Below are positions 1 to 64,000 of a stretch of DNA of 64,000 nt, one piece after another; within the stretch, counting starts at the first letter, position 1, and the number at the start of each line of letters is the position of its first letter. This DNA is from an archaeon (lineage in GTDB: Archaea; Thermoproteota; Nitrososphaeria; Nitrososphaerales; Gagatemarchaeaceae). The position numbers and the translations under genes were made by a program. The stretch spans positions 806,001 through 870,000 of the forward strand of contig JAKASL010000001.1 of assembly GCA_021819035.1 (NCBI GenBank), given 5' to 3'. The notes beneath the pieces were generated by a model. That model was not told the origin of the DNA. It did not search any database and saw nothing but the letters and a program-made list of their open reading frames with translations.

Positions 1-874
1 CGGCCTCCTGCTTGAGGATCACCCTGTGGGCGAGGGTGTGGGTGGAGACCCTCTTGACGTCGTCGGGGATGACGTAGTCTCTCTTTTCGATGAGCGCTAC
101 TGCGGACGAGGCCGACTGCAGGGCGAGGACCGCCCTGGGGGAGCAGCCGAGCCTGACCGACTGGTGCTGTCTGGTGGCCTCGACGAGGTCGGCGATGTAC
201 TGCTGGACCGGGTCAGATACGTTCACCTGCGAGACAGCCTTCATCATCGCCTTCAGCCCCTTCTCGTCGACCACCCTCTGGACCTGAGGAGGGGTGTCGG
301 AGTGCATCCTCCTCAGCATCTCCAGCGACTCGGCCCTCGTGGGGTACCCGATCTCGAGGCGCATCAGGAACCTGTCCACCTGGGCCTCCGGGAGGGGGTA
401 TGTCCCCTCGAACTCGATTGGGTTCTGGGTGGCAAGTACCATGAACGGGAGAGGGAGCTTCATCGTGGACCCCTCGATCGTGACCTGCCTTTCCTGCATC
501 GCCTCGAGGAGGGCGGATTGGGTCTTGGGGGAGGCCCTGTTGATCTCATCGGCCAGTATGACGTTGCCGAAGATGGGTCCCTGTTTCAGGTCGAAGTCGG
601 CGGACTTCTGGTTGTAGATGTAGGTGCCGACGATGTCGGACGGGAGTAGGTCCGGCGTGAACTGAATCCTCTGGAAGCTTAGATCGAGGGAGTCGGCGAG
701 TGCCTTGGCCATGGTGGTCTTGGCGACCCCAGGCACCCCCTCCAGGAGGACGTGGCCGCCTGCGAGCAGGGAGGCGAGTATCATCTTGACCTCCTCCTGC
801 TTCCCCACGATGACCTTTCCGACCTCTGCGAGCGCCCGTCTGGACATCTCCTCGACGCTCTGGTCCAACGTCAC
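1..874 (-). CDS. MoxR-family AAA+ ATPase (partial, C-terminus outside window)
   Basis: The reverse strand encodes a MoxR-type AAA+ ATPase. Visible are the Walker [15 protein letters not shown] near residue 48, the Walker [22 protein letters not shown], sensor [21 protein letters not shown] and the C-terminal lid ([18 protein letters not shown]). MoxR proteins act as chaperone-like ATPases that usually work with DUF58 and VWA partners. The start is taken as GTG at 874, which gives the usual short helix before [12 protein letters not shown]. About 291 codons are in the window, so little of the family's usual 310-330 residues is missing. A SpoIIM-like membrane protein, a common MoxR neighbour, lies 1 kb away on the other strand. 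Family is certain; the client is unknown. Confidence 0.93.
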
Positions 875-983
875 TTGTCTATCGGAGGCGTTATTTCTGT
901 GTTCTCCAGCCTGGCGCCTCCGGCCCTCGAATCCCCTCCCCTCCAGGGGGCTCCCTTCAGCGAGCGCTTCCTGGAGGCATGAT

Positions 984-1157
984 ATGCCCCCTCAGTTCAG
1001 ATGCGCCGACTGCGCCTACGCGACCGACTTCGAGGCCGGGGCCTCGGCCCACAGCAGGGGGACCGGGCACCTCGTGGTCGGGGAGCGATGGCGCGACGGC
1101 CAGGCCCGCCGGGGCGCGCTCAGCTTAAATCGGCCGCGGGGGCGGTCCGGGGCATGA
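984..1157 (+). CDS. Small C2H2 zinc-finger-like protein
   Basis: A 57-residue reading frame begins at ATG 984, seven bases after a GGAGG-like ribosome site. Its N-terminus, [20 protein letters not shown], reads as C-x2-C-x12-H-x5-H, the spacing of a classical C2H2 zinc finger seen in small archaeal proteins. The last two thirds are low-complexity and arginine-rich. The stop overlaps the next start as ATGA at 1154-1157. The promoter of the next gene lies inside this frame, so translation is plausible but not proven. No function can be assigned. Confidence 0.45.
1124..1130 (+). promoter_or_regulatory. TATA box for the gene at 1154
   Basis: CTTAAAT lies 24-30 bases before ATG 1154. This is the archaeal TATA position for a leaderless transcript and fixes that start. 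Confidence 0.7.
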
Positions 1158-1498
1158 CGACCGCCTACAAGGCCCCCGAGGTCCCGGCGGGGTCGGTGAC
1201 CCCGGAGCTGGTGAGGGACGAGCTTCTCGCCTGCTTCGGGAGCGCCAACAGGGAGTTCGCAAGGATCCTGGACCAGCCGGTGGGGGACGAGGAACTGAAG
1301 CGGCAGGTCAGGGAGTTCGTCGCATCCGCCTTCGGCAGGTGCGGGGTGAGCTTCGAGAACCCGACCAAGGCAGGCATCGTGGCCGCCGTGGAGGAGTGCA
1401 AGAGGAACGCCGAGGCTATGATGGGCCCCAGGGGGGCCGAAGTGATCAGGGAGCACTATGCGGAGATGGCGAAGCCCCTCGAGAAGCTCCCCGGCTAG
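1154..1498 (+). CDS. Conserved-looking small helical protein, unknown function
   Basis: This 114-residue protein starts at ATG 1154, chosen because a CTTAAAT box sits at the leaderless distance. It is soluble and mainly helical by composition. It has an acidic amphipathic middle (ELLACFGSANREFARILDQP) and a C-terminal segment with a single ECKRNAEAMM motif. There is no signal peptide, membrane segment or recognised domain. It stands in a run of short single-promoter genes and shares no evident function with its neighbours. Confidence 0.75.
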   Translation: MTTAYKAPEVPAGSVTPELVRDELLACFGSANREFARILDQPVGDEELKRQVREFVASAFGRCGVSFENPTKAGIVAAVEECKRNAEAMMGPRGAEVIREHYAEMAKPLEKLPG

Positions 1499-1527
1499 GT
1501 CAAGGCGCCGAGGGCCGGCTGCCTCGG

Positions 1528-1534
1528 CTTAAAT
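1528..1534 (+). promoter_or_regulatory. TATA box for the gene at 1559
   Basis: CTTAAAT lies 25-31 bases before ATG 1559, the same arrangement as the preceding gene. Confidence 0.7.
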
Positions 1535-1558
1535 CCAGGGGGCGGCCCAGGCGGCCCG

Positions 1559-1849
1559 ATGATAGTCTGCGAGCTGACAAGCTACAAGTTCACACCGCCC
1601 CCAGAGCTCCGCGCCGAGCACCTGAGGTTCTTGCGGGGGTGCGGGGACAGGGGGGCGCTGCTGATGGCCGGCAGGTTCGCGGACGGGAGGGGAGCGCTGA
1701 TACTCTGGGACGTGGCCTCCATGGAGGAGGCGGAGAGGGCCGCGGAGGAAGACCCCTACGTCCGCGGCGGCGCCGTCGACTACGAGCTCAGGGAGTGGCC
1801 CAGGGCGTTCGACTACACAAAAGACCCCCCTGCCGTCCCCAGCATCTGA
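1559..1849 (+). CDS. YciI-like (YCII domain) protein
   Basis: A 96-residue protein with the compact ferredoxin-like layout of the YCII family. It has an N-terminal strand (MIVCELTSYKFTPP), a helix (EHLRFLRGCGDRGALLMAG), the strand GALILWDVASMEEAERAAEEDPYVRGG typical of YciI/DGPF proteins, and a final strand with the arginine/tryptophan patch YELREWPRAF. YCII proteins are thought to be small enzymes or ligand-binding domains, and no substrate can be given here. The start follows a TATA box at leaderless spacing. It appears to be monocistronic. Confidence 0.8.
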   Translation: MIVCELTSYKFTPPPELRAEHLRFLRGCGDRGALLMAGRFADGRGALILWDVASMEEAERAAEEDPYVRGGAVDYELREWPRAFDYTKDPPAVPSI

Positions 1850-1906
1850 CGGCGGGCCCCGCTCGAGCCGGTCAGGTTCATTAACCGGCCCGGTGCCCTC
1901 CAGCCC

Positions 1907-2737
1907 ATGTCAGACCAGGAGCGCCCCCCCGTGCCGCGCAGGGGGTTGCTGGAGGAGCTCTTCGACCGGAGGCGGGTCGGCGTGGTCCTAGGCTTCTTCC
2001 TGGTGGAGTTAGGCCTCTTCGCGGCCGGGCTCCTGACCCCGGTCTCCGCCTCGACCCGGCAGAGCCTGACCCAGCAGGCGGGGGCGCAGTTCGCCCCCCT
2101 GCGGTCCGCTGGCTTCCTCCCCGAGGTCCTCCTGATATTCACCCACAACCTGACCCTGGCGATAGGGGAGATGGTCCCGCTCCTCGGCGCCCTCCTCCTG
2201 GTCTTCTCCATCTACACCACCGGGCTGGTCGCCCAGGCGCTGGTCGCCGCCCAGGGGCTCCCCGGCACCACGGCCATCTTCCTCTTCGCCTTCCCCTACT
2301 CCTTCATCGAGCTCTCCGCCTACGCCATAGCTGCCGGGGCGGGGCTGATGGTGATAGTGGCCTGGCGGGGGAAGAGGCTCCGCCGCGAGATGACCGTCCT
2401 CGCCGTCGAGGGGGCCGAGGTGGTCGGCGTCCTCCTGCTCGCCGCGGCCATGGAGACCACCACGACCTACTCCCCGCTCCTCGGGCTCGCCCTCTGGGTC
2501 CCCACCGCCCCGGCCCTGGCCGGGCTCTGGGTCGTCGCCAGGAGGCGGGGGAGGAGGGGGGCGGCCACCGGCTGGCCGGCGCACCCAGGCCAGGGCCCCA
2601 CCGGCGTCCCCGCGGGGTGGGCCGGCGCGGCGGGCCGGCCCGAGGACCCCAGGGCGAAGGCATTCGAGGACGCCTACAGAGAGTCGCACCCAGGCGCCCC
2701 GCCCCCGGCCGAAGGGGAGAAGGAGCAGGACCCGTAG
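1907..2737 (+). CDS. SpoIIM/DUF95-family integral membrane protein
   Basis: A 276-residue polytopic protein with about five membrane segments between residues 25 and 210. The central block FTHNLTLAIGEMVPLLGALL followed by FPYSFIELSAYAIAAGAGL is the SpoIIM (PF01944) signature. The C-terminal 60 residues are a hydrophilic, proline- and glycine-rich cytoplasmic tail. In archaea this family often lies near MoxR, as here (MoxR at 1-874, opposite strand), which suggests a shared membrane or envelope complex. A weak TATA (TTCATTAA, about 1877) precedes ATG 1907. It ends 17 bases before the phosphoesterase start, so cotranscription is possible. Confidence 0.85.
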   Translation: MSDQERPPVPRRGLLEELFDRRRVGVVLGFFLVELGLFAAGLLTPVSASTRQSLTQQAGAQFAPLRSAGFLPEVLLIFTHNLTLAIGEMVPLLGALLLVFSIYTTGLVAQALVAAQGLPGTTAIFLFAFPYSFIELSAYAIAAGAGLMVIVAWRGKRLRREMTVLAVEGAEVVGVLLLAAAMETTTTYSPLLGLALWVPTAPALAGLWVVARRRGRRGAATGWPAHPGQGPTGVPAGWAGAAGRPEDPRAKAFEDAYRESHPGAPPPAEGEKEQDP

Positions 2738-2754
2738 CAGGCGGCTCTGCTGCC

Positions 2755-4356
2755 ATGAACCGACGCACCCAGCCACGCCCGGGAGCCGCCGGACCCCGCG
2801 CCGTCCTCTCCTCCTCCCTGGTCCTGTCGCTGCTCGCCCTCCAGGCGCTCGCCGGGGCGTTCCCTGCCGGCGCGTCCGCGGGGGGGACCGCCACCCCGAT
2901 CAAGCACGTCGTGATAGTGATGATGGAGAACCACAGCTTCGACAACATACTCGGGCTCTACCCCACGATGAACAGCACCCGCCCGGGCCCCCTCGAGTCG
3001 TCCCTGCAGGTCCCCGACGACGTCCTGGGGGCCCCGGCGTCCGCGGCCAGGGCCCTGTCGCAGGTCCCCAACGGGACCTACTCCACGACGGACCCCAACG
3101 AGGGGGTCTACCTGCAGGACTTCGCCGGGGGGAAGATGGACGGGTTCGCCGCCTACGGGAGCCAGTCGATGACCTACTTCGGCCCGGCCCAGCTGGCGGC
3201 CGAGTGGGACTGGGCGGAGGAGTACGCCGTGGCCGACAGGTACTTCTCGAGCTGCCTCTGCAAGACAGACCCCAACAGGCTCTTCTCCCTGGCGGGGTAC
3301 GCCGCCGGGCTGACCGGGGACGGCGGCCCTCCGCCGTACATACCTGCGGGGGAGTCCATCTTCGCCGAGCTGTCCGGGGCAGGCGTGAGCTGGGGGTACT
3401 ACGTCCTCGACCAGGCGGCCGGTGACTTCCCCCTGGACTACTTCAGCGGGTTCGGGCCCTACTCCTCGCATGTCCGCTCCTGGCCTTCCTTCTACGGGGC
3501 CCTGGCCGGGGGGACCCTCCCCTCGGTGTCCTGGGTGATGCCTGTGGGCGGGGGGGCGGGGTCGGGGGTCTACGACCAGCACCCTCCGGGGAACGTCACG
3601 GCCGGGGAGGGGTGGCTCCTGGGGGTGGTCGACCGCGTGATGAGGAGCCCCTATTGGAACTCCACCGCCATCTTCGTCACCTACGACGAGGGGGGCGGGT
3701 ACTACGACCAGGTCCCCCCGCCAGTGGTCGACGGGGTCCAGCTCGGGTTCAGGGTCCCGCTCTTCGTCATCTCCCCCTACGCCAAGGAGAATTATGTCTC
3801 CCACACCGTGATGAACCACGCGTCCCTCCTGGCGTTCGTGGACTACAACTGGCGCCTCCCTGCCCTGAACCCGTTCGTGGCTGCCTCCGGGCTCCCGCTC
3901 GACATGTTCGACTTCAGCCAGGCCTACCCGGGGGGCGGCGTCCGGAGGGCCCCTGTGGTACTCCAGAACGGGAGCTCCTACCCTGCCCCCCTCCAGGTCC
4001 CCCTGGCCGCCCTCCCCTACCAGCGGGAGGGGTCCTACGGCGCCACCCTCTCCTCGCTCGGGGCCTCCGTCTACGTCAGCTCCGACTCTGCCGTCACCCT
4101 CCCCTATCGGCCCCTCCTCTTCGCGGGGGCGGCCCTGGCGGCCGTCGCGCTCGTCCTAGCCTTGGGGTATGCGCGCTTCAGGAGGCGGCGGGGGGCGGGG
4201 GGCCGGTCACCTTCGGGGACCTCTCCTCCCCTGGGGGCCCGCGGGCGGGGGGCCGGTCTTATCCCCGCGGCCCATGGGCGCGCCCATGGTCAGACTATGC
4301 AACAAGTGCCACTTCGACGGGGAGGGGGTGTGGCACAAGTGCGGCCTCCCGGTTGA
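2755..4356 (+). CDS. Secreted membrane-anchored phosphoesterase (phospholipase C/acid phosphatase family)
   Basis: A PF04185-type phosphoesterase. After a signal peptide (about residues 20-45) comes the metal-site motif IKHVVIVMMENHSFDNILGLY, where ENHSFDN is diagnostic. Later come TYDEGGGYYDQVPPPVVDG and the conserved HASLLAFVDYNW. A C-terminal membrane helix with an RFRRRR stop-transfer (about residues 455-480) would anchor the catalytic domain outside the cell. The family hydrolyses phosphate mono- or diesters. ATG 2755 is chosen because the upstream part of the frame overlaps the previous gene. The tail after the anchor is low-complexity and overlaps the next gene by about 70 bases. A paralogue lies at 36943-38409. 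Confidence 0.9.
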   Translation: MNRRTQPRPGAAGPRAVLSSSLVLSLLALQALAGAFPAGASAGGTATPIKHVVIVMMENHSFDNILGLYPTMNSTRPGPLESSLQVPDDVLGAPASAARALSQVPNGTYSTTDPNEGVYLQDFAGGKMDGFAAYGSQSMTYFGPAQLAAEWDWAEEYAVADRYFSSCLCKTDPNRLFSLAGYAAGLTGDGGPPPYIPAGESIFAELSGAGVSWGYYVLDQAAGDFPLDYFSGFGPYSSHVRSWPSFYGALAGGTLPSVSWVMPVGGGAGSGVYDQHPPGNVTAGEGWLLGVVDRVMRSPYWNSTAIFVTYDEGGGYYDQVPPPVVDGVQLGFRVPLFVISPYAKENYVSHTVMNHASLLAFVDYNWRLPALNPFVAASGLPLDMFDFSQAYPGGGVRRAPVVLQNGSSYPAPLQVPLAALPYQREGSYGATLSSLGASVYVSSDSAVTLPYRPLLFAGAALAAVALVLALGYARFRRRRGAGGRSPSGTSPPLGARGRGAGLIPAAHGRAHGQTMQQVPLRRGGGVAQVRPPG

Positions 4357-4603
4357 GCACATCGACGCGACCATGGTCCACGTCCACGCCTGCGGCCTCC
4401 CTTCCATGACCCTCCCGCTCGACGCCAGCGGGGCCTGCAGGTACAGGTGGATGGACCCGGAGGAGCTAGCCAAGGTGGCCCGAGCCCCCGCGGCGAAGGG
4501 GGGAGAGGGGCCCACGGCAGCCGGCGGCAGTCCACAGGGGGACGGAGGCCCCGGAGACGCTACTGCTCCCCCGCAGGCGCGTCCGACCGGGGGACGAGGT
4601 TGA
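4286..4603 (+). CDS. Small cysteine/histidine-rich (putative zinc-binding) protein
   Basis: A protein of about 105 residues starting MVRLCNKCHFDGEGVWHKCG. The CNKC, WHKC and later H-x-H/C residues suggest a zinc-ribbon-like fold of about 60 residues, followed by an alanine/glycine-rich tail. The start is ATG 4286; ATG 4274 adds MGAP. A weak TATA (TCTTATC) near 4257 fits the later one. The first 70 bases overlap the phosphoesterase tail in another frame, and the last 44 bases overlap the 3' end of the gene on the opposite strand. Unknown function. Confidence 0.6.
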   Translation: MVRLCNKCHFDGEGVWHKCGLPVEHIDATMVHVHACGLPSMTLPLDASGACRYRWMDPEELAKVARAPAAKGGEGPTAAGGSPQGDGGPGDATAPPQARPTGGRG

Positions 4604-4889
4604 GCATGTACCTGTCGATGCAGTCGACGTCGTTGTCTATCCGTTCCAGGGTCATCATCCTGAACCGCGCGAATATGTCCTTCAGCGACTCCTCGTCGAG
4701 GCCGTTCACCAGGGTCGCGTTACCCAGGAAGGAGAGCCAGCCGGCGTTCGTCTGCCTCATGAAGTTGAGGCACTCGGCCACCTTGCTGACCGCGTCCAGC
4801 CGGTCCCTGGGCTCGTAGGACTCTATCTGCGCGCGGAGCTGCTTGATGGAGTCGCGTATCTGGACGATGTTCTTGTTCCACTCGCTCAC
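4560..4889 (-). CDS. Small helical protein of unknown function
   Basis: A 109-residue, highly charged, helix-rich protein (SEWNKNIVQIRDSIKQLRAQ followed by VSKVAECLNFMRQTNAGWLS) resembling a coiled-coil adaptor. There is no signal or membrane segment. GTG 4889 is preferred over the longer frame because a TATA-like CTTTAGTAC sits about 26 bases upstream, near 4910-4918. It has no recognised domain. It sits 3' to the exporter gene on the same strand and converges on the small zinc-binding gene. Confidence 0.75.
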   Translation of the reverse strand: MSEWNKNIVQIRDSIKQLRAQIESYEPRDRLDAVSKVAECLNFMRQTNAGWLSFLGNATLVNGLDEESLKDIFARFRMMTLERIDNDVDCIDRYMLNLVPRSDAPAGEQ

Positions 4890-4981
4890 ACCCCGCTTCG
4901 AGAGGGATTTCGTACTAAAGGGTTGCTGAGCGGGGCCCCGGCGGGGCGAAGGCGCCTGTGGGGGGCCCAGCCTCGCGGCCC

Positions 4982-7900
4982 TTAGGCCCGAGCCCCCTCC
5001 TCCCTCCTCCTCCTCATCTTCGAGGGCCACCAGTTGAACCTCTCTGCGATGGCCATCAGGGCGGGGACGAAGAAGAGGATCACGACCGTCACGTCGATGA
5101 CGACGGCCGCGGAGACTGCCAGGCTTATCTCCTGGAGCATCCCTATCCCGGTCAGGAGCAGCGAGCCGAACACGCTGGAGAGGACCAGCCCCAGCCCGAC
5201 TATGGTCACCCACACCTTGGTGGTGGCCGTCTTGATGGCCTCGGCGTCAGACTTGCCGCTGGACGCCTCCTCCCTGATCCTGGTGACGTAGAATATGTCG
5301 TAGTCTATCCCGACCCCGAGCATCGTCACCACCACGAACAGGGGGGCGAAGTTGAAGATAGGCATCGCCAGCAGGTGATAGAAGGTCACCGAAAGGAGGG
5401 CGAGGGCGAAGGCGACGCTGCAGAGGATAGTGAACACCAGCCTGAGGGGGGTGAAGAGGGACCGGAGCTGCAGGAAGAGTATCACGTACACCGCGGCGGC
5501 GAGTATGACCAGGACCTGGGGGAGGAGGGCGCTCATGAACTGCTCGCTGTCGTAGGTCCCCTCGGTCTCCCCGCCGTAGTAGACCCTGGTCCCGGGGGCG
5601 AGGGGGAGGGCGTTCACGCTCGCCTCGACCCCCCTGAGGTCGCTGACCGCCTGGGCGCTCTCGGAGGAGCTCGAGAAGCCCACAAGGACAAGGGCTGTGC
5701 TGTTGTCCTTCCCGATCTGGGCCATCATCCCTGCAAGGTACTGGGCTTTCAGGGGGGCGGCCATGGTCTGGACCGACGAGTAGTCGAACGCGGACCCGTA
5801 GGGCATCGTGGCGCTGGTGACGCTCTCCACCCCTGGCGACCCCGCGGCCGTCGAGGAGACCAGCTCGATCTGGTCGAGCAGGGTCTGGTTGAACTGGCCC
5901 CGGCCGTCGACTATGGGGGTGGGCGTCTGGACGATTATCGCCGAGGGGGAGATGGTCCCGCTCCCGAAGCTGTCGGTGATCACCGTCAGCCCCTGGTTGC
6001 TGGGGAAGTTGGGGACCAGCCTGAGGAAGTCCAGGCTGGTGGGGGTGTTGGTCGTGGCGTAGACCGCCCCCAGCGCGACAAGGGAGATCAGGCCTGCGAC
6101 CGCGAACTTGTGGCGCATCGTCTTCTCAGAGACCCTCTCGAGGCGGCTCGGCCCGCGGGGGCGGCCGGCCCGCAGCCCAGGCCAGAACAGCCTGTCCCCG
6201 ATCGTCAGCTCCAGGGAGGGGAGGAGGGTGAGGGAAGCTAGGAGGAGGATGGAGACCCCGATGGCGATGGCCACCCCTACGTCGCTGAATATGGGGACGT
6301 TGGCCGCCGCCATCACCACGTAGGCGACGATCACCGTGACCCCTGCCGTCAGGACCCCCTCCCCGGCCCACCTGACCGAGGTGGCGACGCTCTCCTCCTT
6401 GGTCCTGCCGTTGGTCCTCTCCTCCTTCGTCCTCCTCAGCTGGAGGACGGAGTAGTCCACCGCCAGGCCGAGCATCAACAGGGTGGTCAGGGTGGGGGTG
6501 AGGAAGCTGATCTGGCCGTGCCCTATCTTGACTATCCCCAGATATATCGCCGCGTAGGCTATGGAGATGGACAGCCCGCCTATCAGGAGTGGGACCAGGG
6601 CAGCCAGGGGAGACATGAAGAGCAGCCCCACTATGACGACGGAGACTATCACCCCTGCGACCACGGTCACCCCCAGGGACGGAGAGAAGACGCCCTGGAC
6701 GTCGTGGGTCAGGACCGAGCCTCCTGTGACGTAGACTGCAGCCAGGGACGAAACGTTGGAGCTCCCGACAAGGTGCTGGAACCCGGCGATGGCCTTGGCC
6801 CCCGGCTGCGAAGAGAAGTTGAACACGGCTATCATCGTCTGGTTGTCCTGGCTGACGAAGCTCTTGGTGAGCGACCTGGAGAGGGCCAGGGGAAAGCTGG
6901 CGTAGCTCTGGCCATAGACCAGGGAGGCTGCAGCCGACCTGACCTGGGCCGCGGTGGTCTGGTTGTCGAACCCCGCCAGGAAGGACGAGAGGGAGCCGGG
7001 GTCGACGGTGAACAGCGGGGAGCCAGCGAAGGACGACGCCGTGGCGTTGGCCACGAACCCGCTGGCCAGCTTCCACGCCGCCTCCGGGGCAGGCGCCGGA
7101 CCGAGGGCGTAGGCCGACCTGACCACCTGCGCGAAGGGGATCCCCGAGGCCCCCCCTGCCGAAGATGCGTTCACCACCAGGCCGATGGCCAGCCCCGCCA
7201 GGGACGAGTTGTCAGGGGCCTGGCCCAGGGCGTAGGCGCTCTTTGCGAGGTAGAGGGGGGTGACCTTCAGCGGGGCGGTGAGGCTTGCAGGTATCTGGGC
7301 CGCGACCGTGCCGATCGCCAGCCCGGAGACAGCGCTCTCCTGGTACCAGTCGGTCACGTTCAGTCCCGTCGCCACGCTGAGTATCAGCCCGCGGGCGGCG
7401 CTGCTCAGCGTCGGGGACTGGGCGAACTGCGCGGCCGTCCCGTTGACCGCCAGGGCCTCCCGCTGCACCGGCGCCAGCCCGGGCTGAGACGCGAAGCTGG
7501 AGTTCCAGGCCGCGTAGAAGGCCTCGTAGTACCCCAGCCCCTCCGCGCCCTGGGCCCCCTCCGACGCCAGCCTGGTGTAGACCGTCTGGTTCGCGGCCGC
7601 GTCGGCCTGCGCGGGGGAGTCCCCGCCCTGGACCAGCGACCCCCAGAGCTGGACGAACCCGGCCGGGACCCCGTAGACCAGCTGCGACGTCTGGTTCAGC
7701 CCCTGGCTGAGCCGGTACAGGTTCGTGTTCAGCCCGGAGACGCTCTGCTGCAGGGAGTAGAGGGACGCGCTGAGGGCCGTCACGTTGGTGGCCAGGGCCG
7801 CGACCCCCGGGAGGAGCGCGGGGACCGTCGAGTTGAGCAGGTCGTACTCCGCCGAGTAGACGCTGGACACGCCGGTGTAGTTCGCCTCGGCGGGGTCGGC

Positions 7901-8236
7901 TGCCACGCTCCTGTTCAGCGCCTGGAGGGCTGACCTGATCTGGTCCGAGTAGACCGTCCCCCCGGACGGCTGTATCACCAGGACGATGCTGTCCTGGCCT
8001 GTGCTGTTGGCCGACGGGAACTGGGCGCTGAGTATGCTCTGGGCGACCTGGTCCTGCGAGCTCTTCTGCCCCAGGCTGACGTCCGTGATGTTGTAGGAGA
8101 CGGACGAGAAGAACGACGGGACGACGGCGACGGAGAGCAGGACGGCGACCACCCAGGCGGCTATTATCCAGCGGCGCCGCTTCCCGATGAACGAGTTGAA
8201 CGCGTTGAAGCGCGAGCCTGACAACCTCGCCTTCAC
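4982..8236 (-). CDS. MMPL/RND-superfamily membrane transporter
   Basis: A 1,084-residue exporter of the MMPL type (PF03176). TM1 lies at about residues 22-42 (RRWIIAAWVVAVLLSVAVV). A very large external domain with many N-x-S/T sequons follows, then a membrane block at about 510-670, a second external domain and a C-terminal membrane block at about 900-1065. The motif LGLAVDYSVLQLRRTKEE and its repeat LGVGIDYDIFYVTRIREEAS carry the GxxxDY signature of proton-coupled RND pumps. Substrates of the family are lipids or hydrophobic compounds. GTG 8236 is the start. The nearest TATA (8341-8352) is about 100 bases upstream, so this transcript probably has a leader. Confidence 0.93.
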   Translation of the reverse strand: MKARLSGSRFNAFNSFIGKRRRWIIAAWVVAVLLSVAVVPSFFSSVSYNITDVSLGQKSSQDQVAQSILSAQFPSANSTGQDSIVLVIQPSGGTVYSDQIRSALQALNRSVAADPAEANYTGVSSVYSAEYDLLNSTVPALLPGVAALATNVTALSASLYSLQQSVSGLNTNLYRLSQGLNQTSQLVYGVPAGFVQLWGSLVQGGDSPAQADAAANQTVYTRLASEGAQGAEGLGYYEAFYAAWNSSFASQPGLAPVQREALAVNGTAAQFAQSPTLSSAARGLILSVATGLNVTDWYQESAVSGLAIGTVAAQIPASLTAPLKVTPLYLAKSAYALGQAPDNSSLAGLAIGLVVNASSAGGASGIPFAQVVRSAYALGPAPAPEAAWKLASGFVANATASSFAGSPLFTVDPGSLSSFLAGFDNQTTAAQVRSAAASLVYGQSYASFPLALSRSLTKSFVSQDNQTMIAVFNFSSQPGAKAIAGFQHLVGSSNVSSLAAVYVTGGSVLTHDVQGVFSPSLGVTVVAGVIVSVVIVGLLFMSPLAALVPLLIGGLSISIAYAAIYLGIVKIGHGQISFLTPTLTTLLMLGLAVDYSVLQLRRTKEERTNGRTKEESVATSVRWAGEGVLTAGVTVIVAYVVMAAANVPIFSDVGVAIAIGVSILLLASLTLLPSLELTIGDRLFWPGLRAGRPRGPSRLERVSEKTMRHKFAVAGLISLVALGAVYATTNTPTSLDFLRLVPNFPSNQGLTVITDSFGSGTISPSAIIVQTPTPIVDGRGQFNQTLLDQIELVSSTAAGSPGVESVTSATMPYGSAFDYSSVQTMAAPLKAQYLAGMMAQIGKDNSTALVLVGFSSSSESAQAVSDLRGVEASVNALPLAPGTRVYYGGETEGTYDSEQFMSALLPQVLVILAAAVYVILFLQLRSLFTPLRLVFTILCSVAFALALLSVTFYHLLAMPIFNFAPLFVVVTMLGVGIDYDIFYVTRIREEASSGKSDAEAIKTATTKVWVTIVGLGLVLSSVFGSLLLTGIGMLQEISLAVSAAVVIDVTVVILFFVPALMAIAERFNWWPSKMRRRREEGARA

Positions 8237-8373
8237 CTGCTATGCCCGCGGGGCGCCTGCTCGGCCCCCGACAAGGCCGTCCCCTCGCGGCGGGGATGGA
8301 AGCTCGCCATGCTCGACTGGTGGCCGCCGACCGCGTCGGATTATTTACTTATCGCGCCGTGCCACCCCGGGCT

Positions 8374-9135
8374 TCAGCTGAACGAGACCCCGGAGCGCAT
8401 GTATGACCTCACCGCGAGTGTCAGGAGCACGAACATCACAGCCGTCACCCCCAGCAGCTGATACAGGTCCCCTACGGCCACCCTCCCCATGTACCCGTCC
8501 CTCACTATGTTGGCCAGGTAGGTGAGGGGGTTGACAAGGAAGAGGGCCCTGAGGGGGGCGGGGATGTCAGGGCTGACCGAGTAGAAGACGGTGGAGGCGA
8601 AGTTGACTACGAATATGATCAGCACCTGGATGCTGTTGTAGGCGTTGTTCGACTTCACCAGGGCGGAGATGAAGAGCATCAGCGACCCGAAGAGTATCGA
8701 CCCCACCAGGATGGCAGCGACTATCACCAGGCCGCCTGCGGCCGTCACCTCGAGGGTCCCGGTCAGCAGGTAGGCGACTACCATCATCACCCCCGCCCCG
8801 GCGAACCCGAAGATGACGGACGTCAGCATTATCCCGAGGAGGTACTGCAGCCTGGAGAACGGGCCTACCAGCAGCTGGGCCAGCATCCCCCACCGCCTGT
8901 CGGCCCAGAGCATGCTCCCCCCCACCACCCCGGCCATCACCGTCTGGAACGAGACTATCCCCGGGGCGAGGAAGTCTAGGTACGAGTGGGACGCCCCGGC
9001 CGCAAGCGACTGGAACCCGTACCCGAAGAAGACCAGGTAGAGCGCCGGGAGCCCGACGAGGATGATCAGGGTCCCGTAGTCCGTGTTGACGACGACGTTG
9101 CGATAGACGAGCCTGACGATGTCCGGTGCCCTCAC
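8374..9135 (-). CDS. ABC-2 type exporter permease
   Basis: A permease of about 253 residues with six membrane helices and the ABC-2 pattern. An N-terminal loop (PDIVRLVYRNVVVNTDYGTL) precedes helices in IILVGLPALYLVFFGYGF and LAPGIVSFQTVMAGVVGG, and the conserved LFLVNPLTYLANIVRDGYMG motif lies near the C-terminus. Residues upstream of GTG 9135 in the same frame are only a shadow of the ATPase gene. The GTG overlaps the ATPase stop as GTGA, which shows translational coupling of the pair. Likely exports a drug, lipid or similar compound; the substrate is unknown. Confidence 0.92.
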   Translation of the reverse strand: MRAPDIVRLVYRNVVVNTDYGTLIILVGLPALYLVFFGYGFQSLAAGASHSYLDFLAPGIVSFQTVMAGVVGGSMLWADRRWGMLAQLLVGPFSRLQYLLGIMLTSVIFGFAGAGVMMVVAYLLTGTLEVTAAGGLVIVAAILVGSILFGSLMLFISALVKSNNAYNSIQVLIIFVVNFASTVFYSVSPDIPAPLRALFLVNPLTYLANIVRDGYMGRVAVGDLYQLLGVTAVMFVLLTLAVRSYMRSGVSFS

Positions 9136-10091
9136 TCGCCGTCTCCCTTCTTCGACACAGACTCGAGGAAGACGTCCTCCAGGGTGTCCTTCCTCACGTT
9201 CAGCCACTCTATCTGCGTCCCGGTGTCCCTCGCGGCCTGCAGGAGGACGGTGAGGGCCTCCTTCGTGTTGTCCGTCAGCACCAGGGCCGAGCCCTCCCCC
9301 TGCTTGACCGCCCCGCTCCCCCCGAGGGCGGCCCCGAGCCTCTGGTAGAACGCCCCGGAGCCCTCGCCGTTCACAGTCACCTCGATGGTCTTCTTCCCTA
9401 TGTAGCGCGTCTTCAGGTTCTCGACCGTGTCCATCACCAGCACCCTCCCCGAGTCTATCACAGCCACCCTGTCGCACAGGTAGTCGGCCTCCTCGAGGTT
9501 GTGGGTGGTGAAGACCACCGTCAGCCCCTTCTCCACGTCCTCCTTGACGAAGTCGAGGAGCTCCCTCCGCATGATGACGTCCAGCCCCACCGTGGGCTCG
9601 TCCAGGAAGAGGACGTCTACGTCGTGCATCATCTCCCTTGCCACCTGGACCCGCCTCTTCTGCCCCCCTGACAGGTCGAAGGCGCGCTTCTTCCTGACGC
9701 CCTCCAGCCCGAACCTCCTGATCAGGTCCTCCCTGCGGCGTACCCTCTCCTGCCTGGGGACCCCCCACAGCACCCCGTAGAGGTCGAAGTTCCCCTGCAC
9801 CGTGGTGAAGTCGAACGACTCGTCCTGCTGGACCACCCCTATCCTCCTGCGTATCCCCCTCCCGTCTCTGGCAGGGTCCATCCCGAGGACGCTCACCCTC
9901 CCCTCCGTCGCCCTGATGAGGGTGGTCAGTATCTTGATCAGCGTCGACTTCCCTGCCCCGTTCTTTCCCAGCAGGCCGAAAACCTCCCCCTTCTTCACGT
10001 CGAAGCTGACCCCCTTGAGCGCGTAGTTCTTCCCGTCGTAGGTGTGCTTCAGCCCTTCCACGCTGATGACGGCGCCGGTGTCCTGGTCCAA
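9132..10091 (-). CDS. ABC exporter ATP-binding subunit (DrrA-like)
   Basis: A 319-residue ATPase with Walker A GLLGKNGAGKSTLIKIL (about residue 40), Q-loop VVQQDES, signature LSGGQKRRVQVAREM, Walker B VDVLFLDEPTVGLD and H-switch TTHNLEEAD. The C-terminal domain of about 90 residues is typical of DrrA/CcmA-like exporters. The start codon is TTG 10091, supported by GATAAATA (read as TATTTATC on the coding strand) about 30 bases upstream. It energises the permease at 8374-9135, with which it overlaps by four bases. Confidence 0.95.
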   Translation of the reverse strand: MDQDTGAVISVEGLKHTYDGKNYALKGVSFDVKKGEVFGLLGKNGAGKSTLIKILTTLIRATEGRVSVLGMDPARDGRGIRRRIGVVQQDESFDFTTVQGNFDLYGVLWGVPRQERVRRREDLIRRFGLEGVRKKRAFDLSGGQKRRVQVAREMMHDVDVLFLDEPTVGLDVIMRRELLDFVKEDVEKGLTVVFTTHNLEEADYLCDRVAVIDSGRVLVMDTVENLKTRYIGKKTIEVTVNGEGSGAFYQRLGAALGGSGAVKQGEGSALVLTDNTKEALTVLLQAARDTGTQIEWLNVRKDTLEDVFLESVSKKGDGE

Positions 10092-10120
10092 TGCCCTTGG
10101 GCCGGCTCACTCCGACCGTT

Positions 10121-10128
10121 GATAAATA
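10121..10128 (-). promoter_or_regulatory. TATA box for the ABC exporter operon
   Basis: TATTTATC on the reverse strand lies about 30 bases before the TTG start at 10091. It supports a leaderless operon mRNA. Confidence 0.65.
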
Positions 10129-10179
10129 GTGAGCTCACGTCAGGTAATCTCCTGACGCGGGCCCCCCGGGGCGCCCGGC

Positions 10180-10998
10180 CTAGGTCTCCTTCTTTCCGTA
10201 GGAGCGGGCCATCTCGCTCAGCTCCAGCATCGCGGAGGGGAGCTCCTCGTAGGACGTCCTGGCCAGCATCGCCCCCCCGCACCCCATCGCCGCGTACTTC
10301 TCTATGTTGGCCTCGATCTCGGGGAGGGTGCCGTTGAACATCACGTTCACATGGCGGTCACGCCCCTCTCCACCCCCGCGGAAGGCCTCGAAGACCCGGC
10401 GGTACTCGTCGTCGGTGACCCCGGGGACCGGGGGGAGCCAGGCGTCCGCATACCTGGCCGCGACCCTCCTCAGCATGTAGTTCCCCGTCCCGCCGAACCA
10501 CAGCGGCGGGTGGGGGCGCGACAGGGGCTTCGGCCTGAGTATCGCCCCCTTGGAAGAGTAGTACTTCCCCTGGAAGTCGAAGGGCTCCTCGGACGCCCAC
10601 AGCCTCAGCATCAGCTCGAGCCCCTCCGCCGTCATCGCCAGCCTCGTCCTCCCGTCCTCCCACCTCCCGTACGCGTCGAACTCGGCCCTGCTCCACCCCG
10701 CGCCGACCCCCAGGACTGTCCTCCCCCTGGAGACCTGGTCCACGGTCGCCACCATCTTGGCCAGCATCTGCGGGGGCCTGAAGGGTATCGGGGTGACGCA
10801 CGTCCCGATGGTCATCCTGTCTGTCTTCGCCGCCAGCGCGGCCAGTATCGACCAGGCGTCCACCGAGCTGTCTGAGGTCGGGGTGATGTAGTGGTCCGTC
10901 ACGAGAAAGAAGTCGATCTCGAGCATCTGGGCCGCCACCCCAGCGTCGAGTATCTGGTCCGCCCTCCACCCGCTGGGGACCACGAGCCCGAACTTCAC
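10180..10998 (-). CDS. LLM-class (probably F420-dependent) oxidoreductase
   Basis: A luciferase-like TIM-barrel enzyme of about 272 residues. Typical are VKFGLVVPSG at the N-terminus, FFLVTDHYI, MTIGTCVTPIPFRPPQMLAK, the cofactor-phosphate motif RGRTVLGVGAGWSRAEFDAY, and PPLWFGGTGNYMLRRVAARYADAW. In archaea this family generally uses coenzyme F420, but FMN cannot be excluded from sequence. GTG 10998 is chosen over the longer frame because TATAAA at 11023-11029 sits 25 bases before it and the conserved first strand begins there. The substrate is unknown. A second LLM protein is at 50750-51802. Confidence 0.9.
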   Translation of the reverse strand: MKFGLVVPSGWRADQILDAGVAAQMLEIDFFLVTDHYITPTSDSSVDAWSILAALAAKTDRMTIGTCVTPIPFRPPQMLAKMVATVDQVSRGRTVLGVGAGWSRAEFDAYGRWEDGRTRLAMTAEGLELMLRLWASEEPFDFQGKYYSSKGAILRPKPLSRPHPPLWFGGTGNYMLRRVAARYADAWLPPVPGVTDDEYRRVFEAFRGGGEGRDRHVNVMFNGTLPEIEANIEKYAAMGCGGAMLARTSYEELPSAMLELSEMARSYGKKET

Positions 10999-11022
10999 AG
11001 GCGGCCCCGCGCAGCGACCGAG

Positions 11023-11029
11023 TTTATAC
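11023..11029 (-). promoter_or_regulatory. TATA box for the LLM gene
   Basis: AGTATAAACT on the reverse strand is 25 bases before GTG 10998. It excludes the longer upstream start. Confidence 0.7.
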
Positions 11030-11164
11030 TTTGAGTCGTCCCGGAGGGCCAAAGGCGGAGGCCCGGAGGGCCTCGTGTGCACTCACCTTCGGCCGCGCGG
11101 GGGGCTCACCGATGCTAACGCTCGTTAAATACCGGGGGCGCGGACGCGCCGCCGTGAACCCGCA

Positions 11165-12241
11165 TTGAATTTCTCGGAGAGGCCTGTCCTGGTCTTCTGG
11201 GAGACCACCAAGGCCTGCCCCCTCTCCTGCGTCCACTGCAGGGCGTCGGCCATCACCGGGCCGGTCCCGGGGGAGCTGACCACCGAGGAGGGGTTGAGGG
11301 TGGTCGACCAGGTCCGCTCCTTCGGCGGCCGCCCACCTGTCCTCGTCTTCACCGGCGGGGACCCCATGATGCGCCCCGACCTCCCCAGGCTGCTGGCCTA
11401 CGCCAGGGACTCGGGGGTCCCCTTCGCCGTCTCCCCGGCGGTCAGCCAGAGCCTAACGGACGGGGCGCTGGAGGGGCTGCGCGACGCGGGGGCGTCGTCG
11501 ATCTCAATCAGCCTCGACGGAGCCCGCCCGGAGACCCACGACTCGATAAGGGGGGTGGCCGGGACCTTCGAGAGGACGGTCGACAGGGTCAGGGCCGCCA
11601 GGGCCCTCGGGCTGAGCGTCCAGGTCAACACGGCCGTCATGCGGTCGAACCTCCGCGAGCTCCCCGCGATGCTCCGCCTGGTCAGGGAGCTGGGGGTCAA
11701 GGTCTGGGAGCTCTTCTTCCTGGTCCAGGTCGGGCGCGGGACGGGGGTCGCAGACCTCACCCCGGCGGAGTACGAGAGCGCCTGCAACTTCGCCTACGAC
11801 GCCTCGCGGCTAGGGCTCGTCGTCAGGTGCGTGGAGGCGCCCTTCGTCAGGAGGGTGGCGAAGCTGAGGGGAGGAGGGGACGACTACTGGCGGGACAGGA
11901 CCTACCTCGAGCTGAAGGAAGGCCTCGGGGGCGCCCAGGGGCCGTCGACGCTGAACCCGAGGGGGACCCTTGACGGGGACGGCATACTCTTCGTGGCCCA
12001 CGACGGGACCATCCATCCGGGGGGGCTCCTCCCGGTCCCGCTGGGGAACGTAAGGTCGGACGACCTGGCGACTGTGTACAGGGGAGACCCTCTGCTGAAC
12101 AGGATACGAAGGAGGGAGTTCAGGGGCCCCTGCGGGGCCTGCGCCTACGCGGACGCGTGCGGAGGGAGCAGGGCAAGGGCCTACGCCCACAGCGGCGACC
12201 CGCTCGGCTCGGACCCGGCGTGCCTCCTGGCGGGGGCATAG
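11165..12241 (+). CDS. Radical SAM/SPASM-domain protein
   Basis: A 358-residue radical SAM enzyme. The 4Fe-4S cluster motif ACPLSCVHC (C-x3-C-x2-C) is near residue 18. GGDPMMRP is the GGE-like SAM-binding motif with Asp in place of Glu. ISLDGARPETHD follows, and a C-terminal cysteine group (CGACAYADACGG) forms a SPASM-like auxiliary cluster. The layout resembles heme d1/AhbC-AhbD-like and peptide-modifying SPASM proteins, and the exact reaction cannot be told. TTG 11165 is the start, because the GTG at 11153 runs into a stop. GTTAAATA at 11124-11131 is the promoter. A CopD-like membrane protein follows 16 bases later. Confidence 0.9.
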   Translation: MNFSERPVLVFWETTKACPLSCVHCRASAITGPVPGELTTEEGLRVVDQVRSFGGRPPVLVFTGGDPMMRPDLPRLLAYARDSGVPFAVSPAVSQSLTDGALEGLRDAGASSISISLDGARPETHDSIRGVAGTFERTVDRVRAARALGLSVQVNTAVMRSNLRELPAMLRLVRELGVKVWELFFLVQVGRGTGVADLTPAEYESACNFAYDASRLGLVVRCVEAPFVRRVAKLRGGGDDYWRDRTYLELKEGLGGAQGPSTLNPRGTLDGDGILFVAHDGTIHPGGLLPVPLGNVRSDDLATVYRGDPLLNRIRRREFRGPCGACAYADACGGSRARAYAHSGDPLGSDPACLLAGA

Positions 12242-12257
12242 GCCGCCCGGACGTGCC

Positions 12258-12743
12258 ATGTCGCCCCTGTCCATCCTGATCCTCTGGGTCCACCTCTTCT
12301 CCGCCATCGTCCTCGTCGGCGGCTCCTTCTTCATCTGGTTCGTCGTCTGGCCGGCCTCCTACAAGGTAGCCGCGGACGAAGCGGAGCGGACCAGGATGGT
12401 CGGGAGGGTGGCGAAGCGCTTCTCCTACTTCACCCACGCGACGGTGGCGGCCCTGGTCCTGAGCGGGCTCTACCTGGCCGCCCCCTACATAGAGGACCCG
12501 GCGCTGGTCCTCTCGACCCTGAGGGGGGAGGTCCTGCTGGCGAAGGTCGTCGTGGTGGCTGCGACGATATCCCTGATGTACGCCAACAACATCTACCACG
12601 GCAGGAAGATAATGCGCCTGGCCGCCGCGGGCCGCCTCGACGACGTGAAGAGGGTGAGGAGGATCACGCACCTGGCGTCCTACCTGACCCTCCTCCTGCT
12701 CGTCGTGATCACGATCCTCGGCGCCACCCTGGTCGGCCTGTAG
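12258..12743 (+). CDS. CopD-like four-helix membrane protein
   Basis: A 161-residue protein with four membrane helices at about residues 5-27, 58-77, 93-112 and 138-158. The first, LILWVHLFSAIVLVGGSFFI, has the histidine and small-residue pattern of the CopD/DUF2269-type family. A second His lies in helix 2 (FTHATVAALV) and a third in the last loop (ITHLASYL), so heme or metal binding is possible. Copper handling is the family's usual annotation but is not shown here. It lies in an operon with the radical SAM gene and may act together with it. Confidence 0.75.
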   Translation: MSPLSILILWVHLFSAIVLVGGSFFIWFVVWPASYKVAADEAERTRMVGRVAKRFSYFTHATVAALVLSGLYLAAPYIEDPALVLSTLRGEVLLAKVVVVAATISLMYANNIYHGRKIMRLAAAGRLDDVKRVRRITHLASYLTLLLLVVITILGATLVGL

Positions 12744-12796
12744 CCCCTCCGCCCACCACAACCCCAATAAGCGTGGCCCACGCACGGTCTGCCCGG

Positions 12797-13072
12797 TTGA
12801 TCCGCGTCCAGCTGAGCGGCCAGCTCAAGGAGTGGTCAAGCGGCATGTCGCGGGTGGACGTCGAGTCCGGCCCTGACGTCATCTCCGTGGTGAGGGCACT
12901 CGACGCCAGGTACCCGGGCCTGGGGGGGAGGATAGTCGACGACCAGGAGAGGATCAGGCCGCACGTCAACGTCTTCGTGAACTCTGAGAACTCCAAGGAG
13001 CTGGGGAGGGAGCGGGCCCAGGTGAGGGACGGGGACACGGTCCACATCCTCCCCGCGGTGTCCGGGGGATAG
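12797..13072 (+). CDS. MoaD/ThiS-family small sulfur-carrier-like protein
   Basis: A beta-grasp protein of about 91 residues ending in VSGG, the Gly-Gly tail that is adenylated and thiocarboxylated in MoaD/ThiS/SAMP proteins. The motif VRDGDTVHILPAVSGG is diagnostic. TTG 12797 is preferred to GTG 12773, because the first strand (IRVQLSGQLKEW) then begins at residue 2 and an AATAAGC box near 12766 lies at the leaderless distance. The gene ends 12 bases before the BNR-repeat gene, with which it forms an operon. Confidence 0.85.
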   Translation: MIRVQLSGQLKEWSSGMSRVDVESGPDVISVVRALDARYPGLGGRIVDDQERIRPHVNVFVNSENSKELGRERAQVRDGDTVHILPAVSGG

Positions 13073-13084
13073 GGGGAGGGACTG

Positions 13085-14161
13085 ATGGGGCAGAAGGTAG
13101 CGCTGATGGTGGGGACGAAGAAGGGCGCCTTCGTCTTCACGTCGGAGGGGAGGAGGGGGTGGAAGCCCTCGGGGCCGTATTTCAAGGGGGATGAGGTATA
13201 CCACGTGGCCTACGACCCGCGGAGCGGGAATTTCCTGGCGGCTGTCCTCAGCGGGCACTGGGGCCCGACGATCGCCTCGAGGCGGGGGCTCGAAGGGGAG
13301 TGGAAGGTGACGAAGACCCCTCCGAAGTTCCCCAAGGCCTCAGGGCTGACGGTCGCCAAGGCCTGGCAGATAGCGCCGGGGACCCCAGACCAGCCAGGGG
13401 TGGTCTACGCGGGGGTCGAGCCGGCGTGCCTCTTCAGGTCAGACGACGGCGGGGTGTCGTGGAAGGCCAACGAGCCGATGCTCAACCATAAGACGAGGAA
13501 GAAGTGGACCCCCGGGGGAGGAGGGCTCTGCCTCCACACCATACTGGTCAACGAGAAGAGGCCGAAGAGGGTGGTCGTCGCCATCTCCGCAGTCGGGACG
13601 ATGGTGAGCGAGGACGGAGGCGAGACTTGGGGGTTCAAGAACAGGGGGGTCCTGGCCGACTTCCGCCCGGACAAATACCCGGAGTACGGGCAGTGCGTCC
13701 ACAAGCTCGCCATCAACCAGTCGCGGCCTGACGTGATATTCCAGCAGAACCATTGCGGCGTGTACAGGAGCGACGACGCGGGGGAGAGCTGGAAGGACAT
13801 CAGGAACAACCTCCCCTCGAGGTTCGGGTTCCCGGCCGCGGTGGACGCCAACGACCCCAGGCGCTTCTACGCCGCCCCCCTCGAAGGAGACTTCGCCAGG
13901 GTCGCCCCCGGGGGCCACTTCGCCGTCTGGGGGACGGACAACGAAGGGAAGGAGTGGGCCCCCCTCGACGCGGGCCTCCCGAAGGCGTCCTACTACGACG
14001 TCCTCCGCGACGCGATGGTGACAGACCAGGAGGACCCGTGCGGCGTCTACTTCGGGACCACCACGGGGCAGCTGTACGCGAGCCGCGACCAGGGGAAACA
14101 CTGGAGCGCAGTGGCTGACTGGCTCCCGCCCATCCACTCGGTCTCTGTCTCCGCTGTCTGA
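13085..14161 (+). CDS. BNR-repeat (sialidase-like/VPS10-type) beta-propeller protein
   Basis: A 358-residue beta-propeller. Repeated Asp-box motifs are visible: SDDGGVSWKA, SEDGGETWGF, SDDAGESWKD, TDNEGKEWAP and SRDQGKHWSA. There is no signal peptide, so it is probably cytoplasmic. It lacks the sialidase arginine triad in any obvious form, so glycosidase activity should not be assumed. A good ribosome site (GGGGGAGGGACTG) precedes ATG 13085. It directly follows the MoaD-like gene, a pairing that suggests joint function. Confidence 0.88.
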   Translation: MGQKVALMVGTKKGAFVFTSEGRRGWKPSGPYFKGDEVYHVAYDPRSGNFLAAVLSGHWGPTIASRRGLEGEWKVTKTPPKFPKASGLTVAKAWQIAPGTPDQPGVVYAGVEPACLFRSDDGGVSWKANEPMLNHKTRKKWTPGGGGLCLHTILVNEKRPKRVVVAISAVGTMVSEDGGETWGFKNRGVLADFRPDKYPEYGQCVHKLAINQSRPDVIFQQNHCGVYRSDDAGESWKDIRNNLPSRFGFPAAVDANDPRRFYAAPLEGDFARVAPGGHFAVWGTDNEGKEWAPLDAGLPKASYYDVLRDAMVTDQEDPCGVYFGTTTGQLYASRDQGKHWSAVADWLPPIHSVSVSAV

Positions 14162-14231
14162 CCCAGGGCCGCCGCTCCCCCGCGCCTTCAGCAGGGTGTA
14201 AATAGTGACACGCCGTCGCTACCTCGATCTC

Positions 14232-17051
14232 TTGGGGACCTGGGGGCGTTCGGCGGCCGACTTCGACACGGGAGGGGGGAAGCCGCGGCGGACCCGCCTG
14301 TACGCGGCGGTTGCGCTGTTCGTGGCCATAGCCGCGGCCGCGGGGCTCTACGCCTCCTACGAGCTCCTCGTCTGGCACGTCTTCGAGGAGACCTACGCGG
14401 CGAAGCTGGGGCTGGATTGGTTCGGCACCGTCTTCTTCGGGGGGTACGCCTTCGTCGTCCCCGCCGTCTTCGCCTTCGTCGTGATCTACCCGTTCCCAAG
14501 GCGGAGCGACTTCTTCGCCCTGCTCAGGGCGGTGAACGACAGGCGCCTGGAGTACGGCGGCCTGGAGGCTGGGAGCGACGGGCCCTCGGCCGGGGGCGCG
14601 ACGTCGAGGAACATCTGGGCCGCCTGGCAGGGGGTGAAGTGGGTCGCCGCCTACGTCGCGGCCTACTACCTCCAGGGGTTCTTCTTCTACCCCAACGTGA
14701 CGGAGACCCTGGAGTTCGACCTGCACGGCATCGGGTCCTGGGCCCAGGTCCCGCGGCTCTTCGCCCTCCCCCTCTTCCCGGCCTCCGGGAGCGGGCTGGT
14801 CTCGCTGGTCCCGACCATGGAGACGCAGTACTACCTCCTGGTCGCCGCCGTCGGCTCGGTCCTGCTCGTCCTGGCGGCGAGGCTCTCGCTGAGGCTCGTG
14901 ACCGACTACCTGTACCGGAAGACCAACGCCTGGATCATAGACCTCCTCGTCGTCGGCCTGCTCGTCGGCGCCTCCGTCTGGCTGGGCGCCCCCTACTGGC
15001 TGATGAACGCCTTCACCCCCTACGTCTACGGGTTCCTGTTGACCGTGATGTTCGGCCTCGCCTACGGGGTGATGTACTTCCGGCTCTCGGGGAAGGGGCT
15101 GGTCCCCATAAACAAGCGGAGGCGGACCCTGGTCCGGGTCGTCGCCGTCGTGGTGGTGGTCCTCCTTGTGGCCAACCTCGGCTCCGTCGCCTTCATAGGG
15201 GTCAACTGGAACAACAACTGGCTCGGCTACTCCTGGACCCCCCAGGTCCAGAAGCAGATCAACGTGACGAGGTGGGCCGCTGGGCTCGAGGGCGTCAGCA
15301 CCAGCGACGTGGCGTCCGTCCCTCAGGGGAACGTGAGCCAGATCCTCGGGCTGGTCCGGCAGTGGGACCAGAACGCCTCGCTGATTCGGAGCGAGGCGGA
15401 GATAGGGGTCAACTACCTGTCGATACCGAGCTCCCAGATCGTCTACCTCAACGGGCAGCAGTACTGGGTCCAGCCTACCACCATCAGCTACCCGCCGGGG
15501 CACACCGACTGGATAAGCGAGCACCTCATCTACACACACGCCGACAGGGTCATCGTCATAAACGCACACACCGGGGGCTACTCATCCCTGAGCCAGGTCC
15601 TGGGCCTCCAGGCCAACAGCTCCTTCGACAACCCGCTCATCTACTACGGCCAGGGGTCCGGGTTCAACAACAACGTCTACGTCAACGTCAAGGGGGAGCC
15701 TGCGCAGGTGGGGAACGTGACATACCAGGGGAACCCAGACTACATCCTCTCCGGCGCCCAGCGGGCGCTCTGGTTCTTCGTCAGGGGCCCGACCACCTGG
15801 GGGTTCGCCTTCAGCCCGCCCCAGAACAGCATCGAGATGCTTGTCAACAGGGACGTGATCAACAGGGTGTCCCAGACCCTGGTCCCCGGCCTGGTGGCTG
15901 ACCCGCAGACCTTCCTGGTCACCGACGGCTCCCAGCTCTACTTCGCGGTGATGGTCTACATCAACTACCCCCTCCAGACGGGGTTCGCCCAGGCCGACTA
16001 CCTGAGGAACTTCGCCGTGGTCCTGGTCAACGTGAACGACGGGAGCATGCACCCCTACCTGGTCAACAACTGCTCCTCGTTCCTCTGCGGTTTCTTCAAG
16101 CAGTACTACCCGACATGGAACCGGGCCCCCCCGGCCTGGCTGGTCCCCCAGCTCCGCTACCCCGAGCAGCTCCTGGGGACGCAGACTGCCCCAGGCCAGC
16201 TAGACGCCGACTTCTACTACCACGTGGACACCCCACAGGTCTGGAGGTCTGGCTCGGACTTCTACGAGAGGCCCTCGGGTACCTACGTCTACTACGTCCT
16301 GGTGAACAACGGGACGCAGGTCTCCTACGTCGGGATCCAGCTGGCTGAGTTCAGCAACTCCCCCGGGCACAACCTCGGGGGGATCTACGTCGTCTACGGG
16401 GGCTCTGACCTCGGGAAGACGTACCTCTATCAGGTCAACCCGTCCTCCAACTCCACCGAGAAGCTGTTCGGCCCCTCGGCCGCGCTGTCGGCGGTCACCA
16501 CCAACCCTCAGATCAAGGAGCAGATGACCCTCCTGAACAACCCGACCCAGGGGAACGTCCTCCCATACCTCATCGGAGGGCAGCTCTACTACTTCATCCC
16601 ATACTACGTGAACGCCGGCGCCTCGGCCAACGTCATCACCAAGCTGGCGTTCATGGCCGTGGTCGACGCGAGCAACGGCGTCTCCGCCTACGGGACGTCC
16701 TCGGCCGTCGCCTTCGCCAACCTCCTGGGGAGCGAGAACAGGACCGCGCCCATCGTCCCTGGGACTGTCACGATCGGGGACGTGGCCGCCGACTTCCGGT
16801 CCGCCGGCTACGACGTCAGCCAGCCGAGCTTCGTAAACGTCGACGTGGGGTACCTCACGGCGACAATATCTCTGAGCAACGCCACCGCCCCCTCGGTGCA
16901 GGCGGCCGTCTCCTCCTTCGTCTCAGAGTACGCGGCCCCGGCCCACGCACAGACCGTCTACGAGTGGACCCAGGGGAACAGCACCGACTTCGGCGTCATA
17001 ACGGCCTCGGGGGGGCTCTCCGAGGCCTACTACATGCAGGTCGTCGGCTGA
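14232..17051 (+). CDS. UPF0182-family large membrane protein
   Basis: A protein of about 939 residues of the UPF0182 (PF03699) family. Seven or so membrane helices occupy residues 20-330, followed by a 600-residue external domain rich in Tyr, Asn and glycosylation sequons (SWTPQVQKQINVTRW, HTDWISEHLIYTHADRVIVI). The function of the family is unknown. GTG 14205 is a possible start, but a TGTAAATAG box (about 14197-14205) abuts it. The in-frame TTG 14232 lies at the usual leaderless distance and is preferred. The length agrees with the family (900-1,000 residues). Confidence 0.88.
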   Translation: MGTWGRSAADFDTGGGKPRRTRLYAAVALFVAIAAAAGLYASYELLVWHVFEETYAAKLGLDWFGTVFFGGYAFVVPAVFAFVVIYPFPRRSDFFALLRAVNDRRLEYGGLEAGSDGPSAGGATSRNIWAAWQGVKWVAAYVAAYYLQGFFFYPNVTETLEFDLHGIGSWAQVPRLFALPLFPASGSGLVSLVPTMETQYYLLVAAVGSVLLVLAARLSLRLVTDYLYRKTNAWIIDLLVVGLLVGASVWLGAPYWLMNAFTPYVYGFLLTVMFGLAYGVMYFRLSGKGLVPINKRRRTLVRVVAVVVVVLLVANLGSVAFIGVNWNNNWLGYSWTPQVQKQINVTRWAAGLEGVSTSDVASVPQGNVSQILGLVRQWDQNASLIRSEAEIGVNYLSIPSSQIVYLNGQQYWVQPTTISYPPGHTDWISEHLIYTHADRVIVINAHTGGYSSLSQVLGLQANSSFDNPLIYYGQGSGFNNNVYVNVKGEPAQVGNVTYQGNPDYILSGAQRALWFFVRGPTTWGFAFSPPQNSIEMLVNRDVINRVSQTLVPGLVADPQTFLVTDGSQLYFAVMVYINYPLQTGFAQADYLRNFAVVLVNVNDGSMHPYLVNNCSSFLCGFFKQYYPTWNRAPPAWLVPQLRYPEQLLGTQTAPGQLDADFYYHVDTPQVWRSGSDFYERPSGTYVYYVLVNNGTQVSYVGIQLAEFSNSPGHNLGGIYVVYGGSDLGKTYLYQVNPSSNSTEKLFGPSAALSAVTTNPQIKEQMTLLNNPTQGNVLPYLIGGQLYYFIPYYVNAGASANVITKLAFMAVVDASNGVSAYGTSSAVAFANLLGSENRTAPIVPGTVTIGDVAADFRSAGYDVSQPSFVNVDVGYLTATISLSNATAPSVQAAVSSFVSEYAAPAHAQTVYEWTQGNSTDFGVITASGGLSEAYYMQVVG

Positions 17052-17095
17052 CACCCAATTCGTAAATATCGGCCCAACGGGTGAAACGGCCGGCC

Positions 17096-17305
17096 ATGGA
17101 CAAGCGAGACGACTTCGCCTGGATGCTCGAGTTCAGCAGGCGCTACCGCGAGGGGCCGAGGAGGCAGCGCCCGGGGGGGCAGGGCTACGAGAGCGCGGAG
17201 CAGATATACGACAGGAGGGTCAGGAGGAGGAGCAGGCTGAAGACGATAATAGCGCTCATACTGCAGATAGCCATACCGCTCATCATCTTCCTGATCCTCA
17301 TCTGA
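17096..17305 (+). CDS. Small single-helix membrane protein
   Basis: A 69-residue protein with a charged N-terminal half (MDKRDDFAWMLEFSRRYREG, then a YDRRVRRRSR basic patch) and a C-terminal membrane helix, IIALILQIAIPLIIFLILI. CGTAAATATC at 17061-17070 is the TATA box 26 bases upstream of ATG 17096. The orientation would leave the basic part in the cytoplasm. It may be a small partner of a larger membrane complex such as the UPF0182 protein just upstream; this is inference. Confidence 0.8.
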   Translation: MDKRDDFAWMLEFSRRYREGPRRQRPGGQGYESAEQIYDRRVRRRSRLKTIIALILQIAIPLIIFLILI

Positions 17306-17373
17306 CTCGCCCCGCGGCGACCCCCCGAGAGGCTGCGGCAACGTTTTTCAGCACAAGGGGAGGGAGACTGTCG

Positions 17374-17532
17374 ATGTCGTCCTATCGCAAGCGGATGGAG
17401 CAGAAGGCGAAGGAGCCGCAGAAGGGGCACAACCACCCGGCAAGCGAGAAGTGCGGCCCCCACTGCCCGAGGAACGAGAAGTACAAGGGGCCCGAGAAGC
17501 CAAACTTCCTCCTCAGGGGCAGGCGAAGGTAG
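17374..17532 (+). CDS. Small basic protein with His/Cys cluster
   Basis: A 52-residue, lysine/arginine-rich protein with HNHPASEKCGPHC in the middle, which could bind one zinc. ATG 17374 follows a T-rich promoter-like ACGTTTTTCA about 28 bases upstream. The protein ends LLRGRRR. No homologous family is recognised. It resembles small nucleic-acid- or ribosome-associated proteins only in composition. Confidence 0.6.
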   Translation: MSSYRKRMEQKAKEPQKGHNHPASEKCGPHCPRNEKYKGPEKPNFLLRGRRR

Positions 17533-17620
17533 CCCCGCCCGCGCGTGCCTCCGGACCGGCGACCCGGTGGCGCCTTCCCCGGTCGCAATTCGTTAATATC
17601 TGAACCGTACTTCTCCCCCC

Positions 17621-20335
17621 ATGAAGCCCCGCCGGGCCCTCCCGCCGCTCGCCGTCGCCGCATCCCTGGCCTGCGCCCTCCTTGTCATCGGGCCCCTGCC
17701 TGCGCACCTCCCGTCCCCCCCTGGCGAACCCGCCCTCGTCCCGACCAGGGCGTGCTCCTGCGCCCCCCTGGCAGCCGGCGGCGCCCCGCGCTTCGGGGTC
17801 AGGAGCCCCCCTATCTACCACAACTACGACGAGCAGGTCGGGGTCACATTCACCCAGAGCTTCACCTCGATCGAGTACAACGTGACGGCCATGCCGCAGA
17901 CAGACCCTGCGCTGGGGACGGGCCCAGCGTACCTGGTCAACGGCCTGTCCAACAAGGGGTACTGGTACCAGGTCGGGGTCTCCTGGGACTGGGCGCCGGG
18001 GGACACCCTCGGGACCGGCCTGGCCATGAGCTACGAGGTCTTCGACACCCACGGGAACTCGGTCTACCCCACAGACGGACAGGGCGGGCTGGGGGCCTTC
18101 TCGGGGCCTGTGAACCCCGGGGACATAGTCCTCCTCGACCTCTACTTCTCGAACTCGTCGGGGGACGTCGTCATGCAGGTCTACGACGTGACCACGGGGG
18201 CGTCGGCTTCGGAGGCCTACCCAGCCTTCGGGGCGACCTACTTCGTGGGGCTCCCGGCCTCGGTGGCGAACTCCAACGGCTTCTTCACCGGGCTGATGAC
18301 CGAGTGGTACCACGGCCTCCCATACTTCGCCGACGAGGCACCCGCCGCCTACACCGAGTCCGGGAGCGGCCCGACCTCGGCGTGGATGTGGATGGACGAG
18401 TTCAACGCAAGCAACTACACCCCGATATTCGCGAGCAACACGACCGCCCCGGTCCAACTGGGCGCCCGCCCTCTCCAGGGGTTCTCCTACAACGGGACCA
18501 CGGAGTACGCAGACGCGACCGAGTTCGTGACCGGGGCCCTCCCCAACCCGGCCGCGGCGGCGTCGGCCGTCCCCCTCGTGCTCTCCTACGGCGTCCGCGG
18601 GGACGCCGTCGGCTGGTCCCCCCCGGAGCTGAGCTACGTCTCGGGGGGCGAGCCCGAGTCGGTCGCGCTGACAGGGGAGCCGACCCTCTACTTCCCCGAC
18701 AGGGGGACGGGGTGGAGCGTCGCCCCTGTCCTGGGGGGGTCCAACAGCACCGTGAGGTGGGCCACAGACCAGGAGGTCGCCGGGGTCGCCTCCTCCCCGG
18801 CGTCGGCCGCCCTGGCATACTATGGCCAGGCCCTGGTCGACTTCGGGTTCTCCGTCGCAGGGGGCGGCTCCGGCTACTCCCCTCCCACGGTCAACTACAC
18901 CTCCTTCGGGGGGGCGGCCACGGCCGCCGCGGGGGAGGGGGTCTGGGCAGACCTCGGGGGCGGCTACAGATACCAGAGCCCCCTCCAGGGCTCCACAGGG
19001 GCGGAGAGGTGGTCCACAAAGTCGGCCGGGACCGTCTTGCGGCCGGGTCAGATTGACGCCGCCTACTACCACCAGTACCTTGTCACCTTCGACGTGAGCT
19101 TCAGGGGCACGGCGATCATCCCCGCCCTTTCTGTCGAGTCCGTCTCCGCAGGGAAGCCCTACACAGCAGGGGTGGTCCCAGGGACCAACGGGATGTGGCT
19201 CGACGCCGGGGCGACGTACTCCTTCCCAGCCACCATGCCCTTCGGGACCGGACAGCGGTTCCTCCTGAACGGGACGTCCTCGGGGGAGGTCGCCGGGAGC
19301 TCCACTGTAAATGTGGTCTACGAGCACCAGTTCTACGAGGGGGTTGCGGGGTCCGCCCCCGCCGGAGGGGTGGTCACGCCGGCGGCGGGGTGGTACGACT
19401 CTGGGACGGTCCTACAGCTGGACGCCGTCCCGTCCCAGGGGTGGCAGTTCGAAGGGTGGCAGGGGGGAGGACCAGGCTCCGTGTCCGGCCCGCAGCCGAG
19501 CCTCACCCTCATCGTGGGACCGGGCGCCCCGTCCAACGAGACGGCTGTCTTCTACCCTGGGGTCGAGATCAGCGCCCAAGGCCCATCCTCAGTGGCCTAC
19601 GTCGACGGGAGCGTGTCTGGGACGGTCCAGCCAGGACGAGAGGAGGCGGTGTACCTCCCCCCTGAGACGGTGCTGAGCATCAAGGGGTCGAGCTTCCCGC
19701 CATGGACGACCTTCTCAGGGTGGAGCGGCGCTGTCAACACGTCGTCCTCCGCTGCCACGGTCTACGTCGCCGGCCCCCTGTCCGTCACCGCGAGCTCAGG
19801 CTATGACCCTGCCGGGGTCGCCGGGTCCCTCCTCCTTCTGGCGGTGGGAGCCTGGGTCGGAGTGGCTGTCTGGAGGCGTCGCGCGGGGCGCACCCCCAAG
19901 GGCCCCACTGAGGCCAGCGTCGCCCGATCAGCCGAAGACCTCTATCCAGTTCCCGTCAGGGTCCTTGACGTAGTAGATCCCTCTGACCCCGTCCTTGTCC
20001 TCGGGGGTCAGGGCCGGTTCGGCCCCCTCCGAGACCAGCCTGTCGAAGACGGCGCGGGGGTCCTTCGCGGTGAAGCCTATGTGGTCCAGCCCCTCGCCCG
20101 GGACGTACCTGGTGGCGTAAGGGGAGCCAGGGGGATACCAGTTCAGCTCCAGCCTCTGGCGCGTCCTGGGGTCGGCGAGGAGGACCCACACCCCGCCGTG
20201 GCTCATCTTGCCGCGGCGCTGCTCCTTCAGCCCAAGAAGACCGGCGTAGAAGCCGAGCGACCGTTCGAGGTCTGTGACCCTGATCCCGAAGTACCTGAGA
20301 CCCATGGGCCTCCCCGCCCGCGGGCCGTTACTTAG
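17621..20335 (+). CDS. Large secreted surface protein with InlB-type repeats; 3' end suspect
   Basis: The N-terminus has a signal peptide (residues 5-30). A globular domain of about 250 residues follows (YLVNGLSNKGYWYQVGVSWD region, thermopsin-like in flavour but without visible catalytic Asp motifs). Next come several YHQY/YEHQ-type strands and divergent InlB B-repeats (GWYDSGTVLQLDAVPSQGWQ, FEGWQGG). A membrane helix with WRRRAGR lies near residue 750 (about 19815-19890). After that anchor the frame stays open for 440 bases and covers the whole VOC gene on the other strand. One extra base in the C5 run at 19892-19896 would place a TGA at 19909, so the real protein probably ends there. TATA CGTTAATATC at 17591-17600. 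Confidence 0.8.
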   Translation: MKPRRALPPLAVAASLACALLVIGPLPAHLPSPPGEPALVPTRACSCAPLAAGGAPRFGVRSPPIYHNYDEQVGVTFTQSFTSIEYNVTAMPQTDPALGTGPAYLVNGLSNKGYWYQVGVSWDWAPGDTLGTGLAMSYEVFDTHGNSVYPTDGQGGLGAFSGPVNPGDIVLLDLYFSNSSGDVVMQVYDVTTGASASEAYPAFGATYFVGLPASVANSNGFFTGLMTEWYHGLPYFADEAPAAYTESGSGPTSAWMWMDEFNASNYTPIFASNTTAPVQLGARPLQGFSYNGTTEYADATEFVTGALPNPAAAASAVPLVLSYGVRGDAVGWSPPELSYVSGGEPESVALTGEPTLYFPDRGTGWSVAPVLGGSNSTVRWATDQEVAGVASSPASAALAYYGQALVDFGFSVAGGGSGYSPPTVNYTSFGGAATAAAGEGVWADLGGGYRYQSPLQGSTGAERWSTKSAGTVLRPGQIDAAYYHQYLVTFDVSFRGTAIIPALSVESVSAGKPYTAGVVPGTNGMWLDAGATYSFPATMPFGTGQRFLLNGTSSGEVAGSSTVNVVYEHQFYEGVAGSAPAGGVVTPAAGWYDSGTVLQLDAVPSQGWQFEGWQGGGPGSVSGPQPSLTLIVGPGAPSNETAVFYPGVEISAQGPSSVAYVDGSVSGTVQPGREEAVYLPPETVLSIKGSSFPPWTTFSGWSGAVNTSSSAATVYVAGPLSVTASSGYDPAGVAGSLLLLAVGAWVGVAVWRRRAGRTPKGPTEASVARSAEDLYPVPVRVLDVVDPSDPVLVLGGQGRFGPLRDQPVEDGAGVLRGEAYVVQPLARDVPGGVRGARGIPVQLQPLARPGVGEEDPHPAVAHLAAALLLQPKKTGVEAERPFEVCDPDPEVPETHGPPRPRAVT
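19928..20305 (-). CDS. VOC-family (glyoxalase-like) protein
   Basis: A complete 125-residue vicinal-oxygen-chelate protein with two beta-alpha-beta-beta-beta modules. The first is LRYFGIRVTDLERSLGFYAGLLG and the second LDHIGFTAKDPRAVFDRLVS, ending KDPDGNWIEVFG. Likely metal ligands are in strand 1, His of LDHIGF and Glu of WIEVFG. The family includes lactoylglutathione lyases, dioxygenases and epimerases, and the substrate is unknown. Start ATG 20305. Its coding looks real, so the overlapping frame on the plus strand is the doubtful one. Confidence 0.88.
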   Translation of the reverse strand: MGLRYFGIRVTDLERSLGFYAGLLGLKEQRRGKMSHGGVWVLLADPRTRQRLELNWYPPGSPYATRYVPGEGLDHIGFTAKDPRAVFDRLVSEGAEPALTPEDKDGVRGIYYVKDPDGNWIEVFG

Positions 20336-20409
20336 CTTCGAAAGGAAGCGCAGGTGCCCCCCTGGGCTGGACGCCTGGAGGCTTTTATGGGATGGCGGCG
20401 TGCCAGGGC

Positions 20410-20595
20410 ATGAAGACTGCGTCCAGGTTCCGCCTGTACCCTGACTGCGAGCAGGAGCGGGAACCGCTGGGGATGGTCGAGGCGGGGAGGAGGCTCTGGA
20501 ACGGCGCGCTCACCCGCCCCAAATGGCGCCGGGAGGAGCAGCCTCTCTCCATGTCATACGGCCAGCAGCGCCGGATGCTCGCTGCCGAGGCGGGC
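20410..20595 (+). pseudogene. tnpB: Relic of IS200/IS605-type tnpB (N-terminal piece)
   Basis: The frame from ATG 20410 reads MKTASRFRLYPDCEQEREPL and then RRLWNGALTRPKWRREEQ and MSYGQQRRML. This is the N-terminal helical domain of TnpB (typically K-x-R-x-YP-x3-Q-E and W-N-x-A). After about 62 codons the similarity ends. The rest of the roughly 400-residue protein, including the RuvC motifs, is absent, and what follows up to 20740 is low-information sequence. An old insertion-sequence scar between the VOC gene and the AAA-DUF4143 gene. Confidence 0.6.
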
Positions 20596-20760
20596 CCCTG
20601 CGGCGAGGGTTGTCCTCGGGTCCAAGGCCAGGGCCTCGGGCGCCGAGGTGACTTGTTCCACAATCAAGGCCCGAGGCGAAGGCGGTCAGCGGTGACCCGC
20701 ACATCAGGGATTGGCGGAGGGCGACAGCCTAGCTGAGCGCAGCGGCATCCGTACTGAAAT

Positions 20761-20787
20761 GGTACGAAAAACGTTAATATTCGTACC
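20761..20787 (+). promoter_or_regulatory. TATA box embedded in an 8-bp inverted repeat (possible operator)
   Basis: GGTACGAA (20761-20768) and TTCGTACC (20780-20787) form a perfect 8-bp inverted repeat with an 11-base spacer. The spacer holds most of the TATA box ACGTTAATAT (20771-20780), 22-31 bases before the GTG at 20802. A repressor bound here would block TBP. Confidence 0.55.
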
Positions 20788-20801
20788 GAGCCAGTACATA
20801 C

Positions 20802-22049
20802 GTGCAAACAGAAGATAGCCTCGTCACCCTCAACCAATGGTGGACTTCCGGAGCGATACCTGAGACGCTGGCCAGGAGGTATAGGCGGCGCGTGTTCCCA
20901 GAGGTCCGCAGGCTTTTCACCTCGCACCGGCAGATCCTCCTGCTGACAGGCCTGAGACGGGTCGGAAAGAGCACCATCGTCTACCAGCTGATCTCGGACC
21001 TCCTGAAGGAGGAGGACCCCAGGAGCCTGCTCTACTACACCTTCGACGCGGGTGCCGCCGACATCGTCGCCATCCTGGACGCCTACACGAAAGCGACAGG
21101 CCGTGACTGGAGGAACGAGAGGGTGTTCCTGTTCCTCGACGAGATACAGAAGCTGGAAGGCTGGAGCGGCCAGTTGAAGATGCTCTACGACTCGTTTGCG
21201 AACCTCAGGGTGGTCGCGTCGGGGTCGGCTTCGCTCAGGCTGCATAAGGAGGCACTCGACAGCCTCGCAGGGAGGCACTTCTCCCTGGACGTCCCGCCGC
21301 TCAGCATAGTCGAGTTCTACGAGCTGAAGCATGGGAAAGAGGTAGACAGAGCAGAGCTCTACGCGAGCAGGATCGGGTCGGAGCTGGACCGCTACCTGAG
21401 GAGGCCCTTTCCGGAGATAGTGGGCTGGGAAGAGGAGAGGGACGTCAGAGAGTACGTCAGGGAGCAGGTGGTCTCCAAGGTCGTGAGGGGGGACATCCCG
21501 GACACCTTTTCGAAGGCGAACCACGCGCTCCTCGAAGGGCTGCTCTCCGTCTTCTACTCGAGGCCCGGCATGATCCTGAGCGTCGACAGTCTCGCAAGAG
21601 AGTTCCGCGTCAGCAAGACCACGCTGGAGAACCACCTCTTCTTCCTTGAATTCTCGATGTTGATCAGGCTGGTCAGGAACTTCAGGCCGAGCAGGATGTC
21701 TGAGTCGAGGAAGCTGAAGAAGGTGTATCCTTACTGCCTGGCCCTCGCCCTCTCCCACAACAGCCTGGAGAAAGGCCTGGTCTACGAGTCGGCCGTGGCG
21801 GACATCCTGGACGCGAAGAACTACTGGAGGGCCGGCGGCAATGAGGTCGACTTCATACTCAGGGAACCGCTCAGGGCCGTCGAAGTCAAGAGCGGCGAGA
21901 GAGTCGACTCGCGCGACCTTGACGGCGTCAGGCGCTTCGCGGAAAAATTCGCCGCCAAGGGCCTGGTCGTGTACGCCGGACCGGCCGGAGAGGTCCGAGG
22001 GATAGCGCTGGTCCCCCTGACAGATTTCCTCATCCGCCCTATGGTGTAG
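20802..22049 (+). CDS. AAA ATPase with C-terminal DUF4143
   Basis: A 415-residue ATPase of the widespread archaeal AAA_14/DUF4143 group. Walker A is LLTGLRRVGKSTIVYQL (about residue 48), Walker B VFLFLDEIQKLEGW and sensor VVASGSASLRL. A winged-helix part follows (VDSLAREFRVSKTTLENHLF), then a C-terminal nuclease-like fold NEVDFILREPLRAVEVKSGE with the D-x-E-V-K pattern of PD-(D/E)xK enzymes. The role of these ATPases is unproven. GTG 20802 is fixed by its promoter. Base composition is close to its neighbours, but such genes are often mobile and this one abuts a tnpB relic. Confidence 0.9.
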   Translation: MQTEDSLVTLNQWWTSGAIPETLARRYRRRVFPEVRRLFTSHRQILLLTGLRRVGKSTIVYQLISDLLKEEDPRSLLYYTFDAGAADIVAILDAYTKATGRDWRNERVFLFLDEIQKLEGWSGQLKMLYDSFANLRVVASGSASLRLHKEALDSLAGRHFSLDVPPLSIVEFYELKHGKEVDRAELYASRIGSELDRYLRRPFPEIVGWEEERDVREYVREQVVSKVVRGDIPDTFSKANHALLEGLLSVFYSRPGMILSVDSLAREFRVSKTTLENHLFFLEFSMLIRLVRNFRPSRMSESRKLKKVYPYCLALALSHNSLEKGLVYESAVADILDAKNYWRAGGNEVDFILREPLRAVEVKSGERVDSRDLDGVRRFAEKFAAKGLVVYAGPAGEVRGIALVPLTDFLIRPMV

Positions 22050-22188
22050 CGCCGGTGCGTGACGCTGCGAGACCCGGTTGACTGACCCGGCGGGGGAATC
22101 AATCGATCCATGGGCGCCGCGCCTGCTGCTGCGCCCTCACCCCTAGCGGGGGGTCCTCCCTGGAGGGGCTCGGCCAGGCCTTGCTATC

Positions 22189-23085
22189 CTAGGTGGAGGT
22201 CGAGGTCGCGGAGGCCGGCACCACTGGCGCAGGGATGGTCGCGACGTAGAACCCTCCTATCCCTTCGCCCGTCGTATCGCCGGGCGCCTTGTCGTGCGCC
22301 CATGTGAACAGCGCGTACCCGCCGAAGGTCACTATCTTCGTGGAGTTGTACGGGGTGATGGTCCCGAACGACGAAGCGCTCAGCCCCGGCGGGAGGGAGA
22401 GGCTCGGCGTGTAGAAGACAGGCCAGTTCGCCTCGCAGAGCGGGACGTCGCATGTCGTCGTCCCGCTGTTGGGTGTGTCGGTGGATCGGAAGTAAAGCGT
22501 GAACCCTGTGCTGTTGGTCAGGTACAGGCCCACAGACGCCTTGTAGGCGATGCCGACGCTGTAAGCCGGTCCCCCGATGATCTGCCCCCCGCTCTGCTGC
22601 AGGGTCGGCGGGATGGCGTACCACATCCCCCCGAAGTGGTCTATCCCCTCTCCGAGGGTGCTCCCGGCGCTCTTGTCAGGGGCGAAGAAATAGAGCGGCC
22701 ACCCGTTGTAGGCGGTCTGCTTGCTCCCGTCGGAGCGCGTGATCACAGAAAAGCTCGACGCGTTCAGTCCTGTGGGGACCTTAACGATGGGGGCGTAGAA
22801 CGGAGGCCAGATGGACGTGCAGGGCCCGGTGCAGGCGCTCGACCCGCTCCCCGGTGTGTCCGCGCCGAACATGTAGAGGGCGAACCCGGTGCCGTTGGTG
22901 AGGTAGTACCCTACCCCCGGCTTGTAGGCTATGTTCACGGAGTAACCGCTGGTCGCCGTGGCCGTGCTGACCTCTGTCGTGGTCGTCGTGCTCGTCCTTG
23001 GGTAGGCGAGGAGGTAGCCCGTCCCGGCTGCGAATATTATCGTAAGGACCACGAAGACAGCGGCGACGCCCTTGTAGCTCTGCAC
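22189..23085 (-). CDS. Secreted protein with two PF03640-type repeats
   Basis: A 298-residue protein. An N-terminal signal-anchor helix (about residues 8-28) and a Thr/Ser-rich linker lead into two copies of the secreted repeat of unknown function. The first copy has GVGYYLTNGTGFALYMFGAD and TSIWPPFYAP, and the second SVGLYLTNSTGFTLYFRSTD and EANWPVFYTP. Each copy has a cysteine pair before the WP motif. In bacteria this repeat (COG4315) occurs in lipoproteins. The start lies about 30 bases after a TATA box (reverse of TTTTATTACT, 23111-23120). It is divergent from a one-repeat paralogue at 23198. Confidence 0.88.
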   Translation of the reverse strand: MQSYKGVAAVFVVLTIIFAAGTGYLLAYPRTSTTTTTEVSTATATSGYSVNIAYKPGVGYYLTNGTGFALYMFGADTPGSGSSACTGPCTSIWPPFYAPIVKVPTGLNASSFSVITRSDGSKQTAYNGWPLYFFAPDKSAGSTLGEGIDHFGGMWYAIPPTLQQSGGQIIGGPAYSVGIAYKASVGLYLTNSTGFTLYFRSTDTPNSGTTTCDVPLCEANWPVFYTPSLSLPPGLSASSFGTITPYNSTKIVTFGGYALFTWAHDKAPGDTTGEGIGGFYVATIPAPVVPASATSTST

Positions 23086-23197
23086 GGCACGGCCACGGGA
23101 ATCGCCCTGTTTTTATTACTTGCTGACAGGCGGCAGACGGAGCTGGATCACCCGCCCAGCAAGAATTAAATCTGCCTCCAGGGGACAAACAGAGCCC

Positions 23198-23830
23198 GTG
23201 CGAGTCAACCAACACAGCGCCTGGAGGTTCGGTCGCGGTTTCGCCGTAGTATTGGTCGTCGACGTCATAGTCGCCGCAGGGCTGTTCTACGTGGTGGCGA
23301 GCGGGGGGGTGTACAACTTCCTCTACAGCTCTCCGCGCGCGGCCACGACCGCTTCGAGCTCTTCAACCACCGCGGCGGCCTCCAACTCCACCTCCGCCGC
23401 GTCGAACGCCACGGTGGGCGCCACCACTAGCACGTCGTCGGTAGCTTACACCATAGGCGTGGCGACCAGCCCCACCCTGGGGAAGTACCTGGTGGACGGG
23501 GCAGGGTTCACCCTCTACTACTTCGTCCCCGACCAGGTGGGGAACGCCACCTCGCCCCCCGTCAGCCACTGCACGACCGCCCTGAACTGCATCCAGGTGT
23601 GGCCCGTGTTCTACGCACCGACCATAGTCGTCCCCCCTTCGCTTAACGCTAGCTCCTTCACGACGTTCACGCGCGCCGACGGGAGCAAGCAGACCGCCTA
23701 CCTCGGCCACCCGCTCTACCTCTACCTCGGCGACTCCAGCCCCGGCCAGACCAACGGCAACGCCATCAACATCAACGGCGGATACTGGTACGCTGTCCCG
23801 GCGACCCCCGGTGCGACGTTCAACTCCTAG
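23198..23830 (+). CDS. Secreted protein with one PF03640-type repeat
   Basis: A 210-residue paralogue of the divergent neighbour. A membrane anchor at about residues 10-32 is followed by a Ser/Thr/Ala-rich stalk of about 50 residues and one repeat (TLGKYLVDGAGFTLYYFVPD, IQVWPVFYAP, GHPLYLYLGD). GTG 23198 is used because GAATTAAAT at about 23162-23170 lies 28 bases before it; the upstream part of the longer frame overlaps the promoter. Two cysteines (HCTTALNC) probably form a disulfide outside the cell. Function unknown. Confidence 0.87.
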   Translation: MRVNQHSAWRFGRGFAVVLVVDVIVAAGLFYVVASGGVYNFLYSSPRAATTASSSSTTAAASNSTSAASNATVGATTSTSSVAYTIGVATSPTLGKYLVDGAGFTLYYFVPDQVGNATSPPVSHCTTALNCIQVWPVFYAPTIVVPPSLNASSFTTFTRADGSKQTAYLGHPLYLYLGDSSPGQTNGNAININGGYWYAVPATPGATFNS

Positions 23831-23831
23831 G

Positions 23832-24230
23832 CTAGCTTTCGAGCTCCCCGCCAGGGACGAGCAGCTCCACCTTCAGGTATCGGCTCAGCGTCCCGGCCAG
23901 GACGAGGTCTGGCCTCATCTTCCCTGACTCCACCAGGCTTATGACCGAGGCCTTCACGTTGATGGCCCGCCCCAGCTGCTCCTGCGTCATCCCGCGCTTC
24001 TCTCTCGCCTGCTTCACCATGGCCCCGCACCGGGGGTCCACCTCCAGCTCGGGCGCCCTGGGCCGCTGGCTCGGCCTCGGGGAGAGGCGGCTCCGCATCG
24101 AGGGAGGCGGCAGGTACGGCCTCCCCCGCCCGGCGCAGCGAGGGCACACCCTGAGCACCGCGCCGTCTATCGTCACCTTGCTCGGGACGCCGTCGAGGGG
24201 GCGCCCGCAGACCTCACAGGTAAGACCCAT
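23832..24230 (-). CDS. mbf1: Archaeal multiprotein bridging factor aMBF1
   Basis: A 132-residue protein. Its N-terminal zinc ribbon (MGLTCEVCG and VCPRCAG, C-x2-C twice) is joined by a basic linker to a Cro/C1-type helix-turn-helix (MVKQAREKRGMTQEQLGRAI, VKASVISLVESGKMRPDL). This is the aMBF1 architecture. In archaea aMBF1 associates with ribosomes and may act on transcription or translation. The stop lies two bases from the end of the convergent PF03640 gene. ATG 24230. Confidence 0.93.
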   Translation of the reverse strand: MGLTCEVCGRPLDGVPSKVTIDGAVLRVCPRCAGRGRPYLPPPSMRSRLSPRPSQRPRAPELEVDPRCGAMVKQAREKRGMTQEQLGRAINVKASVISLVESGKMRPDLVLAGTLSRYLKVELLVPGGELES

Positions 24231-24337
24231 ACCCTCCTCCGCCCGTCTGCCGCAGAGTCAAACCTTTCCCCGCCCCGTGGGGCCGGCGTTGCGCTAACAA
24301 TGCTAAAGAGGGGGAATCACCCTAACCCGGGGGCTCT

Positions 24338-24817
24338 TTGTCGGGACCCGCCGAGCCTCTCTGGGTGAAGAACGGACCAGCGTTCCCCTACGACGTCTGC
24401 TTCGACTTCCCCAACAGCCGGATCCTCGTCCTGAGGGCGGGGACCCTCGCCTACCGCGGAGGGTTCCTGGGCTCCTTGGCGAGTGGGAGGAGGGGGGCCT
24501 TGATGGAGCAGTACGAGCTCATAGAGGCGCTCACCATCGAGGAGAGGCTGAGCGCGGACAAGGACAGCATCGTCATCCCGTTCAGGAACGTCGTCAAGGT
24601 CGCCTTGGCGAAGCCCTGGGGGAGACCGCCCGTCCTCCGGTTGGAGACGGACCTCACGGAGAGGACCGACCTGGCCCCCAACGGGAGCCCGTACGTGCGG
24701 AAGCACGAGTTCCAGCTCTCGAGCAAGAGGCCCCTGCGCGACGACCAGGTCCGCCAGATCAGGGAAGCGCTCCCCAGGTCAGAGCTCGGCCGGAGGTTCA
24801 AAGACGAGGTCCGCTGA
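24338..24817 (+). CDS. Protein of unknown function
   Basis: A 159-residue soluble protein beginning at TTG 24338. It alternates strands and helices (YDVCFDFPNSRILVLRAGTL; SIVIPFRNVVKVALAKPWGR; KHEFQLSSKRPLRDDQVRQI), which could be a PH-like or GRAM-like barrel. No conserved catalytic motif is evident. It is transcribed away from aMBF1 and toward the flavoprotein gene, which starts 53 bases after its stop. Confidence 0.7.
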   Translation: MSGPAEPLWVKNGPAFPYDVCFDFPNSRILVLRAGTLAYRGGFLGSLASGRRGALMEQYELIEALTIEERLSADKDSIVIPFRNVVKVALAKPWGRPPVLRLETDLTERTDLAPNGSPYVRKHEFQLSSKRPLRDDQVRQIREALPRSELGRRFKDEVR

Positions 24818-24870
24818 CCTGGTCTGACGGTTCCGCCTGCTTTAACTGAGTCCTCCCTTCGTTCCCCGCG

Positions 24871-25800
24871 TTGGACTACGATGCCGTCGTCTGCGGCGCC
24901 GGCCCCGCGGGGGTGACGGTGGCCTCCCTGCTCCGGGGCCGCCGCGTGGTGGTCCTCGACAGCAACCCGTTCTACAAGCCCTGCGGCGAGCTTGTCCTGG
25001 CGTCGGAGGCGAAGGCCTTGGGAGCCAGGGTGACACACAGGGCCCGCGCGGTCGAGGTGCGGACCCCCTACGGGCGGAGGGAGTTCAAGGTGGAGACAGC
25101 GGCGATCGACAAGGCGGGGTGGCTCGAAGCCAGGCTGGCCGCATCCGGGGCCGAGCTTGTCAGGAGCGCCGCGAGGTCCCCCCTGGTGAGCGGGGGGAGC
25201 TGTCGCGGGGTCTACGCGGGCAGGGAGTACCGCGCCCCCTCCACCTACGACTGCACGGGGCCGGCGAGGGCCCTGATATCCCACCTTGTGGGCGCGTCCC
25301 CGCGCGAGTTCGGGTCATGCTACGAAGAGACGCTGGCGAACGGCGACTACGACATACCCACCGTCCTCTACGACACCCGCATCGTCCCGGGGGGGTACGC
25401 CTGGGTCTTCCCGCTGGGGGACGGGACGGCCTACCTCGGGCTCCTCTCCTGGCCCTGGGCCGGGGACCTGAAGGGGAGGCTCAGGAGGGCGGCGAAGGCC
25501 TTCGGGGTGGACGGGTCCAGGCGCCTCGGCAGGAAGGGCTCGAAGCTGTTCATGGGGTTCTCCAGGGACGTCCCTGTCCACGGCCTCTTCGCGGCCGGAG
25601 AGGCCAACGGCTCCGTGGACCCCTACACCGGCTCAGGCATAGTGCAGGCGGTCGTAGACGCCACGAAGTGCGTCCTCGGGGAGAGGAGGAGGTCCGGCTT
25701 CCTGAGGAAGGCATCGTCCCTCGCCCTCAGACAGATCCACCCTGCCTTCCTGCAGGCCCTGGAGGCGGTCCCTGTCCCCTTCGTCGCCTACTACCCCTGA
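24871..25800 (+). CDS. FAD-dependent oxidoreductase, geranylgeranyl-reductase-like
   Basis: A 309-residue flavoprotein with an N-terminal Rossmann motif (YDAVVCGAGPAGVTVASLLRG), then PCGELV, the middle Y-x-WVFPLGDG-type segment (GGYAWVFPLGDGTAYLGLL) and the C-terminal FAD motif VHGLFAAGEANGSVDPYTGSG. This is the pattern of the geranylgeranyl reductase/tetraprenyl reductase family that saturates archaeal isoprenoid chains. It is shorter than characterised enzymes (about 380-400) because the C-terminal domain is reduced. TTG start. Substrate assignment is only by family. Confidence 0.85.
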   Translation: MDYDAVVCGAGPAGVTVASLLRGRRVVVLDSNPFYKPCGELVLASEAKALGARVTHRARAVEVRTPYGRREFKVETAAIDKAGWLEARLAASGAELVRSAARSPLVSGGSCRGVYAGREYRAPSTYDCTGPARALISHLVGASPREFGSCYEETLANGDYDIPTVLYDTRIVPGGYAWVFPLGDGTAYLGLLSWPWAGDLKGRLRRAAKAFGVDGSRRLGRKGSKLFMGFSRDVPVHGLFAAGEANGSVDPYTGSGIVQAVVDATKCVLGERRRSGFLRKASSLALRQIHPAFLQALEAVPVPFVAYYP

Positions 25801-25834
25801 GCCCCTCGCCTGCCTCGCCCCCCGTCGGCGGGGT

Positions 25835-26683
25835 TCAGTCAAGTATGAACCGCGCGAGCTCTGGCCTCCCCCTAGTCGAGACGTATGCCCCCTGGAAGCC
25901 GCTCGCAGCCAGCCCGGCCGCCGCCTTCCTCGCCTCTTTCAGGAGCGCTGCCTCGCCCCCCTTCCCTATCTCGTCCATCCTCGCTGGGATGCTCCAGCCG
26001 AACCTCTTCCTGCAGTGCTCGATGTCCGCCGTGTCCCTGAACGGGAAGACGTTGGGTATCACGCGCCCCTTCAACCCGAGCTTCGAGAGGCTCCTGTCAT
26101 GGCTCCTCAGCGTCGGACCGGAGTCGACCGTGGGGGGCTGGGCGAGCAGGTAGTCGGCCCCCGCGCTGAGCCTCGACTTCGCCAGCTCGACCCCCCTGGC
26201 GCTATCCAGCTTCGCTATGTCGACCGGAGCGAATATCCTGCACTTCTCTCCCGACCTCTCGACCAGTCCGCGGGCGTGGGCAACCATCTCAGATAGGGTG
26301 GCGAAGTCGTAGACGTTCTTGACCCCTTCCCCCTCGCCGTACCTGTCCCCCCACACCAGCATGATCCCCCGAAGCCCGAGGGCGAGGGCGGTCAGGATCG
26401 ACGACGTCACCGCCTGCCTGTTCGAGTCCCTCGCCGTGACCACAGGTATCGCGTCGACCCCCGTCTCGTCCCTGAGCAGGGACGCCGCGTGCACGGGGGA
26501 GAGCTTGACCCTCGAGGCGTCTTTCACGTCAGCCACTAGTATCGCGTCGGCGTAGGGCTGTATCCTCCGCACCCTCTCCACAAAGTCCCTGCTCTTCTGT
26601 CTCAGCCCCAGGGCAGGCTCCTTCGCCGCCCCCCCGTAGCTCGGGGGGAAGACCTCCACGATGTTGAGGAAGCTCCCTGTCAC
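25835..26683 (-). CDS. Methylenetetrahydrofolate-reductase-like TIM-barrel protein
   Basis: A 282-residue MetF-type barrel. The N-terminal Glu-containing strand FLNIVEVFPPSYGG, the region DAIPVVTARDSNRQAVTSSI (like the T-x3-R-D-x-N motif of MTHFR), LGLRGIMLVWGDRYGEGEG and ADYLLAQPPTVDSG are all in family order. MetF makes methyl-tetrahydropterin, the methyl donor for MetE. The start GTG 26683 overlaps the stop of the MetE-like gene as GTGA. It is the last gene of a four-gene operon. Whether the donor is folate or another pterin cannot be told. Confidence 0.88.
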   Translation of the reverse strand: MTGSFLNIVEVFPPSYGGAAKEPALGLRQKSRDFVERVRRIQPYADAILVADVKDASRVKLSPVHAASLLRDETGVDAIPVVTARDSNRQAVTSSILTALALGLRGIMLVWGDRYGEGEGVKNVYDFATLSEMVAHARGLVERSGEKCRIFAPVDIAKLDSARGVELAKSRLSAGADYLLAQPPTVDSGPTLRSHDRSLSKLGLKGRVIPNVFPFRDTADIEHCRKRFGWSIPARMDEIGKGGEAALLKEARKAAAGLAASGFQGAYVSTRGRPELARFILD

Positions 26684-27927
26684 TGGGTCACCCTCTGCCT
26701 GTATGGGGGGGACCTCTCCTCCAGGGAGCCCTCGGCCCTCCCTAGCTCCAGAGCGAGGTAGGCGAGGTGCCTCCTGCTTATCCCGAGGGAGTCCGCCTCG
26801 GAGTCCAGGGCCTGCATGAGCCGCTCCGCAGACCTCGACCTGTACCTCCTCAACGCCCTGTGCCTGTAGGTGTAGAAAGTCGCGACCAGCTCCCGGCTCT
26901 CCCTGTTCACCGTCAAAAGGAAGTACCCCTTCGCGTCAGCCTGCTTCCCCCTGAGCCTCGCTCCATCTGGCTCTTCGGCCTCTCCGAAGAAGACGTCGTC
27001 CCTGGCCATGGTCATGTTGGCGTTCTTCCTGAAGGCGGTGTCGCGGTCGATGCTCCGTTGGCCGCAGTGGGGGTGGACGTACCCGAGGCGGTCTTCCCCT
27101 ATCTTCTTCCTAGCCTTCTCGATCAGCGCGGAGATCTCGCTGACCGGCTCAACGCGAAGCACCTGCCCGTCCAGCACGCCGAGCCCTATCTCCTGGTCGA
27201 ACCCGGTCCTGGCCACCTCGTCGAGGAGCCTGGGGTGGTGGTAGAAGTCGAGCTCCAGGGTCCGCACCTTCAGCCCGGCGAGGAACCTGAATATCCTGGC
27301 GGTGTCCCCGCATGCGTGCAGCGCCAGGGGGACCTTCGCTGCCTTGGCCGCCTCCTCGTAGAGGTCCGGGATATAGGACGGCACCGACGACTCCGCAGCC
27401 AGGTTCGGGGAGTCGAGCTGCACGGCGTCGGCCCCTCCCTTCTGGAGGTCCTCGATCTCAGGTATCACCACCTTCTGGTTGATGTCCGTGGCGAGGTCCC
27501 TGGTGTCCCTGTATGACCCTGTCATGACTTTGGCGAACCTGGCCAGGGTGTAGGCGTCGGTCACGGGCTCCTTCAGGGACAGGTGCCTGGGGAGCATGCT
27601 CCGCGCCAGCTTGAGGTCGCCCAGCCTGCTGCTCGCCACCCTCTCCAACCTCCCAGTCACGTAGGCCTCTGCCCCCTGCCACTCTATCCCCTTCACGAAC
27701 CTAGGGTCCAGGAAGAGGGAGTAGAGGTCCCCCCTTGTCTGACCGGTCGAGACCACCTCCACCCCGGCGGCCGCGAAGTCAGACACCGCCTCCTGGGTGG
27801 CCCAGTCGTAGGGGTCCAGCACCTCGTCCCCCACCCCCGAAGCGGACATCTTCTGGTAGTACTCCAGGTCCTCCCCCGAAGGGAAGACAGGGTAGCTCCC
27901 TATGGTCGTGGTCCTCGGCGCCGTCAG
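26680..27927 (-). CDS. metE: MetE C-terminal-type catalytic barrel (B12-independent methionine synthase)
   Basis: A barrel of about 415 residues with the MetE catalytic-domain hallmarks. It has TTTIGSYPVFPSGEDLEYYQ at the N-terminus, the zinc ligands His and Cys in ALHACGD, Glu in TLELDFYHHP and Cys in YVHPHCGQRSI, and the homocysteine region AVQLDSPNLA. It would transfer a methyl group to homocysteine. No ATG, GTG or TTG exists between the upstream stop and the conserved TTTIGSYP. The only start that fits is CTG 27927, overlapping the previous stop as CTGA, in line with TTGA and GTGA at the other two junctions. Confidence 0.88.
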   Translation of the reverse strand: MTAPRTTTIGSYPVFPSGEDLEYYQKMSASGVGDEVLDPYDWATQEAVSDFAAAGVEVVSTGQTRGDLYSLFLDPRFVKGIEWQGAEAYVTGRLERVASSRLGDLKLARSMLPRHLSLKEPVTDAYTLARFAKVMTGSYRDTRDLATDINQKVVIPEIEDLQKGGADAVQLDSPNLAAESSVPSYIPDLYEEAAKAAKVPLALHACGDTARIFRFLAGLKVRTLELDFYHHPRLLDEVARTGFDQEIGLGVLDGQVLRVEPVSEISALIEKARKKIGEDRLGYVHPHCGQRSIDRDTAFRKNANMTMARDDVFFGEAEEPDGARLRGKQADAKGYFLLTVNRESRELVATFYTYRHRALRRYRSRSAERLMQALDSEADSLGISRRHLAYLALELGRAEGSLEERSPPYRQRVTQ

Positions 27928-29195
27928 GCGCGGTCCCCTCCGGTGAGGAAGGGGGTGACGTCGATGCCGTAGTCCTTGGCTACCGCCCTCAGCGCCAGGT
28001 CCCTCCCCCTGTGGACAGCCACGCCGATGTCCCACATGGCCTGCAGGCTGAGGTTCCTCTGGCCGCAGTCCAGCACGGGCTGCACCTTCCAGGGGTCCCC
28101 CAAGACCTTCACGGCGTAGAGTATCCTGTCTCTGACGAGCTCAGGGTCCGGCGGGGTCGCCCCCTCGTAGGTCGAGGCCACCCCGACCCCCACCACTTGG
28201 TTCTTCCTGAGACCGTACTCCTTGAAGACCTTGAGCGACTCGAACCCCGGCCCCTTCCTGACCTCGTCTGTCGTCCCCGGGAGCTCGGTGTCGTGGCTCG
28301 ACATCTCCAGGCAGAACTTGTCTACGTTGGGCACCTCCACGAGGTACTTCGCGTAGAGGGAGTAGTCCTGGAGGCAGTTGTGGATGAAGTACCTCACCCC
28401 CGGGATGCTGGGGGTAATCTCCTTAAGCGACTGGATGAACGACGGCGCGTCGAACCCGAGCTTCTCCATGACCCCAGGGTCGTACTCCCTCTCCTCGCAG
28501 GTCACGATGAAGTTGTCGTGCTGGATCGCCAGAGTCGACCCTGCGGGGACGTGCCTGGCGAGCTCCTTCACCCTCTTCACTGTCACCTCCCTGGAGAACT
28601 CCATGGTCGCATCGTGGTCCGCCTTCAGGCTGGCGAGGACCTCGTCCCTCTCCTTTCGCAGCCACTTGCCGTAGTAGTACAGGTTGTCGTTGGCGTGGAC
28701 CTCGCAGTGCGCGTCCGTTATCGGGAACCTGACCTCCTTCTCAGCGAACTTCGCGACCCGCATGTACTCTTCTACGTGCCTGTCCGAGTTGGTGTATTCG
28801 AAGGGGCGGGCTATCTCGCTGGGCTTCCAGAACCTGTACCCGTAGGAGTGCTGCCAGTTCTCTGACCTTTCGAAGCCTCCGACGTCCGCCCGTTCCCAGT
28901 CCACCATCTCCGTCCTCGGCCACTCGAGGTCGAAGGACCAGTTGAACCCCAAGGCACGAAGCGCCTCCGCCGCGAGCCTGGTGAGGAAGTCCTTGGCCGC
29001 ATCCGCCCTCTGGGGGAAGGGGGCCCTGACCAGGTCGCCGTACGCCTTCGCAAGCCCGGGGTCCACCAGCCTGATGAAAGACCCGGCCCGCCTCGCCTGC
29101 GCCTCGTCTATGGGCTTCCCTGTCAGGAGGTTCATGAGCCCGGGGTCCCGGGGCCCGCTCCCGATGTCCATGGTGCAGAATAGCGGGTCGGTCAA
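27924..29195 (-). CDS. Second MetE-type zinc-site barrel, divergent
   Basis: A 423-residue barrel related to MetE/UROD but clearly divergent. Zinc-ligand candidates are present: His/Cys in RYFIHNCLQD, Glu in CLEMSSHDTE and Cys in VLDCGQRNLS. VGVGVASTYEGATPPDPE takes the place of the usual V-G-V-x-D motif. Residues 150-200 carry an unusual insertion (HANDNLYYYGKWLRKERDEV). TTG 29195 overlaps the upstream stop as TTGA. It lies between the two ordinary MetE halves, so it may be a third subunit or a methyltransferase for another thiol or methyl donor. Confidence 0.8.
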   Translation of the reverse strand: MTDPLFCTMDIGSGPRDPGLMNLLTGKPIDEAQARRAGSFIRLVDPGLAKAYGDLVRAPFPQRADAAKDFLTRLAAEALRALGFNWSFDLEWPRTEMVDWERADVGGFERSENWQHSYGYRFWKPSEIARPFEYTNSDRHVEEYMRVAKFAEKEVRFPITDAHCEVHANDNLYYYGKWLRKERDEVLASLKADHDATMEFSREVTVKRVKELARHVPAGSTLAIQHDNFIVTCEEREYDPGVMEKLGFDAPSFIQSLKEITPSIPGVRYFIHNCLQDYSLYAKYLVEVPNVDKFCLEMSSHDTELPGTTDEVRKGPGFESLKVFKEYGLRKNQVVGVGVASTYEGATPPDPELVRDRILYAVKVLGDPWKVQPVLDCGQRNLSLQAMWDIGVAVHRGRDLALRAVAKDYGIDVTPFLTGGDRA

Positions 29196-30199
29196 GCCCG
29201 GCCCTCCAGGAGCCGTATCGCCTTGGCGAGGTTGTCGAGCCTCCGCTTCGCCTGCGGGTAGGTCTGGAGGCCGTCGTAGTCCTGGCTGGGGGCGAGGAAT
29301 ACTTCCGCGTCCTCTCCCAGCCCGAGCCTCTTGACATACTCACGCGCCCTCGCAGCGAGCGCGACCGGCTCCTCTTCGAGCCACTCCCCGGGGAGCTTCC
29401 TCGTGGAGTTCTGCAGCCCGAGTACCGCCCTCTTGCCCTCCAGGCTCCCTCCGGCAGCCGACGGGTCTGTGTTGAAGTCGAACCCGACGGTGGTGACCCG
29501 CGCGTCCTCAAGCGCGGGGAGGAACGGGGAGGCGTCCCCGGCGTGGAAATAGACGCACGACGCACCCTGGAAGCCCTGGAAGACCAAGCTCACGCACTCC
29601 CCGAACCGAGGCGCGAGCCTCGCAGCAGCCTTGGCGAACCTGGCGTTGTTGATGAAGCACTCGGTCAGCTGGACGAAGCCGAACCCCGAAGCGGCCAGGT
29701 CTCTGACGTCCTCTCTGAGGACCTCCGCGTACGCGAACATCAGCTTTTCTGGCGAGCGGTAGTGGGAGTCCTCGGAGGCGAGCGACAGCGCGGCCGGGGA
29801 CGGGAGTATGGCCTTCTTGTTCCTCCCCTCGAGGGCCGACGCCAGCAGGAACCTCGCAGCCACCCCCTTCGGCCGTATCTCACCTGTCACGACGGGTGTG
29901 TGGAAGTAAGAGTTCCGCGTACCTGGGTACTTGTCTATGTTCCCGCCGCTGCTCACTCCCTCGAGCCCCTCGGCGTACGGGGTGAAGACGTCGACCACCC
30001 CGGCCCCCCCGTCGGTGATGAACTCGAAGCCGTACGAGGACTGGAGGGCTACCGCTTCCCGAGCCGCCTCCAGCTTCGCCTCTTCCAGACGGGCAAGGTT
30101 CTCCTCTGTCTTCTCCCTGGTGTACCTCCTCGCCGCCTCCGTCAGCCCGGGGGTCCAGGAAAACCTCCCCGTCAGCTGCCCTCCCCTGATTATCGCCAC
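29192..30199 (-). CDS. MetE N-terminal-type barrel (no zinc ligands)
   Basis: A barrel of about 335 residues. Its order (TGRFSWTPGLTEAARRYTRE, EFITDGGAGVVDVF, FVQLTECFINN, ASCVYFHAGDASPFLP, VTTVGFDFNTDP, LGLQNSTRKLPGE) follows the MetE N-terminal-domain protein found as a separate polypeptide in archaea. The positions of catalytic His/Cys/Cys are FHAGD and LAPSQDYD, so the metal site is absent. It is probably a folate- or partner-binding subunit. GTG 30199 is chosen because GTTATTAC (30221-30228) is at the leaderless distance. First gene of the MetE/MetF operon. Confidence 0.83.
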   Translation of the reverse strand: MAIIRGGQLTGRFSWTPGLTEAARRYTREKTEENLARLEEAKLEAAREAVALQSSYGFEFITDGGAGVVDVFTPYAEGLEGVSSGGNIDKYPGTRNSYFHTPVVTGEIRPKGVAARFLLASALEGRNKKAILPSPAALSLASEDSHYRSPEKLMFAYAEVLREDVRDLAASGFGFVQLTECFINNARFAKAAARLAPRFGECVSLVFQGFQGASCVYFHAGDASPFLPALEDARVTTVGFDFNTDPSAAGGSLEGKRAVLGLQNSTRKLPGEWLEEEPVALAARAREYVKRLGLGEDAEVFLAPSQDYDGLQTYPQAKRRLDNLAKAIRLLEGRA

Positions 30200-30220
30200 G
30201 AGACGCCTGCTACGATGGGA

Positions 30221-30228
30221 GTAATAAC
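30221..30228 (-). promoter_or_regulatory. TATA box of the MetE/MetF operon
   Basis: GTTATTAC on the reverse strand is 22-29 bases before GTG 30199. It rules out the longer N-terminal frame and is the only clear promoter for the four coupled genes. Confidence 0.65.
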
Positions 30229-30353
30229 GTAGACGGCGGGATGCATTCCTATACGAATGGCGCCGGCCGACGGCTGGGGGTGCCTTAGCCACGAAGCGGT
30301 CGCCTGACGTCGGGCTCGAGCCGGCCGGTCGGCCCAGCGCGACTTGCTGAGCC

Positions 30354-30980
30354 TCAGCAGCACCCAGAGCTAGTCCCGGTCTCGGCGACCTCTCCAACCC
30401 CTCCTGCTCGCGGCCCGTCGGGGAGCGAGACCAACGCCCACCTGGTCAGCAGCCCGCCCCCCGAGCCCAGGACGCGGAAGCCGTCCAGCACATTCTTCCA
30501 CTCGTCTGCGCCCACGGCCCTCGGGTCCTTCTTCCTTCCGAACTTCGTCACGCTCAGATACATGCGGCCGTCACTCTTCAGTATCCTCCTCATCTCCCTC
30601 AGGGCCCCCGAGTGGTCCTTCATGCAGCAGAGCAGGCCGTGGGCGAAGACGAAGTCGACCGAGCGGTCCGGGATGAATCGGACGTCGGCTGCCGAGCTTG
30701 CCCGCGCCTCGACGACCCGGCCGAGCCCTCTTTCCTCCGCCTTCGCGGCGACCTTTCCGACCGCCCTCTCGTCGAAGTCGACGGCGTAGACCTTCCCCCC
30801 CGTCCCAGCCAGCTCGGCCATGGGGATGGTGAAGTACCCCGCCCCGCATCCGAGGTCTGCGACCGTCCCCCCCGGGGAGACATACCTAGAAGCAGTCTTC
30901 TTGGGGTCTGAGACGATGCGGCGGAGCAGGTTGTCGGTCACGAAGAGCGGCACCTTCCTGTCGTCTGGGGGGCTGGCCAA
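30354..30980 (-). CDS. Class I SAM-dependent methyltransferase
   Basis: A 208-residue methyltransferase. Motif I VADLGCGAGYFTIPMAEL (about residue 40), motif II acidic strand VYAVDFDERAV, motif IV DFVFAHGLLCCM and post-motif ALREMRRILKSDGRMYLSV are all in place. The C-terminus ends SSGCC. The acceptor is unknown. TTG 30980 is preceded by CCTATTATCC, a TATA-like box about 28 bases upstream. It lies upstream of the MetE operon on the same strand, about 155 bases away. Confidence 0.88.
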   Translation of the reverse strand: MASPPDDRKVPLFVTDNLLRRIVSDPKKTASRYVSPGGTVADLGCGAGYFTIPMAELAGTGGKVYAVDFDERAVGKVAAKAEERGLGRVVEARASSAADVRFIPDRSVDFVFAHGLLCCMKDHSGALREMRRILKSDGRMYLSVTKFGRKKDPRAVGADEWKNVLDGFRVLGSGGGLLTRWALVSLPDGPRAGGVGEVAETGTSSGCC

Positions 30981-31109
30981 ACCAGGCCCGTCCTCGTGCG
31001 TGCTGGATAATAGGCTTGACCGTGAGGCCTTCGACGCCGCTTGGCCCGCTTCTTGTCGGCTCCGAGCCAGGCTCCTCGTCGGCCCCTGGGCGTCCCAGGG
31101 CCGGCCCGC

Positions 31110-31982
31110 CTATGACGCCTTCCGTGGCACAGGCTCAGCGTCCGCCCACAGGTGCTCGAAGAACATGCGGAACGCCTCCGAGAGCCCGGGGTCGTCGAAG
31201 ACGATGTAGCTGTCGACCGCCGAGTCGAGGGACTGTGACGTCTCGTCGAACTTCGCCCCCAGCATCGTCACCGACCTGTCTACGACAGTGAACCTCAGAC
31301 GGACGCCGGACAGGTGCTTTAGCTGCACCACCTTCGACAGCCTCCTGGCGTAAGCCCTGTTCTTCCTGTCCACTTCGCAGATCATCCTGGTCTCGACCCC
31401 CCTCCTCCTCGCTCCTTCGTACTCGCGGTCGAGCCCGGAGATGACGGTCCTCGCGACCCCTCCGGGGGAGACTATCCTCAGTATCTCCGTCTTCGCCCCC
31501 CTCGCCAGCGCCGCCATCTCTTTGTAGTACCGCCTCCTCCCTCGGACGAACCTGTAGGACCCCTCCCCAGGTCCCCGGGGCCTCCCGAGCGGGGGGCCGA
31601 CGGCCCGCCTCGCGCTCTCCAGCCTCGAGAACGCCCCTTTCAGGTCCACTTCGAAGGCAGAGAGCCTCTCCTCCTGGCGGCGGAGGAGCAGGGAAGACGC
31701 GACGGACGGCTCGACCGCGGCGTACCTCTTGGGGTCCTCAAGGTACGTCTCCAGGAGCCCCAGCCCGTCGAGGTCGCGGACCTTCCTGTAGACCTCGACC
31801 CTGTGGACCCCCAGGTCCCTGGAGATCGCGTGCGCCGTGGACGGCCCTCTAAGGAGCAGGTGGACGTAGACCCTGGCCTGGTTGAGCGTGAGCCCGCAGG
31901 TGACCAGCCCGGCGGCGAGGGCGTCGGCAGACCCTGGGGTCCATCCATCCTGGACGACGGTCCCAATCGCTTTGTCTGACAG
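31110..31982 (-). CDS. TrmB-like transcription regulator, start unclear
   Basis: One frame of about 290 codons holds an N-terminal winged helix (LTLNQARVYVHLLLRGPSTA, VHRVEVYRKVRDLDGLGLLE). A short coiled coil follows, then a C-terminal phospholipase-D-like effector domain (LARGAKTEILRIVSPGGVAR, MICEVDRKNRAYARRLSK, DSAVDSYIVFDDPGLSEAFR), which is the TrmB layout. TrmB proteins control sugar-transport and metabolic genes in archaea. The helix-turn-helix part has no ATG, GTG or TTG ahead of it. CTG 31982 is the best guess, otherwise a base is missing. A start at GTG 31649 would remove the DNA-binding domain. Confidence 0.72.
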   Translation of the reverse strand: MSDKAIGTVVQDGWTPGSADALAAGLVTCGLTLNQARVYVHLLLRGPSTAHAISRDLGVHRVEVYRKVRDLDGLGLLETYLEDPKRYAAVEPSVASSLLLRRQEERLSAFEVDLKGAFSRLESARRAVGPPLGRPRGPGEGSYRFVRGRRRYYKEMAALARGAKTEILRIVSPGGVARTVISGLDREYEGARRRGVETRMICEVDRKNRAYARRLSKVVQLKHLSGVRLRFTVVDRSVTMLGAKFDETSQSLDSAVDSYIVFDDPGLSEAFRMFFEHLWADAEPVPRKAS

Positions 31983-32440
31983 CGGCGTTCGCCAGGTCCC
32001 TCCCCGCCGCCCCTGCTTATCAAACGAGCGGGAGGGCTCGGGAGCTCCACCCCCCCGGGGAGGCGCGACGGCAGCCGCCGGGACCGCCTTCGGGTACAGG
32101 CGCCCGCCTTCGGGCGCAGGGTCTGCGAACGCCTGGCGGCGGCCCAGTTCAGAATGTCCCTCCTCCGCAGCAGCGACAGGGCCACGAGGGCATAAGCCTC
32201 CTCACCAGCCAGGCGGCAGAAAGCCCAGGTGCTTCAGCCCTGGGATGGATGCCTTGGGGTCCTTTGGTATGATGGGTCCGTTTGGGGCGGGCGACTCTGA
32301 CCATCGAATAATGTTGGTTTCGGGGCTCGTTGAAATCTCAGGCGAGAGGTCAGACTGGCTCGGAGGTGATGTCTCCGGCAGGCATCGGCAGACCCGGGCG
32401 AAGCGCAGGCGGAGCCGGTCACGGTCCCCGCTTCAATGAG
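31983..32440. other. Non-coding stretch with an IS605-end-like hairpin
   Basis: No convincing gene is found between the regulator and the FAD oxidase. Open frames here are shadows. The notable structure is the hairpin at 32224-32244, listed separately. A TTTGATAAG box near 32017-32026 on the reverse strand may belong to the regulator. Confidence 0.5.
32216..32256 (+). repeat. Hairpin resembling an IS200/IS605 right end (omega-RNA 3' part)
   Basis: The text GAAAGCCCAGGTGCTTCAGC-CCTGGGATGGATGCC has a 6-bp stem, CCCAGG (32224-32229) and CCTGGG (32239-32244), around a loop containing CTTCAG. The order AAGCCC, stem, CTTCAG-type loop, stem, GGATGnC matches the 3' terminal hairpin of archaeal tnpB elements. 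No intact tnpB lies upstream, so this would be a solitary scar. Confidence 0.4.
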
Positions 32441-33847
32441 TCAGGCCTTCGGCGGCGCTCGGCTTGTCTGCGCGGGCCTGGCTCCGGCGCCGCCACCATA
32501 CAGTCTGCCGGGGCTCATCGTCCCGTTAGGGTCAACTGCCTGCTTTATCCTCGCGAGGACCTGCAGGGGTACCTCGTCCTTCGCGTAGACCATCTTCAGC
32601 ATGCCCACGCCGTGGTGGTGGGAGATGGTGGCGTCGTGGGATTTCGCCACCATCGCCATGCGGTCCCACATGGTCCGGTATGTCTCCTCTTTGGGCTGAA
32701 AGAGGACGGTGAAGTACAGGCACGCCCCCTGGTCGTAGAGGTGCGAGACGTGGGCTCCGACCCCTCCGACCCCCGGCACTCCTCCGAGGGCGTCCACCGC
32801 CTCGTAGTACAGCTCCAGAAGCCTGCTCCACCTGGCCGCCACCTCCATGGTCTCGACGGCGTAGCCGAGCTTTCTCATCGAGTCCATCTGCTCCCTGAAG
32901 TTGAACCGCTTCTCGAGCCACGCGTCTACGAGCCCAGGGTCGGCGGGCGTGGACCCCTCCTCGAGGAGCGCCGCGACCTCGCCCCTCACCGCTTTGAGGA
33001 CCCCCTCTGACCGAAAGTGGTAGACCAGCAGGAGCGCGCTCCCCTTTTCGTCGAACTGGAACTGAGATTCAAGCTCGTTGTATGCCCTGCAGACCGCCGG
33101 TCTGACGTCGAGTTCCAAGAGCCCCCTGGCGGCGTTGACCGCGGCCGCGAAGCCGGGGAAGCTGAAGGCGGCCTTCCAGACGTGGCCAGGGAGCCTCCTC
33201 ACTTTGAGCTCTGCGGCTGAGACGATCCCAAATGCGCCCTCGGCGCCAAGGAAGAGCCTGCTCAGGTCGGGGCCCACCGAAGACCTCGGGGCGCCCCTCT
33301 TGCGCGTCCATATGACCTCCCCCGTAGGGAGCACCACTTCGAGCCTCAGCACGGAGTCCTCGATCCCACCGTAGAGGGTGCTGTACTGTCCCGTGCCGAG
33401 GGTCGAGACGAAGCCGCCGACAGTCGCCAGCTCGACCGACTGGGGGAACTGGGAGAGCGTCAGCCTCTTTTCGTTCAGCTTCGACTCGAGGGCGCTCAGC
33501 TTCACCCCGGCCTGCACGGTCACCGTCCTGTTCGTCTCGTCCAGGTCCAGTATCTGGTCGAGCGACGCCGTGTCGACCACCACCCCTCCCGATGGGATCG
33601 ACGCCCCGGTCACCGAGCTTCCCCCTCCCCTGACATAGAGCGGGACCCCCCTGGTGGAAGCGAAGTCCACGAGCCTGACGAGCTCGGCGACGTTCGCAGG
33701 TCTGGCCGCGGCCGTCGCGCTGCCTATCGGCTCGTCCGTCACCCACTGCAAGGGCCACCAGTCCTTCAGGTAGGCTGCGACATCCGTCGTTACTCGGCCT
33801 GGAAGGAGCTCTTCGAGTTCTTGAGCCAAGTCGCCAGGTCCAGCCAC
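32441..33847 (-). CDS. FAD-linked oxidase (GlcD/AGPS-like)
   Basis: A flavoprotein of about 468 residues of the FAD_binding_4 family. The PP-loop VPLYVRGGGSSVTGASIPSG, ELATVGGFVSTLGTGQYSTL, FLGAEGAFGIVSAAELKVRR, a C-terminal oxidase domain with DATISHHHGVGMLK and QAVDPNGTMSPGRLY are all present. The SHHHGVG-PNG ending is closest to alkyl-DHAP-synthase/D-lactate or glycolate dehydrogenase types. It overlaps the FGGY kinase by 58 bases if GTG 33847 is used, or 40 from TTG 33829. Third gene of the operon starting at 36290. Probably oxidises a 2-hydroxy acid or glycerol-phosphate-like compound. Confidence 0.87.
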   Translation of the reverse strand: MAGPGDLAQELEELLPGRVTTDVAAYLKDWWPLQWVTDEPIGSATAAARPANVAELVRLVDFASTRGVPLYVRGGGSSVTGASIPSGGVVVDTASLDQILDLDETNRTVTVQAGVKLSALESKLNEKRLTLSQFPQSVELATVGGFVSTLGTGQYSTLYGGIEDSVLRLEVVLPTGEVIWTRKRGAPRSSVGPDLSRLFLGAEGAFGIVSAAELKVRRLPGHVWKAAFSFPGFAAAVNAARGLLELDVRPAVCRAYNELESQFQFDEKGSALLLVYHFRSEGVLKAVRGEVAALLEEGSTPADPGLVDAWLEKRFNFREQMDSMRKLGYAVETMEVAARWSRLLELYYEAVDALGGVPGVGGVGAHVSHLYDQGACLYFTVLFQPKEETYRTMWDRMAMVAKSHDATISHHHGVGMLKMVYAKDEVPLQVLARIKQAVDPNGTMSPGRLYGGGAGARPAQTSRAPPKA

Positions 33848-35184
33848 TTTCCGTACTCGTCCTCCAGCTTGGCGTCCGCGCTCCGGCTAAAAACCTCTGT
33901 CTCCCTTCTGACTTTGGCTAGCTCCTCGAGCCGCCCCTTCCCCGAGGCCGCCATCTGGAGCATGGCCAGCCCCCTCGAGGTGGCCTCGAGGTCTGCAGCC
34001 CGCTCGACGCCGATGCCGGTCGCTTCGGATATCCTCCTGAGGAGCTCGTCTGACTTCGAGAGGCCGCCGTCGGCCCTCAGGACCCTCGGCGCCTCGCCCG
34101 ACTGCTCCAGGACGAACCTCGTGTGGAAGGAGATCGCCGTCAGAAGGCCTGACACGATGTCCTTCCTCTCGGTCTTCAGGTCGAGACCTGCGATGACCCC
34201 CTTGGCGCCGGGCGCACGGGGGACCTGCAGGCCCGACAGCGCCGGGATGAAGCTGACCCCGCCCCTGCCTGCGACCTCGAGGTCAGAGTAGCTCCGCATC
34301 AGGCCGATGGCGAGCATCAGGTCGACCGCCTTTCCCGTGGTGGGGAGGTACCCTTCGACCCCGAATCGGGTCTTCCCCCGCTCCTTGAGAAGGACCAGGG
34401 GGATCAGCTGGCCTCTCCTCGCGAACCCGTCCGTCGGGACGTCGACGAACGTCCCGGTGCCGTTGGTGACCTTGGCGACCCCTCTCTCCAAGGCAGACTC
34501 GCCCACGCAGGCCGCCTGCTGGTCCGCCACCAGGGCGTTGAGCTCCATCCCTTCGAACTCGCCGATCTTCTCCGCGTTCTCTACGATGGTCGGGGTCTCC
34601 ATCTTCAGCCCGAAGAGCGACCTCACGATCCCTATCTCCTTCATGCTCCTCGGGTCTATGATGCCTGTCAGGCATGCGTTGGTCGCATCCGAGACGAACT
34701 TGCCGGTCAGCCTGTAGGCGAGGTATGCGTCGATGGTCCACTGCATGCTCCCTTCCGGGAGCGCCGGGTTGAGCTCCTTCAGCCTGAGAAACCTGATCAC
34801 TGGAGAATACGGTGATATCACGAGGTCCAGCGGGGGTATCTTGCCCAGGGCCTTGACGTGCAGGGGAAGCCTCCTGTACGTGTCGTAGACCTCCCTGTCT
34901 GTCCACGTGACGACGGGCGTCAGGGGGGTGCCGTCTTTCCTCCAGGCGACAGTCGATGCCCTGTAGGTCGCGAGCCCGGCAGACTTCGCACCCAGCTCCT
35001 TCCCCCTCAGCAGCAGGTGCTTCACCGCGTGGAACAGCTGCTCCGCGTCTTGGAGCCCTTCGGAGCTCACCGGGACGGTCGCGACCTCCGAGCGCCTCCG
35101 GACGAGATCGGACTCATAGACGCCGAGCTTGATGGACGTGGTCCCGACGTCCACCGACGCGAACAGGCTGTCCTCTGCGCTCAT
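33790..35184 (-). CDS. FGGY-family carbohydrate kinase
   Basis: A 464-residue kinase. The N-terminal phosphate-1 motif FASVDVGTTSIKLGVYES, the substrate motif WRKDGTPLTPVVTWTDREVY, the central AYLAYRLTGKFVSDATNACL, VTNGTGTFVDVP and the C-terminal VLRADGGLSKSDELLRRISE give the FGGY two-domain fold. The WTDRE motif resembles glycerol kinases, but gluconate or xylulose are possible. ATG 35184 is used because it overlaps the upstream oxidoreductase stop as ATGA. With flanking FAD enzymes this suggests phosphorylation and oxidation of a small polyol or sugar acid. Confidence 0.9.
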   Translation of the reverse strand: MSAEDSLFASVDVGTTSIKLGVYESDLVRRRSEVATVPVSSEGLQDAEQLFHAVKHLLLRGKELGAKSAGLATYRASTVAWRKDGTPLTPVVTWTDREVYDTYRRLPLHVKALGKIPPLDLVISPYSPVIRFLRLKELNPALPEGSMQWTIDAYLAYRLTGKFVSDATNACLTGIIDPRSMKEIGIVRSLFGLKMETPTIVENAEKIGEFEGMELNALVADQQAACVGESALERGVAKVTNGTGTFVDVPTDGFARRGQLIPLVLLKERGKTRFGVEGYLPTTGKAVDLMLAIGLMRSYSDLEVAGRGGVSFIPALSGLQVPRAPGAKGVIAGLDLKTERKDIVSGLLTAISFHTRFVLEQSGEAPRVLRADGGLSKSDELLRRISEATGIGVERAADLEATSRGLAMLQMAASGKGRLEELAKVRRETEVFSRSADAKLEDEYGKWLDLATWLKNSKSSFQAE

Positions 35185-36290
35185 TGATTGGGCCCCGCTA
35201 TCATGCGCTCCACCATCTCGGCGATGGCAGGAGCGGCTGTCAGGCCAGGGGACTCGATCCCCACCAGGTTCACCACCCTCTTCTGTGGGCGATAGTCTAT
35301 GATGAAGTCCCTTGTAGGGGAGAGGGGCCTCGTCCCGACGTACACCCTTACAGTCTTCCAGACCGCCTTTAGAAGAGGGCCGAACTTCGCTGTCAGCTGG
35401 GCCAGGTCTTCTTCCGTGTAGGCCCTGTCCTCCTTCGATTGGGTGACCCTGAGGGTGGGTCCAACGATCGTCGTGCCGTCGGTGGCGGGGATCAGCGCGC
35501 CCCCCTTCGTCTTCGAGCCCGTCCCCAGCGGGAGCGGCGCGACGATGCACTTGAGAGATAGGCCCGAGCACACCGCCATGACGCCCAGCCCTGGCTCGAG
35601 CCTCCCTAGGTCTACTCCGAAGGCAGCCGCGACCTCGTCGGAGTACAGTCCCGCGGCGTTGACGACGACCCTGGCCCTTATCTCGCCGCAGGAGGTCTTC
35701 AGCGACACCGCCTCTTCACGGGCGTCCGCCGACGTCACTTTGCAGCCGAACCTGAACGTCACGCCCCTGGCCGTCGAAGCGTCAGCGAGGCGCGACACCA
35801 GTTCATGGACGTCCACAGTCCCATAGCCGTCGACCTTCAACCCCCCGATGACCCCCACGGCCAGCGAGGGCTCGGCCTTCCTCAGGCTGCTCCCCCTCAT
35901 CAGACTGACCCTGAACTCCTTGCCGAGCTCAAGCTTGACGTAGGCGAAGGCGGCGAGCAGAACAGGGACTGCGAGCCATCTGTTCACCACCAGGAGGGCG
36001 GGCATCCGGTTCAGCCTGACCCCGAGCTCACGGCAGAGGTCGTCGTACATGTGGTTCCCCCTCCTTGCGAGTTTGCTCTTCAGCGAGCCAAACGGGAGTT
36101 GGATCACATGGATGACGTTCGCCTGCCCCGCGGTGACCCCCATCCCAGGGCCCTTCTCCTTCTCGACCACCACGACCCTCTTCCCCGAGCCCGCGAGGCG
36201 GTGCGCTACGGCCAGACCGACCACCCCGGCGCCTATGATCGCGACGTCCGAGCCCGGCGCGGCCTCAGGCAGAGCTCTCCACCCGCTCAC
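35181..36290 (-). CDS. FAD-dependent oxidoreductase (DAO family, GlpA/LhgO-like)
   Basis: A 369-residue flavoprotein. It has the dinucleotide motif SDVAIIGAGVVGLAVAHRLA (about residue 14), VVEKEKGPGMGVTAGQANVI, the strand ARVVVNAAGLYSDEVAAAF, the conserved GGALIPATDGTTIVGPTLR and the C-terminal VGIESPGLTAAPAIAEMVER. The order is typical of anaerobic glycerol-3-phosphate dehydrogenase and L-2-hydroxyglutarate oxidase. First gene of the kinase operon. GTG 36290; the nearest TATA (about 36338-36345, GTTGATAAG) leaves a leader of about 25 bases. Confidence 0.9.
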   Translation of the reverse strand: MSGWRALPEAAPGSDVAIIGAGVVGLAVAHRLAGSGKRVVVVEKEKGPGMGVTAGQANVIHVIQLPFGSLKSKLARRGNHMYDDLCRELGVRLNRMPALLVVNRWLAVPVLLAAFAYVKLELGKEFRVSLMRGSSLRKAEPSLAVGVIGGLKVDGYGTVDVHELVSRLADASTARGVTFRFGCKVTSADAREEAVSLKTSCGEIRARVVVNAAGLYSDEVAAAFGVDLGRLEPGLGVMAVCSGLSLKCIVAPLPLGTGSKTKGGALIPATDGTTIVGPTLRVTQSKEDRAYTEEDLAQLTAKFGPLLKAVWKTVRVYVGTRPLSPTRDFIIDYRPQKRVVNLVGIESPGLTAAPAIAEMVERMIAGPNQ

Positions 36291-36382
36291 TCCCCGTCGG
36301 GACGCCGCGGCCCCACAGGGCGGCTGTCACACAGGCCGTCTTATCAACGCGCCCATTCTCTGACAAGGCGATGACCCGGGTC

Positions 36383-36940
36383 CTATCTGACGCGCATGAG
36401 GACCATAGAAGAGAGGAGCGAAAGCGCCAGCAGGACAAGGGGCCCGACGTAGAAGTCGAGCTGGCCGTTCGCCTCGTAGTGGTACGCGTAGAGGAAGACG
36501 AACAGGATGGTCAGCAGCCCCTGCGCCGTTCCGAACATCGCTCTCATGGGGAGGGAGTAAGGCCCCCTGTCCAGCCTCAGCAGCGTCCCAACCGGGGCCA
36601 GGGCCGAAGACATGGCGAAGGAGACCGCGAGGACCGTCGTCCCGCCGAGCACGAACGAGTCGAGCACCATGGCCGAGTAGGAGACCGCGAGGAGCAAGGA
36701 CGCGGCCAACGTCTCCAGAATGAGGACGCTCAGGGTGGGCCTGGTCAGGTAGCCGACGAGCGAGAAGAGCATGCTCCCCGCGATTATGCCAAGGAACAGG
36801 GGGCCCAGCTGCCTGGTGTCCCCGATGGTATAGACGAGCTGCGACGCGTATCCGAACCAGAGCAGCAAACTTGTAGAGAAAAGGGACCCCGTGAGGGAAA
36901 AGACCGCCAGGCCCGAGACAGACTTCCATAGTGATGACAA
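36383..36940 (-). CDS. Integral membrane protein of unknown function
   Basis: A 185-residue protein with six predicted helices (VFSLTGSLFSTSLLLWFGYA; LGPLFLGIIAGSMLFSLVGY; VLILETLAASLLLAVSYSAM; VLGGTTVLAVSFAMSSALAP; QGLLTILFVFLYAYHY; FYVGPLVLLALSLLSSMVLM). There are few charged residues and no transporter motif. TTG 36940 begins two bases after the stop of the secreted phosphoesterase, so the two are coupled. It may help to insert, fold or regulate that enzyme. Confidence 0.75.
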   Translation of the reverse strand: MSSLWKSVSGLAVFSLTGSLFSTSLLLWFGYASQLVYTIGDTRQLGPLFLGIIAGSMLFSLVGYLTRPTLSVLILETLAASLLLAVSYSAMVLDSFVLGGTTVLAVSFAMSSALAPVGTLLRLDRGPYSLPMRAMFGTAQGLLTILFVFLYAYHYEANGQLDFYVGPLVLLALSLLSSMVLMRVR

Positions 36941-36942
36941 CT

Positions 36943-38409
36943 CTATCCCCTCTCCCTCTTCCTGACCCTGACCCCCCAGGCGAGGAGAGCGACGTTCGCA
37001 GCCACCAGGAGGGTGAGGAAGTAGACAGACGCGTAGAACGGGACGACAGCCGAGTCAGCCTGGACGAACACCCCCGGGCCCAGAGAGGACAGAGTCGTGT
37101 TGGTCGAGCCGTGCCTCGGATATGGGAGGCTGGACAGGCTGTACTGCGGCTGCATCGGGAAAGCGCCGGAGATCTGCTGCGACTGCAGGTTGCCTGGAAG
37201 GTCGAAGTAAGGCGACTGCGGGAGGGGAAAGTTCGAGCCGAAGTCGAACGTCATTGGCGCTCTTGGGACGCCACCCCCTCCGTATGGCGCGCTGAAATCG
37301 AAGAAGTCGAGCGGGATGTTCACGCGCGAGACATACTGGTTGAGCGCGGGGACCTCCCAGTTGTAGTCGATGAGCGCGAGGATCGACGAGTGCGTCAACA
37401 CCGTGTTCGACACGTAGTCCTCCTTGGCGAAGGGGGAGACGAGGATCATCGGGAGCCTGAAGCCCGACTGGACCCCGTCGATGACGGGAGGGGGCACCTG
37501 GTCATAGTATCCGCCGGGGTCGTCCCATGTTATCGTTATGGCCGTCGAGCTCCAGATGGGGCTCCGCTCTATCTCATTGATCAGATAGATTATCCACATC
37601 TCCCCCTTCAGGACGTTGGAGGGCGCCCCCTGGTCGGTGCCGTTTGCGCCCTGTGAAAAGACCCAGCTCACAGACGGGACGTCTCCGGAGCTCAGGTCTG
37701 ACGTGAACGTGCTCCAGGAGAAGACGTTGCCCAGACGGTCGTTCATGCCGGACACGTGGCTCCACTCAGAGTATGTCGCCCCCTGGCTCTGGTAGGGGAT
37801 GAAGAACCCCCAGGAGACGCCGTAGCTCTGGAGCTCCCCCATGATCGTCTGGGAGAACGGGATGGAAGGAGGCGGGCCATAGTCGTTCATGATCGGCGAG
37901 TATCCGGCGAGGTAGTACATGGTGTTGGGGGCGCTCTCGGAGAGCAGGGGGGCGAAGTACATGTTGGCCAAAGAGTACTCTTCGGCCAGGTCCCAGAGGG
38001 GGCCCAGCTGGGAGGCGGTGTAGTATGTCATCGAGGAGGGACCGCTTCCGTCCACAAACCCGTTCATCTTCCCTCCGTTCCAGTCGATGTGATAGGCCGT
38101 GTTCCCTTCGACCGGGTCGGGGGTGGAAAACGTGCCAGGAGGGACCGGGCTGGGCACGTTCGCCGTGGAGTTGGCGTCCAGCATGTTCGTCGGGGTGGAA
38201 AGGCTCGCGACCAGGCTCTGGTTAGGAGACGAAGGGTCGAGGGGATAGACCCCGAAAAAGTTGTCGAAGGTGTGGTTCTCCAGGTATATGTTGATCAGGT
38301 GCTTTATCGGCGTCCTGGTCTGGCCCGCGCTCGCGTAGGCGGGCGCCCCAGCCGAGAGCAACAGCAGGACCGCTATCGAAAGGACGCCGACATACGCCGC
38401 TGTCTTCAT
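36943..38409 (-). CDS. Secreted membrane-anchored phosphoesterase, paralogue
   Basis: A 488-residue PF04185 phosphoesterase. A signal peptide occupies residues 5-28. The metal motif IKHLINIYLENHTFDNFFGV has a Thr variant of ENHSFDN. ITITWDDPGGYYDQVPPPVI and THSSILALIDYNWEVPALNQ match the paralogue at 2755-4356. A C-terminal helix (ASVYFLTLLVAANVALLAWG) with a basic tail anchors the enzyme. In the strand before DPGGYYDQ, Trp-Asp-Asp replaces Tyr-Asp-Glu of the other copy. A short intergenic region separates it from the divergent SCP2 operon. Confidence 0.9.
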   Translation of the reverse strand: MKTAAYVGVLSIAVLLLLSAGAPAYASAGQTRTPIKHLINIYLENHTFDNFFGVYPLDPSSPNQSLVASLSTPTNMLDANSTANVPSPVPPGTFSTPDPVEGNTAYHIDWNGGKMNGFVDGSGPSSMTYYTASQLGPLWDLAEEYSLANMYFAPLLSESAPNTMYYLAGYSPIMNDYGPPPSIPFSQTIMGELQSYGVSWGFFIPYQSQGATYSEWSHVSGMNDRLGNVFSWSTFTSDLSSGDVPSVSWVFSQGANGTDQGAPSNVLKGEMWIIYLINEIERSPIWSSTAITITWDDPGGYYDQVPPPVIDGVQSGFRLPMILVSPFAKEDYVSNTVLTHSSILALIDYNWEVPALNQYVSRVNIPLDFFDFSAPYGGGGVPRAPMTFDFGSNFPLPQSPYFDLPGNLQSQQISGAFPMQPQYSLSSLPYPRHGSTNTTLSSLGPGVFVQADSAVVPFYASVYFLTLLVAANVALLAWGVRVRKRERG

Positions 38410-38560
38410 CGCCGGTTCCCGAGGACCAACATTGGCGGTTGATGCCCGCGCGGTACGCGCTCTCCGTGCGATTTAACGCTTGGCGGGGGCCCGCACAGCT
38501 CGGGTCGGGCCCAGGGCCAGCCCTTTTATGATAGGCGTCCGCTCTGACGCCCCGGTCGAG

Positions 38561-38965
38561 ATGGCCAGGTTTCCAAGCGAAGAGTGGACGAAGCTGTATG
38601 CGGAGAAGCTCAACGCGAACAAGAGCTACGAGGACGCCGGGAAGAACTGGGAGGGCGCCATCACTTTCGTGGTGCAGAAAGACAGCGCCTTGGACAAAGA
38701 CGCGTTCATCTACCTCGACCTCTACCACGGCAAATGCAGGGACGCGAAGTTCTCGCTGACAGAGTCTGACCTCCCGACTCCGGAGTACAAGTACGCGGGC
38801 CCCTACGGCAACTGGCGGAAGCTGATCAACAAGGAGATCGACCCGATCCAGGGCCTTCTGACCGGGAAGTTCAAGCTCCAGGGCTCCATGATGAAGATCA
38901 TGAGGTTCACCAAGGCGGCCAAAGAGATGGTGAACACGACGGCCAGCGTCCAGACCGAGTTCTGA
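38561..38965 (+). CDS. SCP2 sterol-carrier-domain protein
   Basis: A 134-residue protein with the SCP2 fold order: PSEEWTKLYAEKLNANKSYE, GAITFVVQKDSALDKDAFIY, the strand GKCRDAKFSLTESD, YAGPYGNWRKLINKEIDPIQ, and the C-terminal GLLTGKFKLQGSMMKIMRFT typical of SCP2 proteins. It should bind a hydrophobic ligand. ATG 38561 is used; CTTTTATGATAG (38523-38534) is the promoter. The stop overlaps the next start (TGATG), placing it in an operon with two dehydrogenases. Confidence 0.87.
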   Translation: MARFPSEEWTKLYAEKLNANKSYEDAGKNWEGAITFVVQKDSALDKDAFIYLDLYHGKCRDAKFSLTESDLPTPEYKYAGPYGNWRKLINKEIDPIQGLLTGKFKLQGSMMKIMRFTKAAKEMVNTTASVQTEF

Positions 38966-40098
38966 TGTGGTTCTTTCGTTCGCCGCAGGTCGTCTTCGGG
39001 GACGAGGCGCTCTCCTACCTCTCTTCCCTCCCCATCAGGCGCGCGGCGATAATCACCGACCGCTACCTCCTCGGGACCGAACTTCCCGAGCGGGTGCGCG
39101 GGGCGCTCCCTGAGGGCGCCGAGTCGCTTGCCGTGGGGGACGTATCGGCGGAGCCTCCCCTGTCCGAGATGACGGCGCATTTAGAGAAGGTCAGGGGGTT
39201 TTCGCCGGACTGGTTCGTAGCGGCGGGGGGCGGCTCGTCGATAGACACCGCCAAGATACTCTTCGCCCTGTACGAGCGCCCCGACCTGACGGTGTATGAC
39301 ATCACCCCCCTCGTCCAGCTGGGCCTCAGGACGAAGAGCCGCCTCATCGCCGTCCCGACGACCAGCGGCACCGGCTCCGAGTGCACCTGGGCTGCCGTCC
39401 TCTCGGAGGAAAACGAGAAGAGGAAGCACGAGCTCGCGTCCCCAGAAATCCTCCCCGACTATGCCATCCTCGACCCTTCCTTGGTGGTCTCTCTTCCGCC
39501 CGAGCAGACGAGGAACACGGCCGCGGACGCCGTCGCCCACGCCGTGGAGGCCTACGGGAGCACATGGCACAACCCCTTCTCCGATGCGATGGCCGAGAAG
39601 GCTCTGGAGCTGATCTCGGAGAACATCGAAGGCGTGATGCGAGACCCGGGAGGCCTCGGGCCCCGGGGCCAGGTCCACATCGGGGCGTCCATGGCTGGGC
39701 TCTCCTTCTCCAACTCTCAGATCGGGTTGGTCCACGCGCTGGGGCACTCCCTCGGCGCGACCTTCAAGCTCCCCCACGGGAAGGCCGTCGGCCTCCTGCT
39801 CCCCTACGTCGTAGACTTCAACTACGACGCCTGTCCCGAAAGGTACGACAGGTTGAACTTGCTCATCCCGCCCAAGTACCGAGGGAGGCGCCTCTCGGAC
39901 TCTCTGAGGAGCCTGCTTGGGATGATGGGGGTCGCGCGCTCGGTCAGGGACGCCGGGGTCGAAGAGTCGGCCTACGCCTCGAGCATGGACACGCTGGTCA
40001 CTCTAGCCTCAGAGTCGACAGGCATGGTCACCAACCCCAAGGACTCCGGGAGCGAAGACCTCAGGAACATTTTCATCAAAGCCTTCGACGGTGACTGA
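38965..40098 (+). CDS. Iron-containing alcohol dehydrogenase
   Basis: A 377-residue Fe-ADH. GGGSSIDTAK binds NAD(P). The metal residues lie in TAADAVAHAVEAYGS and in VHALGHSLGATFKLPHGKAV. IAVPTTSGTGSECTWAAVLS is the family signature. It would interconvert an alcohol and an aldehyde. The gene overlaps the SCP2 gene by one base and is three bases from the aldehyde dehydrogenase, so the three proteins probably oxidise one alcohol, perhaps a hydrophobic one bound by SCP2, to the acid. Confidence 0.93.
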   Translation: MWFFRSPQVVFGDEALSYLSSLPIRRAAIITDRYLLGTELPERVRGALPEGAESLAVGDVSAEPPLSEMTAHLEKVRGFSPDWFVAAGGGSSIDTAKILFALYERPDLTVYDITPLVQLGLRTKSRLIAVPTTSGTGSECTWAAVLSEENEKRKHELASPEILPDYAILDPSLVVSLPPEQTRNTAADAVAHAVEAYGSTWHNPFSDAMAEKALELISENIEGVMRDPGGLGPRGQVHIGASMAGLSFSNSQIGLVHALGHSLGATFKLPHGKAVGLLLPYVVDFNYDACPERYDRLNLLIPPKYRGRRLSDSLRSLLGMMGVARSVRDAGVEESAYASSMDTLVTLASESTGMVTNPKDSGSEDLRNIFIKAFDGD

Positions 40099-40101
40099 CC
40101 C

Positions 40102-41583
40102 TTGATAGCACGCTACGGGAATTTCATAGGAGGCCGGGAGGACTTCGAGGGAGAAGAAGCCGAGCTGAGGGGTCCTGCAGACGGCTCCAGGCTGGCGACC
40201 GTCACGTTCGCCGACGCGGAGAAGGCGAAGGAAGCGATAGACGCGGCGGAGGGAGCATTCGCCAGGTGGTCGAAGACGAGCATCGGCGAACGCCAGAAGC
40301 TCCTGGCCGCCCTCGCAGACAGGGTCCAAGAGAGGTCGGCCGAGTATTCCGGCCTCGAATCGGAGAACACCGGGAAGACGATCCGTCAGAGCACTCTGAT
40401 GGACATACCCCTGGCCATCGAGCACATCCGCTACTTCGCGACCACGAAGGACTTCCCTTCGGCGAGGGAGATAGAGCACCCGGAGTATCCGGGGACGAAG
40501 GGGATAGTCCAGTACGCCCCGCTGGGGGTCGTCGGGGCCATAGCGCCCTGGAACGTCCCGCTCCTCATGGCGGTATGGAAGGTCGCCCCCGCGCTTCTCG
40601 CTGGGAACACCGTCGTCCTCAAGCCCTCCCACCATACGCCGCTGACGGCCCTCGAACTGGCGAAAGACTGCAGCGCAGCAGGATTCCCAGCCGGCGTGAT
40701 GAACGCCGTCGCCGGGACAGGGGAAGCAGTGGGTCAAGCTCTGGTGTCCAGTTCAAAGGTGAGCATGGTCAGCTTCACCGGGTCCACAGCCACAGGGGAG
40801 CGCCTGCTTTCAGGGTCCGCGGGGATCAAGAAGTTCACCATGGAACTAGGGGGAAAGTCCCCCAACGTGGTCTTCGAGGACGCCGACCTGGCGAAGGCGG
40901 CGAAAGGGGTCCTCTTCGGGATATACCTCAACTCCGGCCAGCTCTGCGAGTCAGGGAGCAGGCTCATCGTCCAAGCCTCCATCAGGGAGAGGTTCCTCGC
41001 CAAGCTGAAGGAGGGGATGGAGAAGATGCGGGCCGGGAACCCGCTCGACATGGAGACAGACGTCAGCGCCATCACGACCTCGGAACAAAAGGCGAAGATC
41101 GAGACTCTGGTGGACAAGGGGGTCAGCGGAGGCGCGCGGGTCTACTACAGGAAGCAGATGGAAGGGGCGACCCCGGCGGGGGGGCTGTACTATCCGCCCA
41201 CCCTCTTGACAGAGGTCCCTGAAGAGGCCGAAGTCGCCAGGGAAGAGGTCTTCGGCCCGGTCCTGGTCGCCCTCGACTTCGACACCGAGGACGAGGCCCT
41301 CAGGCTGGCGAACGACACGGAGTACGGCCTCGCTGCCGGCGTCTGGACCAGGGACGCGGAGAGGGCACGGCGCGTATCGGGGGGCATAGACGCGGGGACG
41401 GTCTGGGTCAACGAGTACCATCTCCTCTCCGCCGCCGCCCCGCGAGGCGGATTCAAGAAGAGCGGGATAGGGAGGGAGCTGGGGGTCGAGGGGATGCTGG
41501 AGTTCACACAGACGAGGCACATCTTCCTCAACGAAGGGACAGACATCGACGAGGTCGCCTATGGCCTCCTTCTCCCCGAGTGA
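40102..41583 (+). CDS. Aldehyde dehydrogenase
   Basis: A 493-residue NAD(P)-dependent ALDH. Motifs are APWNVPLLMAVWKVAPALLAG, KPSHHTPLTALELAK, FTGSTATGERL, the general-base Glu in TMELGGKSPNVVFEDAD, the catalytic Cys in NSGQLCESGSRLIV, EEVFGPVLVALDF and the C-terminal GGFKKSGIGRELG. TTG 40102 is the start. Last gene of the SCP2-ADH-ALDH operon. It oxidises the aldehyde made by the Fe-ADH; chain length is unknown. Confidence 0.93.
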   Translation: MIARYGNFIGGREDFEGEEAELRGPADGSRLATVTFADAEKAKEAIDAAEGAFARWSKTSIGERQKLLAALADRVQERSAEYSGLESENTGKTIRQSTLMDIPLAIEHIRYFATTKDFPSAREIEHPEYPGTKGIVQYAPLGVVGAIAPWNVPLLMAVWKVAPALLAGNTVVLKPSHHTPLTALELAKDCSAAGFPAGVMNAVAGTGEAVGQALVSSSKVSMVSFTGSTATGERLLSGSAGIKKFTMELGGKSPNVVFEDADLAKAAKGVLFGIYLNSGQLCESGSRLIVQASIRERFLAKLKEGMEKMRAGNPLDMETDVSAITTSEQKAKIETLVDKGVSGGARVYYRKQMEGATPAGGLYYPPTLLTEVPEEAEVAREEVFGPVLVALDFDTEDEALRLANDTEYGLAAGVWTRDAERARRVSGGIDAGTVWVNEYHLLSAAAPRGGFKKSGIGRELGVEGMLEFTQTRHIFLNEGTDIDEVAYGLLLPE

Positions 41584-42188
41584 CCGCCCTCAGCGGCTGC
41601 GAGTGTCACCAGAAACTCCGATGCAGTTGGAACTTGAATCGTTCAATTGGTCGCATGACAACGGATGCAGGATGCCGGTGGGTGCCTCTGCGGTCTCGGG
41701 CACTTTCTCGCGCACCGCCGCGACCTCGAAAGGACCGCGCGGCTCTTCCATGGCTCCTCGGGGGGCTCCGGGCAGCGTGACGTCTGCAGGCGTCTCGGCC
41801 TGGCCGGTGCCGGCCTCAGGCTTCCCAAGACGCCCATCCTGGGAAGGAGCCGGAACCTCGTCCTGGCAGTCGTCTATCTTGCGACCTATGCCGTCTCGAT
41901 CTTCGCTTTGCGTTGTCCGGCCTGGTGCCTCATCTGCGCGGTTCCGGCGGCGATAGCAGCTCATCCCTCCATCCTGCAATGCGCGGCGGCGGGGCACGTG
42001 CCCAGCAGGAACGCCACCGGACACCCACGACTCTACCCGTGGGAGGGTGTCGCCACGCCATCCCGCGGGGCCCTCCCCGGTGTAGGTGACGCCGCGTTAT
42101 TGTCCCCGGTTTAAACGGGGTGCGCCGGCCGCACGTCCTTCATGTCGCACGAAACGGGTTTGTCCGCCGGCGCCCCGGAGGCGCGACC
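41584..42188. other. Worn stretch without a convincing gene
   Basis: About 600 bases hold only low-information frames. One (41665-42114, plus) contains a possible membrane segment, RNLVLAVVYLATYAVSIFAL, and could be the remains of a small membrane-protein gene. Near the end is an IS605-end-like hairpin, listed separately. GGTTTAAACGGG around 42108-42118 looks like a TATA box but is about 70 bases from the next gene. Confidence 0.4.
42021..42050 (+). repeat. Hairpin resembling an IS200/IS605 right end
   Basis: CCCACG (42024-42029) and CGTGGG (42038-42043) pair around an 8-base loop. ACACC (42021-42025) and GGTGT (42046-42050) extend the stem beyond an AG bulge, and GTGTC follows. The layout is like the right-end hairpin of archaeal tnpB elements (CCCACG, TTTAG-like loop, CGTGGGAGGATGTC). 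No tnpB remains beside it. Confidence 0.4.
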
Positions 42189-42485
42189 ATGAGCCTGACG
42201 CGACCCGACCAGGTGCTCGTCGCAGGGGCGGCCCTCGTCCTTGCCGCGGGGGGTACGGCCACCGCTGCGCTCCTCGTCTCGTCCCCGGTCATGTTCTACC
42301 TCGTGTTCCCCATCGGCGTCCTGGGGGTCTTCGTCGCAGCCGCAGGATACCTGATGGAGGACTCCGTCGAGCGCCGCCACGGGCGCCCCGCGCCCGCCGC
42401 CCTGGGAGGGGGCTTACGCTTCGCCCCTAGCTCCCGGGCTCCGGAACCCCGGACCCACAGAGGGAAGGCCGCGGGCCGCTCCTGA
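42189..42485 (+). CDS. Small two-helix membrane protein
   Basis: A 98-residue protein with two membrane helices (VLVAGAALVLAAGGTATAAL and VMFYLVFPIGVLGVFVAAAG) and a basic, proline-rich tail. ATG 42189 is chosen because the longer frame begins in worn DNA. No family is recognised. It lies alone between a relic region and the RHH-phosphodiesterase operon. Confidence 0.55.
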   Translation: MSLTRPDQVLVAGAALVLAAGGTATAALLVSSPVMFYLVFPIGVLGVFVAAAGYLMEDSVERRHGRPAPAALGGGLRFAPSSRAPEPRTHRGKAAGRS

Positions 42486-42525
42486 CCCCGCACGAGGGCC
42501 GTCCGTGCTGTCGCGACCGCTCTGC

Positions 42526-42533
42526 TTAATTAC
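42526..42533 (+). promoter_or_regulatory. TATA box of the RHH-phosphodiesterase-CysC operon
   Basis: CTTAATTA lies 24-31 bases before TTG 42557. Confidence 0.65.
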
Positions 42534-42556
42534 ACATAATTGAACCCCGGGGAGAG

Positions 42557-42775
42557 TTGAACAAGTACACCACCGTGTCCATCCCGCGCGCCCTCCACAA
42601 GAGGGTGGAGAGGCTCCTCGAAGGGAAGTCTGGCTTCAAGTCCGTGTCAGACTACGTCACCTACATCCTCCGGGAGATAGTCGAGATGCACGAGACCAAC
42701 CGCCCCCCCGCCCCCTTCACAAGCGAGGACGTGGCCCAGATCAGGGAGCGCCTGAAGGCCCTGGGCTACCTCTAG
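42557..42775 (+). CDS. Ribbon-helix-helix (CopG-like) protein
   Basis: A 72-residue protein with a ribbon strand YTTVSIPRALHKRVERLLEG and helix-turn-helix-like FKSVSDYVTYILREIVEMHE, as in CopG/MetJ regulators. The tail ends with EDVAQIRERLKALGYL. It is first in an operon with the phosphodiesterase and CysC (11-base gap). It may regulate that operon, or it may be a small partner protein. TTG 42557 with a TATA box at leaderless spacing. Confidence 0.85.
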   Translation: MNKYTTVSIPRALHKRVERLLEGKSGFKSVSDYVTYILREIVEMHETNRPPAPFTSEDVAQIRERLKALGYL

Positions 42776-42786
42776 GTGAGCAGGAC

Positions 42787-44196
42787 ATGCCCAAGGTAGC
42801 TGTCATCGGGCTGGACTCGGTGCCGCCGTCTCTCCTCTTCGAGAGGCTCCTCGACAGGCTCCCCAACTTCAGGAGGCTCTACCAGGAGGGGCTCCACGGC
42901 GACCTGCGGACCTGCGACCCGCCGATAACCGTCCCCGCCTGGATGGTCATGATGACGGGGAAGAACCCGGGGAAGCTCGGCATCTACGGCTTCCGCCATC
43001 GCAAGCCCGGGGCCTACAGCGACGGCTACATCGTGAACTCCACCCACGTGCACGCCGACACTGTCTGGGACGTCCTCGCAAGGAAAGGCCTGAAGTCTGT
43101 CGTCCTCGGCGTCCCCCCGGGGTACCCGCCCAAGCCCATCGAGGGCGGCAGCGTCGTGTCCTGCTTCCTCACCCCGAGCAAGGAGCGCCCCTTCGCCTAC
43201 CCCGAGGGGCTCAAGCAGGAGGTCCTCGACGTCACCGGGGGGAGGTACGAGTTCGACGTCACCTTCCGGACCGAGGACCGCGACGGCATCAGGGAGCAGC
43301 TCTTCGAGATGACGGAGAACAGGTTCAAGGTAGCGAAGCACCTCGCCGAGCGAAAGCCCTGGGACTTCTTCATCATGCACGAGATAGGGTTCGACAGGCT
43401 CCACCACGCCTTCTGGAAGTACTTCGACCCGGCCCACCCGAAGTACGCGAAGGGGAACAAATACGAGCGCATCGCGGAGGAGTACTACGAGATGTTCGAC
43501 AGCCACCTGGGAGAGCTCTTCGCGCTCTTCCCGAAAGACACCGTGACCTTCGTCCTCTCCGACCACGGCTCCAAGGGGATGGAGGGTGGGTTCTGCGTCA
43601 ACCAATGGCTGGAGCAGCAGGGTTACCTGAAGTTCAGGACGAGGCCCTCCGAGGTGACCGACCTAGACAAGGCGGACGTCGACTGGCCGAAGACGAAGGC
43701 CTGGGGGTGGGGCGGATACTACGCGCGGGTCTTCTTCAACGTGAAGGGCCGCGAGCCCGACGGCGTCATTCCTCCGAAGGACCTGGAGTCGGAGAAGAGG
43801 AAGCTCACGGAGAAGCTGATGGGCATCAGGGACCCGGCTGGAAGGGTCATGGCCAACCGCGTCTTCGAGCCGGACAGGCTCTACGGCACCGCCATCGGGG
43901 ACAAGCCGGACCTCATGGTCTACTTCGACGACCTGAACTGGCGCTCCGCAGGGACCGTGGGGCACGACACCCTCTACCTCTCCGAGAACGACACGGGCCC
44001 TGACGACTCGGTCCACTCGATGGACGGGGTGTTCATGATGGGCGTCCCTGGCAGGGACCTCGGCGGGAAGGAGCTGAAAGGGCTCCGCATCGAGGACATC
44101 GGGCCCACCATCCTGAAGCTCTACGGCCTCGGCTACGGCGACGGCGCAAGCGTCGACGGCCGCGTCATCCCTGAGGTGGTGGAGGCGTGCCGATGA
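42787..44196 (+). CDS. Type I phosphodiesterase/nucleotide pyrophosphatase-family protein
   Basis: A 469-residue alkaline-phosphatase-superfamily enzyme. Metal and nucleophile sites are visible in KVAVIGLDSVPPSLL (Asp), ITVPAWMVMMTGKNPGKLGI (catalytic Thr), FFIMHEIGFDRLHHAFW (Asp and His), TFVLSDHGSKGMEGGF (Asp-His) and the C-terminal VHSMDGVFMMG. Members hydrolyse phosphodiesters, sulfate esters or phosphonates. It lies between an RHH protein and CysC with an ATGA overlap to the latter, so the substrate may be an activated sulfate nucleotide or a sulfated product. Confidence 0.9.
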   Translation: MPKVAVIGLDSVPPSLLFERLLDRLPNFRRLYQEGLHGDLRTCDPPITVPAWMVMMTGKNPGKLGIYGFRHRKPGAYSDGYIVNSTHVHADTVWDVLARKGLKSVVLGVPPGYPPKPIEGGSVVSCFLTPSKERPFAYPEGLKQEVLDVTGGRYEFDVTFRTEDRDGIREQLFEMTENRFKVAKHLAERKPWDFFIMHEIGFDRLHHAFWKYFDPAHPKYAKGNKYERIAEEYYEMFDSHLGELFALFPKDTVTFVLSDHGSKGMEGGFCVNQWLEQQGYLKFRTRPSEVTDLDKADVDWPKTKAWGWGGYYARVFFNVKGREPDGVIPPKDLESEKRKLTEKLMGIRDPAGRVMANRVFEPDRLYGTAIGDKPDLMVYFDDLNWRSAGTVGHDTLYLSENDTGPDDSVHSMDGVFMMGVPGRDLGGKELKGLRIEDIGPTILKLYGLGYGDGASVDGRVIPEVVEACR

Positions 44197-44750
44197 AGGC
44201 AGGTGGCCCGGACGAGGGGTTCGTCGTCTGGATGACAGGGCTCCCCGCCTCGGGGAAGTCCACACTCTCAAAGCTCCTAGAGAAGGAGCTCAGGGAGCGG
44301 CACGGGAGGCGGGTCGAAGTCCTCGACGGGGACGAGGTGAGGAAGGGTCTCTCCAGGGACCTCGGGCTGTCGAAGGAGGACAGGGAGGAGCACGCCAGGA
44401 GGGTGTCGTATGTCGCCAAGGTGCTTGCCAGGAACGGGGTGGTCGCGATAGTGGCCCTGATCTCCCCCTACCGGCGGTCGAGGGTCGAGGCGGAGGAGAC
44501 GGTCGGCGCGGACAGGTTCGTCGAGGTGTACGTCCGCGCCCCGCTCTCCGTCTGCGAGATGAGGGACCCCAAGGGCCTCTACGCCAAGGCGCGGAGGGGC
44601 GAGATAACCAACATGACAGGCATCCAGGGCCCCTACGAGGAGCCCACCGGACCAGACCTCGTCGTCGACACCTCGGAGGCGGCCCCGGAAGAGTGCGTCG
44701 AGGAGCTCGTTTCGGGCCTTCGCAGGCTCGGAAAGCTACAGAAGCCATGA
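44193..44750 (+). CDS. cysC: Adenylylsulfate (APS) kinase
   Basis: A 185-residue kinase. Walker A is VVWMTGLPASGKSTL (about residue 16), followed by VEVLDGDEVRKGLSRDLGLS, the APS-binding RVSYVAKVLARNGVVAIVAL, ISPYRRSR and the signature RDPKGLYAKARRGEITNMTG with YEEPTGPDLVVDT. It makes PAPS from APS. ATG 44193 overlaps the phosphodiesterase stop as ATGA; GTG 44187 is an alternative. No ATP sulfurylase or PAPS reductase is in the window, so a role in sulfation rather than assimilation is open. Confidence 0.95.
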   Translation: MKAGGPDEGFVVWMTGLPASGKSTLSKLLEKELRERHGRRVEVLDGDEVRKGLSRDLGLSKEDREEHARRVSYVAKVLARNGVVAIVALISPYRRSRVEAEETVGADRFVEVYVRAPLSVCEMRDPKGLYAKARRGEITNMTGIQGPYEEPTGPDLVVDTSEAAPEECVEELVSGLRRLGKLQKP

Positions 44751-44755
44751 CTCTC

Positions 44756-44964
44756 CTACCGCTCGTCCGTACTGCCTAGGATAGCCGGCCTTGGGGTGGC
44801 TGCCGCGGCCTTGGCGAGCTGGTCCAGCACCCCTCCCTTCCTGACTTCCAGCATCTCTATCCCATCGCTTCGCCCCTGGCGTCCGTCCCGATCATGATGT
44901 CGTCCGCGACCTCCTTTGCCGTCTGCGCCCGCCCGGCTTTGAAGTGCCAAACGAATACCTGTAC
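44756..44964 (-). pseudogene. Broken DUF2283-like gene
   Basis: Two reading frames together give a DUF2283-like domain. VFVWHFKAGRAQTAKEVADD with IMIGTDARGEAMG is in one frame and IEMLEVRKGGVLDQLAKAAA in the next. DUF2283 proteins have the order E-x-V-x-D-x-I-x-x-D-x-x-G-x-x-x-G-IE-I-L. The frame changes at about 44858-44866 (after GEAMG), where a base is missing. No start remains. DUF2283 genes are small and often near toxin-antitoxin or mobile genes. Confidence 0.6.
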
Positions 44965-45176
44965 CCCCGCAGCGGACCTGGTGTTGTGGCAGGGGGTTGG
45001 ACCGATGCCGCGAGCGCTCCGGGTCCGGGCGCGTAGGTGAAAACACCAGTTTAGGGAAACGGCCATGTCCGCGCCACTGGAAAGTGGCGTGAGACCGGCT
45101 GCTGCGTCGTCGTGCGATACGCAATGATGCGCAGAAAACCGACCCTTGGCCAGAACGCTTCTAGCTAAAGGGGGCC

Positions 45177-45362
45177 ATGCGCTTATGCGGGTTAAGTACG
45201 CTCTTCGACCTGAATCCGAAGGAGTCGCCCAGAGAGCTCTTCGGGCGGGAGAAAGAACTTGACGAGCTCATCAGGCTCATCAAAGCGAGGAGGTGGGTCG
45301 CGCTCCTCGGCCCCATGATGGTGGGGAAGACCAGCCTCGTCAAGGTCGCAAATGCTCGGCTC
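45177..45362 (+). pseudogene. N-terminal fragment of an archaeal AAA ATPase
   Basis: The frame begins LFDLNPKESPRELFGREKEL, then DELIRLIKARRWVALLGPMM and VGKTSLVKVANARL. This is the start of the archaeal ATPase family (PF01637) with its Walker A (GPMMVGKTSL). After about 62 residues the homology ends and the frame passes into unrelated sequence, so the remaining 300 or so residues are lost. A rearrangement breakpoint lies at about 45352-45362. Confidence 0.7.
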
Positions 45363-45624
45363 GACCCAGGTGGTCTACAACATCCCCTCTGTCAACCAGA
45401 CGCTCCTGGACGGGGAGCTCGCCCAGGGGAACTTCTCCCTCCTCCCGGCCGGGGTCAGCGTCTGCTCCACCCAGGTCGACGGCCAGTCATTTGCGAAGGT
45501 CAGCGGCTTCTCAGAATCCTGGTGGGGAGGGACCGCCACCAACTCCACCGAGTTCGTCTTCGGCGGATGGGAGTCTTTCCTGACGGTCGGGGCAGGGTGG
45601 CCAGCTGAGCCCCCTTGCGGCTAG
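45352..45624 (+). pseudogene. Orphan fragment of a secreted or surface protein
   Basis: A 90-codon frame in a different phase from the ATPase piece: STQVVYNIPSVNQTLLDGEL, NFSLLPAGVSVCSTQVDGQS and WGGTATNSTEFVFGGWESFL. The Ser/Thr/Asn-rich composition matches surface proteins of this genome, but there is no signal peptide. It looks like an internal or 3' piece of another gene joined to the ATPase stub by recombination. Identity unknown. Confidence 0.5.
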
Positions 45625-45630
45625 TATCTC

Positions 45631-46008
45631 TCAGTCGTCGAGCTCGGCGCGGCCGGTCCCGATCGACCCTGCGGCTTCCAGCGAGTCAGCGCCATGGCCC
45701 CCTACGCGGCGTTCTTCCACAGGAAGGCTCGCGGCCACGACGGTCTGGGGCGGCTGCAGGGGGTCCGACCCCGGGGCTCCCCCGTCCCCTCTCCGCGCCC
45801 TGCGGGCTGGGTTCAGCCTCCTGACTATCCCGGTTATCGGCCGGCTCAGCCAGACCACGACGAAGGCGTCCATCCCGGCGTAGACCACGCCGTAGGCCAG
45901 GCCCAGCCTGTCCATGCCTATGTTGTAGGCGACGAGGACGCTGGCGACGTCGATCATGCTCGCCACGGACTTCTCGAAAAGGTCCAGGTTCCCGCGACGG
46001 ATACCCAT
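45631..46008 (-). CDS. Small membrane protein of unknown function
   Basis: A 125-residue protein from ATG 46008, placed 28 bases after a TTAATATC TATA box at about 46032-46040 (reverse strand). It has two hydrophobic segments (SMIDVASVLVAYNIGMDRLG, VVYAGMDAFVVVWLSRPITG) in the first 70 residues and a disordered, charged tail. No known domain. It is the only plausible intact gene inside a relic-rich kilobase. Confidence 0.6.
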   Translation of the reverse strand: MGIRRGNLDLFEKSVASMIDVASVLVAYNIGMDRLGLAYGVVYAGMDAFVVVWLSRPITGIVRRLNPARRARRGDGGAPGSDPLQPPQTVVAASLPVEERRVGGHGADSLEAAGSIGTGRAELDD

Positions 46009-46082
46009 GTGATATCCAACCGGAGGCGCTCCAGCGATATTAAGGAGAATGGATTTCCAGTCCATCTGCGGCGGCTAGGCGA

Positions 46083-46205
46083 GCCCGCGCCCCGGAACCC
46101 CTCGAGCAGCTGGGGGCGGCGCACGTGGACATCGAGGGGCTCAGCCTGACGTCGGCCACCGAGGCGCTGCTGAAGAGCGCCGAGCCCCTGCTCGCCCAGG
46201 GGTGA
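46083..46205 (+). pseudogene. C-terminal gene fragment
   Basis: A frame with normal coding character but no start ends at TGA 46203-46205: PEPLEQLGAAHVDIEGLSLT and then SATEALLKSAEPLLAQG. It reads like the last 40 residues of an ordinary soluble protein. The beginning is missing, cut off by the small membrane-protein gene's promoter region. Identity unknown. Confidence 0.4.
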
Positions 46206-46249
46206 CGCGGGAAACCCCTAAATCGCGCTGCGCCGAAGTTCCTCCCGGA

Positions 46250-46477
46250 TTGGACAAGCTCACGCGATACCTCCTGGTCGGCGGGGCCCTCCTAGTGGCC
46301 GGGGTGGGGCTATTGGCGGTGAGCGGCTCCGGGCTCCCCTTCCCGGCCTCAGAGAGCATAGGCATCCTCGGGGCCGTGTCCATGGTGATAGGGATAATCA
46401 TGGTGGTAGGCGCCCTATGGATCGACCTCTCCCAGCTCAACAGGGAGAGGGCCTCGACGTCGGTGGGAAGCCGATGA
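46250..46477 (+). CDS. Small two-helix membrane protein
   Basis: A 75-residue protein from TTG 46250, placed 26-33 bases after CCTAAATC (46217-46224). Two helices (YLLVGGALLVAGVGLLAVSG and IGILGAVSMVIGIIMVVGAL) are joined by a short loop. Its stop overlaps the next start as ATGA (46474-46477), so it is coupled to the secreted protein that follows. Unknown function. Confidence 0.72.
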   Translation: MDKLTRYLLVGGALLVAGVGLLAVSGSGLPFPASESIGILGAVSMVIGIIMVVGALWIDLSQLNRERASTSVGSR

Positions 46478-47100
46478 AGCCAGCGGGGACGGGCTCCGGG
46501 ACGAAGAGGTGGTGGCGGAGGGCCGCGCTGGTCGCGGCGCTGGTCGTCGTCGTGGCCGCGGTGGGTGCCCTCGAGGCCTTCCCCTCCCGGACGTACGCCT
46601 TCCAGGTGCCCTCCGCGGTGGGCTTCTCGGTGTCGGCCAACTCGACCGCCGTCGCCCCGGGTCAGACCATCAGACTCACGATGAAGGACGTGAACTACCT
46701 CCCGTTCCCCAACGAGCCAAAGTCATACTTCGTCTTCCCCAACGGCCTGAACATGAGCGCCGGGGTGTGCGGCCTGCTTGCGCCATTCGGGGTCGCGGCC
46801 TACGAGGGGCACGACACCCTGGGGAACATCTCTTCGGCGACCCAGGTGGCTGTGTTCGACGACTTCGGCTTCTACTCTTGTCTTGCCTCACTCAACCCCT
46901 TCGCCCTAGGCCCCTTCCAGTCTGCCGCCAGGGCTGCCTACCTCGACGGCTACTGGACGGCGGGCGAGACCCAGGCCCCCGGAGGCGGGTACACCCAGGG
47001 GGTGCTGCACCCTTTCGCCCCCGGGGAGTACACCGTGGCGGTGGGGGACGGGTGGGGGCACACGTCGTTGGTCTACTTCCAGGTCGATGCCGGGGCCTGA
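46474..47100 (+). CDS. Signal-anchored extracellular protein, unknown function
   Basis: A 208-residue protein with a basic N-terminus and one membrane helix (RAALVAALVVVVAAVGALEA). An external domain beginning FQVPSAVGFSVSANSTAVAP follows, with the beta-sandwich look of CARDB-like or cupredoxin-like domains (VAPGQTIRLTMKDVNYLP; HPFAPGEYTVAVGDGWG). No copper-ligand set is evident. ATG 46474 overlaps the upstream stop as ATGA. Confidence 0.75.
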   Translation: MKPAGTGSGTKRWWRRAALVAALVVVVAAVGALEAFPSRTYAFQVPSAVGFSVSANSTAVAPGQTIRLTMKDVNYLPFPNEPKSYFVFPNGLNMSAGVCGLLAPFGVAAYEGHDTLGNISSATQVAVFDDFGFYSCLASLNPFALGPFQSAARAAYLDGYWTAGETQAPGGGYTQGVLHPFAPGEYTVAVGDGWGHTSLVYFQVDAGA

Positions 47101-47109
47101 CCGCGACCC

Positions 47110-47682
47110 TCAGCCGTCCGCCTCGGCCGTCATCAGGTCTATCTTCGTCACAATCCCCTCGACCTTCTCCCCTGACTCCACCAGGACGGCCGGGAGGTAC
47201 TTGAACAGCGAGAAGAGCGCGTCCACGGGGGTGTCCTTCCCCACCACTGCGAACGCCGGCTGGATGTGGTCCCTGACCTTCTCGTCGAGGACCTTCTTCG
47301 GGTCCTGGGCGGCCGCCAGGAGCTCCATGACGTGGCTGTCGGTGACCGTCCCGACTATCCTTCCACCGGAGAAGACAGGGACCTGGGAGAACCCCTTCTT
47401 CTTCATCAGGGCCGCGCACTCCCTCAGGCTCGCCCCCTCCTGCACCCCGACCACAGGGGACGACATCACCTCCCCTGCCTTCCTGACCCTGCTCCTGCTC
47501 CCCGAGTTGAGGGCCCTCGATATGGCCGCCAGGGTGCTGTAGCTCGGGTCCACCGCCCCCGCCTCTATCTTGGCGACTATGGACTGGCTGACCCCTGCCT
47601 CCCTGGCCAGCCTCCCCTGGGTGTACCCGAGCTGGTTGCGGACCTTCTTCAGCTGCCTCGGCTCTATCAGGGCGATGGACAT
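47110..47682 (-). CDS. HTH-CBS transcription regulator
   Basis: A 190-residue regulator. A Cro/C1-type HTH (LKKVRNQLGYTQGRLAREAG, SQSIVAKIEAGAVDPSYSTL) is followed by two CBS domains (VMSSPVVGVQEGASLRECAA with VPVFSGGRIVGTVTDSHVME; VRDHIQPAFAVVGKDTPVDA with GIVTKIDLMTAEADG). CBS pairs bind adenosyl ligands, so it probably senses energy or SAM state. The start lies 30 bases after a TAAATAGC box (about 47711-47718). The type is frequent in archaea. Confidence 0.92.
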   Translation of the reverse strand: MSIALIEPRQLKKVRNQLGYTQGRLAREAGVSQSIVAKIEAGAVDPSYSTLAAISRALNSGSRSRVRKAGEVMSSPVVGVQEGASLRECAALMKKKGFSQVPVFSGGRIVGTVTDSHVMELLAAAQDPKKVLDEKVRDHIQPAFAVVGKDTPVDALFSLFKYLPAVLVESGEKVEGIVTKIDLMTAEADG

Positions 47683-47900
47683 ATTCCTATGCGAATAAGC
47701 CCGCCAACATGCTATTTATCTGATCACCCCAAGTGAAACCGCTGGCCCAAGGGGCTCGAGCTGGCGGCCCTGGCTGAGGGGGCCGCCCTGGCGAGCTCGA
47801 CGCTGGGCTAGCCCCGGGGGCCGCTCGCCACAGTCGAAGGCACGCGCCCTCCCAGACGGGGACGGCGCCCGAGAGCCCCTCACGCCACCCGCGTCCGTCC

Positions 47901-48283
47901 CTACCAATCCGTCTCCACCGCGCCCCCTATCGACCTGTCGGTGGTTATGACTCGGGTCCCGGACTCCTCTGCCAGGGCCGCTATGAGGGAGACGAAGTAG
48001 TCCATGCCGGTCCCCTGGAGCCTGACCGCCGACAGGACGGACGACGCCGTGTTGGGGATGACCTTGTCTGCCGGGACAGCCCCCTCCAGAGCCTCCAGGG
48101 AGACCTCCCTCTCAGAGTCGGTGTACCCCCTCACCTTCATCGCCTGGTCCGCCTCTATCAGGGACGTCGCGGGGAAGTAGTCTGCGTCGGAGCGGGCCCT
48201 GTCAAGGTGCTGCACGGGTCGCTCGTGCTCCATGTCCTTGGATTCAGGAACCCTATGAGGGCCACATTGTCGACGAGCTTCAT
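47901..48283 (-). pseudogene. PIN-domain gene with a frameshift
   Basis: The first 15 residues, MKLVDNVALIGFLNP, lie in one frame from ATG 48283. The rest (MEHERPVQHLDRARSDADYF, PATSLIEADQAMKVRGYTDS, GMDYFVSLIAALAEESGTRV, ITTDRSIGG) lies in another. Together they form a PIN ribonuclease domain with acidic residues in each expected strand or helix. The shift occurs at about 48232-48242 and one extra base explains it. It could be a decayed VapC-like gene or a sequencing error. No antitoxin gene is adjacent. Confidence 0.7.
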
Positions 48284-48703
48284 CGCGCCCGCCCACGGGC
48301 CGCAAGAGATGCGCCGTGGCCTCGTGGCGCCCCTCCATCCACCCGGGCGCTTCTTTGCGCCGACCTTTCTCGCCCTGGTCCTTGCGACGTCTAGGCTCGA
48401 AGGCTCCACGGTCCCCGCCCCCTTCTCCTCGCAACGACCTCGTCCCCCGCGTCTATGCCGGCGGCCAAGGCCTCTCTCGTCGGGCCCCGTCCCTCGACCT
48501 GAGAGCGACGGCTTCAGCCCCGGCCGGTCGCCCGACGACCCACAGAAGTGCGAGGACCAGGGTCGAAGGAGAGTCGGACCTAGGACCATAGTCTGGGACG
48601 CCGGCCGCGGGCCGACCCTTGGCAGGCGGGTGGATGAGCCGAGGCGTCGAAGAACCCCCTCTCGGTAGACCTAAATACCAAGGCATCGCCTATATCCGCT
48701 GTT
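48284..48703. other. Non-coding or decayed stretch
   Basis: No supported gene. Frames on both strands are arginine/proline-rich with no domain. The only signal is the TATA box CTAAATACC at 48671-48679 for the next gene. Confidence 0.5.
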
Positions 48704-48892
48704 ATGACCAAAGAGTTCGCCTGCAAAGACATAGGGATGAGCTGCGGCTTCAAGGCTAGCGCCAAGACCGAGGAGGAGCTGATGCCGAAGATAGTGCAGC
48801 ACGCGAAGGAAGTGCACAAGATGGACCCGATCCCCGCAGAGACGGTCCAGAAGGTCAAGGCAGCCATCAAAGAGAAGAAAGGCTGGTTCTGA
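48704..48892 (+). CDS. DUF1059-family small protein
   Basis: A 62-residue protein matching DUF1059: EFACKDIGMSCGFKASAKTE with paired cysteines, then EEELMPKIVQHAKEVHKMDP and a lysine-rich tail. The family is widespread, small and of unknown function; the Cys/His pattern suggests metal binding. CTAAATACC 25-33 bases upstream supports ATG 48704. Confidence 0.9.
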   Translation: MTKEFACKDIGMSCGFKASAKTEEELMPKIVQHAKEVHKMDPIPAETVQKVKAAIKEKKGWF

Positions 48893-48925
48893 CCGTCCCG
48901 CGGCGCAACCTGACGCCAAGCCCGG

Positions 48926-49852
48926 TCAACGGTTGACTATATGGTCGGGCTCGTCCCCTTCTTCGAGCACCCTGACCACGTTCACCGCGCAGGCGCCGTC
49001 GATGGCGTCGAACGATTCGACCGTGTAGGCGGCTATGTGTGGTGTCGTGAGCGCGTTCTCGAAGCCCAGTATCGGGTCGTCCCTCGGGGGCTCCCTGTCG
49101 AACACGTCGAGCCCCGCCTTCAGCCTCCCGCTGGCGACCGCATCCTTCAGCGCGTCCCGGTCCACCACCTCTGCTCTCGACGTGTTGACCACTATCCCTC
49201 CGGTCTTCATCCTGCCGAGGAGCTCCGCCGTGACTATGCCCACCGTCTCGGGGGTCTTGACCAGGTGGACCGACACAGCGTCTGCCGACGAGAAGAGCTC
49301 CGGGAGGGTCACGGCCTTGAACTCCTTGGAGCTGACGTAGGGGTCGTAGTAGACCACGTCGGCCCCGAAGGCGGTCACCAGCCTGGCCACCCTCGTCCCG
49401 ACGTTCCCCAGGCCAACTATCCCCACGGTCATCCCTTCGATGTTCCGCCCGACGAAGGCCCTCCGCTCCCAGGACCCATTCTTCAGGGAGTTGACCGACC
49501 TGGTGATGTTCTTGCTCGCGTCCAGCAGGAGGGCCACGGCGAACTCAGCGACTGCCTGGTGTTCGTCCGGGACCGGGGTGTTGGTGACGTAGATCCCCCT
49601 GGCCTTGCAGGCGGCCAGGTCTATCCTGTCGTACCCTATCCCCCTCCTGGCGACTATCTTGAGCCGATCCGCCTTTTCTATCACCCTGCGGGTGAACGGG
49701 TCGAGCCCCGCGATGACGGCGTCGTACTTCGATATGGCGCCGAGGAGCTCCTCTTCGGTGTACCACCTCCCGAGGGGGTCGTCGTCCACGGCGAACCTCG
49801 CCTGGAGCGTCCTCAGGTGTCTCGCTGTGAACGACGGGGCCGTGATGAGCAC
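48926..49852 (-). CDS. D-2-hydroxyacid dehydrogenase
   Basis: An NAD-dependent dehydrogenase of about 308 residues. The NAD motif is VGIVGLGNVGTRVARLV. The catalytic Arg is in IVVNTSRAEVVDRDAL, Glu in DVFDREPPRDD and His in LTTPHIAAYTVES. GTG 49852 begins one base after the aldolase stop; GTG 49870 would overlap that gene by 17 bases. Together with the aldolase upstream it suggests reduction or oxidation of a 2-keto or 2-hydroxy acid made in sugar-acid breakdown, such as glyoxylate or hydroxypyruvate. Confidence 0.9.
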   Translation of the reverse strand: MLITAPSFTARHLRTLQARFAVDDDPLGRWYTEEELLGAISKYDAVIAGLDPFTRRVIEKADRLKIVARRGIGYDRIDLAACKARGIYVTNTPVPDEHQAVAEFAVALLLDASKNITRSVNSLKNGSWERRAFVGRNIEGMTVGIVGLGNVGTRVARLVTAFGADVVYYDPYVSSKEFKAVTLPELFSSADAVSVHLVKTPETVGIVTAELLGRMKTGGIVVNTSRAEVVDRDALKDAVASGRLKAGLDVFDREPPRDDPILGFENALTTPHIAAYTVESFDAIDGACAVNVVRVLEEGDEPDHIVNR

Positions 49853-49853
49853 C

Positions 49854-50699
49854 CTAGCCAGGCGAATCACCGTCGGGGAGGACCGTCCTTATTTCAGAGC
49901 CCAGCTCCCGCTCCTCTTCCGCTGAGAGGGGGTAGATTGGGGGCCTCGGGCCACCGGGGTCGTACCCCTTGACCAGCCTCACCAGCGAATGGTTCGCCGA
50001 CCACTGGCCGAACTTCTGCGCCACCTTCGCGGCCTGGGTCATCGTCTTCTGCAGCCGGAGCCCCTTTTCAGTCGCCGCCTCCCTGAACAGGGCGCCGAAT
50101 ATGTTCGGGATGTAGTTCCCGCTCCCTGCCACCGCCCCGTCCAGCCCGGAGTTCAGGGCAGGGAGGACCAAGGGGTCGGGCCCGCAGAAGACCAGGAACT
50201 CGGAGCCCAGCTCCCACTTGAAGTTGAGCATGTGCGAGACGTCCGTGACGGTGTCCTTGACCCCTACTATGTCTCCGCCCTTTTCGTTTGCCTCCCTCAC
50301 GATCGCCGGCGAGATGTCGTAGCCCGTCGCCAGGGGGAAGTTGTACAGGATCGTCGGGTGCACAGAGGAGACCTTCGCGAAGTACCTTACCATGGTCTCG
50401 TCCCTAAGCCTGGGGAAGTAGTATGGGGGGAGGACGGAGATGTACCTGAACCCCCTCGCCTTCGCGAGCTCGGCCAGCTCCACGCTCTCGTCGAGGTTGA
50501 GGGACCCGACCTGGCAGATCGCCCTGTCACCGAACTCTGCGAGCGCGTCGACGCACACCTTCCTCTCCTCGAAGGAGAGGGTCGGCCCCAGCCCTGTCGA
50601 CCCCATGGCGAAGACGAAGTCGACGCCGCCGTCGAGGAGACGCTTCGCGTGCTGTCGGTAGACCTGAGGGTCGACCCTCCCCCCTCTGAACCCGGTCAC
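49854..50699 (-). CDS. DHDPS/KDG-aldolase-family lyase
   Basis: A class I aldolase barrel. GGVDFVFAMGSTGLGPTLSF is the family loop, and YISVLPPYYFPRLRDE, HPTILYNFPLATGYDI (Tyr-Asn-Phe-Pro) and the Schiff-base Lys in IVGVKDTVTDVSHML follow in order. It probably cleaves 2-keto-3-deoxy sugar acids. The conserved first strand (KYKIVPLVTGF) is encoded upstream of GTG 50699, but no ATG, GTG or TTG precedes it after a TGA, so the true start is uncertain or a base is lost near 50720. First of a pair with the hydroxyacid dehydrogenase. Confidence 0.87.
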   Translation of the reverse strand: MTGFRGGRVDPQVYRQHAKRLLDGGVDFVFAMGSTGLGPTLSFEERKVCVDALAEFGDRAICQVGSLNLDESVELAELAKARGFRYISVLPPYYFPRLRDETMVRYFAKVSSVHPTILYNFPLATGYDISPAIVREANEKGGDIVGVKDTVTDVSHMLNFKWELGSEFLVFCGPDPLVLPALNSGLDGAVAGSGNYIPNIFGALFREAATEKGLRLQKTMTQAAKVAQKFGQWSANHSLVRLVKGYDPGGPRPPIYPLSAEEERELGSEIRTVLPDGDSPG

Positions 50700-50749
50700 C
50701 AGAGGGACTATCTTGTACTTCGCGCCAACTCACCCTCGGCGGCGCGCCT

Positions 50750-51802
50750 CTAGGGCGCCCCGGCGCGGCTTTTCCCTCGCCCCGGCCTGCCCCTGAAGTA
50801 AGGTATCACTTTCTCCCCGTACAGCTTGAAGAGCTTCTCTGGGTGCTTGCTCACGTTCATGATGAAGAACAGCTCTATCCCATCCTTGATGAGGCGTTCG
50901 ATCGCCCTGATGTGCTCATCGGCGCTGGTCGTAACCAGCCGGGCTCTCCGGAGAGCGTCGTCCCCCACGGCCCAGGAGTCGGCTTCTATCTCCCTCGGGT
51001 CGTAGATGTCGTAGTTGAAGTGCGCAGGTATGGCAGTGACCCTCCAAAACCTCGCTCCTTCGAGGGCGACGTCCAGGTCTTCGTCATAGGACGCGTTCAG
51101 GAGGGTGGCCATCGTCCCCTTGGGGTCCTTCCCCTCGGCCTTCGCCCCCTCCTTGAACCTCTCGAAGAGGACATTGCCGTGCTTCTGGAGCGCGGCCGGG
51201 AGGACGACCATCCCGTCCCCGCGTCTCCCCGCCAGCTCCGCCGTCTGAGGGCCCCCCGCCGCGACGTAGATGGGGATAGGTGCGCGGGGCTTGGTGTACA
51301 GGTTCGCCTTCGAGAGCGAGTAGTACTTCCCCCTGAAGCTCACGAACTCCCTGCTCCAGAGCATCCTCATCACCCTGAGGGCTTCGTCGAGGCGCTCGAT
51401 CCTCTCTCTGGGCCCGGGCCACTTCACCCCCACCGGGGTCTCGTTGAGCGCCTCTCCCACCCCCGCCCCGAAGAACACCCTCCCCGGATAGACCCAGGCC
51501 AGCGAGGCGAAGGCCTGGGCGACGACGGCCGGGTTGTACCTGAGCGTGGGGGCGGTGACCATGGTACCTACCTTCGCCGACCGGGTCCTCTCGGCCGCGG
51601 CCGCCAGCCAGGTCCAGGCGAAGCCGCAGTGGGCGCCGGTATGAGCCCACGGATGGAAGTGGTCTGACGTCCCTATGGCTTCGAACCCCGCCCTCTCGGC
51701 GAGGACCGCGTAGTCCAAGAGCTTGTCAGGAGGGAACTGCTCCTGGGGGGCGTCGTACCCGAAGACTACCAACTTGGCAGATCCGGGGGAAGTCCGCTCC
51801 AA
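50750..51802 (-). CDS. F420-dependent LLM oxidoreductase (F420-G6P-dehydrogenase-like)
   Basis: A 350-residue LLM protein. VVFGYDAPQEQFPPDKLLDY, FEAIGTSDHFHPWAHTGAHC, VGTMVTAPTLRYNPAVVAQA, RVFFGAGVGEALNETPVGVK and IPIYVAAGGPQTAELAGRRG match the F420-dependent glucose-6-phosphate dehydrogenase and sugar-phosphate group. The SDHFHPW and GVGEALNE segments hold active-site residues of that group. TTG 51802. Its place in the sugar-acid cluster agrees with an F420-linked sugar or alcohol oxidation. Substrate not proven. Confidence 0.87.
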   Translation of the reverse strand: MERTSPGSAKLVVFGYDAPQEQFPPDKLLDYAVLAERAGFEAIGTSDHFHPWAHTGAHCGFAWTWLAAAAERTRSAKVGTMVTAPTLRYNPAVVAQAFASLAWVYPGRVFFGAGVGEALNETPVGVKWPGPRERIERLDEALRVMRMLWSREFVSFRGKYYSLSKANLYTKPRAPIPIYVAAGGPQTAELAGRRGDGMVVLPAALQKHGNVLFERFKEGAKAEGKDPKGTMATLLNASYDEDLDVALEGARFWRVTAIPAHFNYDIYDPREIEADSWAVGDDALRRARLVTTSADEHIRAIERLIKDGIELFFIMNVSKHPEKLFKLYGEKVIPYFRGRPGRGKSRAGAP

Positions 51803-51956
51803 TCGGTATTCAACGTTTTCCCTATGCGCCCATCCGCGTCCGGCCAGCGCCAGGCTCCTCTGTGGCTCTAACGCCTATAAGCGGACTCGGCGGCGTGCGA
51901 CCCGCGGGTGAAAGGGGACGAGCCAGCATGGACGAGCTGAGGTCAATGCAGTCCTC

Positions 51957-52637
51957 GTGGAACTGGCCAAGCTTTCGACCCCCACCGTCGCGAACGCCGT
52001 AGAGCTGTTCAACGTGAGGGGGAGGGAGGAAGGGTTCGCCGACTCTTCCGTGCGGTGCGTCTTCCCAGACTTGGGCGTCATGGTCGGGTACGCGGCCACT
52101 GTCAGGATCAGCACCGCCACCAGGCCTCCCTCCGACGGGCTTGAGAGGACGTTTCGCTACTGGAAGAGCCTGCTGGCCGTCCCTCCCCCCAGGGTTGTGG
52201 TTGTCCAGGACGTGGACGACCCCCCTGGTCTGGGGGCCTTCTGGGGCGAAGTGAACGCGAACATCCACCGCGCCCTGGGGTGCGTGGGGGCCGTCACCAA
52301 CGGGAGCGTGAGGGACCTCGACGAGGTCGAGGCCATCGGGTTCCACCTCTTCGCGGGGGGTGTCTCTGTCGCCCACGCCTACAACCACGTGGTCGACTAC
52401 GGGACCCCGGTAGAGGTGGGGGGGCTCCCAGTCAAACCCGGAGACATAATCCACGCCGACAAGCATGGCGTCGTGCAGGTCCCCGTGGACGTGGCCGCGG
52501 GGGTCCCCAAAGCGGCCGCCTTGATAGCGGACAGGGAGAGAGACGTCATAGACCTGGCCCGCTCAGGGGACTTCACCCTCGAGGCCCTCCGAGACAAGGT
52601 CAGGCGGATGAGGGAAGCAGGGAACGACTTCCACTAG
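51957..52637 (+). CDS. RraA/HMG-aldolase-family protein
   Basis: A 226-residue protein. VELAKLSTPTVANAVELFNV, GVMVGYAATVRISTATRPPS, HRALGCVGAVTNGSVRDLDE (with the Arg-Asp metal/substrate motif) and VKPGDIIHADKHGVVQVPVD are characteristic. The family includes 4-hydroxy-4-methyl-2-oxoglutarate aldolases and oxaloacetate decarboxylases. GTG 51957 is the first in-frame start. ATG 51928 (MDELRS) in another frame gives the N-terminus expected for the family, so a one-base change between them is possible. A CTATAAGC TATA box at about 51875-51882 fits ATG 51928 better. Confidence 0.87.
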   Translation: MELAKLSTPTVANAVELFNVRGREEGFADSSVRCVFPDLGVMVGYAATVRISTATRPPSDGLERTFRYWKSLLAVPPPRVVVVQDVDDPPGLGAFWGEVNANIHRALGCVGAVTNGSVRDLDEVEAIGFHLFAGGVSVAHAYNHVVDYGTPVEVGGLPVKPGDIIHADKHGVVQVPVDVAAGVPKAAALIADRERDVIDLARSGDFTLEALRDKVRRMREAGNDFH

Positions 52638-52646
52638 CCCCCTCGG

Positions 52647-53642
52647 TCAGGGGTTCCGTGCGAGCGCTTCCTTGTTCAGCGGATAGACAGGGGGTTTCCC
52701 ATCCAGCACCCTCGCAACGTCCTCGGCAGCTGCCATCGCCATCCTCCCGAAGGTGTAGGGGCCGTTGGCTGCGTGAGGCGTCAGTATCAGGTTGGGGATC
52801 CTGTCCCCCAGCCTGTAGAATGGGCTCTTCTCCGACGGAGGTTCCTCGTTCAGCACATCGAGGCAGGCTCCCGCTATCCTCCCTTCGGTCAGCGCCTCAG
52901 CCAGCGCGCCCTCGTCCACTATCTTCCCCCTGGCCGTGTTTATGAGGAAAGCAGACTTCTTCATCTTGCCGAGGAACTCCCTGTTGACCATCCCCCTGGT
53001 GGCAGGGGTGAGCGGCGTGTGGATCGAGATGGCGTCCGCCCGCGACAGGAGCTCGTCGAGGCCGACGAACTCCGCACCCGCGGCCTTCTCCACCTCGGCC
53101 ATCCTCACGACATCGTGATATATGACGTGCATCCCGAGGGCCTTCGCCCTCTTCGCCACCTCGAAGCCTATCCTCCCGGCTCCCAGCAGCCCCAGCGTGA
53201 GGTGATAGGCGTCCCCGACCTCCCGGGTCCATCTCTGCCTGTCCCACTCCCCCAGCCTGATTGCCCTGTTGAGCTGGGGGATCCGCTTCACGAACCCCAG
53301 GAGGTGGCCGATGGCCAGCTCGGCCACGGCGTAGCTCAGCTCCGGGATCGGGGTGGTGGTCACCACTATCCCCCGCTTCGTCGCCGCGGGGACGTCTATC
53401 TGGTCGTACCCCACCCCGGTCCGCGCGATTATCTTCAGGTCAGGGGCCGCGTCCATGACCTTCTCCGTGTACGGCTCCCCGCCCGCCAGGGCCGCGTCGT
53501 ACCCCTTCAACACAGACACCATGTCCTCCTCCCCCAGAGCCCTCTTCAGCGGGTTGTAGGTGAACTCGACCCCCCGCCCTCTGAGGAAGCCCTCCAGCTC
53601 TGAGGGGAGCGTCAAGGCGCCGGCGTAGATGCAGCGTTTCAA
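52647..53642 (-). CDS. D-2-hydroxyacid (phosphoglycerate-type) dehydrogenase
   Basis: A 331-residue dehydrogenase. The NAD motif is LGLLGAGRIGFEVAKRAKAL. Catalytic Arg is in LINTARGKIVDEGAL, Glu in DVLNEEPPSEK and His in ILTPHAANGPYTFG. TTG 53642 is preferred because CTAAAATACG (53665-53674, reverse) lies 24-32 bases upstream. The longer frame to 53732 runs into the terminal repeat of a mobile element. It is convergent with RraA and paralogous to the dehydrogenase at 48926. Confidence 0.9.
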   Translation of the reverse strand: MKRCIYAGALTLPSELEGFLRGRGVEFTYNPLKRALGEEDMVSVLKGYDAALAGGEPYTEKVMDAAPDLKIIARTGVGYDQIDVPAATKRGIVVTTTPIPELSYAVAELAIGHLLGFVKRIPQLNRAIRLGEWDRQRWTREVGDAYHLTLGLLGAGRIGFEVAKRAKALGMHVIYHDVVRMAEVEKAAGAEFVGLDELLSRADAISIHTPLTPATRGMVNREFLGKMKKSAFLINTARGKIVDEGALAEALTEGRIAGACLDVLNEEPPSEKSPFYRLGDRIPNLILTPHAANGPYTFGRMAMAAAEDVARVLDGKPPVYPLNKEALARNP

Positions 53643-53664
53643 TTCGGGTCGAAGGCCGGGGGTG

Positions 53665-53674
53665 CGTATTTTAG
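53665..53674 (-). promoter_or_regulatory. TATA box for the dehydrogenase, next to an element insertion
   Basis: CTAAAATACG (reverse strand) is at the leaderless distance from TTG 53642. The element's target duplication begins only seven bases upstream, at 53681. Confidence 0.65.
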
Positions 53675-53680
53675 GATTAA

Positions 53681-53686
53681 TACGGC
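53681..53686. repeat. Target-site duplication, left copy (TACGGC)
   Basis: TACGGC abuts the left terminal inverted repeat. The same six bases abut the right one at 55937-55942. Confidence 0.85.
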
Positions 53687-53762
53687 TGGTTCTGGTGCGT
53701 CTTCGGGTCTTGACTGATTTGGAGACCTCCAAAAGTTCTGGTGGTGCAACTCGGGGCTTTTG
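53687..53762 (+). repeat. Left terminal inverted repeat
   Basis: It begins TGGTTCTGGTGCGTCTTCGG and ends GGGGCTTTTG. It matches the reverse complement of 55861-55936 at all 76 positions by direct comparison. Confidence 0.95.
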
Positions 53763-53792
53763 CGCTATCTCTTCCTAATGGTCGGCGGTATC

Positions 53793-54134
53793 TTACTTGG
53801 GGTTCGGTAGGGGCATTTCGGGCCATTTCTTCTCAAGCAATTCTTTAGCTGTCACAATCTGAATCTTCGGGTATTTGCGGCCCCATGTCGGAGACTCGTA
53901 ATATTCTGCGTCTCTCGCCTCTGTCTTCATCGGTTCTGTCGGCTCATCGAGAGTTATCAAAATCCCCATCGCGGCCATCCAGTTATCGATGGTGCCGATT
54001 AGGTCACGCACATCGCCAGCTCCGACGTTCTCCCCGCCCTTGGCTTGGACGATAATCTTGCGGAGGTTCGGGTCGGTGCCTTCCTTGAAAGTTAGATAGC
54101 CGTCCCTGCCCCTGTCGGCCCCCTTCTTCCCGTT
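53793..54134 (-). pseudogene. C-terminal Mrr-like nuclease-domain fragment
   Basis: An open frame of 113 codons begins after a TGA at 54135-54137. It reads GKKGADRGRDGYLTFKEG, KIIVQAKGGENVGAGDVRDL, IGTIDNWMAAMGILITLDEP, and ends YPKIQIVTAKELLEKKWPEM. D-x2-x-D-G and I-V-Q-x-K-G-G match the catalytic core of Mrr-like PD-(D/E)xK domains found at the C-terminus of some DNA methylase/restriction proteins. No start codon exists before GTG 54011, which would drop the catalytic part. It lies directly inside the left repeat. Probably the 3' end of a captured gene. Confidence 0.65.
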
Positions 54135-54166
54135 TCAGTCAAGAAGGGTTCGAAGCAATAGACTCG

Positions 54167-55108
54167 TCAGTTCTGCATGGCCGGAAGCAACACGGCGTCC
54201 TGTTTTGCGTTGCCAGAGAACTCTTCGAAGATTGTCTGATGCCCCTCGTAGTATCTGCCTTCCTTCGATAGGATTTCCACGTGGACTATTCTCTGGATTT
54301 GGCCCGTCTCGACGACGCTTTCTTGGTAGCCGCCGCCATAGAACCTCTTGTAGTTCTGGACGAGTTCGTTCTGTTCCGCCTTCACCAGATGCCCCGCCAT
54401 GAACGCGGGATAGTAGTATGCGTTGCACCATCTCAGATAAGGCGTAATCATCGTCCAATGGAGAACGTCTTGCAGGTATCCCGCCTGTTTCCGAAGGACT
54501 TCTCCGAGAATCGTCTCGTAGAGAAGCGGCGGTTCGATTTCGTTGGCTTGGAGATTCTTCATCTCTGGGCCAGCGACGAACTGACCTCGCTCTTCCTTGA
54601 TGTAGTGCAAGTCTCTCAGGAGGGTAAAGTAGTTTCTGACCTGTTCGAACATCTCGTATTTCTTCCCTAGCGCATTCGGGAGCACGAACCCATCCTCTTC
54701 GATTGCCGTCAGGATGTTCCTCAACGGACTCATGTTCATGTCCACTTGAGGGATGCGGACAAGGCGCGTATACAGGGTAGGGAGTAGAGCCTGCTGGGAG
54801 TGTTCCGTCATTGTCATGTATCTGTCGTTTACTCTCCTTACGAACTCGTTCCGGTTCATGTCCGTGATTCTGAAGTCCTTCTTGTTGCGACTCCACTTGA
54901 TGGACGCTATGTCGTCGAGTTCGATGAATCTAATTTCCGAGTCGTTTTTGTCCTTGTGGTCGAGGACGAACTCTTGAATCTCGATTCCCAAGACGGCCCT
55001 TGATGAAGAAGGGTCGTATTCCGAGAAATACAGGTATGGGCTATACCGCCTTCTAAGGTAGGTCAGCAGTTGCTTGCTCTGGAGCTTCTCAGTTTCCGTT
55101 AGCCTCAT
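54167..55108 (-). CDS. Orphan 313-aa protein of the mobile element
   Basis: A soluble, charged protein starting MRLTETEKLQSKQLLTYLRR. ATG 55108 overlaps the stop of the peptidase frame as ATGA. Its first half is beta-rich (AVLGIEIQEFVLDHKDKNDS, IRFIELDDIASIKWSRNKKD), its second half helical with a tyrosine-rich part (WCNAYYYPAFMAGHLVKAEQ, NYKRFYGGGYQE). EMFEQVRNYFTLLRDLHYIK with EERGQFVAGPEM resembles a winged helix. No transposase DDE triad or HUH motif is seen. It is probably made as an operon with the peptidase. Function unknown. Confidence 0.75.
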   Translation of the reverse strand: MRLTETEKLQSKQLLTYLRRRYSPYLYFSEYDPSSSRAVLGIEIQEFVLDHKDKNDSEIRFIELDDIASIKWSRNKKDFRITDMNRNEFVRRVNDRYMTMTEHSQQALLPTLYTRLVRIPQVDMNMSPLRNILTAIEEDGFVLPNALGKKYEMFEQVRNYFTLLRDLHYIKEERGQFVAGPEMKNLQANEIEPPLLYETILGEVLRKQAGYLQDVLHWTMITPYLRWCNAYYYPAFMAGHLVKAEQNELVQNYKRFYGGGYQESVVETGQIQRIVHVEILSKEGRYYEGHQTIFEEFSGNAKQDAVLLPAMQN

Positions 55109-55800
55109 TGTTTTTGCACCACTACCTCTCTCTCTGGGGTTTGCTTCATCGAATCGAGGAGCGTGTTCATAATCGTTTCCTTCTTCATCCAGAGACACCA
55201 TTGGGTTGCAACGGACGCGCCCCTCCAATAGGATATGAAATCTGGTGTCTTAAGCGCGACAACCCCGCGCCCAAGATTCTGGTTCAGGCGAACGGGCATC
55301 GGCTTTATGGATTCGAACGGGTCGTAGACCATCGTTATTTCTCCCGTCGAACGGAACACCATTACCGCGTGGTCGGAATCATTGTCCTTCCTGTAATCGC
55401 GCTCGTTTCGGAGATATTCATGCGATAACCCCACCACGGGATACGAAAAAGCCTTGTCCACCAAGACGGCGCGTAGTCGGTTATGGCTTGTTCCGGTCGA
55501 GTCACCGGCAACGTAGCCTTAGGGCTTCAGGGCTTTTCTGAGATTGGGAAGGAGGACGATGTATCGGGCGCCGACATTGTTCCGGTAGCCGCAAATATCA
55601 TTGACTCTTCGAAGAGAGAAGTTCAGGTCGGGGTCTTGGAACCTTATCCCCATCTCATGCAGGGCATTGGTTACGCAGGTGGTTTCGCACGAACTATTGT
55701 TAGGTTGGAACACGAAAGGCCTTGTTATCTCGCCTATCATCCTCCCAACCTTCTCATCTATCCGGTCTCTTGGAGCCACCGACGGAAGGTCGCTCAACAT
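55105..55800 (-). pseudogene. C39-like cysteine peptidase interrupted by one in-frame TAA
   Basis: ATG 55800 lies 23-29 bases after a TATA box. The first part contains FVFQPNNSSCETTCVTNALH, the Gln-x5-Cys motif of C39/papain-like peptidases, and ends KALKP at TAA 55519-55521. The same frame continues without further stops through RLRAVLVDKAFSYPVVGLSH and SDHAVMVFRSTGEITMVYDP, the His and Asp part of the same fold, to 55105. A single nonsense change has therefore split one gene of about 231 codons. Restart at TTG 55467 or GTG 55464 would give the C-terminal half alone. Confidence 0.65.
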
Positions 55801-55822
55801 CGCCAAGGCGGATGCAGTTCTC

Positions 55823-55829
55823 AATTAAG
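55823..55829 (-). promoter_or_regulatory. TATA box for the mobile-element operon
   Basis: CTTAATT (reverse strand) is 23-29 bases before ATG 55800 and just inside the right terminal repeat, so the element carries its own promoter of the host type. Confidence 0.6.
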
Positions 55830-55860
55830 CGTATCATCCTTCCCATTCTCAGCTTTGACA

Positions 55861-55936
55861 CAAAAGCCCCGAGTTGCACCACCAGAACTTTTGGAGGTCT
55901 CCAAATCAGTCAAGACCCGAAGACGCACCAGAACCA
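55861..55936 (-). repeat. Right terminal inverted repeat
   Basis: Exact inverted copy of 53687-53762. It ends ACGCACCAGAACCA next to the duplicated TACGGC. Confidence 0.95.
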
Positions 55937-55942
55937 TACGGC
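55937..55942. repeat. Target-site duplication, right copy (TACGGC)
   Basis: Direct repeat of 53681-53686. The uninterrupted site would read TTAATACGGCTGGCAGTAGC. Confidence 0.85.
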
Positions 55943-55972
55943 TGGCAGTAGCAGGGACTCTAAATCAGGGGA

Positions 55973-56005
55973 CGAGTCCTCGGGGAGACTTTCCCCGGAG
56001 ACTCG
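55973..56005 (-). terminator. Two-part stem-loop after the solute-binding-protein gene
   Basis: CGAGTC (55973-55978) pairs with GACTCG (56000-56005), and CGGGGA (55981-55986) with TCCCCG (55992-55997), with two-base bulges between and a five-base loop. It lies 12 bases past the stop at 56017. It may protect or end the transcript. No long T run follows. Confidence 0.5.
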
Positions 56006-56016
56006 CGGTTGTTGGG

Positions 56017-57828
56017 TTACTTCGCCGGTGTGGAGGGCTTTCTCCTACTCATCGCTACAGCCGCGATTATGATCACGACTATGGCGACTGCGGCCACAGC
56101 GTAGTAGTAGTTCGTGTAGTTGGGGGCCGCGGCCGTAGAGGTGGACGAGGATGATGGCGTGGATGATGCCGTGGTCGTGATGGTGCCTGTCGACGACGCG
56201 GGGGTCACGGACGTGAGGACGTTCTCGCAGACCACCGTGTCGCAGAAGACGTTGTCGTAGGAGGACTGTCCGAGTGCAGGCTGCCAGTTGGAGAACGCCA
56301 AGTCGTTGTAAGCCACGTACTGCGGCAGGACGACGAGGTAGTCGAGGACGGCTGCCTGTGCCATGACGGACTCTGCCTGCTTGATCTCGCTCAAAGACTG
56401 GGCCTGGTTGGGGTTGTCGAGCGCCTCGTTGAAGTATGTCGTGAAGGTGGAGTTCTTCCACCCGTTCAGGTTGCTCGGGTTGCGCATCCATCTGAACGGG
56501 ACCGGGGCGTAGTTGTTGGGGAAGACAAGTAGTTGGAAGTTCAGCGAGGTCCAGTCAGAATGGACCGTGGCATAGGCAGGGTTTTCGAGGTTGACGTTGA
56601 TCCCCGCCGCTTCGATGGCGGACTGGACGAACTGCGAGGCGCGGACGTAGTTCGGGTCGTTGTTGGGCGCCTCGACCGTTATGGTCACCGCAGTCCCGTT
56701 GGCGTAGTCCCAGTGGCCGCTGTTCTGGACCAGGCCTGCCTTCGCAAGGAGGGAGTCAGCCGTGCTCACGCTGTAGTTGTAGAGCGGGGCGCCGGCCGCG
56801 TAGTAAGTAGGGACGACCTGCGGCAGCAGCAGCTGCGGGTTGCCCGTCGCGGTCTGGTTGCCGTAGAGAGAGCTCTTGACCTCGTTGCTTGGGAGGAGGT
56901 AGAACAGGGCCTGCCTGAACGCTGTCTCGTTCCAGGGGTAGCCTGTGGTCTTGATGTATATCTGTAGCTGGTAGTCGCTCGGCACCTGGGACACCTTGAT
57001 GTTCGGGTTCGACGCCAGCGCCGATATGTCGCTGGGCGTTATCGTCCCCGCGTCTATGGTGCCTGCTGCCAAGGCGCTGGTCTGGGCGGAGTCGCTCGTG
57101 AAGAACTGGAGCGTCACTGTGCTGATGGTGGGGGTCTTGCCATGCCAGCTCGGGGAGTAGGGATTGGCCTGCAGGGTCATCGTGTAGCTCCCCGCGGTGT
57201 AGCCTACCGGGACATAGGCGGAATCGCCTGGCCCGCCGAGGACCGACACCGACTGCAGCACGTTGTTCCCGAACCCGAACTTCTTGTAGTAGTGGTATGG
57301 GTAGATTGAGTACAGGAAGACGAGCAGCGGGAACTTGGCGTCAGTCTGGAATGTCTTCAAGACCACCGCTGTGGAGTTGAGGATCGACACGCTCTGGACT
57401 GTCCCGCGGATCGCTCCCCACCTGTCTATGTTGGAGGTGTTCGCGTAAGGCCCTGTCGGCAAGAAGATCCCGAACGAGTAGGCGAGGTCCGTGGAGTTGA
57501 TCGGAACCCCGTCAGACCACTTCAGGTTCGGAGAGATCAGGTTGACGATCCACTGGGTGTCGTTCGTGTTCCCAGGGACAGGGGTCGGGACGGTGCATAT
57601 CTCAGGGAGCACGCTGCCGTTGATAGACAGGTGGCCCACCGGGAGATACGGGACGTCGATGGCCGTGTTGCCGAAGGAAGCCGCCGTCGGGTTCTGGAAG
57701 AACGTCGAAGGCGGGCCGTACTCCATGCCGATGGTGATGTTGCTCGCAGGCGAGGCCGCGAAGCTGTCCAGGCTGAGAGACGATGTGACTAGGATGAATG
57801 TTAACGCTATGACGAGTATTTTCTTCAT
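56017..57828 (-). CDS. Family-5 ABC transporter solute-binding protein, membrane-anchored
   Basis: A 603-residue extracellular protein. A signal peptide (residues 4-24) is followed by the SBP_bac_5 fold: LISPNLKWSDGVPINSTDLA, YSFGIFLPTGPYANTSNIDR, NETAFRQALFYLLPSNEVKS and the C-terminal NPNQAQSLSEIKQAESVMAQ. A Thr/Ser-rich stalk and a C-terminal helix (YAVAAVAIVVIIIAAVAMSR) anchor it in archaeal fashion. It would capture oligopeptides or oligosaccharides. No permease or ATPase gene is beside it. ATG 57828 follows TTATAAAC at leaderless spacing. Confidence 0.93.
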   Translation of the reverse strand: MKKILVIALTFILVTSSLSLDSFAASPASNITIGMEYGPPSTFFQNPTAASFGNTAIDVPYLPVGHLSINGSVLPEICTVPTPVPGNTNDTQWIVNLISPNLKWSDGVPINSTDLAYSFGIFLPTGPYANTSNIDRWGAIRGTVQSVSILNSTAVVLKTFQTDAKFPLLVFLYSIYPYHYYKKFGFGNNVLQSVSVLGGPGDSAYVPVGYTAGSYTMTLQANPYSPSWHGKTPTISTVTLQFFTSDSAQTSALAAGTIDAGTITPSDISALASNPNIKVSQVPSDYQLQIYIKTTGYPWNETAFRQALFYLLPSNEVKSSLYGNQTATGNPQLLLPQVVPTYYAAGAPLYNYSVSTADSLLAKAGLVQNSGHWDYANGTAVTITVEAPNNDPNYVRASQFVQSAIEAAGINVNLENPAYATVHSDWTSLNFQLLVFPNNYAPVPFRWMRNPSNLNGWKNSTFTTYFNEALDNPNQAQSLSEIKQAESVMAQAAVLDYLVVLPQYVAYNDLAFSNWQPALGQSSYDNVFCDTVVCENVLTSVTPASSTGTITTTASSTPSSSSTSTAAAPNYTNYYYAVAAVAIVVIIIAAVAMSRRKPSTPAK

Positions 57829-57850
57829 CGCGAATTGGTCCGAGAAGCAG

Positions 57851-57858
57851 TTTATAAC
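57851..57858 (-). promoter_or_regulatory. TATA box for the solute-binding-protein gene
   Basis: GTTATAAA (reverse strand) is 23-30 bases before ATG 57828. Confidence 0.7.
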
Positions 57859-57963
57859 GACTCCGATGAAGCGACGGAAACAGAGGCGGAGGTCTGCGGG
57901 CTGCGAGCAACGGTCTCCTCCGCTTGCAATATGGTTATGACCACGGCGTCCGCGGGCGGCCGC

Positions 57964-58383
57964 ATGCCGAAGAGAAGTCCCGGCGGTATCCAAAGGGTTG
58001 CCTCCGCGAAGGGGGCCGCGCCGCCGGGCGGCGCTTACTCCCACGCGGTCGCCGCCGGCGGGTTCGTCTTCGTGTCGGGGCAGGGGCCCAAGGACCCGGC
58101 GACGGGGAGGTGCGTGGCCGGAGGGATAGAGGAGCAGACGCGGCAGGTCATCCGCAACATCAGGATGGTCTTGGAGGGAGCAGGCCTGGGCCTCACAGAC
58201 GTGGTCAAGGCGAACGTCTACCTCAGAGACATGGGGGACTTCAAGGCGTTCGACAGGGCATACGCCGAGTACTTCGGCCGCGCCCCTCCAGCCAGGACTA
58301 CCGTCCAGGCTGCGCCCCCGTCCCCTGAAACCATGGTGGAAATCGAAGTGGTTGCAAAGGACAGGAGGCCTCGACGGAGTTGA
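57964..58383 (+). CDS. RidA-family enamine/imine deaminase-like protein
   Basis: A 139-residue protein of the RidA/YER057c family: KGAAPPGGAYSHAVAAGGFV, FVSGQGPKDPATGRCVAGGI, EEQTRQVIRNIRMVLEGAGL, VVKANVYLRDMGDFKAFDRA, and the catalytic Arg in PPARTTVQAAPPSPETMVEI. ATG 57964 gives the normal length; the longer frame overlaps the opposite promoter. RidA removes reactive enamines. Its stop overlaps the next gene as TTGA, linking it to the dehydratase. Confidence 0.92.
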   Translation: MPKRSPGGIQRVASAKGAAPPGGAYSHAVAAGGFVFVSGQGPKDPATGRCVAGGIEEQTRQVIRNIRMVLEGAGLGLTDVVKANVYLRDMGDFKAFDRAYAEYFGRAPPARTTVQAAPPSPETMVEIEVVAKDRRPRRS

Positions 58384-59483
58384 TTGAAGACATCAGGGTG
58401 GTCAACGGCGCGATCCCCCTGACGGAGACCATTCCAAGGCAGCAGTGGGTCGAAGAGTGGGGCTTCCAGCTCTACGTCAAGGTGTCGGCAGGGGGGCGCA
58501 CCGGCTGGGGCGAGACCTTGGCTTCAGGGGGGAACACAAGGGAACCCTACGCTGCACTCGTGGACAGGCTCGCCCCCGCTCTCCGGGGGAGGGACGAGTC
58601 GGAGACAGACCAGCTCTGGACCGTCATGAGGAGGCTCACCTACTCGGGGGGGTACGGGGTGACCACCGGCGCCATCTCCGGGATAGACATAGCCCTCTGG
58701 GACCTGAAGTCAAGGGAGGAAGGCAAGCCGCTGGCCGAAGCCCTCGGCGGGAGGGCGAAGAAGGTCCCCCGATACGCGTCACTCTCCAGGTACCAGAGGA
58801 CCGAAGACGCCGTGGCAGCGGTCGGCTGGCTCCTCGAGCAGGGGTACGCCACGATAAAGCTGCACCAGTCTGGGAGGGACGCCCTCGACGCAATCAGAGA
58901 GGTGAGAGAGAGGTTCGGCCACGGCTTCGACCTGGCGGCCGACCTCAACTGCGCCTTCCCGTACGCCAAGGCCCTCGAGTTCATGAAAAGGACCCGCCGG
59001 CACGAGCTGAAGTGGGTGGAGGAGCCCCTCTGGCCCCCGGACGACTTCGACTCCCTGAGGAAGCTGAACAAGGTGGGTCCGGTGGCGGCGGGGGAGAACT
59101 TCTTCAGCTTCTTCGAGTTCGAGCGCCTGATGGAGATGGATGCGCTGACCTACTACCAGCCTGACATCGCGAAGATTGGCGGCGTCACCCCTGCCCTCGC
59201 CATCTTGAAGCTGGCGAAGAGGCACGGGGCAGAGGTGGCGTTCCACAACAGGCCGGACAACGGCTGGGTGTCGACCATAGGGAGCGCCCACCTCGCGGCC
59301 GCCCTGTCACCTGGGTCCGTGGTGGAGAGCCCTCCCAACGAGATCCCTGGCAGGTACTTCGAGTTCCACGGGTCCATGGACAAGACGACGATAACCCCAG
59401 GGGGACCGGGGCTCGGGGTCGCCCCCTTGGGCTCCATCCCGCTCTCCGACAGGTCGAAGATGCTCGTCTTCCACGAGCACTGA
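58380..59483 (+). CDS. Enolase-superfamily (mandelate racemase/sugar-acid dehydratase) enzyme
   Basis: A 367-residue enzyme. The N-terminal capping domain precedes a TIM barrel with IKLHQSGRDALDAI (K-x-H base), FDLAADLNCAFPY (Asp), LKWVEEPLWPPDD (Glu), PVAAGENFFSFFEF (Glu) and VAFHNRPDNGWVSTIG (His), which are the metal ligands and acid/base residues of the MR group. Sugar-acid dehydration to a 2-keto-3-deoxy acid is likely, which would feed the aldolase at 49854. TTG 58380 overlaps the RidA stop. Confidence 0.9.
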   Translation: MIEDIRVVNGAIPLTETIPRQQWVEEWGFQLYVKVSAGGRTGWGETLASGGNTREPYAALVDRLAPALRGRDESETDQLWTVMRRLTYSGGYGVTTGAISGIDIALWDLKSREEGKPLAEALGGRAKKVPRYASLSRYQRTEDAVAAVGWLLEQGYATIKLHQSGRDALDAIREVRERFGHGFDLAADLNCAFPYAKALEFMKRTRRHELKWVEEPLWPPDDFDSLRKLNKVGPVAAGENFFSFFEFERLMEMDALTYYQPDIAKIGGVTPALAILKLAKRHGAEVAFHNRPDNGWVSTIGSAHLAAALSPGSVVESPPNEIPGRYFEFHGSMDKTTITPGGPGLGVAPLGSIPLSDRSKMLVFHEH

Positions 59484-59528
59484 GCGGCTCCACGCAGGTT
59501 AAATCGGCGGGGGCGGGGCTCCCCATCC

Positions 59529-60263
59529 ATGGACGTCGAGAGGATCATGCCGGGGATGGGGGTCAGGAGCAACGTCGGGACCATGGGCGCGGCTGGCGTC
59601 ACCCTGGTCAGGGACGACGTGAAGGTTCTGGTGGACACCGGCCACTACGGCACCAGGGACTGGCTCAAGGCGGAGCTCGAGAGGCGCAAAGTCTCGCCTG
59701 CAGACATAGACGTGGTGGTCCTCACCCACCTGCACTGGGACCACTGCCTCAACGTCGAGATGTTCCCACAGGCGAGGATACTCCTGGGCGAGGACGAGCT
59801 CAAGGAGGGGTTCCTCATGGAGCCGGGGCAGCCTCAGAACGAGGCCTTCAAAGCCGCCCTCAGGGAGATGAAGGTCGAGACGGTGGGGGACGGGGACAGG
59901 ATATCGAGTCACGCCACCGCCCTGCTCACCCCCGGCCACTCCCCGGGGCACGTCGCCGTGGCCTTGAAGGGGGACGACGGGAGGCTGACCGTGATGTCTG
60001 GGGACGCCGTCCCCAACTACAGGGCGTACCTCAGGGGGTTCCCCGACATCTCCTTCCACGACAGGAAGCAGTCAGAGGAGAGCGTGAAGAAGTTGAAGGA
60101 CCTCCGCCCCGACCTGGTCATCCCCGGGCACGACAGCCCCTTCAACGACGGGGGGTACGTCGAGAGGGACGACTTCACCCTCATCCTCCGGAGGGAGAAC
60201 GAGGAGAACTCCACATTCACCTTCAGGCACGTCCCGGCGGACAGGCCAATCATCCACCGCTGA
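59529..60263 (+). CDS. Metallo-beta-lactamase-fold hydrolase
   Basis: A 244-residue MBL-fold enzyme: VLVDTGHYGTRDWL, zinc motif VVLTHLHWDHCLN, TPGHSPGHVAVAL, VMSGDAVPNYRAYL and LVIPGHDSPFNDGGY. The order matches N-acyl-homoserine-lactonase-like hydrolases and lactonases. In a sugar-acid cluster it may open a sugar lactone. GTTAAAT at 59498-59504 lies 25-31 bases before ATG 59529. Confidence 0.9.
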   Translation: MDVERIMPGMGVRSNVGTMGAAGVTLVRDDVKVLVDTGHYGTRDWLKAELERRKVSPADIDVVVLTHLHWDHCLNVEMFPQARILLGEDELKEGFLMEPGQPQNEAFKAALREMKVETVGDGDRISSHATALLTPGHSPGHVAVALKGDDGRLTVMSGDAVPNYRAYLRGFPDISFHDRKQSEESVKKLKDLRPDLVIPGHDSPFNDGGYVERDDFTLILRRENEENSTFTFRHVPADRPIIHR

Positions 60264-60293
60264 GCCGGGGCGACGCGGTCGGAGGGGCCCCTT

Positions 60294-61442
60294 TCAGGGC
60301 TCTGTGGCCGCAGGGAGCCTCCTGACGTCTTCCCCCTTCAGGCGCAGGACGGGCTTCACCTCCCTTTCGAAGGCGACCGCCTCCCCTGCGGCGTCTTTCA
60401 GCTCCTTCCTGGCGGCTGAGACCCTGAGGGTCACGAGGTCGGCGGGCCGCCCGACGGCGATCGAGCCATGCACCGGCCTCCCCAGCGCCGCGGCCGGTGT
60501 ATGGGTGGCCGCGAGGATGACCTCCTCGACCCCCATCCCCAGGCCGAGCATCTTGGTCATGGTCGCCTCTAGGCTCACCACAGGTGAGGCCGCCGAGAAG
60601 GCATGGAGGTCCGTGCTTATGGTGTCTGGTCTGAACCCTTCGGCCAGCGCAGCCCTGGCTGTCGCATATGAGAAGCTCCCGCTCCCGTGGCCGAGGTCGA
60701 ACACCACCCCCCTTCTCCTGGCATCCCAGGCTTCCCGCATCACGTGCCCGCCCTCGTCGACGATCGAGTTCGGCCCCGGCCTGAAGGCGTGTGTGAGTAT
60801 GTCCCCTCTCTCGAGCAGCGAGAGGACCTCCTCCACCCGAGGCGGCGGCCTCCCGAAGTGAACCATCACGGGGACCCCGGCCCTCCTGGCGCACCGCTTG
60901 GCGGCCCTGACCAGATCCGCCCCCATCGCCCCGTTTGCGTTCTCGCTCACCCTCACCTTGACGCCCACTATGTGCTCCCTGTTTCCCTCTATGCACCCTG
61001 CGCAGGCCTCCTCGTCGGCTACCCGCATGTCAGGGACCTCCCCCGCCTGCTGGCCCCCGTGCATCCCGAAGAAGGGAATCCCGCCGAAACCTATGTTGAG
61101 GAAGGCATAGATCTTTGAGCTTGACCGCCTTATCACGTGCTCGAGGAACCCGGCGAAGTTGCCTGCCCCCGAGCTCCCGGCGTCCGCGAACACCCCTGTC
61201 CCCCACCGGCTCGCGACCCAGTCGGGGTCCACGCCGAGGCTGGTCCCAAGGTGATAGACGTGGGAGTGGAGGTCCACCAGCGCCGGGCAGACGTAGTCCC
61301 CATGCGCGTCGAGCACCCTGTCCGCCTTCTCCCTCACCTCTCCCACGGCGTCGATTATGCCGTCCTTCACGCCGACGTCCACGCGCTCCGCTTCCTTCGA
61401 GCGCGGGTCCACCACCCTGCAGCCGGAGATCTTGACGTACAC
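60294..61442 (-). CDS. Amidohydrolase/deacetylase-family metallohydrolase
   Basis: A 382-residue amidohydrolase. VCPALVDLHSHVYHLGTSLG holds His-x-His, IVGVKVRVSENANGAMG the likely carboxylated Lys, VPVMVHFGRPPPRVEE and GDILTHAFRPGPNSIVDEGG two more His, and TISTDLHAFSAAS the Asp. The order is that of the EF_0837/AHA_3915 family near D-glucosaminate or ornithine-lactam metabolism. It may deacylate an amino sugar acid. GTG start, with a GTATTAAC TATA-like box about 61473-61482. Convergent with the MBL gene. Confidence 0.88.
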   Translation of the reverse strand: MYVKISGCRVVDPRSKEAERVDVGVKDGIIDAVGEVREKADRVLDAHGDYVCPALVDLHSHVYHLGTSLGVDPDWVASRWGTGVFADAGSSGAGNFAGFLEHVIRRSSSKIYAFLNIGFGGIPFFGMHGGQQAGEVPDMRVADEEACAGCIEGNREHIVGVKVRVSENANGAMGADLVRAAKRCARRAGVPVMVHFGRPPPRVEEVLSLLERGDILTHAFRPGPNSIVDEGGHVMREAWDARRRGVVFDLGHGSGSFSYATARAALAEGFRPDTISTDLHAFSAASPVVSLEATMTKMLGLGMGVEEVILAATHTPAAALGRPVHGSIAVGRPADLVTLRVSAARKELKDAAGEAVAFEREVKPVLRLKGEDVRRLPAATEP

Positions 61443-61786
61443 TCCCTTCGCCGTCGAGGGCCCGGGGGAGGTTAATACGCGTGAACGGAGAGCTCGTCGC
61501 GCCCCGGGCTCGTCAGTGCGATCACGGCGTCCCCAGAGCCTGGTCCTAGACGGACCTTGGGACGCCGGCCGCCGTCCCCCCGTCGACCCCTTTCTCAGCC
61601 TCTTTCTTCAAGGAGTTGTAATTCGGGGCCACTGCGCCCCGTTCCATGGACCGCCCTGGCTATCTCTTCGCCGGGGCCCTTTTGCCCTTCGGGTGACCAG
61701 CGCCACCCTCCCTGCGAGCTCTTGGTAGCGTGTCATGGGCGACCTCCGGGAGCCCGGCCAGGCCGCTCCGACCCCCGGCCCCCGCC
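61443..61786. other. Intergenic region, nothing recognised
   Basis: Besides the promoter of the amidohydrolase gene near 61475, no gene, repeat or RNA structure is supported here. Frames are short and of low complexity. Confidence 0.5.
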
Positions 61787-62938
61787 CTATGCCGAGATGT
61801 AGAGCTTCGTGGGGGCGAACTCGAAGTGCCTCAGGACTTCGTTGGCGGTCAGCCTGCCAGACGCAGTCTTCACCAACAGCTTGTACAGCCTGTCCGCTGC
61901 CTCGTCCAGATCGTACTCGAACCTGAGCAGGCCGGTGATGTCGAGGTCGATGTGCTCCGGCATCGTGGCTACAGTCTTCGGGTTAGCTGAGACCTTGACC
62001 ACGGGTACGATTGGGTTCCCGATTATGTTACCCTGGCCCGTGGTGAATACGTGCACCGCCGCCCCCGCGGCCGCGAAGAGGGTGACGCACTCGGCAGCCG
62101 CCGAGGACGTGTTCATGTAGTTGAGCCCCTTCTTGGTGGGCTCTTCGGCGTAGTCGAGGGCGTCCACGAACTTGCTCTTCCCCGCTTTCTGGATGTTCCC
62201 CAGCGCCTTCTCTTCGATTGTGCTGAGCCCCCCTTTGATGTTCCCCTGGGTAGGCTGAGACCCAAACAGGTCCGCCCCCTGCCTCGCGATCTCTTTCTGA
62301 TAGTCGTCGAACATCTTCTGGAACTTCGCCTTCAGCGCGGGGGTGGCCATCTTTTCCGCGATGTAGCGTTCAGCCCCAGTGAGCTCCGAGGTCTCACCCA
62401 GCAGCAGCGTCGACCCTTCCGCCACCAGCCTGTCGTAGAGGACCCCCACCGTGGGGTTGGACGCCAGCCCAGAGGTGGTGTCGGACTCACCGCACTTCGT
62501 GCTAATGGTGAGGGACGAGAGGTCGTATTCGCGCCTGCGCTTTTCCGAGGCGTCCTGGACCATCTTCTTGGCGATCCTCGACGCCTTTTCTACCGTCTTC
62601 AGGTCCCCGCTCCCTTCGATGCCCAGGGCCTCGACCTGCTTGCCGGTCTTCGCTATCCTGTCAGCTATCTCTTGCGTCCAGTTCTGTTCTATCCCTATCA
62701 CGACGGCGCTCGCTACGTTGGGGTTCCTGCCGAACCCGGCCAGCGTCTTGAACATCAGCTCTAGGTCCGGGCCGAACTGGAGCCTCCCGTAAGGGTGGGG
62801 TATCGCTCTGGTCCCCTCGATCAGGCTCTCGACCCCCGTCGCAGCCGAGTTGGACAGGTCGTCGAGTGGGATGATGAGGACGTGGTTCCTCACCCCTATC
62901 CGCCCGTTCTCTCTCTCGTAACCGAGTATCTTGGTCAT
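61787..62938 (-). CDS. UxaA-family dehydratase, large subunit
   Basis: A 383-residue altronate/galactarate-dehydratase-type catalytic subunit. ILGYERENGRIGVRNHVLII is the family start. Then come the Cys in LTISTKCGESDTTSGLASNP, GSTLLLGETSELTGAERYIA, TKKGLNYMNTSSAAAECVTL and FTTGQGNIIGNPIVPVVKVS. ATG 62938 overlaps the small-subunit stop as ATGA. It dehydrates an aldonate such as altronate to a 2-keto-3-deoxy acid, fitting the aldolase in this island. Confidence 0.93.
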   Translation of the reverse strand: MTKILGYERENGRIGVRNHVLIIPLDDLSNSAATGVESLIEGTRAIPHPYGRLQFGPDLELMFKTLAGFGRNPNVASAVVIGIEQNWTQEIADRIAKTGKQVEALGIEGSGDLKTVEKASRIAKKMVQDASEKRRREYDLSSLTISTKCGESDTTSGLASNPTVGVLYDRLVAEGSTLLLGETSELTGAERYIAEKMATPALKAKFQKMFDDYQKEIARQGADLFGSQPTQGNIKGGLSTIEEKALGNIQKAGKSKFVDALDYAEEPTKKGLNYMNTSSAAAECVTLFAAAGAAVHVFTTGQGNIIGNPIVPVVKVSANPKTVATMPEHIDLDITGLLRFEYDLDEAADRLYKLLVKTASGRLTANEVLRHFEFAPTKLYISA

Positions 62939-63231
62939 CTCGAAGCCTTCCCCCATCTGAGGGAGCTAATGTTGTGGACGTGGACGTGTGCCCCCTTCTG
63001 GATGTTCTCTGTGGCGACCCCTATCGGCTCGCCGTACTCGACCACCTTCTCCCCCTTCTTTATCGCCGCCAGCGCTATCTTATGGCCCAGGGGGACGGCG
63101 TCCTGGCTCCTCAAAGAGACTTTGCCCCCGCTGTCCATCAACGTCCCCTCGACCTCTTCGCCGCTGTCGATGTCCGCCACGGCCACCCCGACCGAATCCT
63201 GTTTCGCGTGCACCAGGAACTTCTTCTCCAT
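62935..63231 (-). CDS. UxaA-family dehydratase, small (SAF-domain) subunit
   Basis: A 98-residue SAF-domain protein: FLVHAKQDSVGVAVADIDSG, VPLGHKIALAAIKKGEKVVE, YGEPIGVATENIQKGAHVHV and HVHNISS. In bacteria this domain is the N-terminal part of UxaA; here it is a separate gene coupled by ATGA to the large subunit. CTTTAAATC (63257-63265, reverse) is the TATA box. Confidence 0.93.
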   Translation of the reverse strand: MEKKFLVHAKQDSVGVAVADIDSGEEVEGTLMDSGGKVSLRSQDAVPLGHKIALAAIKKGEKVVEYGEPIGVATENIQKGAHVHVHNISSLRWGKASR

Positions 63232-63292
63232 GGGTTTCGCGCGCCCGTCTGACGCGATTTAAAGGTTCACGGAAGTCTGTCCCCGGCGGGGC

Positions 63293-64000
63293 TCAGTCGA
63301 GAGTGTACTCGACTATCTTCGGCTCAGTCATCTCCATCATGGTGTTCTTGGTCCCCTCCCTCCCTATCCCGCTCTTCTTGACCCCGCCGAAGGGGAGGCC
63401 GTCCCATCTGAGCCTGGTGGTGTCGTTTATGATCACTGTCCCAGCCTTCAGCTTCGACGCTATCCTGAATGCTCGAGAGAAGTCCCTGCTGAAGATGGCG
63501 GCGTCTAGGCCGTAGTCTGTCGAGTTCGCCTCCGCCACCGCCTCCTCGTCAGACTTCACCTCGATGACCGGGAGTATCGGGCCGAAGACCTCCTCCCTCG
63601 CGATTCTCATGGTCCTGTCCCCGTGTATGACGGTGGGCGGGAAGAAGTAGCCCGCGGTCCCCGCTGGTACGCTCCCTTCGTACACCACCCTGGCCCCGGC
63701 CCGCCTGGCGTCGGCGACGAACTCGCGCATGGAGTCGACTGCCTCGCGCGTGATGAGCGGTCCCACCGACGTGTCCAGCTCCATGGGGTCCCCCACCTTG
63801 AGGCGCTTGACCCGTTCCGTCAGCTTCTCCCCGAACTTCGCCGCGATCTCGGCCCGTACGATGAGCCTCTTCGTGGAGTTGCAGAACTGGCCGGCGTAGT
63901 CGAACCTGCCGAAGACCGCCGCCTCGGCAGCTCTGTCCAGGTCCGCGTCCTCTAGGACTATCTGGGCGTCGCTCCCCCCGAGCTCCATGATGACCCTCTT
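63293..64000 (-). CDS. Aldehyde dehydrogenase (partial, N-terminus outside window)
   Basis: The last 235 or so residues of an ALDH. The general-base Glu is in MELGGSDAQIVLEDADLD, the catalytic Cys in YAGQFCNSTKRLIV, and EEVFGPILPVIEV, VIINDTTRLRWDGLPFGGVK and KSGIGREGTKNTM follow. The R-W-D-G-L-PFGG stretch is like glyceraldehyde/lactaldehyde-type and non-phosphorylating GAPDH enzymes. This suits oxidation of glyceraldehyde released by the KDG-type aldolase. Next to, but separately transcribed from, the UxaA pair. Confidence 0.93.
   Translation of the reverse strand, partial: KRVIMELGGSDAQIVLEDADLDRAAEAAVFGRFDYAGQFCNSTKRLIVRAEIAAKFGEKLTERVKRLKVGDPMELDTSVGPLITREAVDSMREFVADARRAGARVVYEGSVPAGTAGYFFPPTVIHGDRTMRIAREEVFGPILPVIEVKSDEEAVAEANSTDYGLDAAIFSRDFSRAFRIASKLKAGTVIINDTTRLRWDGLPFGGVKKSGIGREGTKNTMMEMTEPKIVEYTLD

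Follow-up and report, generated by a model that had tools for sequence, protein, structure and literature searches.

Many bacteria and a few archaea have neighbouring genes for a small ubiquitin-like sulfur carrier of MoaD type and an Asp-box beta-propeller, which points to a two-protein pathway that has not been described. In this study, we analysed the pair in a 64,000-nucleotide stretch of an archaeal genome (the window; the genome is 1.67 Mb and 88 percent complete), where a Gly-Gly-ending carrier gene is followed after 12 bases (13073-13084) by the propeller gene. Both open reading frames and their spacing agree with the original prediction made for this DNA (Table 1). We consider the chances about even that the two proteins form a dedicated sulfur-carrier and acceptor module, in which a CysO-type carrier would hand sulfur to the propeller. 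The genes are adjacent across phyla, the carrier has CysO-like ancestry, the genome encodes an E1-rhodanese protein, and the propellers share a set of conserved residues. The open literature, which leaves most subscription papers outside its coverage, yielded no description of a carrier-propeller pair, in keeping with the earlier view of the pair as unexplored; nor did term searches of the accessible portions of comparative papers on these proteins.

Table 1. Features of the carrier-propeller locus, with positions in the window
Feature	Position	Strand	Basis
Possible archaeal TATA-like box, AATAAG, about 28 bases before the TTG	12766..12771	+	Also conserved in L016
Alternative carrier start, GTG	12773	+	First possible start of the ORF
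MoaD/ThiS-family (CysO-like) carrier, 91 aa, C-terminus ...VHILPAVSGG	12797..13072	+	Pfam, NCBIfam and PDB matches; tree
Ser-Gly-Gly at carrier C-terminus, presumed thiocarboxylation site	13061..13069	+	Sequence; Gly-Gly conservation
Shine-Dalgarno-like GGAGGG ahead of propeller ATG	13075..13080	+	Sequence
Asp-box (BNR) seven-bladed beta-propeller, 358 aa, 3b7f family	13085..14161	+	Pfam and PDB matches
Trp94 (88/88), near inner-strand start	13364..13366	+	Alignment and AF2 model strands
His151 (88/88), near inner-strand start	13535..13537	+	Alignment and AF2 model strands
His206 (88/88), near start of the next blade's inner strand	13700..13702	+	Alignment and AF2 model strands
Gln221 and His223 (88/88), end of strand 2 / loop 2-3	13745..13753	+	Alignment and AF2 model strands
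Arg272 (86/88), loop after strand 2	13898..13900	+	Alignment and AF2 model strands
Arg308 (88/88), just before inner strand	14006..14008	+	Alignment and AF2 model strands

The TTG codon is the better-supported start of the carrier, because the nearest relative locus (L016) conserves it and has CTG at the position of the upstream GTG in a by-eye alignment. The AATAAG element suggests that the pair may have its own promoter. The pair is probably its own transcription unit, since the TTG and the AATAAG element are shared with L016 and the two upstream genes were not found there. These two, a radical SAM and a CopD-like gene, were accordingly rejected as members of a conserved operon with the pair. 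In the window, the pair is flanked by the CopD-like gene and an ORF of 948 aa (14205-17051), which looks membrane-like by eye, has no Pfam match and is 84 percent identical to its counterpart beside the L016 pair. The radical SAM/SPASM gene (11165-12241, same strand) encodes a protein that scores over the TIGR04053 cut-off.

An alignment-based scan of genome contigs gave at least 569 relatives, and a MoaD-like gene was adjacent at 56 of the best 80, which were the loci examined. Six of 10 plasmid loci examined also have the adjacent gene, and together with the window these make 63 pairs in total. The two genes lie within 20 nt of each other in 43 of the 63 and abut or overlap in 22. In evenly drawn phylum samples, in which the window has less influence on the choice of loci, the propeller was matched in 52 of the 199 genomes of Acidobacteriota and 15 of the 299 of Pseudomonadota; the carrier adjoins the propeller at 27 of the 30 Acidobacteriota loci checked (out of 56 matches) and at 13 of 15 Pseudomonadota loci. 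These two samples rule out chance adjacency. The original prediction was staked on adjacency being conserved in other genomes, and that is what these counts show.

The pairs in the propeller tree come from Acidobacteriota, Gemmatimonadota, Actinomycetota, Pseudomonadota, Chloroflexota, Ignavibacteriota, Rokuibacteriota, Eiseniibacteriota, Planctomycetota and Verrucomicrobiota among the bacteria and from Thermoplasmatota and Nitrososphaerota among the archaea, a tally of twelve phyla that rests on record titles, many of them for metagenome bins, so that single titles may be wrong. This spread and the predicted complex described below support the earlier proposal of a two-gene module. The nearest loci are archaeal. 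The family is not general to the window's phylum, in which 2 of 300 genomes match at 1e-10, namely the window's own and one weak match. The carrier gene comes first in the four archaea and the four beta/gamma-proteobacterial plasmids of the propeller tree and the propeller gene comes first elsewhere, a pattern that needs two changes. A comparison of neighbours across the loci found none besides the carrier that is common to several phyla; the other shared neighbours are mostly limited to close relatives, for example in Streptomyces. Counting against a dedicated module are the propellers that have no adjacent carrier, which occur in Streptomyces, on three Rhodobacterales plasmids and in several Chloroflexota.

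The window's carrier exceeds the curated cut-off of Pfam ThiS (PF02597; 45.5 bits, cut-off 22.5). In the PDB it is matched best by 4n6e_B, 2m19_A and, in third place, 3dwg_C; 3dwg is CysO, and chain B of 4n6e is the carrier of the BexX-CysO system. BexX-CysO serves 2-thiosugar synthesis, in which the sulfur of a CysO-type carrier goes to an unrelated enzyme. The carrier of that system is the closest PDB match of ours, but the BexX acceptor has another fold than the propeller. In a carrier tree (66 rows, 93 columns) that included 38 of the 63 BNR-linked carriers and omitted also L137 (a duplicate) and L145, a 99/96 branch parts MoaE-linked MoaD from the BNR-linked and the CysM/JAMM-linked carriers. 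On the CysO side of this branch, which holds the BNR-linked carriers, the order is unsettled on 93 columns. The carrier is therefore CysO-like and set apart from MoaE-linked MoaD, with which it has the MoaD family in common. Another type of carrier, which is more divergent and ends in ...GA(I/V/L/M)AGG, lies beside the Acidobacteriota propellers L168-L180 and L182 (profile E ~1e-8 to 1e-12).

The position in the tree bears on the idea that the carrier is simply the MoaD of the genome's molybdopterin synthase and the propeller an accessory of the Moco pathway. In the 88 percent complete genome, the carrier is the only ThiS-family protein over the cut-off, and the E1-rhodanese gene adjoins MoCF_biosynth and XdhC_C genes, both of which would suit such a role. 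Nevertheless, this role is very improbable in our judgement, given the branch that sets BNR-linked carriers apart, the lack of any MoaE match in the same 88 percent, and the genome that carries L016 (relative G300), which has a second, separate MoaD. Because this second MoaD adjoins MoaE, the pair's carrier is a separate paralogue in that genome, and for the same reason the missing 12 percent of the window's genome may hide MoaE and a MoaE-linked MoaD.

A sulfur-carrier system requires an E1 and a sulfurtransferase. The original prediction noted that neither adjoins the pair, which is right locally; the genome nevertheless has one protein that combines both, its sole ThiF match, an E1 with a C-terminal rhodanese (C3:452153-453298) about 366 kb from the pair. 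MoeZR, which has the same build, is reported to sulfurate CysO and MoaD proteins (PMC3227635). An E1 homologue was found at 1e-20 in 26 of 30 genomes tested, and 20 of these aligned over both the E1 and the rhodanese parts. Three of the 30 gave no E1 match at this threshold and a fourth gave only rhodanese, which counts against a dedicated module. A known system close to the pair is CysO-CysM-Mec (a JAMM peptidase) with MoeZ: both have a Gly-Gly-ending CysO-like carrier and a genomic E1-rhodanese, and some genomes with the pair have a JAMM gene beside CysM- and CysO-like genes. The difference lies in the partner, which is an Asp-box propeller instead of a PLP enzyme, and in the neighbourhood, as no CysM or JAMM gene adjoins the window's pair.

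The terminal Gly-Gly is kept in 62 of the 63 adjacent carriers, as the exact end in 50 and with residues beyond it in 12. The one carrier without it, in Nonomuraea (L007, 5093-5383), ends in PALA and still lies beside a propeller, which is a further point against a dedicated module. Four of the 12 tailed carriers run into unrelated proteins, namely a methyladenine glycosylase (L039), a PNPOx-like protein (L051), an HhH-GPD protein (L052) and an LMW phosphatase (L069), and the sample of Acidobacteriota contains a fifth fusion, to an EF-Tu-type GTPase (L155:3-1505, minus strand). These fusions recall those of ubiquitin and could be either real or lost-stop errors of draft assemblies. A precedent for fused carriers is mycobacterial MoaX, a MoaD fusion that is cut after the Gly-Gly; cutting is required, and the accessible text of that report does not identify the protease (PMC4326299).

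A JAMM peptidase is encoded at E<1e-8 in 17 of the 18 genomes with tailed carriers. With a stricter threshold (E<1e-12), a strong JAMM was found in 10 of 12 tailed against 15 of 45 tail-less genomes of the first set (Fisher p 0.003), in 6 of 6 against 15 of 20 of a second set made up of Acidobacteriota only (p 0.30), and in 16 of 18 against 30 of 65 with the sets combined (p 0.001). When phylogeny was controlled by a sign test on eight independent pairs of the first set, the link was not significant (median p 0.375 at E<1e-12 and 0.125 at E<1e-8). Thus, a tail predicts a JAMM, though lineage may explain much of the link, and the prediction does not work in reverse. Among the eleven tailed genomes for which JAMM neighbourhoods were retrieved, five (L100, L102, L103, L106 and L107) have the JAMM with CysM-, CysO- and E1-like genes, and by eye it adjoins a CysM-like gene in L099 and L104. 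The JAMM neighbourhood of the archaeon L111 resembles that of a proteasome/exosome by eye, and L101, L105 and L108 gave no clear context.

The tails and the JAMM peptidases raise the question of ubiquitin-like modification, in which the carrier would be attached to proteins in the manner of SAMPs and Urm1 and the propeller would serve as an adaptor that binds the targets or that binds or releases the conjugate. The five fusions and the near-universal JAMM of the tailed genomes fit this role. So does the score of the window's carrier on NCBIfam SAMP1 (NF041918), which at 58.7 bits is just below the cut-off of 60 and brings it near SAMP1 and the archaeal Ubl proteins, as do the peptide binders among Asp-box propellers, YCF48 and sortilin. 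The accessible text of a comparative study of archaeal Ubls (PMC2948915) contains no propeller, sialidase or BNR term. We regard modification as unlikely, however, as the pair has no dedicated E1 or peptidase, the JAMM neighbourhoods in five tailed genomes are those of a sulfur pathway, and the invariant His/Arg cluster of the propeller resembles an active site and not merely a binding face. The original prediction had left sulfur transfer and protein modification side by side; the CysO-like carrier, the genomic E1-rhodanese, the conserved Gly-Gly and the presence of JAMM where the Gly-Gly is internal are consistent with its proposal, and sulfur transfer is the best-supported role for the pair.

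The propeller matches Pfam Sortilin-Vps10 and BNR above their cut-offs, and its residues 5-354 match PDB 3b7f at E=8.6e-73. The structure 3b7f (Reut_B4987 of Ralstonia eutropha) belongs to the same propeller family and was solved alone, with no carrier partner described in the accessible part of the paper, which gives it a tunnel of 9 by 11 A and a function not known (PMC2716378, where it is once printed as 3bf7). The AF2 model of L031 described below aligns with 3b7f at Z 51.5 over 356 residues with 37 percent identity, followed in the structure list mostly by GH74 xyloglucanases at Z of about 27-28. The Foldseek list also includes sortilin and YCF48, which are distant in sequence, have other partners and are alike by fold only. 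No MoaD-type complex stood out in the lists of solved structures, for which mainly residues 10-377 of the L031 model were compared. Several propellers, many from Acidobacteriota (L031, L033, L035, L045, L051, L052, L060, L069 and others), carry Lys/Arg-rich C-terminal tails that are absent from the window's protein.

Eight residues are invariant in 88 of 88 propellers, a count that, like the propeller tree, excludes three incomplete or unusable propellers (L023, L042 and L054): Trp94, Trp141, His151, Ser168, His206, Gln221, His223 and Arg308. Lys13, Arg138 and Arg272 are kept in 86 of 88. In the AF2 model, three inner strands have Trp94, His151 or His206 as their second or third residue, Gln221 and His223 end a second strand, and strand position suggests that the invariant residues line the mouth of a top-face tunnel. 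The three invariant histidines may hold a metal. In known Asp-box glycosidases, catalytic and ligand residues lie on the top face (PMC2716378).

Another explanation is that the propeller is a glycosidase, as annotated, beside a MoaD gene that is there by chance. Records do carry the annotation sialidase or exo-alpha-sialidase, and GH74 propellers follow 3b7f in the ranking of folds. We give this explanation very little credence, as the adjacency spans phyla in both gene orders, the GH74 scores are far below that of 3b7f, and no signal peptide is evident on the window's propeller. The catalytic set of GH33 sialidases consists of an Arg triad, a Tyr/Glu pair and an Asp, and the window's propeller matches a PDB sialidase B only at E ~0.1. 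No invariant Asp or Glu was seen among the conserved residues mapped to the top face, and this fits the earlier remark that the propeller lacks an obvious glycosidase site.

At several loci, the propeller stop codon is followed by the carrier in frame, so that a glycine in place of the stop joins the two into a naturally linked pair. The AF2 model of one such pair (L031; 516 residues, one stop read through, 109-row alignment) has a pTM of 0.88 and a mean pLDDT of 91.6, with a disordered linker at 383-419 (pLDDT under 50). From assumed per-part values, the expected pTM is ~0.76 without docking and ~0.89 with docking. As a control, a Streptomyces propeller read through into a downstream uracil-DNA glycosylase, named by eye, gave a pTM of 0.64 against a no-docking estimate of 0.65; its alignment is shallower, at 34 rows compared with 109, and its partner is less well folded. 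The pTM of the L031 pair thus predicts that the carrier and the propeller bind each other; the last six carrier residues have a mean pLDDT of 66, and the position of the tail is unsure. Binding alone would be enough for a propeller that is a non-enzymatic partner and sequesters, stabilises or senses the carrier, and peptide binding by some Asp-box propellers agrees with this. We find such a role rather improbable, as the invariant residues are the same in propellers that have no carrier next to them, a sign that the propeller does more than hold the carrier.

We return to the sulfur-carrier and acceptor module. In this model, a shared E1-rhodanese of the MoeZ type, encoded elsewhere, would activate and thiocarboxylate the C-terminal glycine of the carrier. 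The carrier is predicted to dock on the propeller, and its Gly-Gly tail would enter the top-face tunnel, where the invariant His/Gln/Arg/Trp set would use the thiocarboxylate, most likely putting sulfur on a small molecule. More tentatively, and with somewhat more doubt than confidence, we suggest that the Asp-box propeller is a new enzyme class that acts on the tunnel-bound C-terminus of the carrier, for example by taking its sulfur, and that some lineages make the carrier as a ubiquitin-like precursor, fused to unrelated enzymes, from which a JAMM peptidase releases it.

The acceptor enzymes known to receive sulfur from carriers of this family are few. If our model is true, the propeller would add an acceptor whose fold is quite different and which is conserved in soil archaea as well as in Acidobacteriota, Actinomycetota and Pseudomonadota, and many common microbes would have an overlooked metabolite or modification. 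A widespread protein that now goes by the names sialidase and glycosyl hydrolase would gain a function, as would the 3b7f structure, released in 2007. As the pair is small and is found in culturable laboratory bacteria, among them Cupriavidus metallidurans CH34 (L011), it is directly testable.

Follow-up and report, generated by a model that had tools for sequence, protein, structure and literature searches.

A probable transposase-less insertion cassette of an IS6-related cargo transposon carries a conserved peptidase–partner gene pair in a Nitrososphaerales archaeon

The element at positions 53688-55935 of the window, the whole stretch of 64,000 nucleotides of archaeal DNA that was analysed, is very probably a transposase-less mobile insertion cassette (MIC) of an IS6-related cargo transposon. 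It has perfect terminal inverted repeats flanked by a target duplication, and the orthologous locus of a relative is empty. Its ends are shared with elements that encode a transposase, and its gene module is conserved in other archaea. Movement in trans by a transposase of the clade found in the related element L034 is the most likely way in which the element reached its site, and the order of events proposed below is the most likely one given the sequences compared. An apparent orphan is thus assigned to a family whose enzymology is known. The mechanism is ordinary, but the element represents a little-described cargo-carrying branch and holds a conserved, unannotated two-gene archaeal module.

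Element boundaries and genomic setting

The initial annotation of this DNA described exact inverted arms at 53687-53762 and 55861-55936, and these 76-nt arms are indeed 100% complementary. Elsewhere in the window, perfect inverted repeats reach at most 26 nt, and the longest in ten Markov controls measure 14-17 nt, so that the arms are far beyond chance. The true ends of the element were fixed by aligning many related ends from other genomes. The elements start with GG, which places the boundary one base further in on each side. Re-measured accordingly, the element spans 2248 bp and has terminal repeats of 75 bp rather than the 76 bp given previously; the outermost base belongs to the target site duplication. 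The duplication is 8 bp long, ATACGGCT, and the 6-bp duplication TACGGC proposed before is ruled out by the alignment of related ends, as it forms the inner six base pairs of ATACGGCT. The repeat had been read one base too long and the duplication two bases too short because the outer A and T of ATACGGCT pair with each other. The features of the locus are as follows.

52647..53642, minus strand: left-hand host gene for a D-2-hydroxyacid dehydrogenase-like protein, with the element inserted about 38 bp upstream of the start codon
53680..53687, no strand: left target duplication ATACGGCT; related elements also have 8-bp duplications
53688..53762, plus strand: left terminal inverted repeat of 75 bp with two blocks, GGTTCTGGTGCGTCTTCGGGT ... 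GGTGGTGCAACTCGGGGC; end set by aligned related ends
53793..54134, minus strand: relic of an Mrr-type endonuclease domain, C-terminal ~110 residues (PF04471, 2.5e-8; PF22722, 7.2e-10)
54167..55108, minus strand: partner protein, intact 313 aa, predicted central winged helix at about residues 125-190; absent from Pfam
55105..55824, minus strand: gene for a C39-like cysteine peptidase, interrupted in frame by a TAA at 55519-55521; the Cys, His and Asp positions are kept
55861..55935, minus strand: right terminal inverted repeat of 75 bp, identical to the left one; end set by aligned related ends
55936..55943, no strand: right target duplication ATACGGCT
56017..57900, minus strand: host extracellular solute-binding protein gene (peptide ABC type), right neighbour; 5' end approximate

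Two similar blocks, GGTTCTGGTGCGTCTTCGGGT and GGTGGTGCAACTCGGGGC, make up each end of the window type, with a spacer of variable length between them. This architecture suggests two putative binding sites per end. The interior of the element is richer in A/T than the host, as had been noticed before, with a G+C content of 0.52, against 0.63 for the flanking DNA and 0.65 for the window as a whole. The G+C content of the other elements examined is likewise below that of their flanks.

The source genome was assembled into three contigs of 1.67 Mb in total and is 88% complete. Archaeal amoA is absent from the source genus and family and present in other families of the same order, a pattern that fits a non-ammonia-oxidising branch of Nitrososphaerales. 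In a genome of the same genus (G009, locus L096), the two neighbouring host genes are adjacent, separated by a short spacer, and the insertion is absent; they share 81% and 78% DNA identity with those in the window. The spacer in G009 is too diverged for a single ATACGGCT to be discerned, so that emptiness is shown for the locus as a whole rather than for the eight bases. The repeat pair of the window is the only one in the source genome assembly, and no second copy of the element was detected in any genome searched. The insertion lies just beyond an A/T-rich stretch (window 53640-53690) that is a possible TATA region of the dehydrogenase gene, and the element may have altered the promoter of this gene. 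The interval 22705-23704, where an inverted repeat and an 8-bp duplication seemed to mark another element, was rejected: it spans two similar secreted-protein genes in opposite orientations, and a search of it with the repeat tool gave no inverted repeat.

Elements with related ends

A search with the terminal repeat identified related ends across the genus and the order. The first 24 bp of the window repeat are identical (24/24) to both ends of L034, an element from another family of the same order. L034 is 4487 bp long, is flanked by the 8-bp duplication CTTCACCA and encodes an intact transposase of 394 aa with a SWIM zinc finger, a zinc ribbon and an IS6-type DDE domain (PF13610). Shorter relatives contain C-terminal remains of transposases of the same clade. 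In the 661-bp element L037 (G025:C12, duplication CCGCCCGA), the relic is 69% identical to the L034-clade transposase. The relic in G026:C102 is 77% identical, and the end found there matches the window repeat with 85% identity over 73 bp. In G036:C17, the C-terminal part of a transposase, 80% identical, adjoins an end of the window type. Two further elements with window-type ends and 8-bp duplications are L039, which is MITE-like (464 bp), and L041 (1238 bp). L041 (4722-5959) encloses an apparently decayed TnpB/OrfB-type gene and is possibly an element within an element.

No transposase homology was found inside the window element, in agreement with the earlier description. The assembled 88% of the source genome contains no transposase of the L034 clade either. 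The best IS6-like transposase there (C3:491153-492244) is 35% identical and is associated with different ends, so that the mobiliser may have been lost, may be encoded in the missing 12% of the genome, or may have come and gone. The source genome also contains a complete autonomous IS6-like cargo element (G000:C3:490102-493159, equivalent to L086:4103-7160). It is flanked by the duplication CGACTTCG and encodes a SWIM transposase of 398 aa together with a GIY-YIG protein and AbrB-like and membrane ORFs.

The 24/24 match to the tips of L034, the 8-bp duplication and transposase of L034, and the relics in shorter relatives indicate that the window element is a non-autonomous cargo cassette, or MIC, of the IS6-related family, with no novel mobility mechanism. 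An element that encodes a transposase has matching ends, and the window element itself has passengers and a target duplication where a transposase is absent. The intact 313-aa frame between the ends separates it from MITEs, and the scans of its proteins against Pfam, NCBIfam and PADLOC gave no match to Cas1, the hallmark of casposons. The initial annotation could not assign the repeats to an IS family that it could name; the ends belong to the IS6-related family. Its suggestion that the element is non-autonomous and was moved in trans is supported by the empty locus and by the association of the same ends with one clade of IS6-like DDE transposases or their relics.

The cargo had been described as a peptidase and an unknown protein. 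Both are present, but the peptidase frame is broken, and a remnant of an Mrr domain lies in the element as well. The remnant lacks the methyltransferase part of a methyltransferase-Mrr fusion and shows 36% identity to the Mrr part of the L034 cargo and 46% to that of the L114 cargo. It is located beside the left repeat, in the position and orientation of the methyltransferase-Mrr gene of L034. The window element can thus be read as descending by deletion from an L034-like element and as containing a second cargo unit in addition. Such an ancestor would probably have lost its transposase and most of the methyltransferase-Mrr gene, the tail of which would have remained beside the left repeat after the deletion. 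The passenger is the two-gene module of the C39-like cysteine peptidase, whose frame overlaps that of a partner of ~310 aa with a predicted winged-helix core. An L034-clade DDE transposase with its SWIM, zinc ribbon and IS6-type catalytic domains, acting in trans, would recognise the two-block 75-bp ends, cut at the GG tips and join them to the target with a stagger of 8 bp. Gap filling would then produce ATACGGCT on both sides.

Placement among IS6 and other cargo-carrying elements

To delimit the family, the surroundings of these transposases were examined for inverted ends flanked by exact 8-bp duplications. The resulting 23 bounded elements contain a transposase sequence, are 2.1-6.5 kb long and each include further reading frames. 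L105, with matched ends and an imperfect duplication, is the 24th. The aligned D, D and E motifs are kept in all 24 transposases. The similarity of the ends tracks the identity of the transposases, with a Spearman coefficient of 0.43 that was reached in none of 2000 permutations. Domain PF13610 scores above its cut-off in the transposases of L034, L084, L086, L106, L117 and L130, and IS6 is by far the best-matching family for all six transposases tested. The cargo of the family includes methyltransferase-Mrr fusions (L034 and L114), a methyltransferase with a ThaI-type endonuclease (L130), DUF3800 and a type IIG-like protein (both L146), OLD-like AAA_15 ATPases close to NsnB/AriA models (L106 and L132), the GIY-YIG protein of L086, a GHKL ATPase (L121, which is related to L123) and membrane proteins. 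The 4.1-kb element L130 (1128-5237) contains a full ThaI-type restriction-modification pair and resides in an amoA-positive genome. L121 (1503-4978) and L123 (4787-8413), which come from different families, have the same gene order: transposase, 104-aa regulator-like protein, 108-aa zinc-finger-like protein and GHKL-type ATPase.

The mobiliser is called IS6-related because the short transposases of the set score above the 125-bit cut-off of the NCBIfam IS6 model NF033587 (146-148 bits), whereas those of the SWIM type score below it (95-99 bits; L034 type, 99). According to the IS6 review, members of the family are ~0.8 kb long and have ends of 15-20 bp with GG tips and the motifs cTGTt and caaa. 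The archaeal ends have the GG tip and CTG, lack caaa and are 16-115 bp long. The duplications agree with IS6 in being 8 bp long, namely ATACGGCT in the window and those of the family elements (23 exact, L105 imperfect). The compact format of 0.7-0.9 kb with only a transposase is not shared by the cargo-bearing elements of 2.1-6.5 kb, nor by the window element of 2248 bp without a transposase. It is possible, although unlikely, that the transposases form a separate unnamed family related to IS6, and that the window element is a cassette of that family. The sub-threshold scores of the SWIM type, the long ends and elements, and the caaa motif missing from the tip speak for this separation. However, shorter transposases of the same set pass the IS6 cut-off, the GG tips, CTG motif and 8-bp duplications agree with IS6, and zinc-finger and N-terminal extensions are already present in clade i of IS6. 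It is extremely improbable that the window element is an assembly artefact or a simple inverted duplication, as might be suspected because the 75-bp arms are perfect and come from one metagenome-type assembly. Window-type ends recur in independent genomes, where the 8-bp duplication differs from element to element, and the insert is missing from the orthologous locus.

As a MIC of an IS6-related family, the window element resembles MIC231 of IS231 from Bacillus cereus and the mic elements with qnr genes, in which passengers replace the transposase. They have in common repeats of a known IS, a target duplication, passengers in place of a transposase and presumed movement in trans, and MIC231A1 likewise carries a peptidase gene. 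The window element differs in being archaeal and related to IS6 instead of IS4/IS231, in its two-block 75-bp ends, and in having a conserved two-gene module next to a relic of earlier cargo; its movement in trans is proposed from sequence comparison. Its sister elements share PF13610, GG tips with CTG and 8-bp duplications with IS26, IS257, the archaeal IS6 clades and ISDsp3. Nevertheless, they are 2.1-6.5 kb instead of ~0.8 kb long, their ends measure 16-115 instead of 15-20 bp, and many of their transposases contain SWIM. Passengers are the rule in the archaeal elements, whereas the review lists a single passenger-carrying member, ISDsp3, and the window element has no transposase at all. The IS-like transposons and casposons of the thaumarchaeal survey by Krupovic et al. 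(2019) come from the same order and also have inverted repeats and duplications, but the window element lacks Cas1. That survey detected no passenger-carrying composite DNA transposons in archaea. IS6-type transposons of non-ammonia-oxidising Nitrososphaerales thus routinely carry passengers, a kind of element represented once in the review and not at all in the survey. No description of SWIM-type IS6 transposases in archaea was found in the literature searched. Tn7-like transposons (PMC8649781) similarly carry defence-type genes as cargo, but the IS6-type elements are much smaller and have a single transposase, and neither TnsABCDE nor a target selector was seen in them.

The peptidase and partner gene pair

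In the window, the TGA of the peptidase gene overlaps the ATG of the partner gene (ATGA). The same overlap occurs in L106, and the two genes are adjacent or overlapping elsewhere. In 400 genomes of the order, the partner family is represented seven times, always directly behind a C39-like peptidase gene. The partner of L084, a 3125-bp element with a transposase and the duplication CCGTCGCG, is 44% identical to that of the window. L104 is a transposase-less element of 1723 bp that contains only the two genes and is flanked by TGTAAATT. The module lies inside elements with a transposase in L105 and L106 and adjoins a transposase relic in L085. In L043, a window-type end is located 36 bp from the peptidase start, and the contig ends after it. 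In the 5.4-kb IS6-like element L106 (4617-10035), the pair adjoins a divergent OLD-like AAA_15 ATPase (NsnB/AriA-like) and a basic protein of 192 aa.

Five of six peptidase homologues match PF13529, and the profile matches of the peptidase are to C39 domains of transporters. The window copy, interrupted by a stop, has no Pfam match of its own. Cys and His are invariant and Asp is near-invariant in the alignment of the Thermoproteota peptidases. The Cys-His-Asp arrangement is common to C39-like families (PF13529 and PF03412; bacteriocin transporters and the AvrRpt2 fold). However, the module peptidase is stand-alone, has no transporter or leader peptide nearby and is always followed by the partner gene. 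The literature on archaeal C39 peptidases describes secreted or bacteriocin-type loci, and the peptidase-partner pair is not among them. The partner belongs to no Pfam family. A winged helix is tentatively predicted in the middle of the protein. It is hinted at, at residues 125-180, by a low-confidence AlphaFold model computed with two sequences (mean pLDDT 42), and Sso10a gave a weak profile match (E = 0.014) that also points to a central winged helix. The peptidase matches no PADLOC defence system, and the partner has only scattered weak matches to single members of such systems. No homologues of the partner were found in the viral contigs scanned or in phage records.

The module was identified at 16 further loci, in Thermoproteota genomes and on haloarchaeal plasmids. 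Eight of the additional pairs are located in six Thermoproteota genomes from outside the order, and no transposon ends were detected around the loci checked. In three genomes of one distant genus (L163, L164 and L169), the module is found next to a cytochrome b5-like gene at a shared chromosomal position, with no transposon ends visible around it. The plasmids that carry the module are from Haloferax lucentense and Halobellus limi. The peptidase versions encoded there have lost the catalytic Cys and so keep the fold without the protease chemistry.

It is highly improbable that the 313-aa protein and the peptidase are themselves mobility machinery and constitute a new transposition system, an option raised in the initial annotation for the 313-aa protein. 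The two genes take up most of the window element and are also present in elements whose ends are of other types. However, same-end elements without the pair carry the DDE transposase or its relic, and the pair is missing from most of the 24 transposase-bearing elements. Moreover, other Thermoproteota and the haloarchaeal plasmids have the pair with no ends detectable around it, and no nuclease or recombinase motif was found in its proteins. A direct part of the module in transposition is thus unlikely. A conflict function that protects the host or the element is tentatively favoured, in which the protease would act on or with a partner predicted to bind DNA. This role is favoured because of the patchy occurrence of the pair, its divergence to often less than 25% identity, its tight coupling, its carriage by transposons and plasmids, and the defence-type cargo of sister elements. 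Nearly as likely is a regulatory or addiction cassette of the element, comparable to ImmA/ImmR or to toxin-antitoxin pairs, instead of antiviral defence. The tight translational coupling, the winged-helix-like core of the partner and the persistence of the module in transposase-less elements and on plasmids suit this alternative. However, the haloarchaeal copies without the catalytic Cys imply that protease activity is not always needed, several chromosomal copies are in no element, and sister cargo rich in restriction and defence-type genes suits defence equally. More speculative is the combined proposal that IS6-related transposons are a main vehicle of small defence and conflict cassettes in Nitrososphaerales, and that the pair is an undescribed two-gene archaeal conflict system, antiviral or addictive, shuttled by them, including by transposase-less members.

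The analysis defines a conserved protease-partner gene pair in archaea, haloarchaeal plasmids included. The haloarchaeal genera that carry module plasmids are culturable, which makes the function of the module testable. On both of these plasmids (L109:4298-7403 and L110:4276-7476), the module with its Cys-less pseudo-peptidase is followed by a convergent gene for a membrane protein, which in Halobellus limi is DUF2254.
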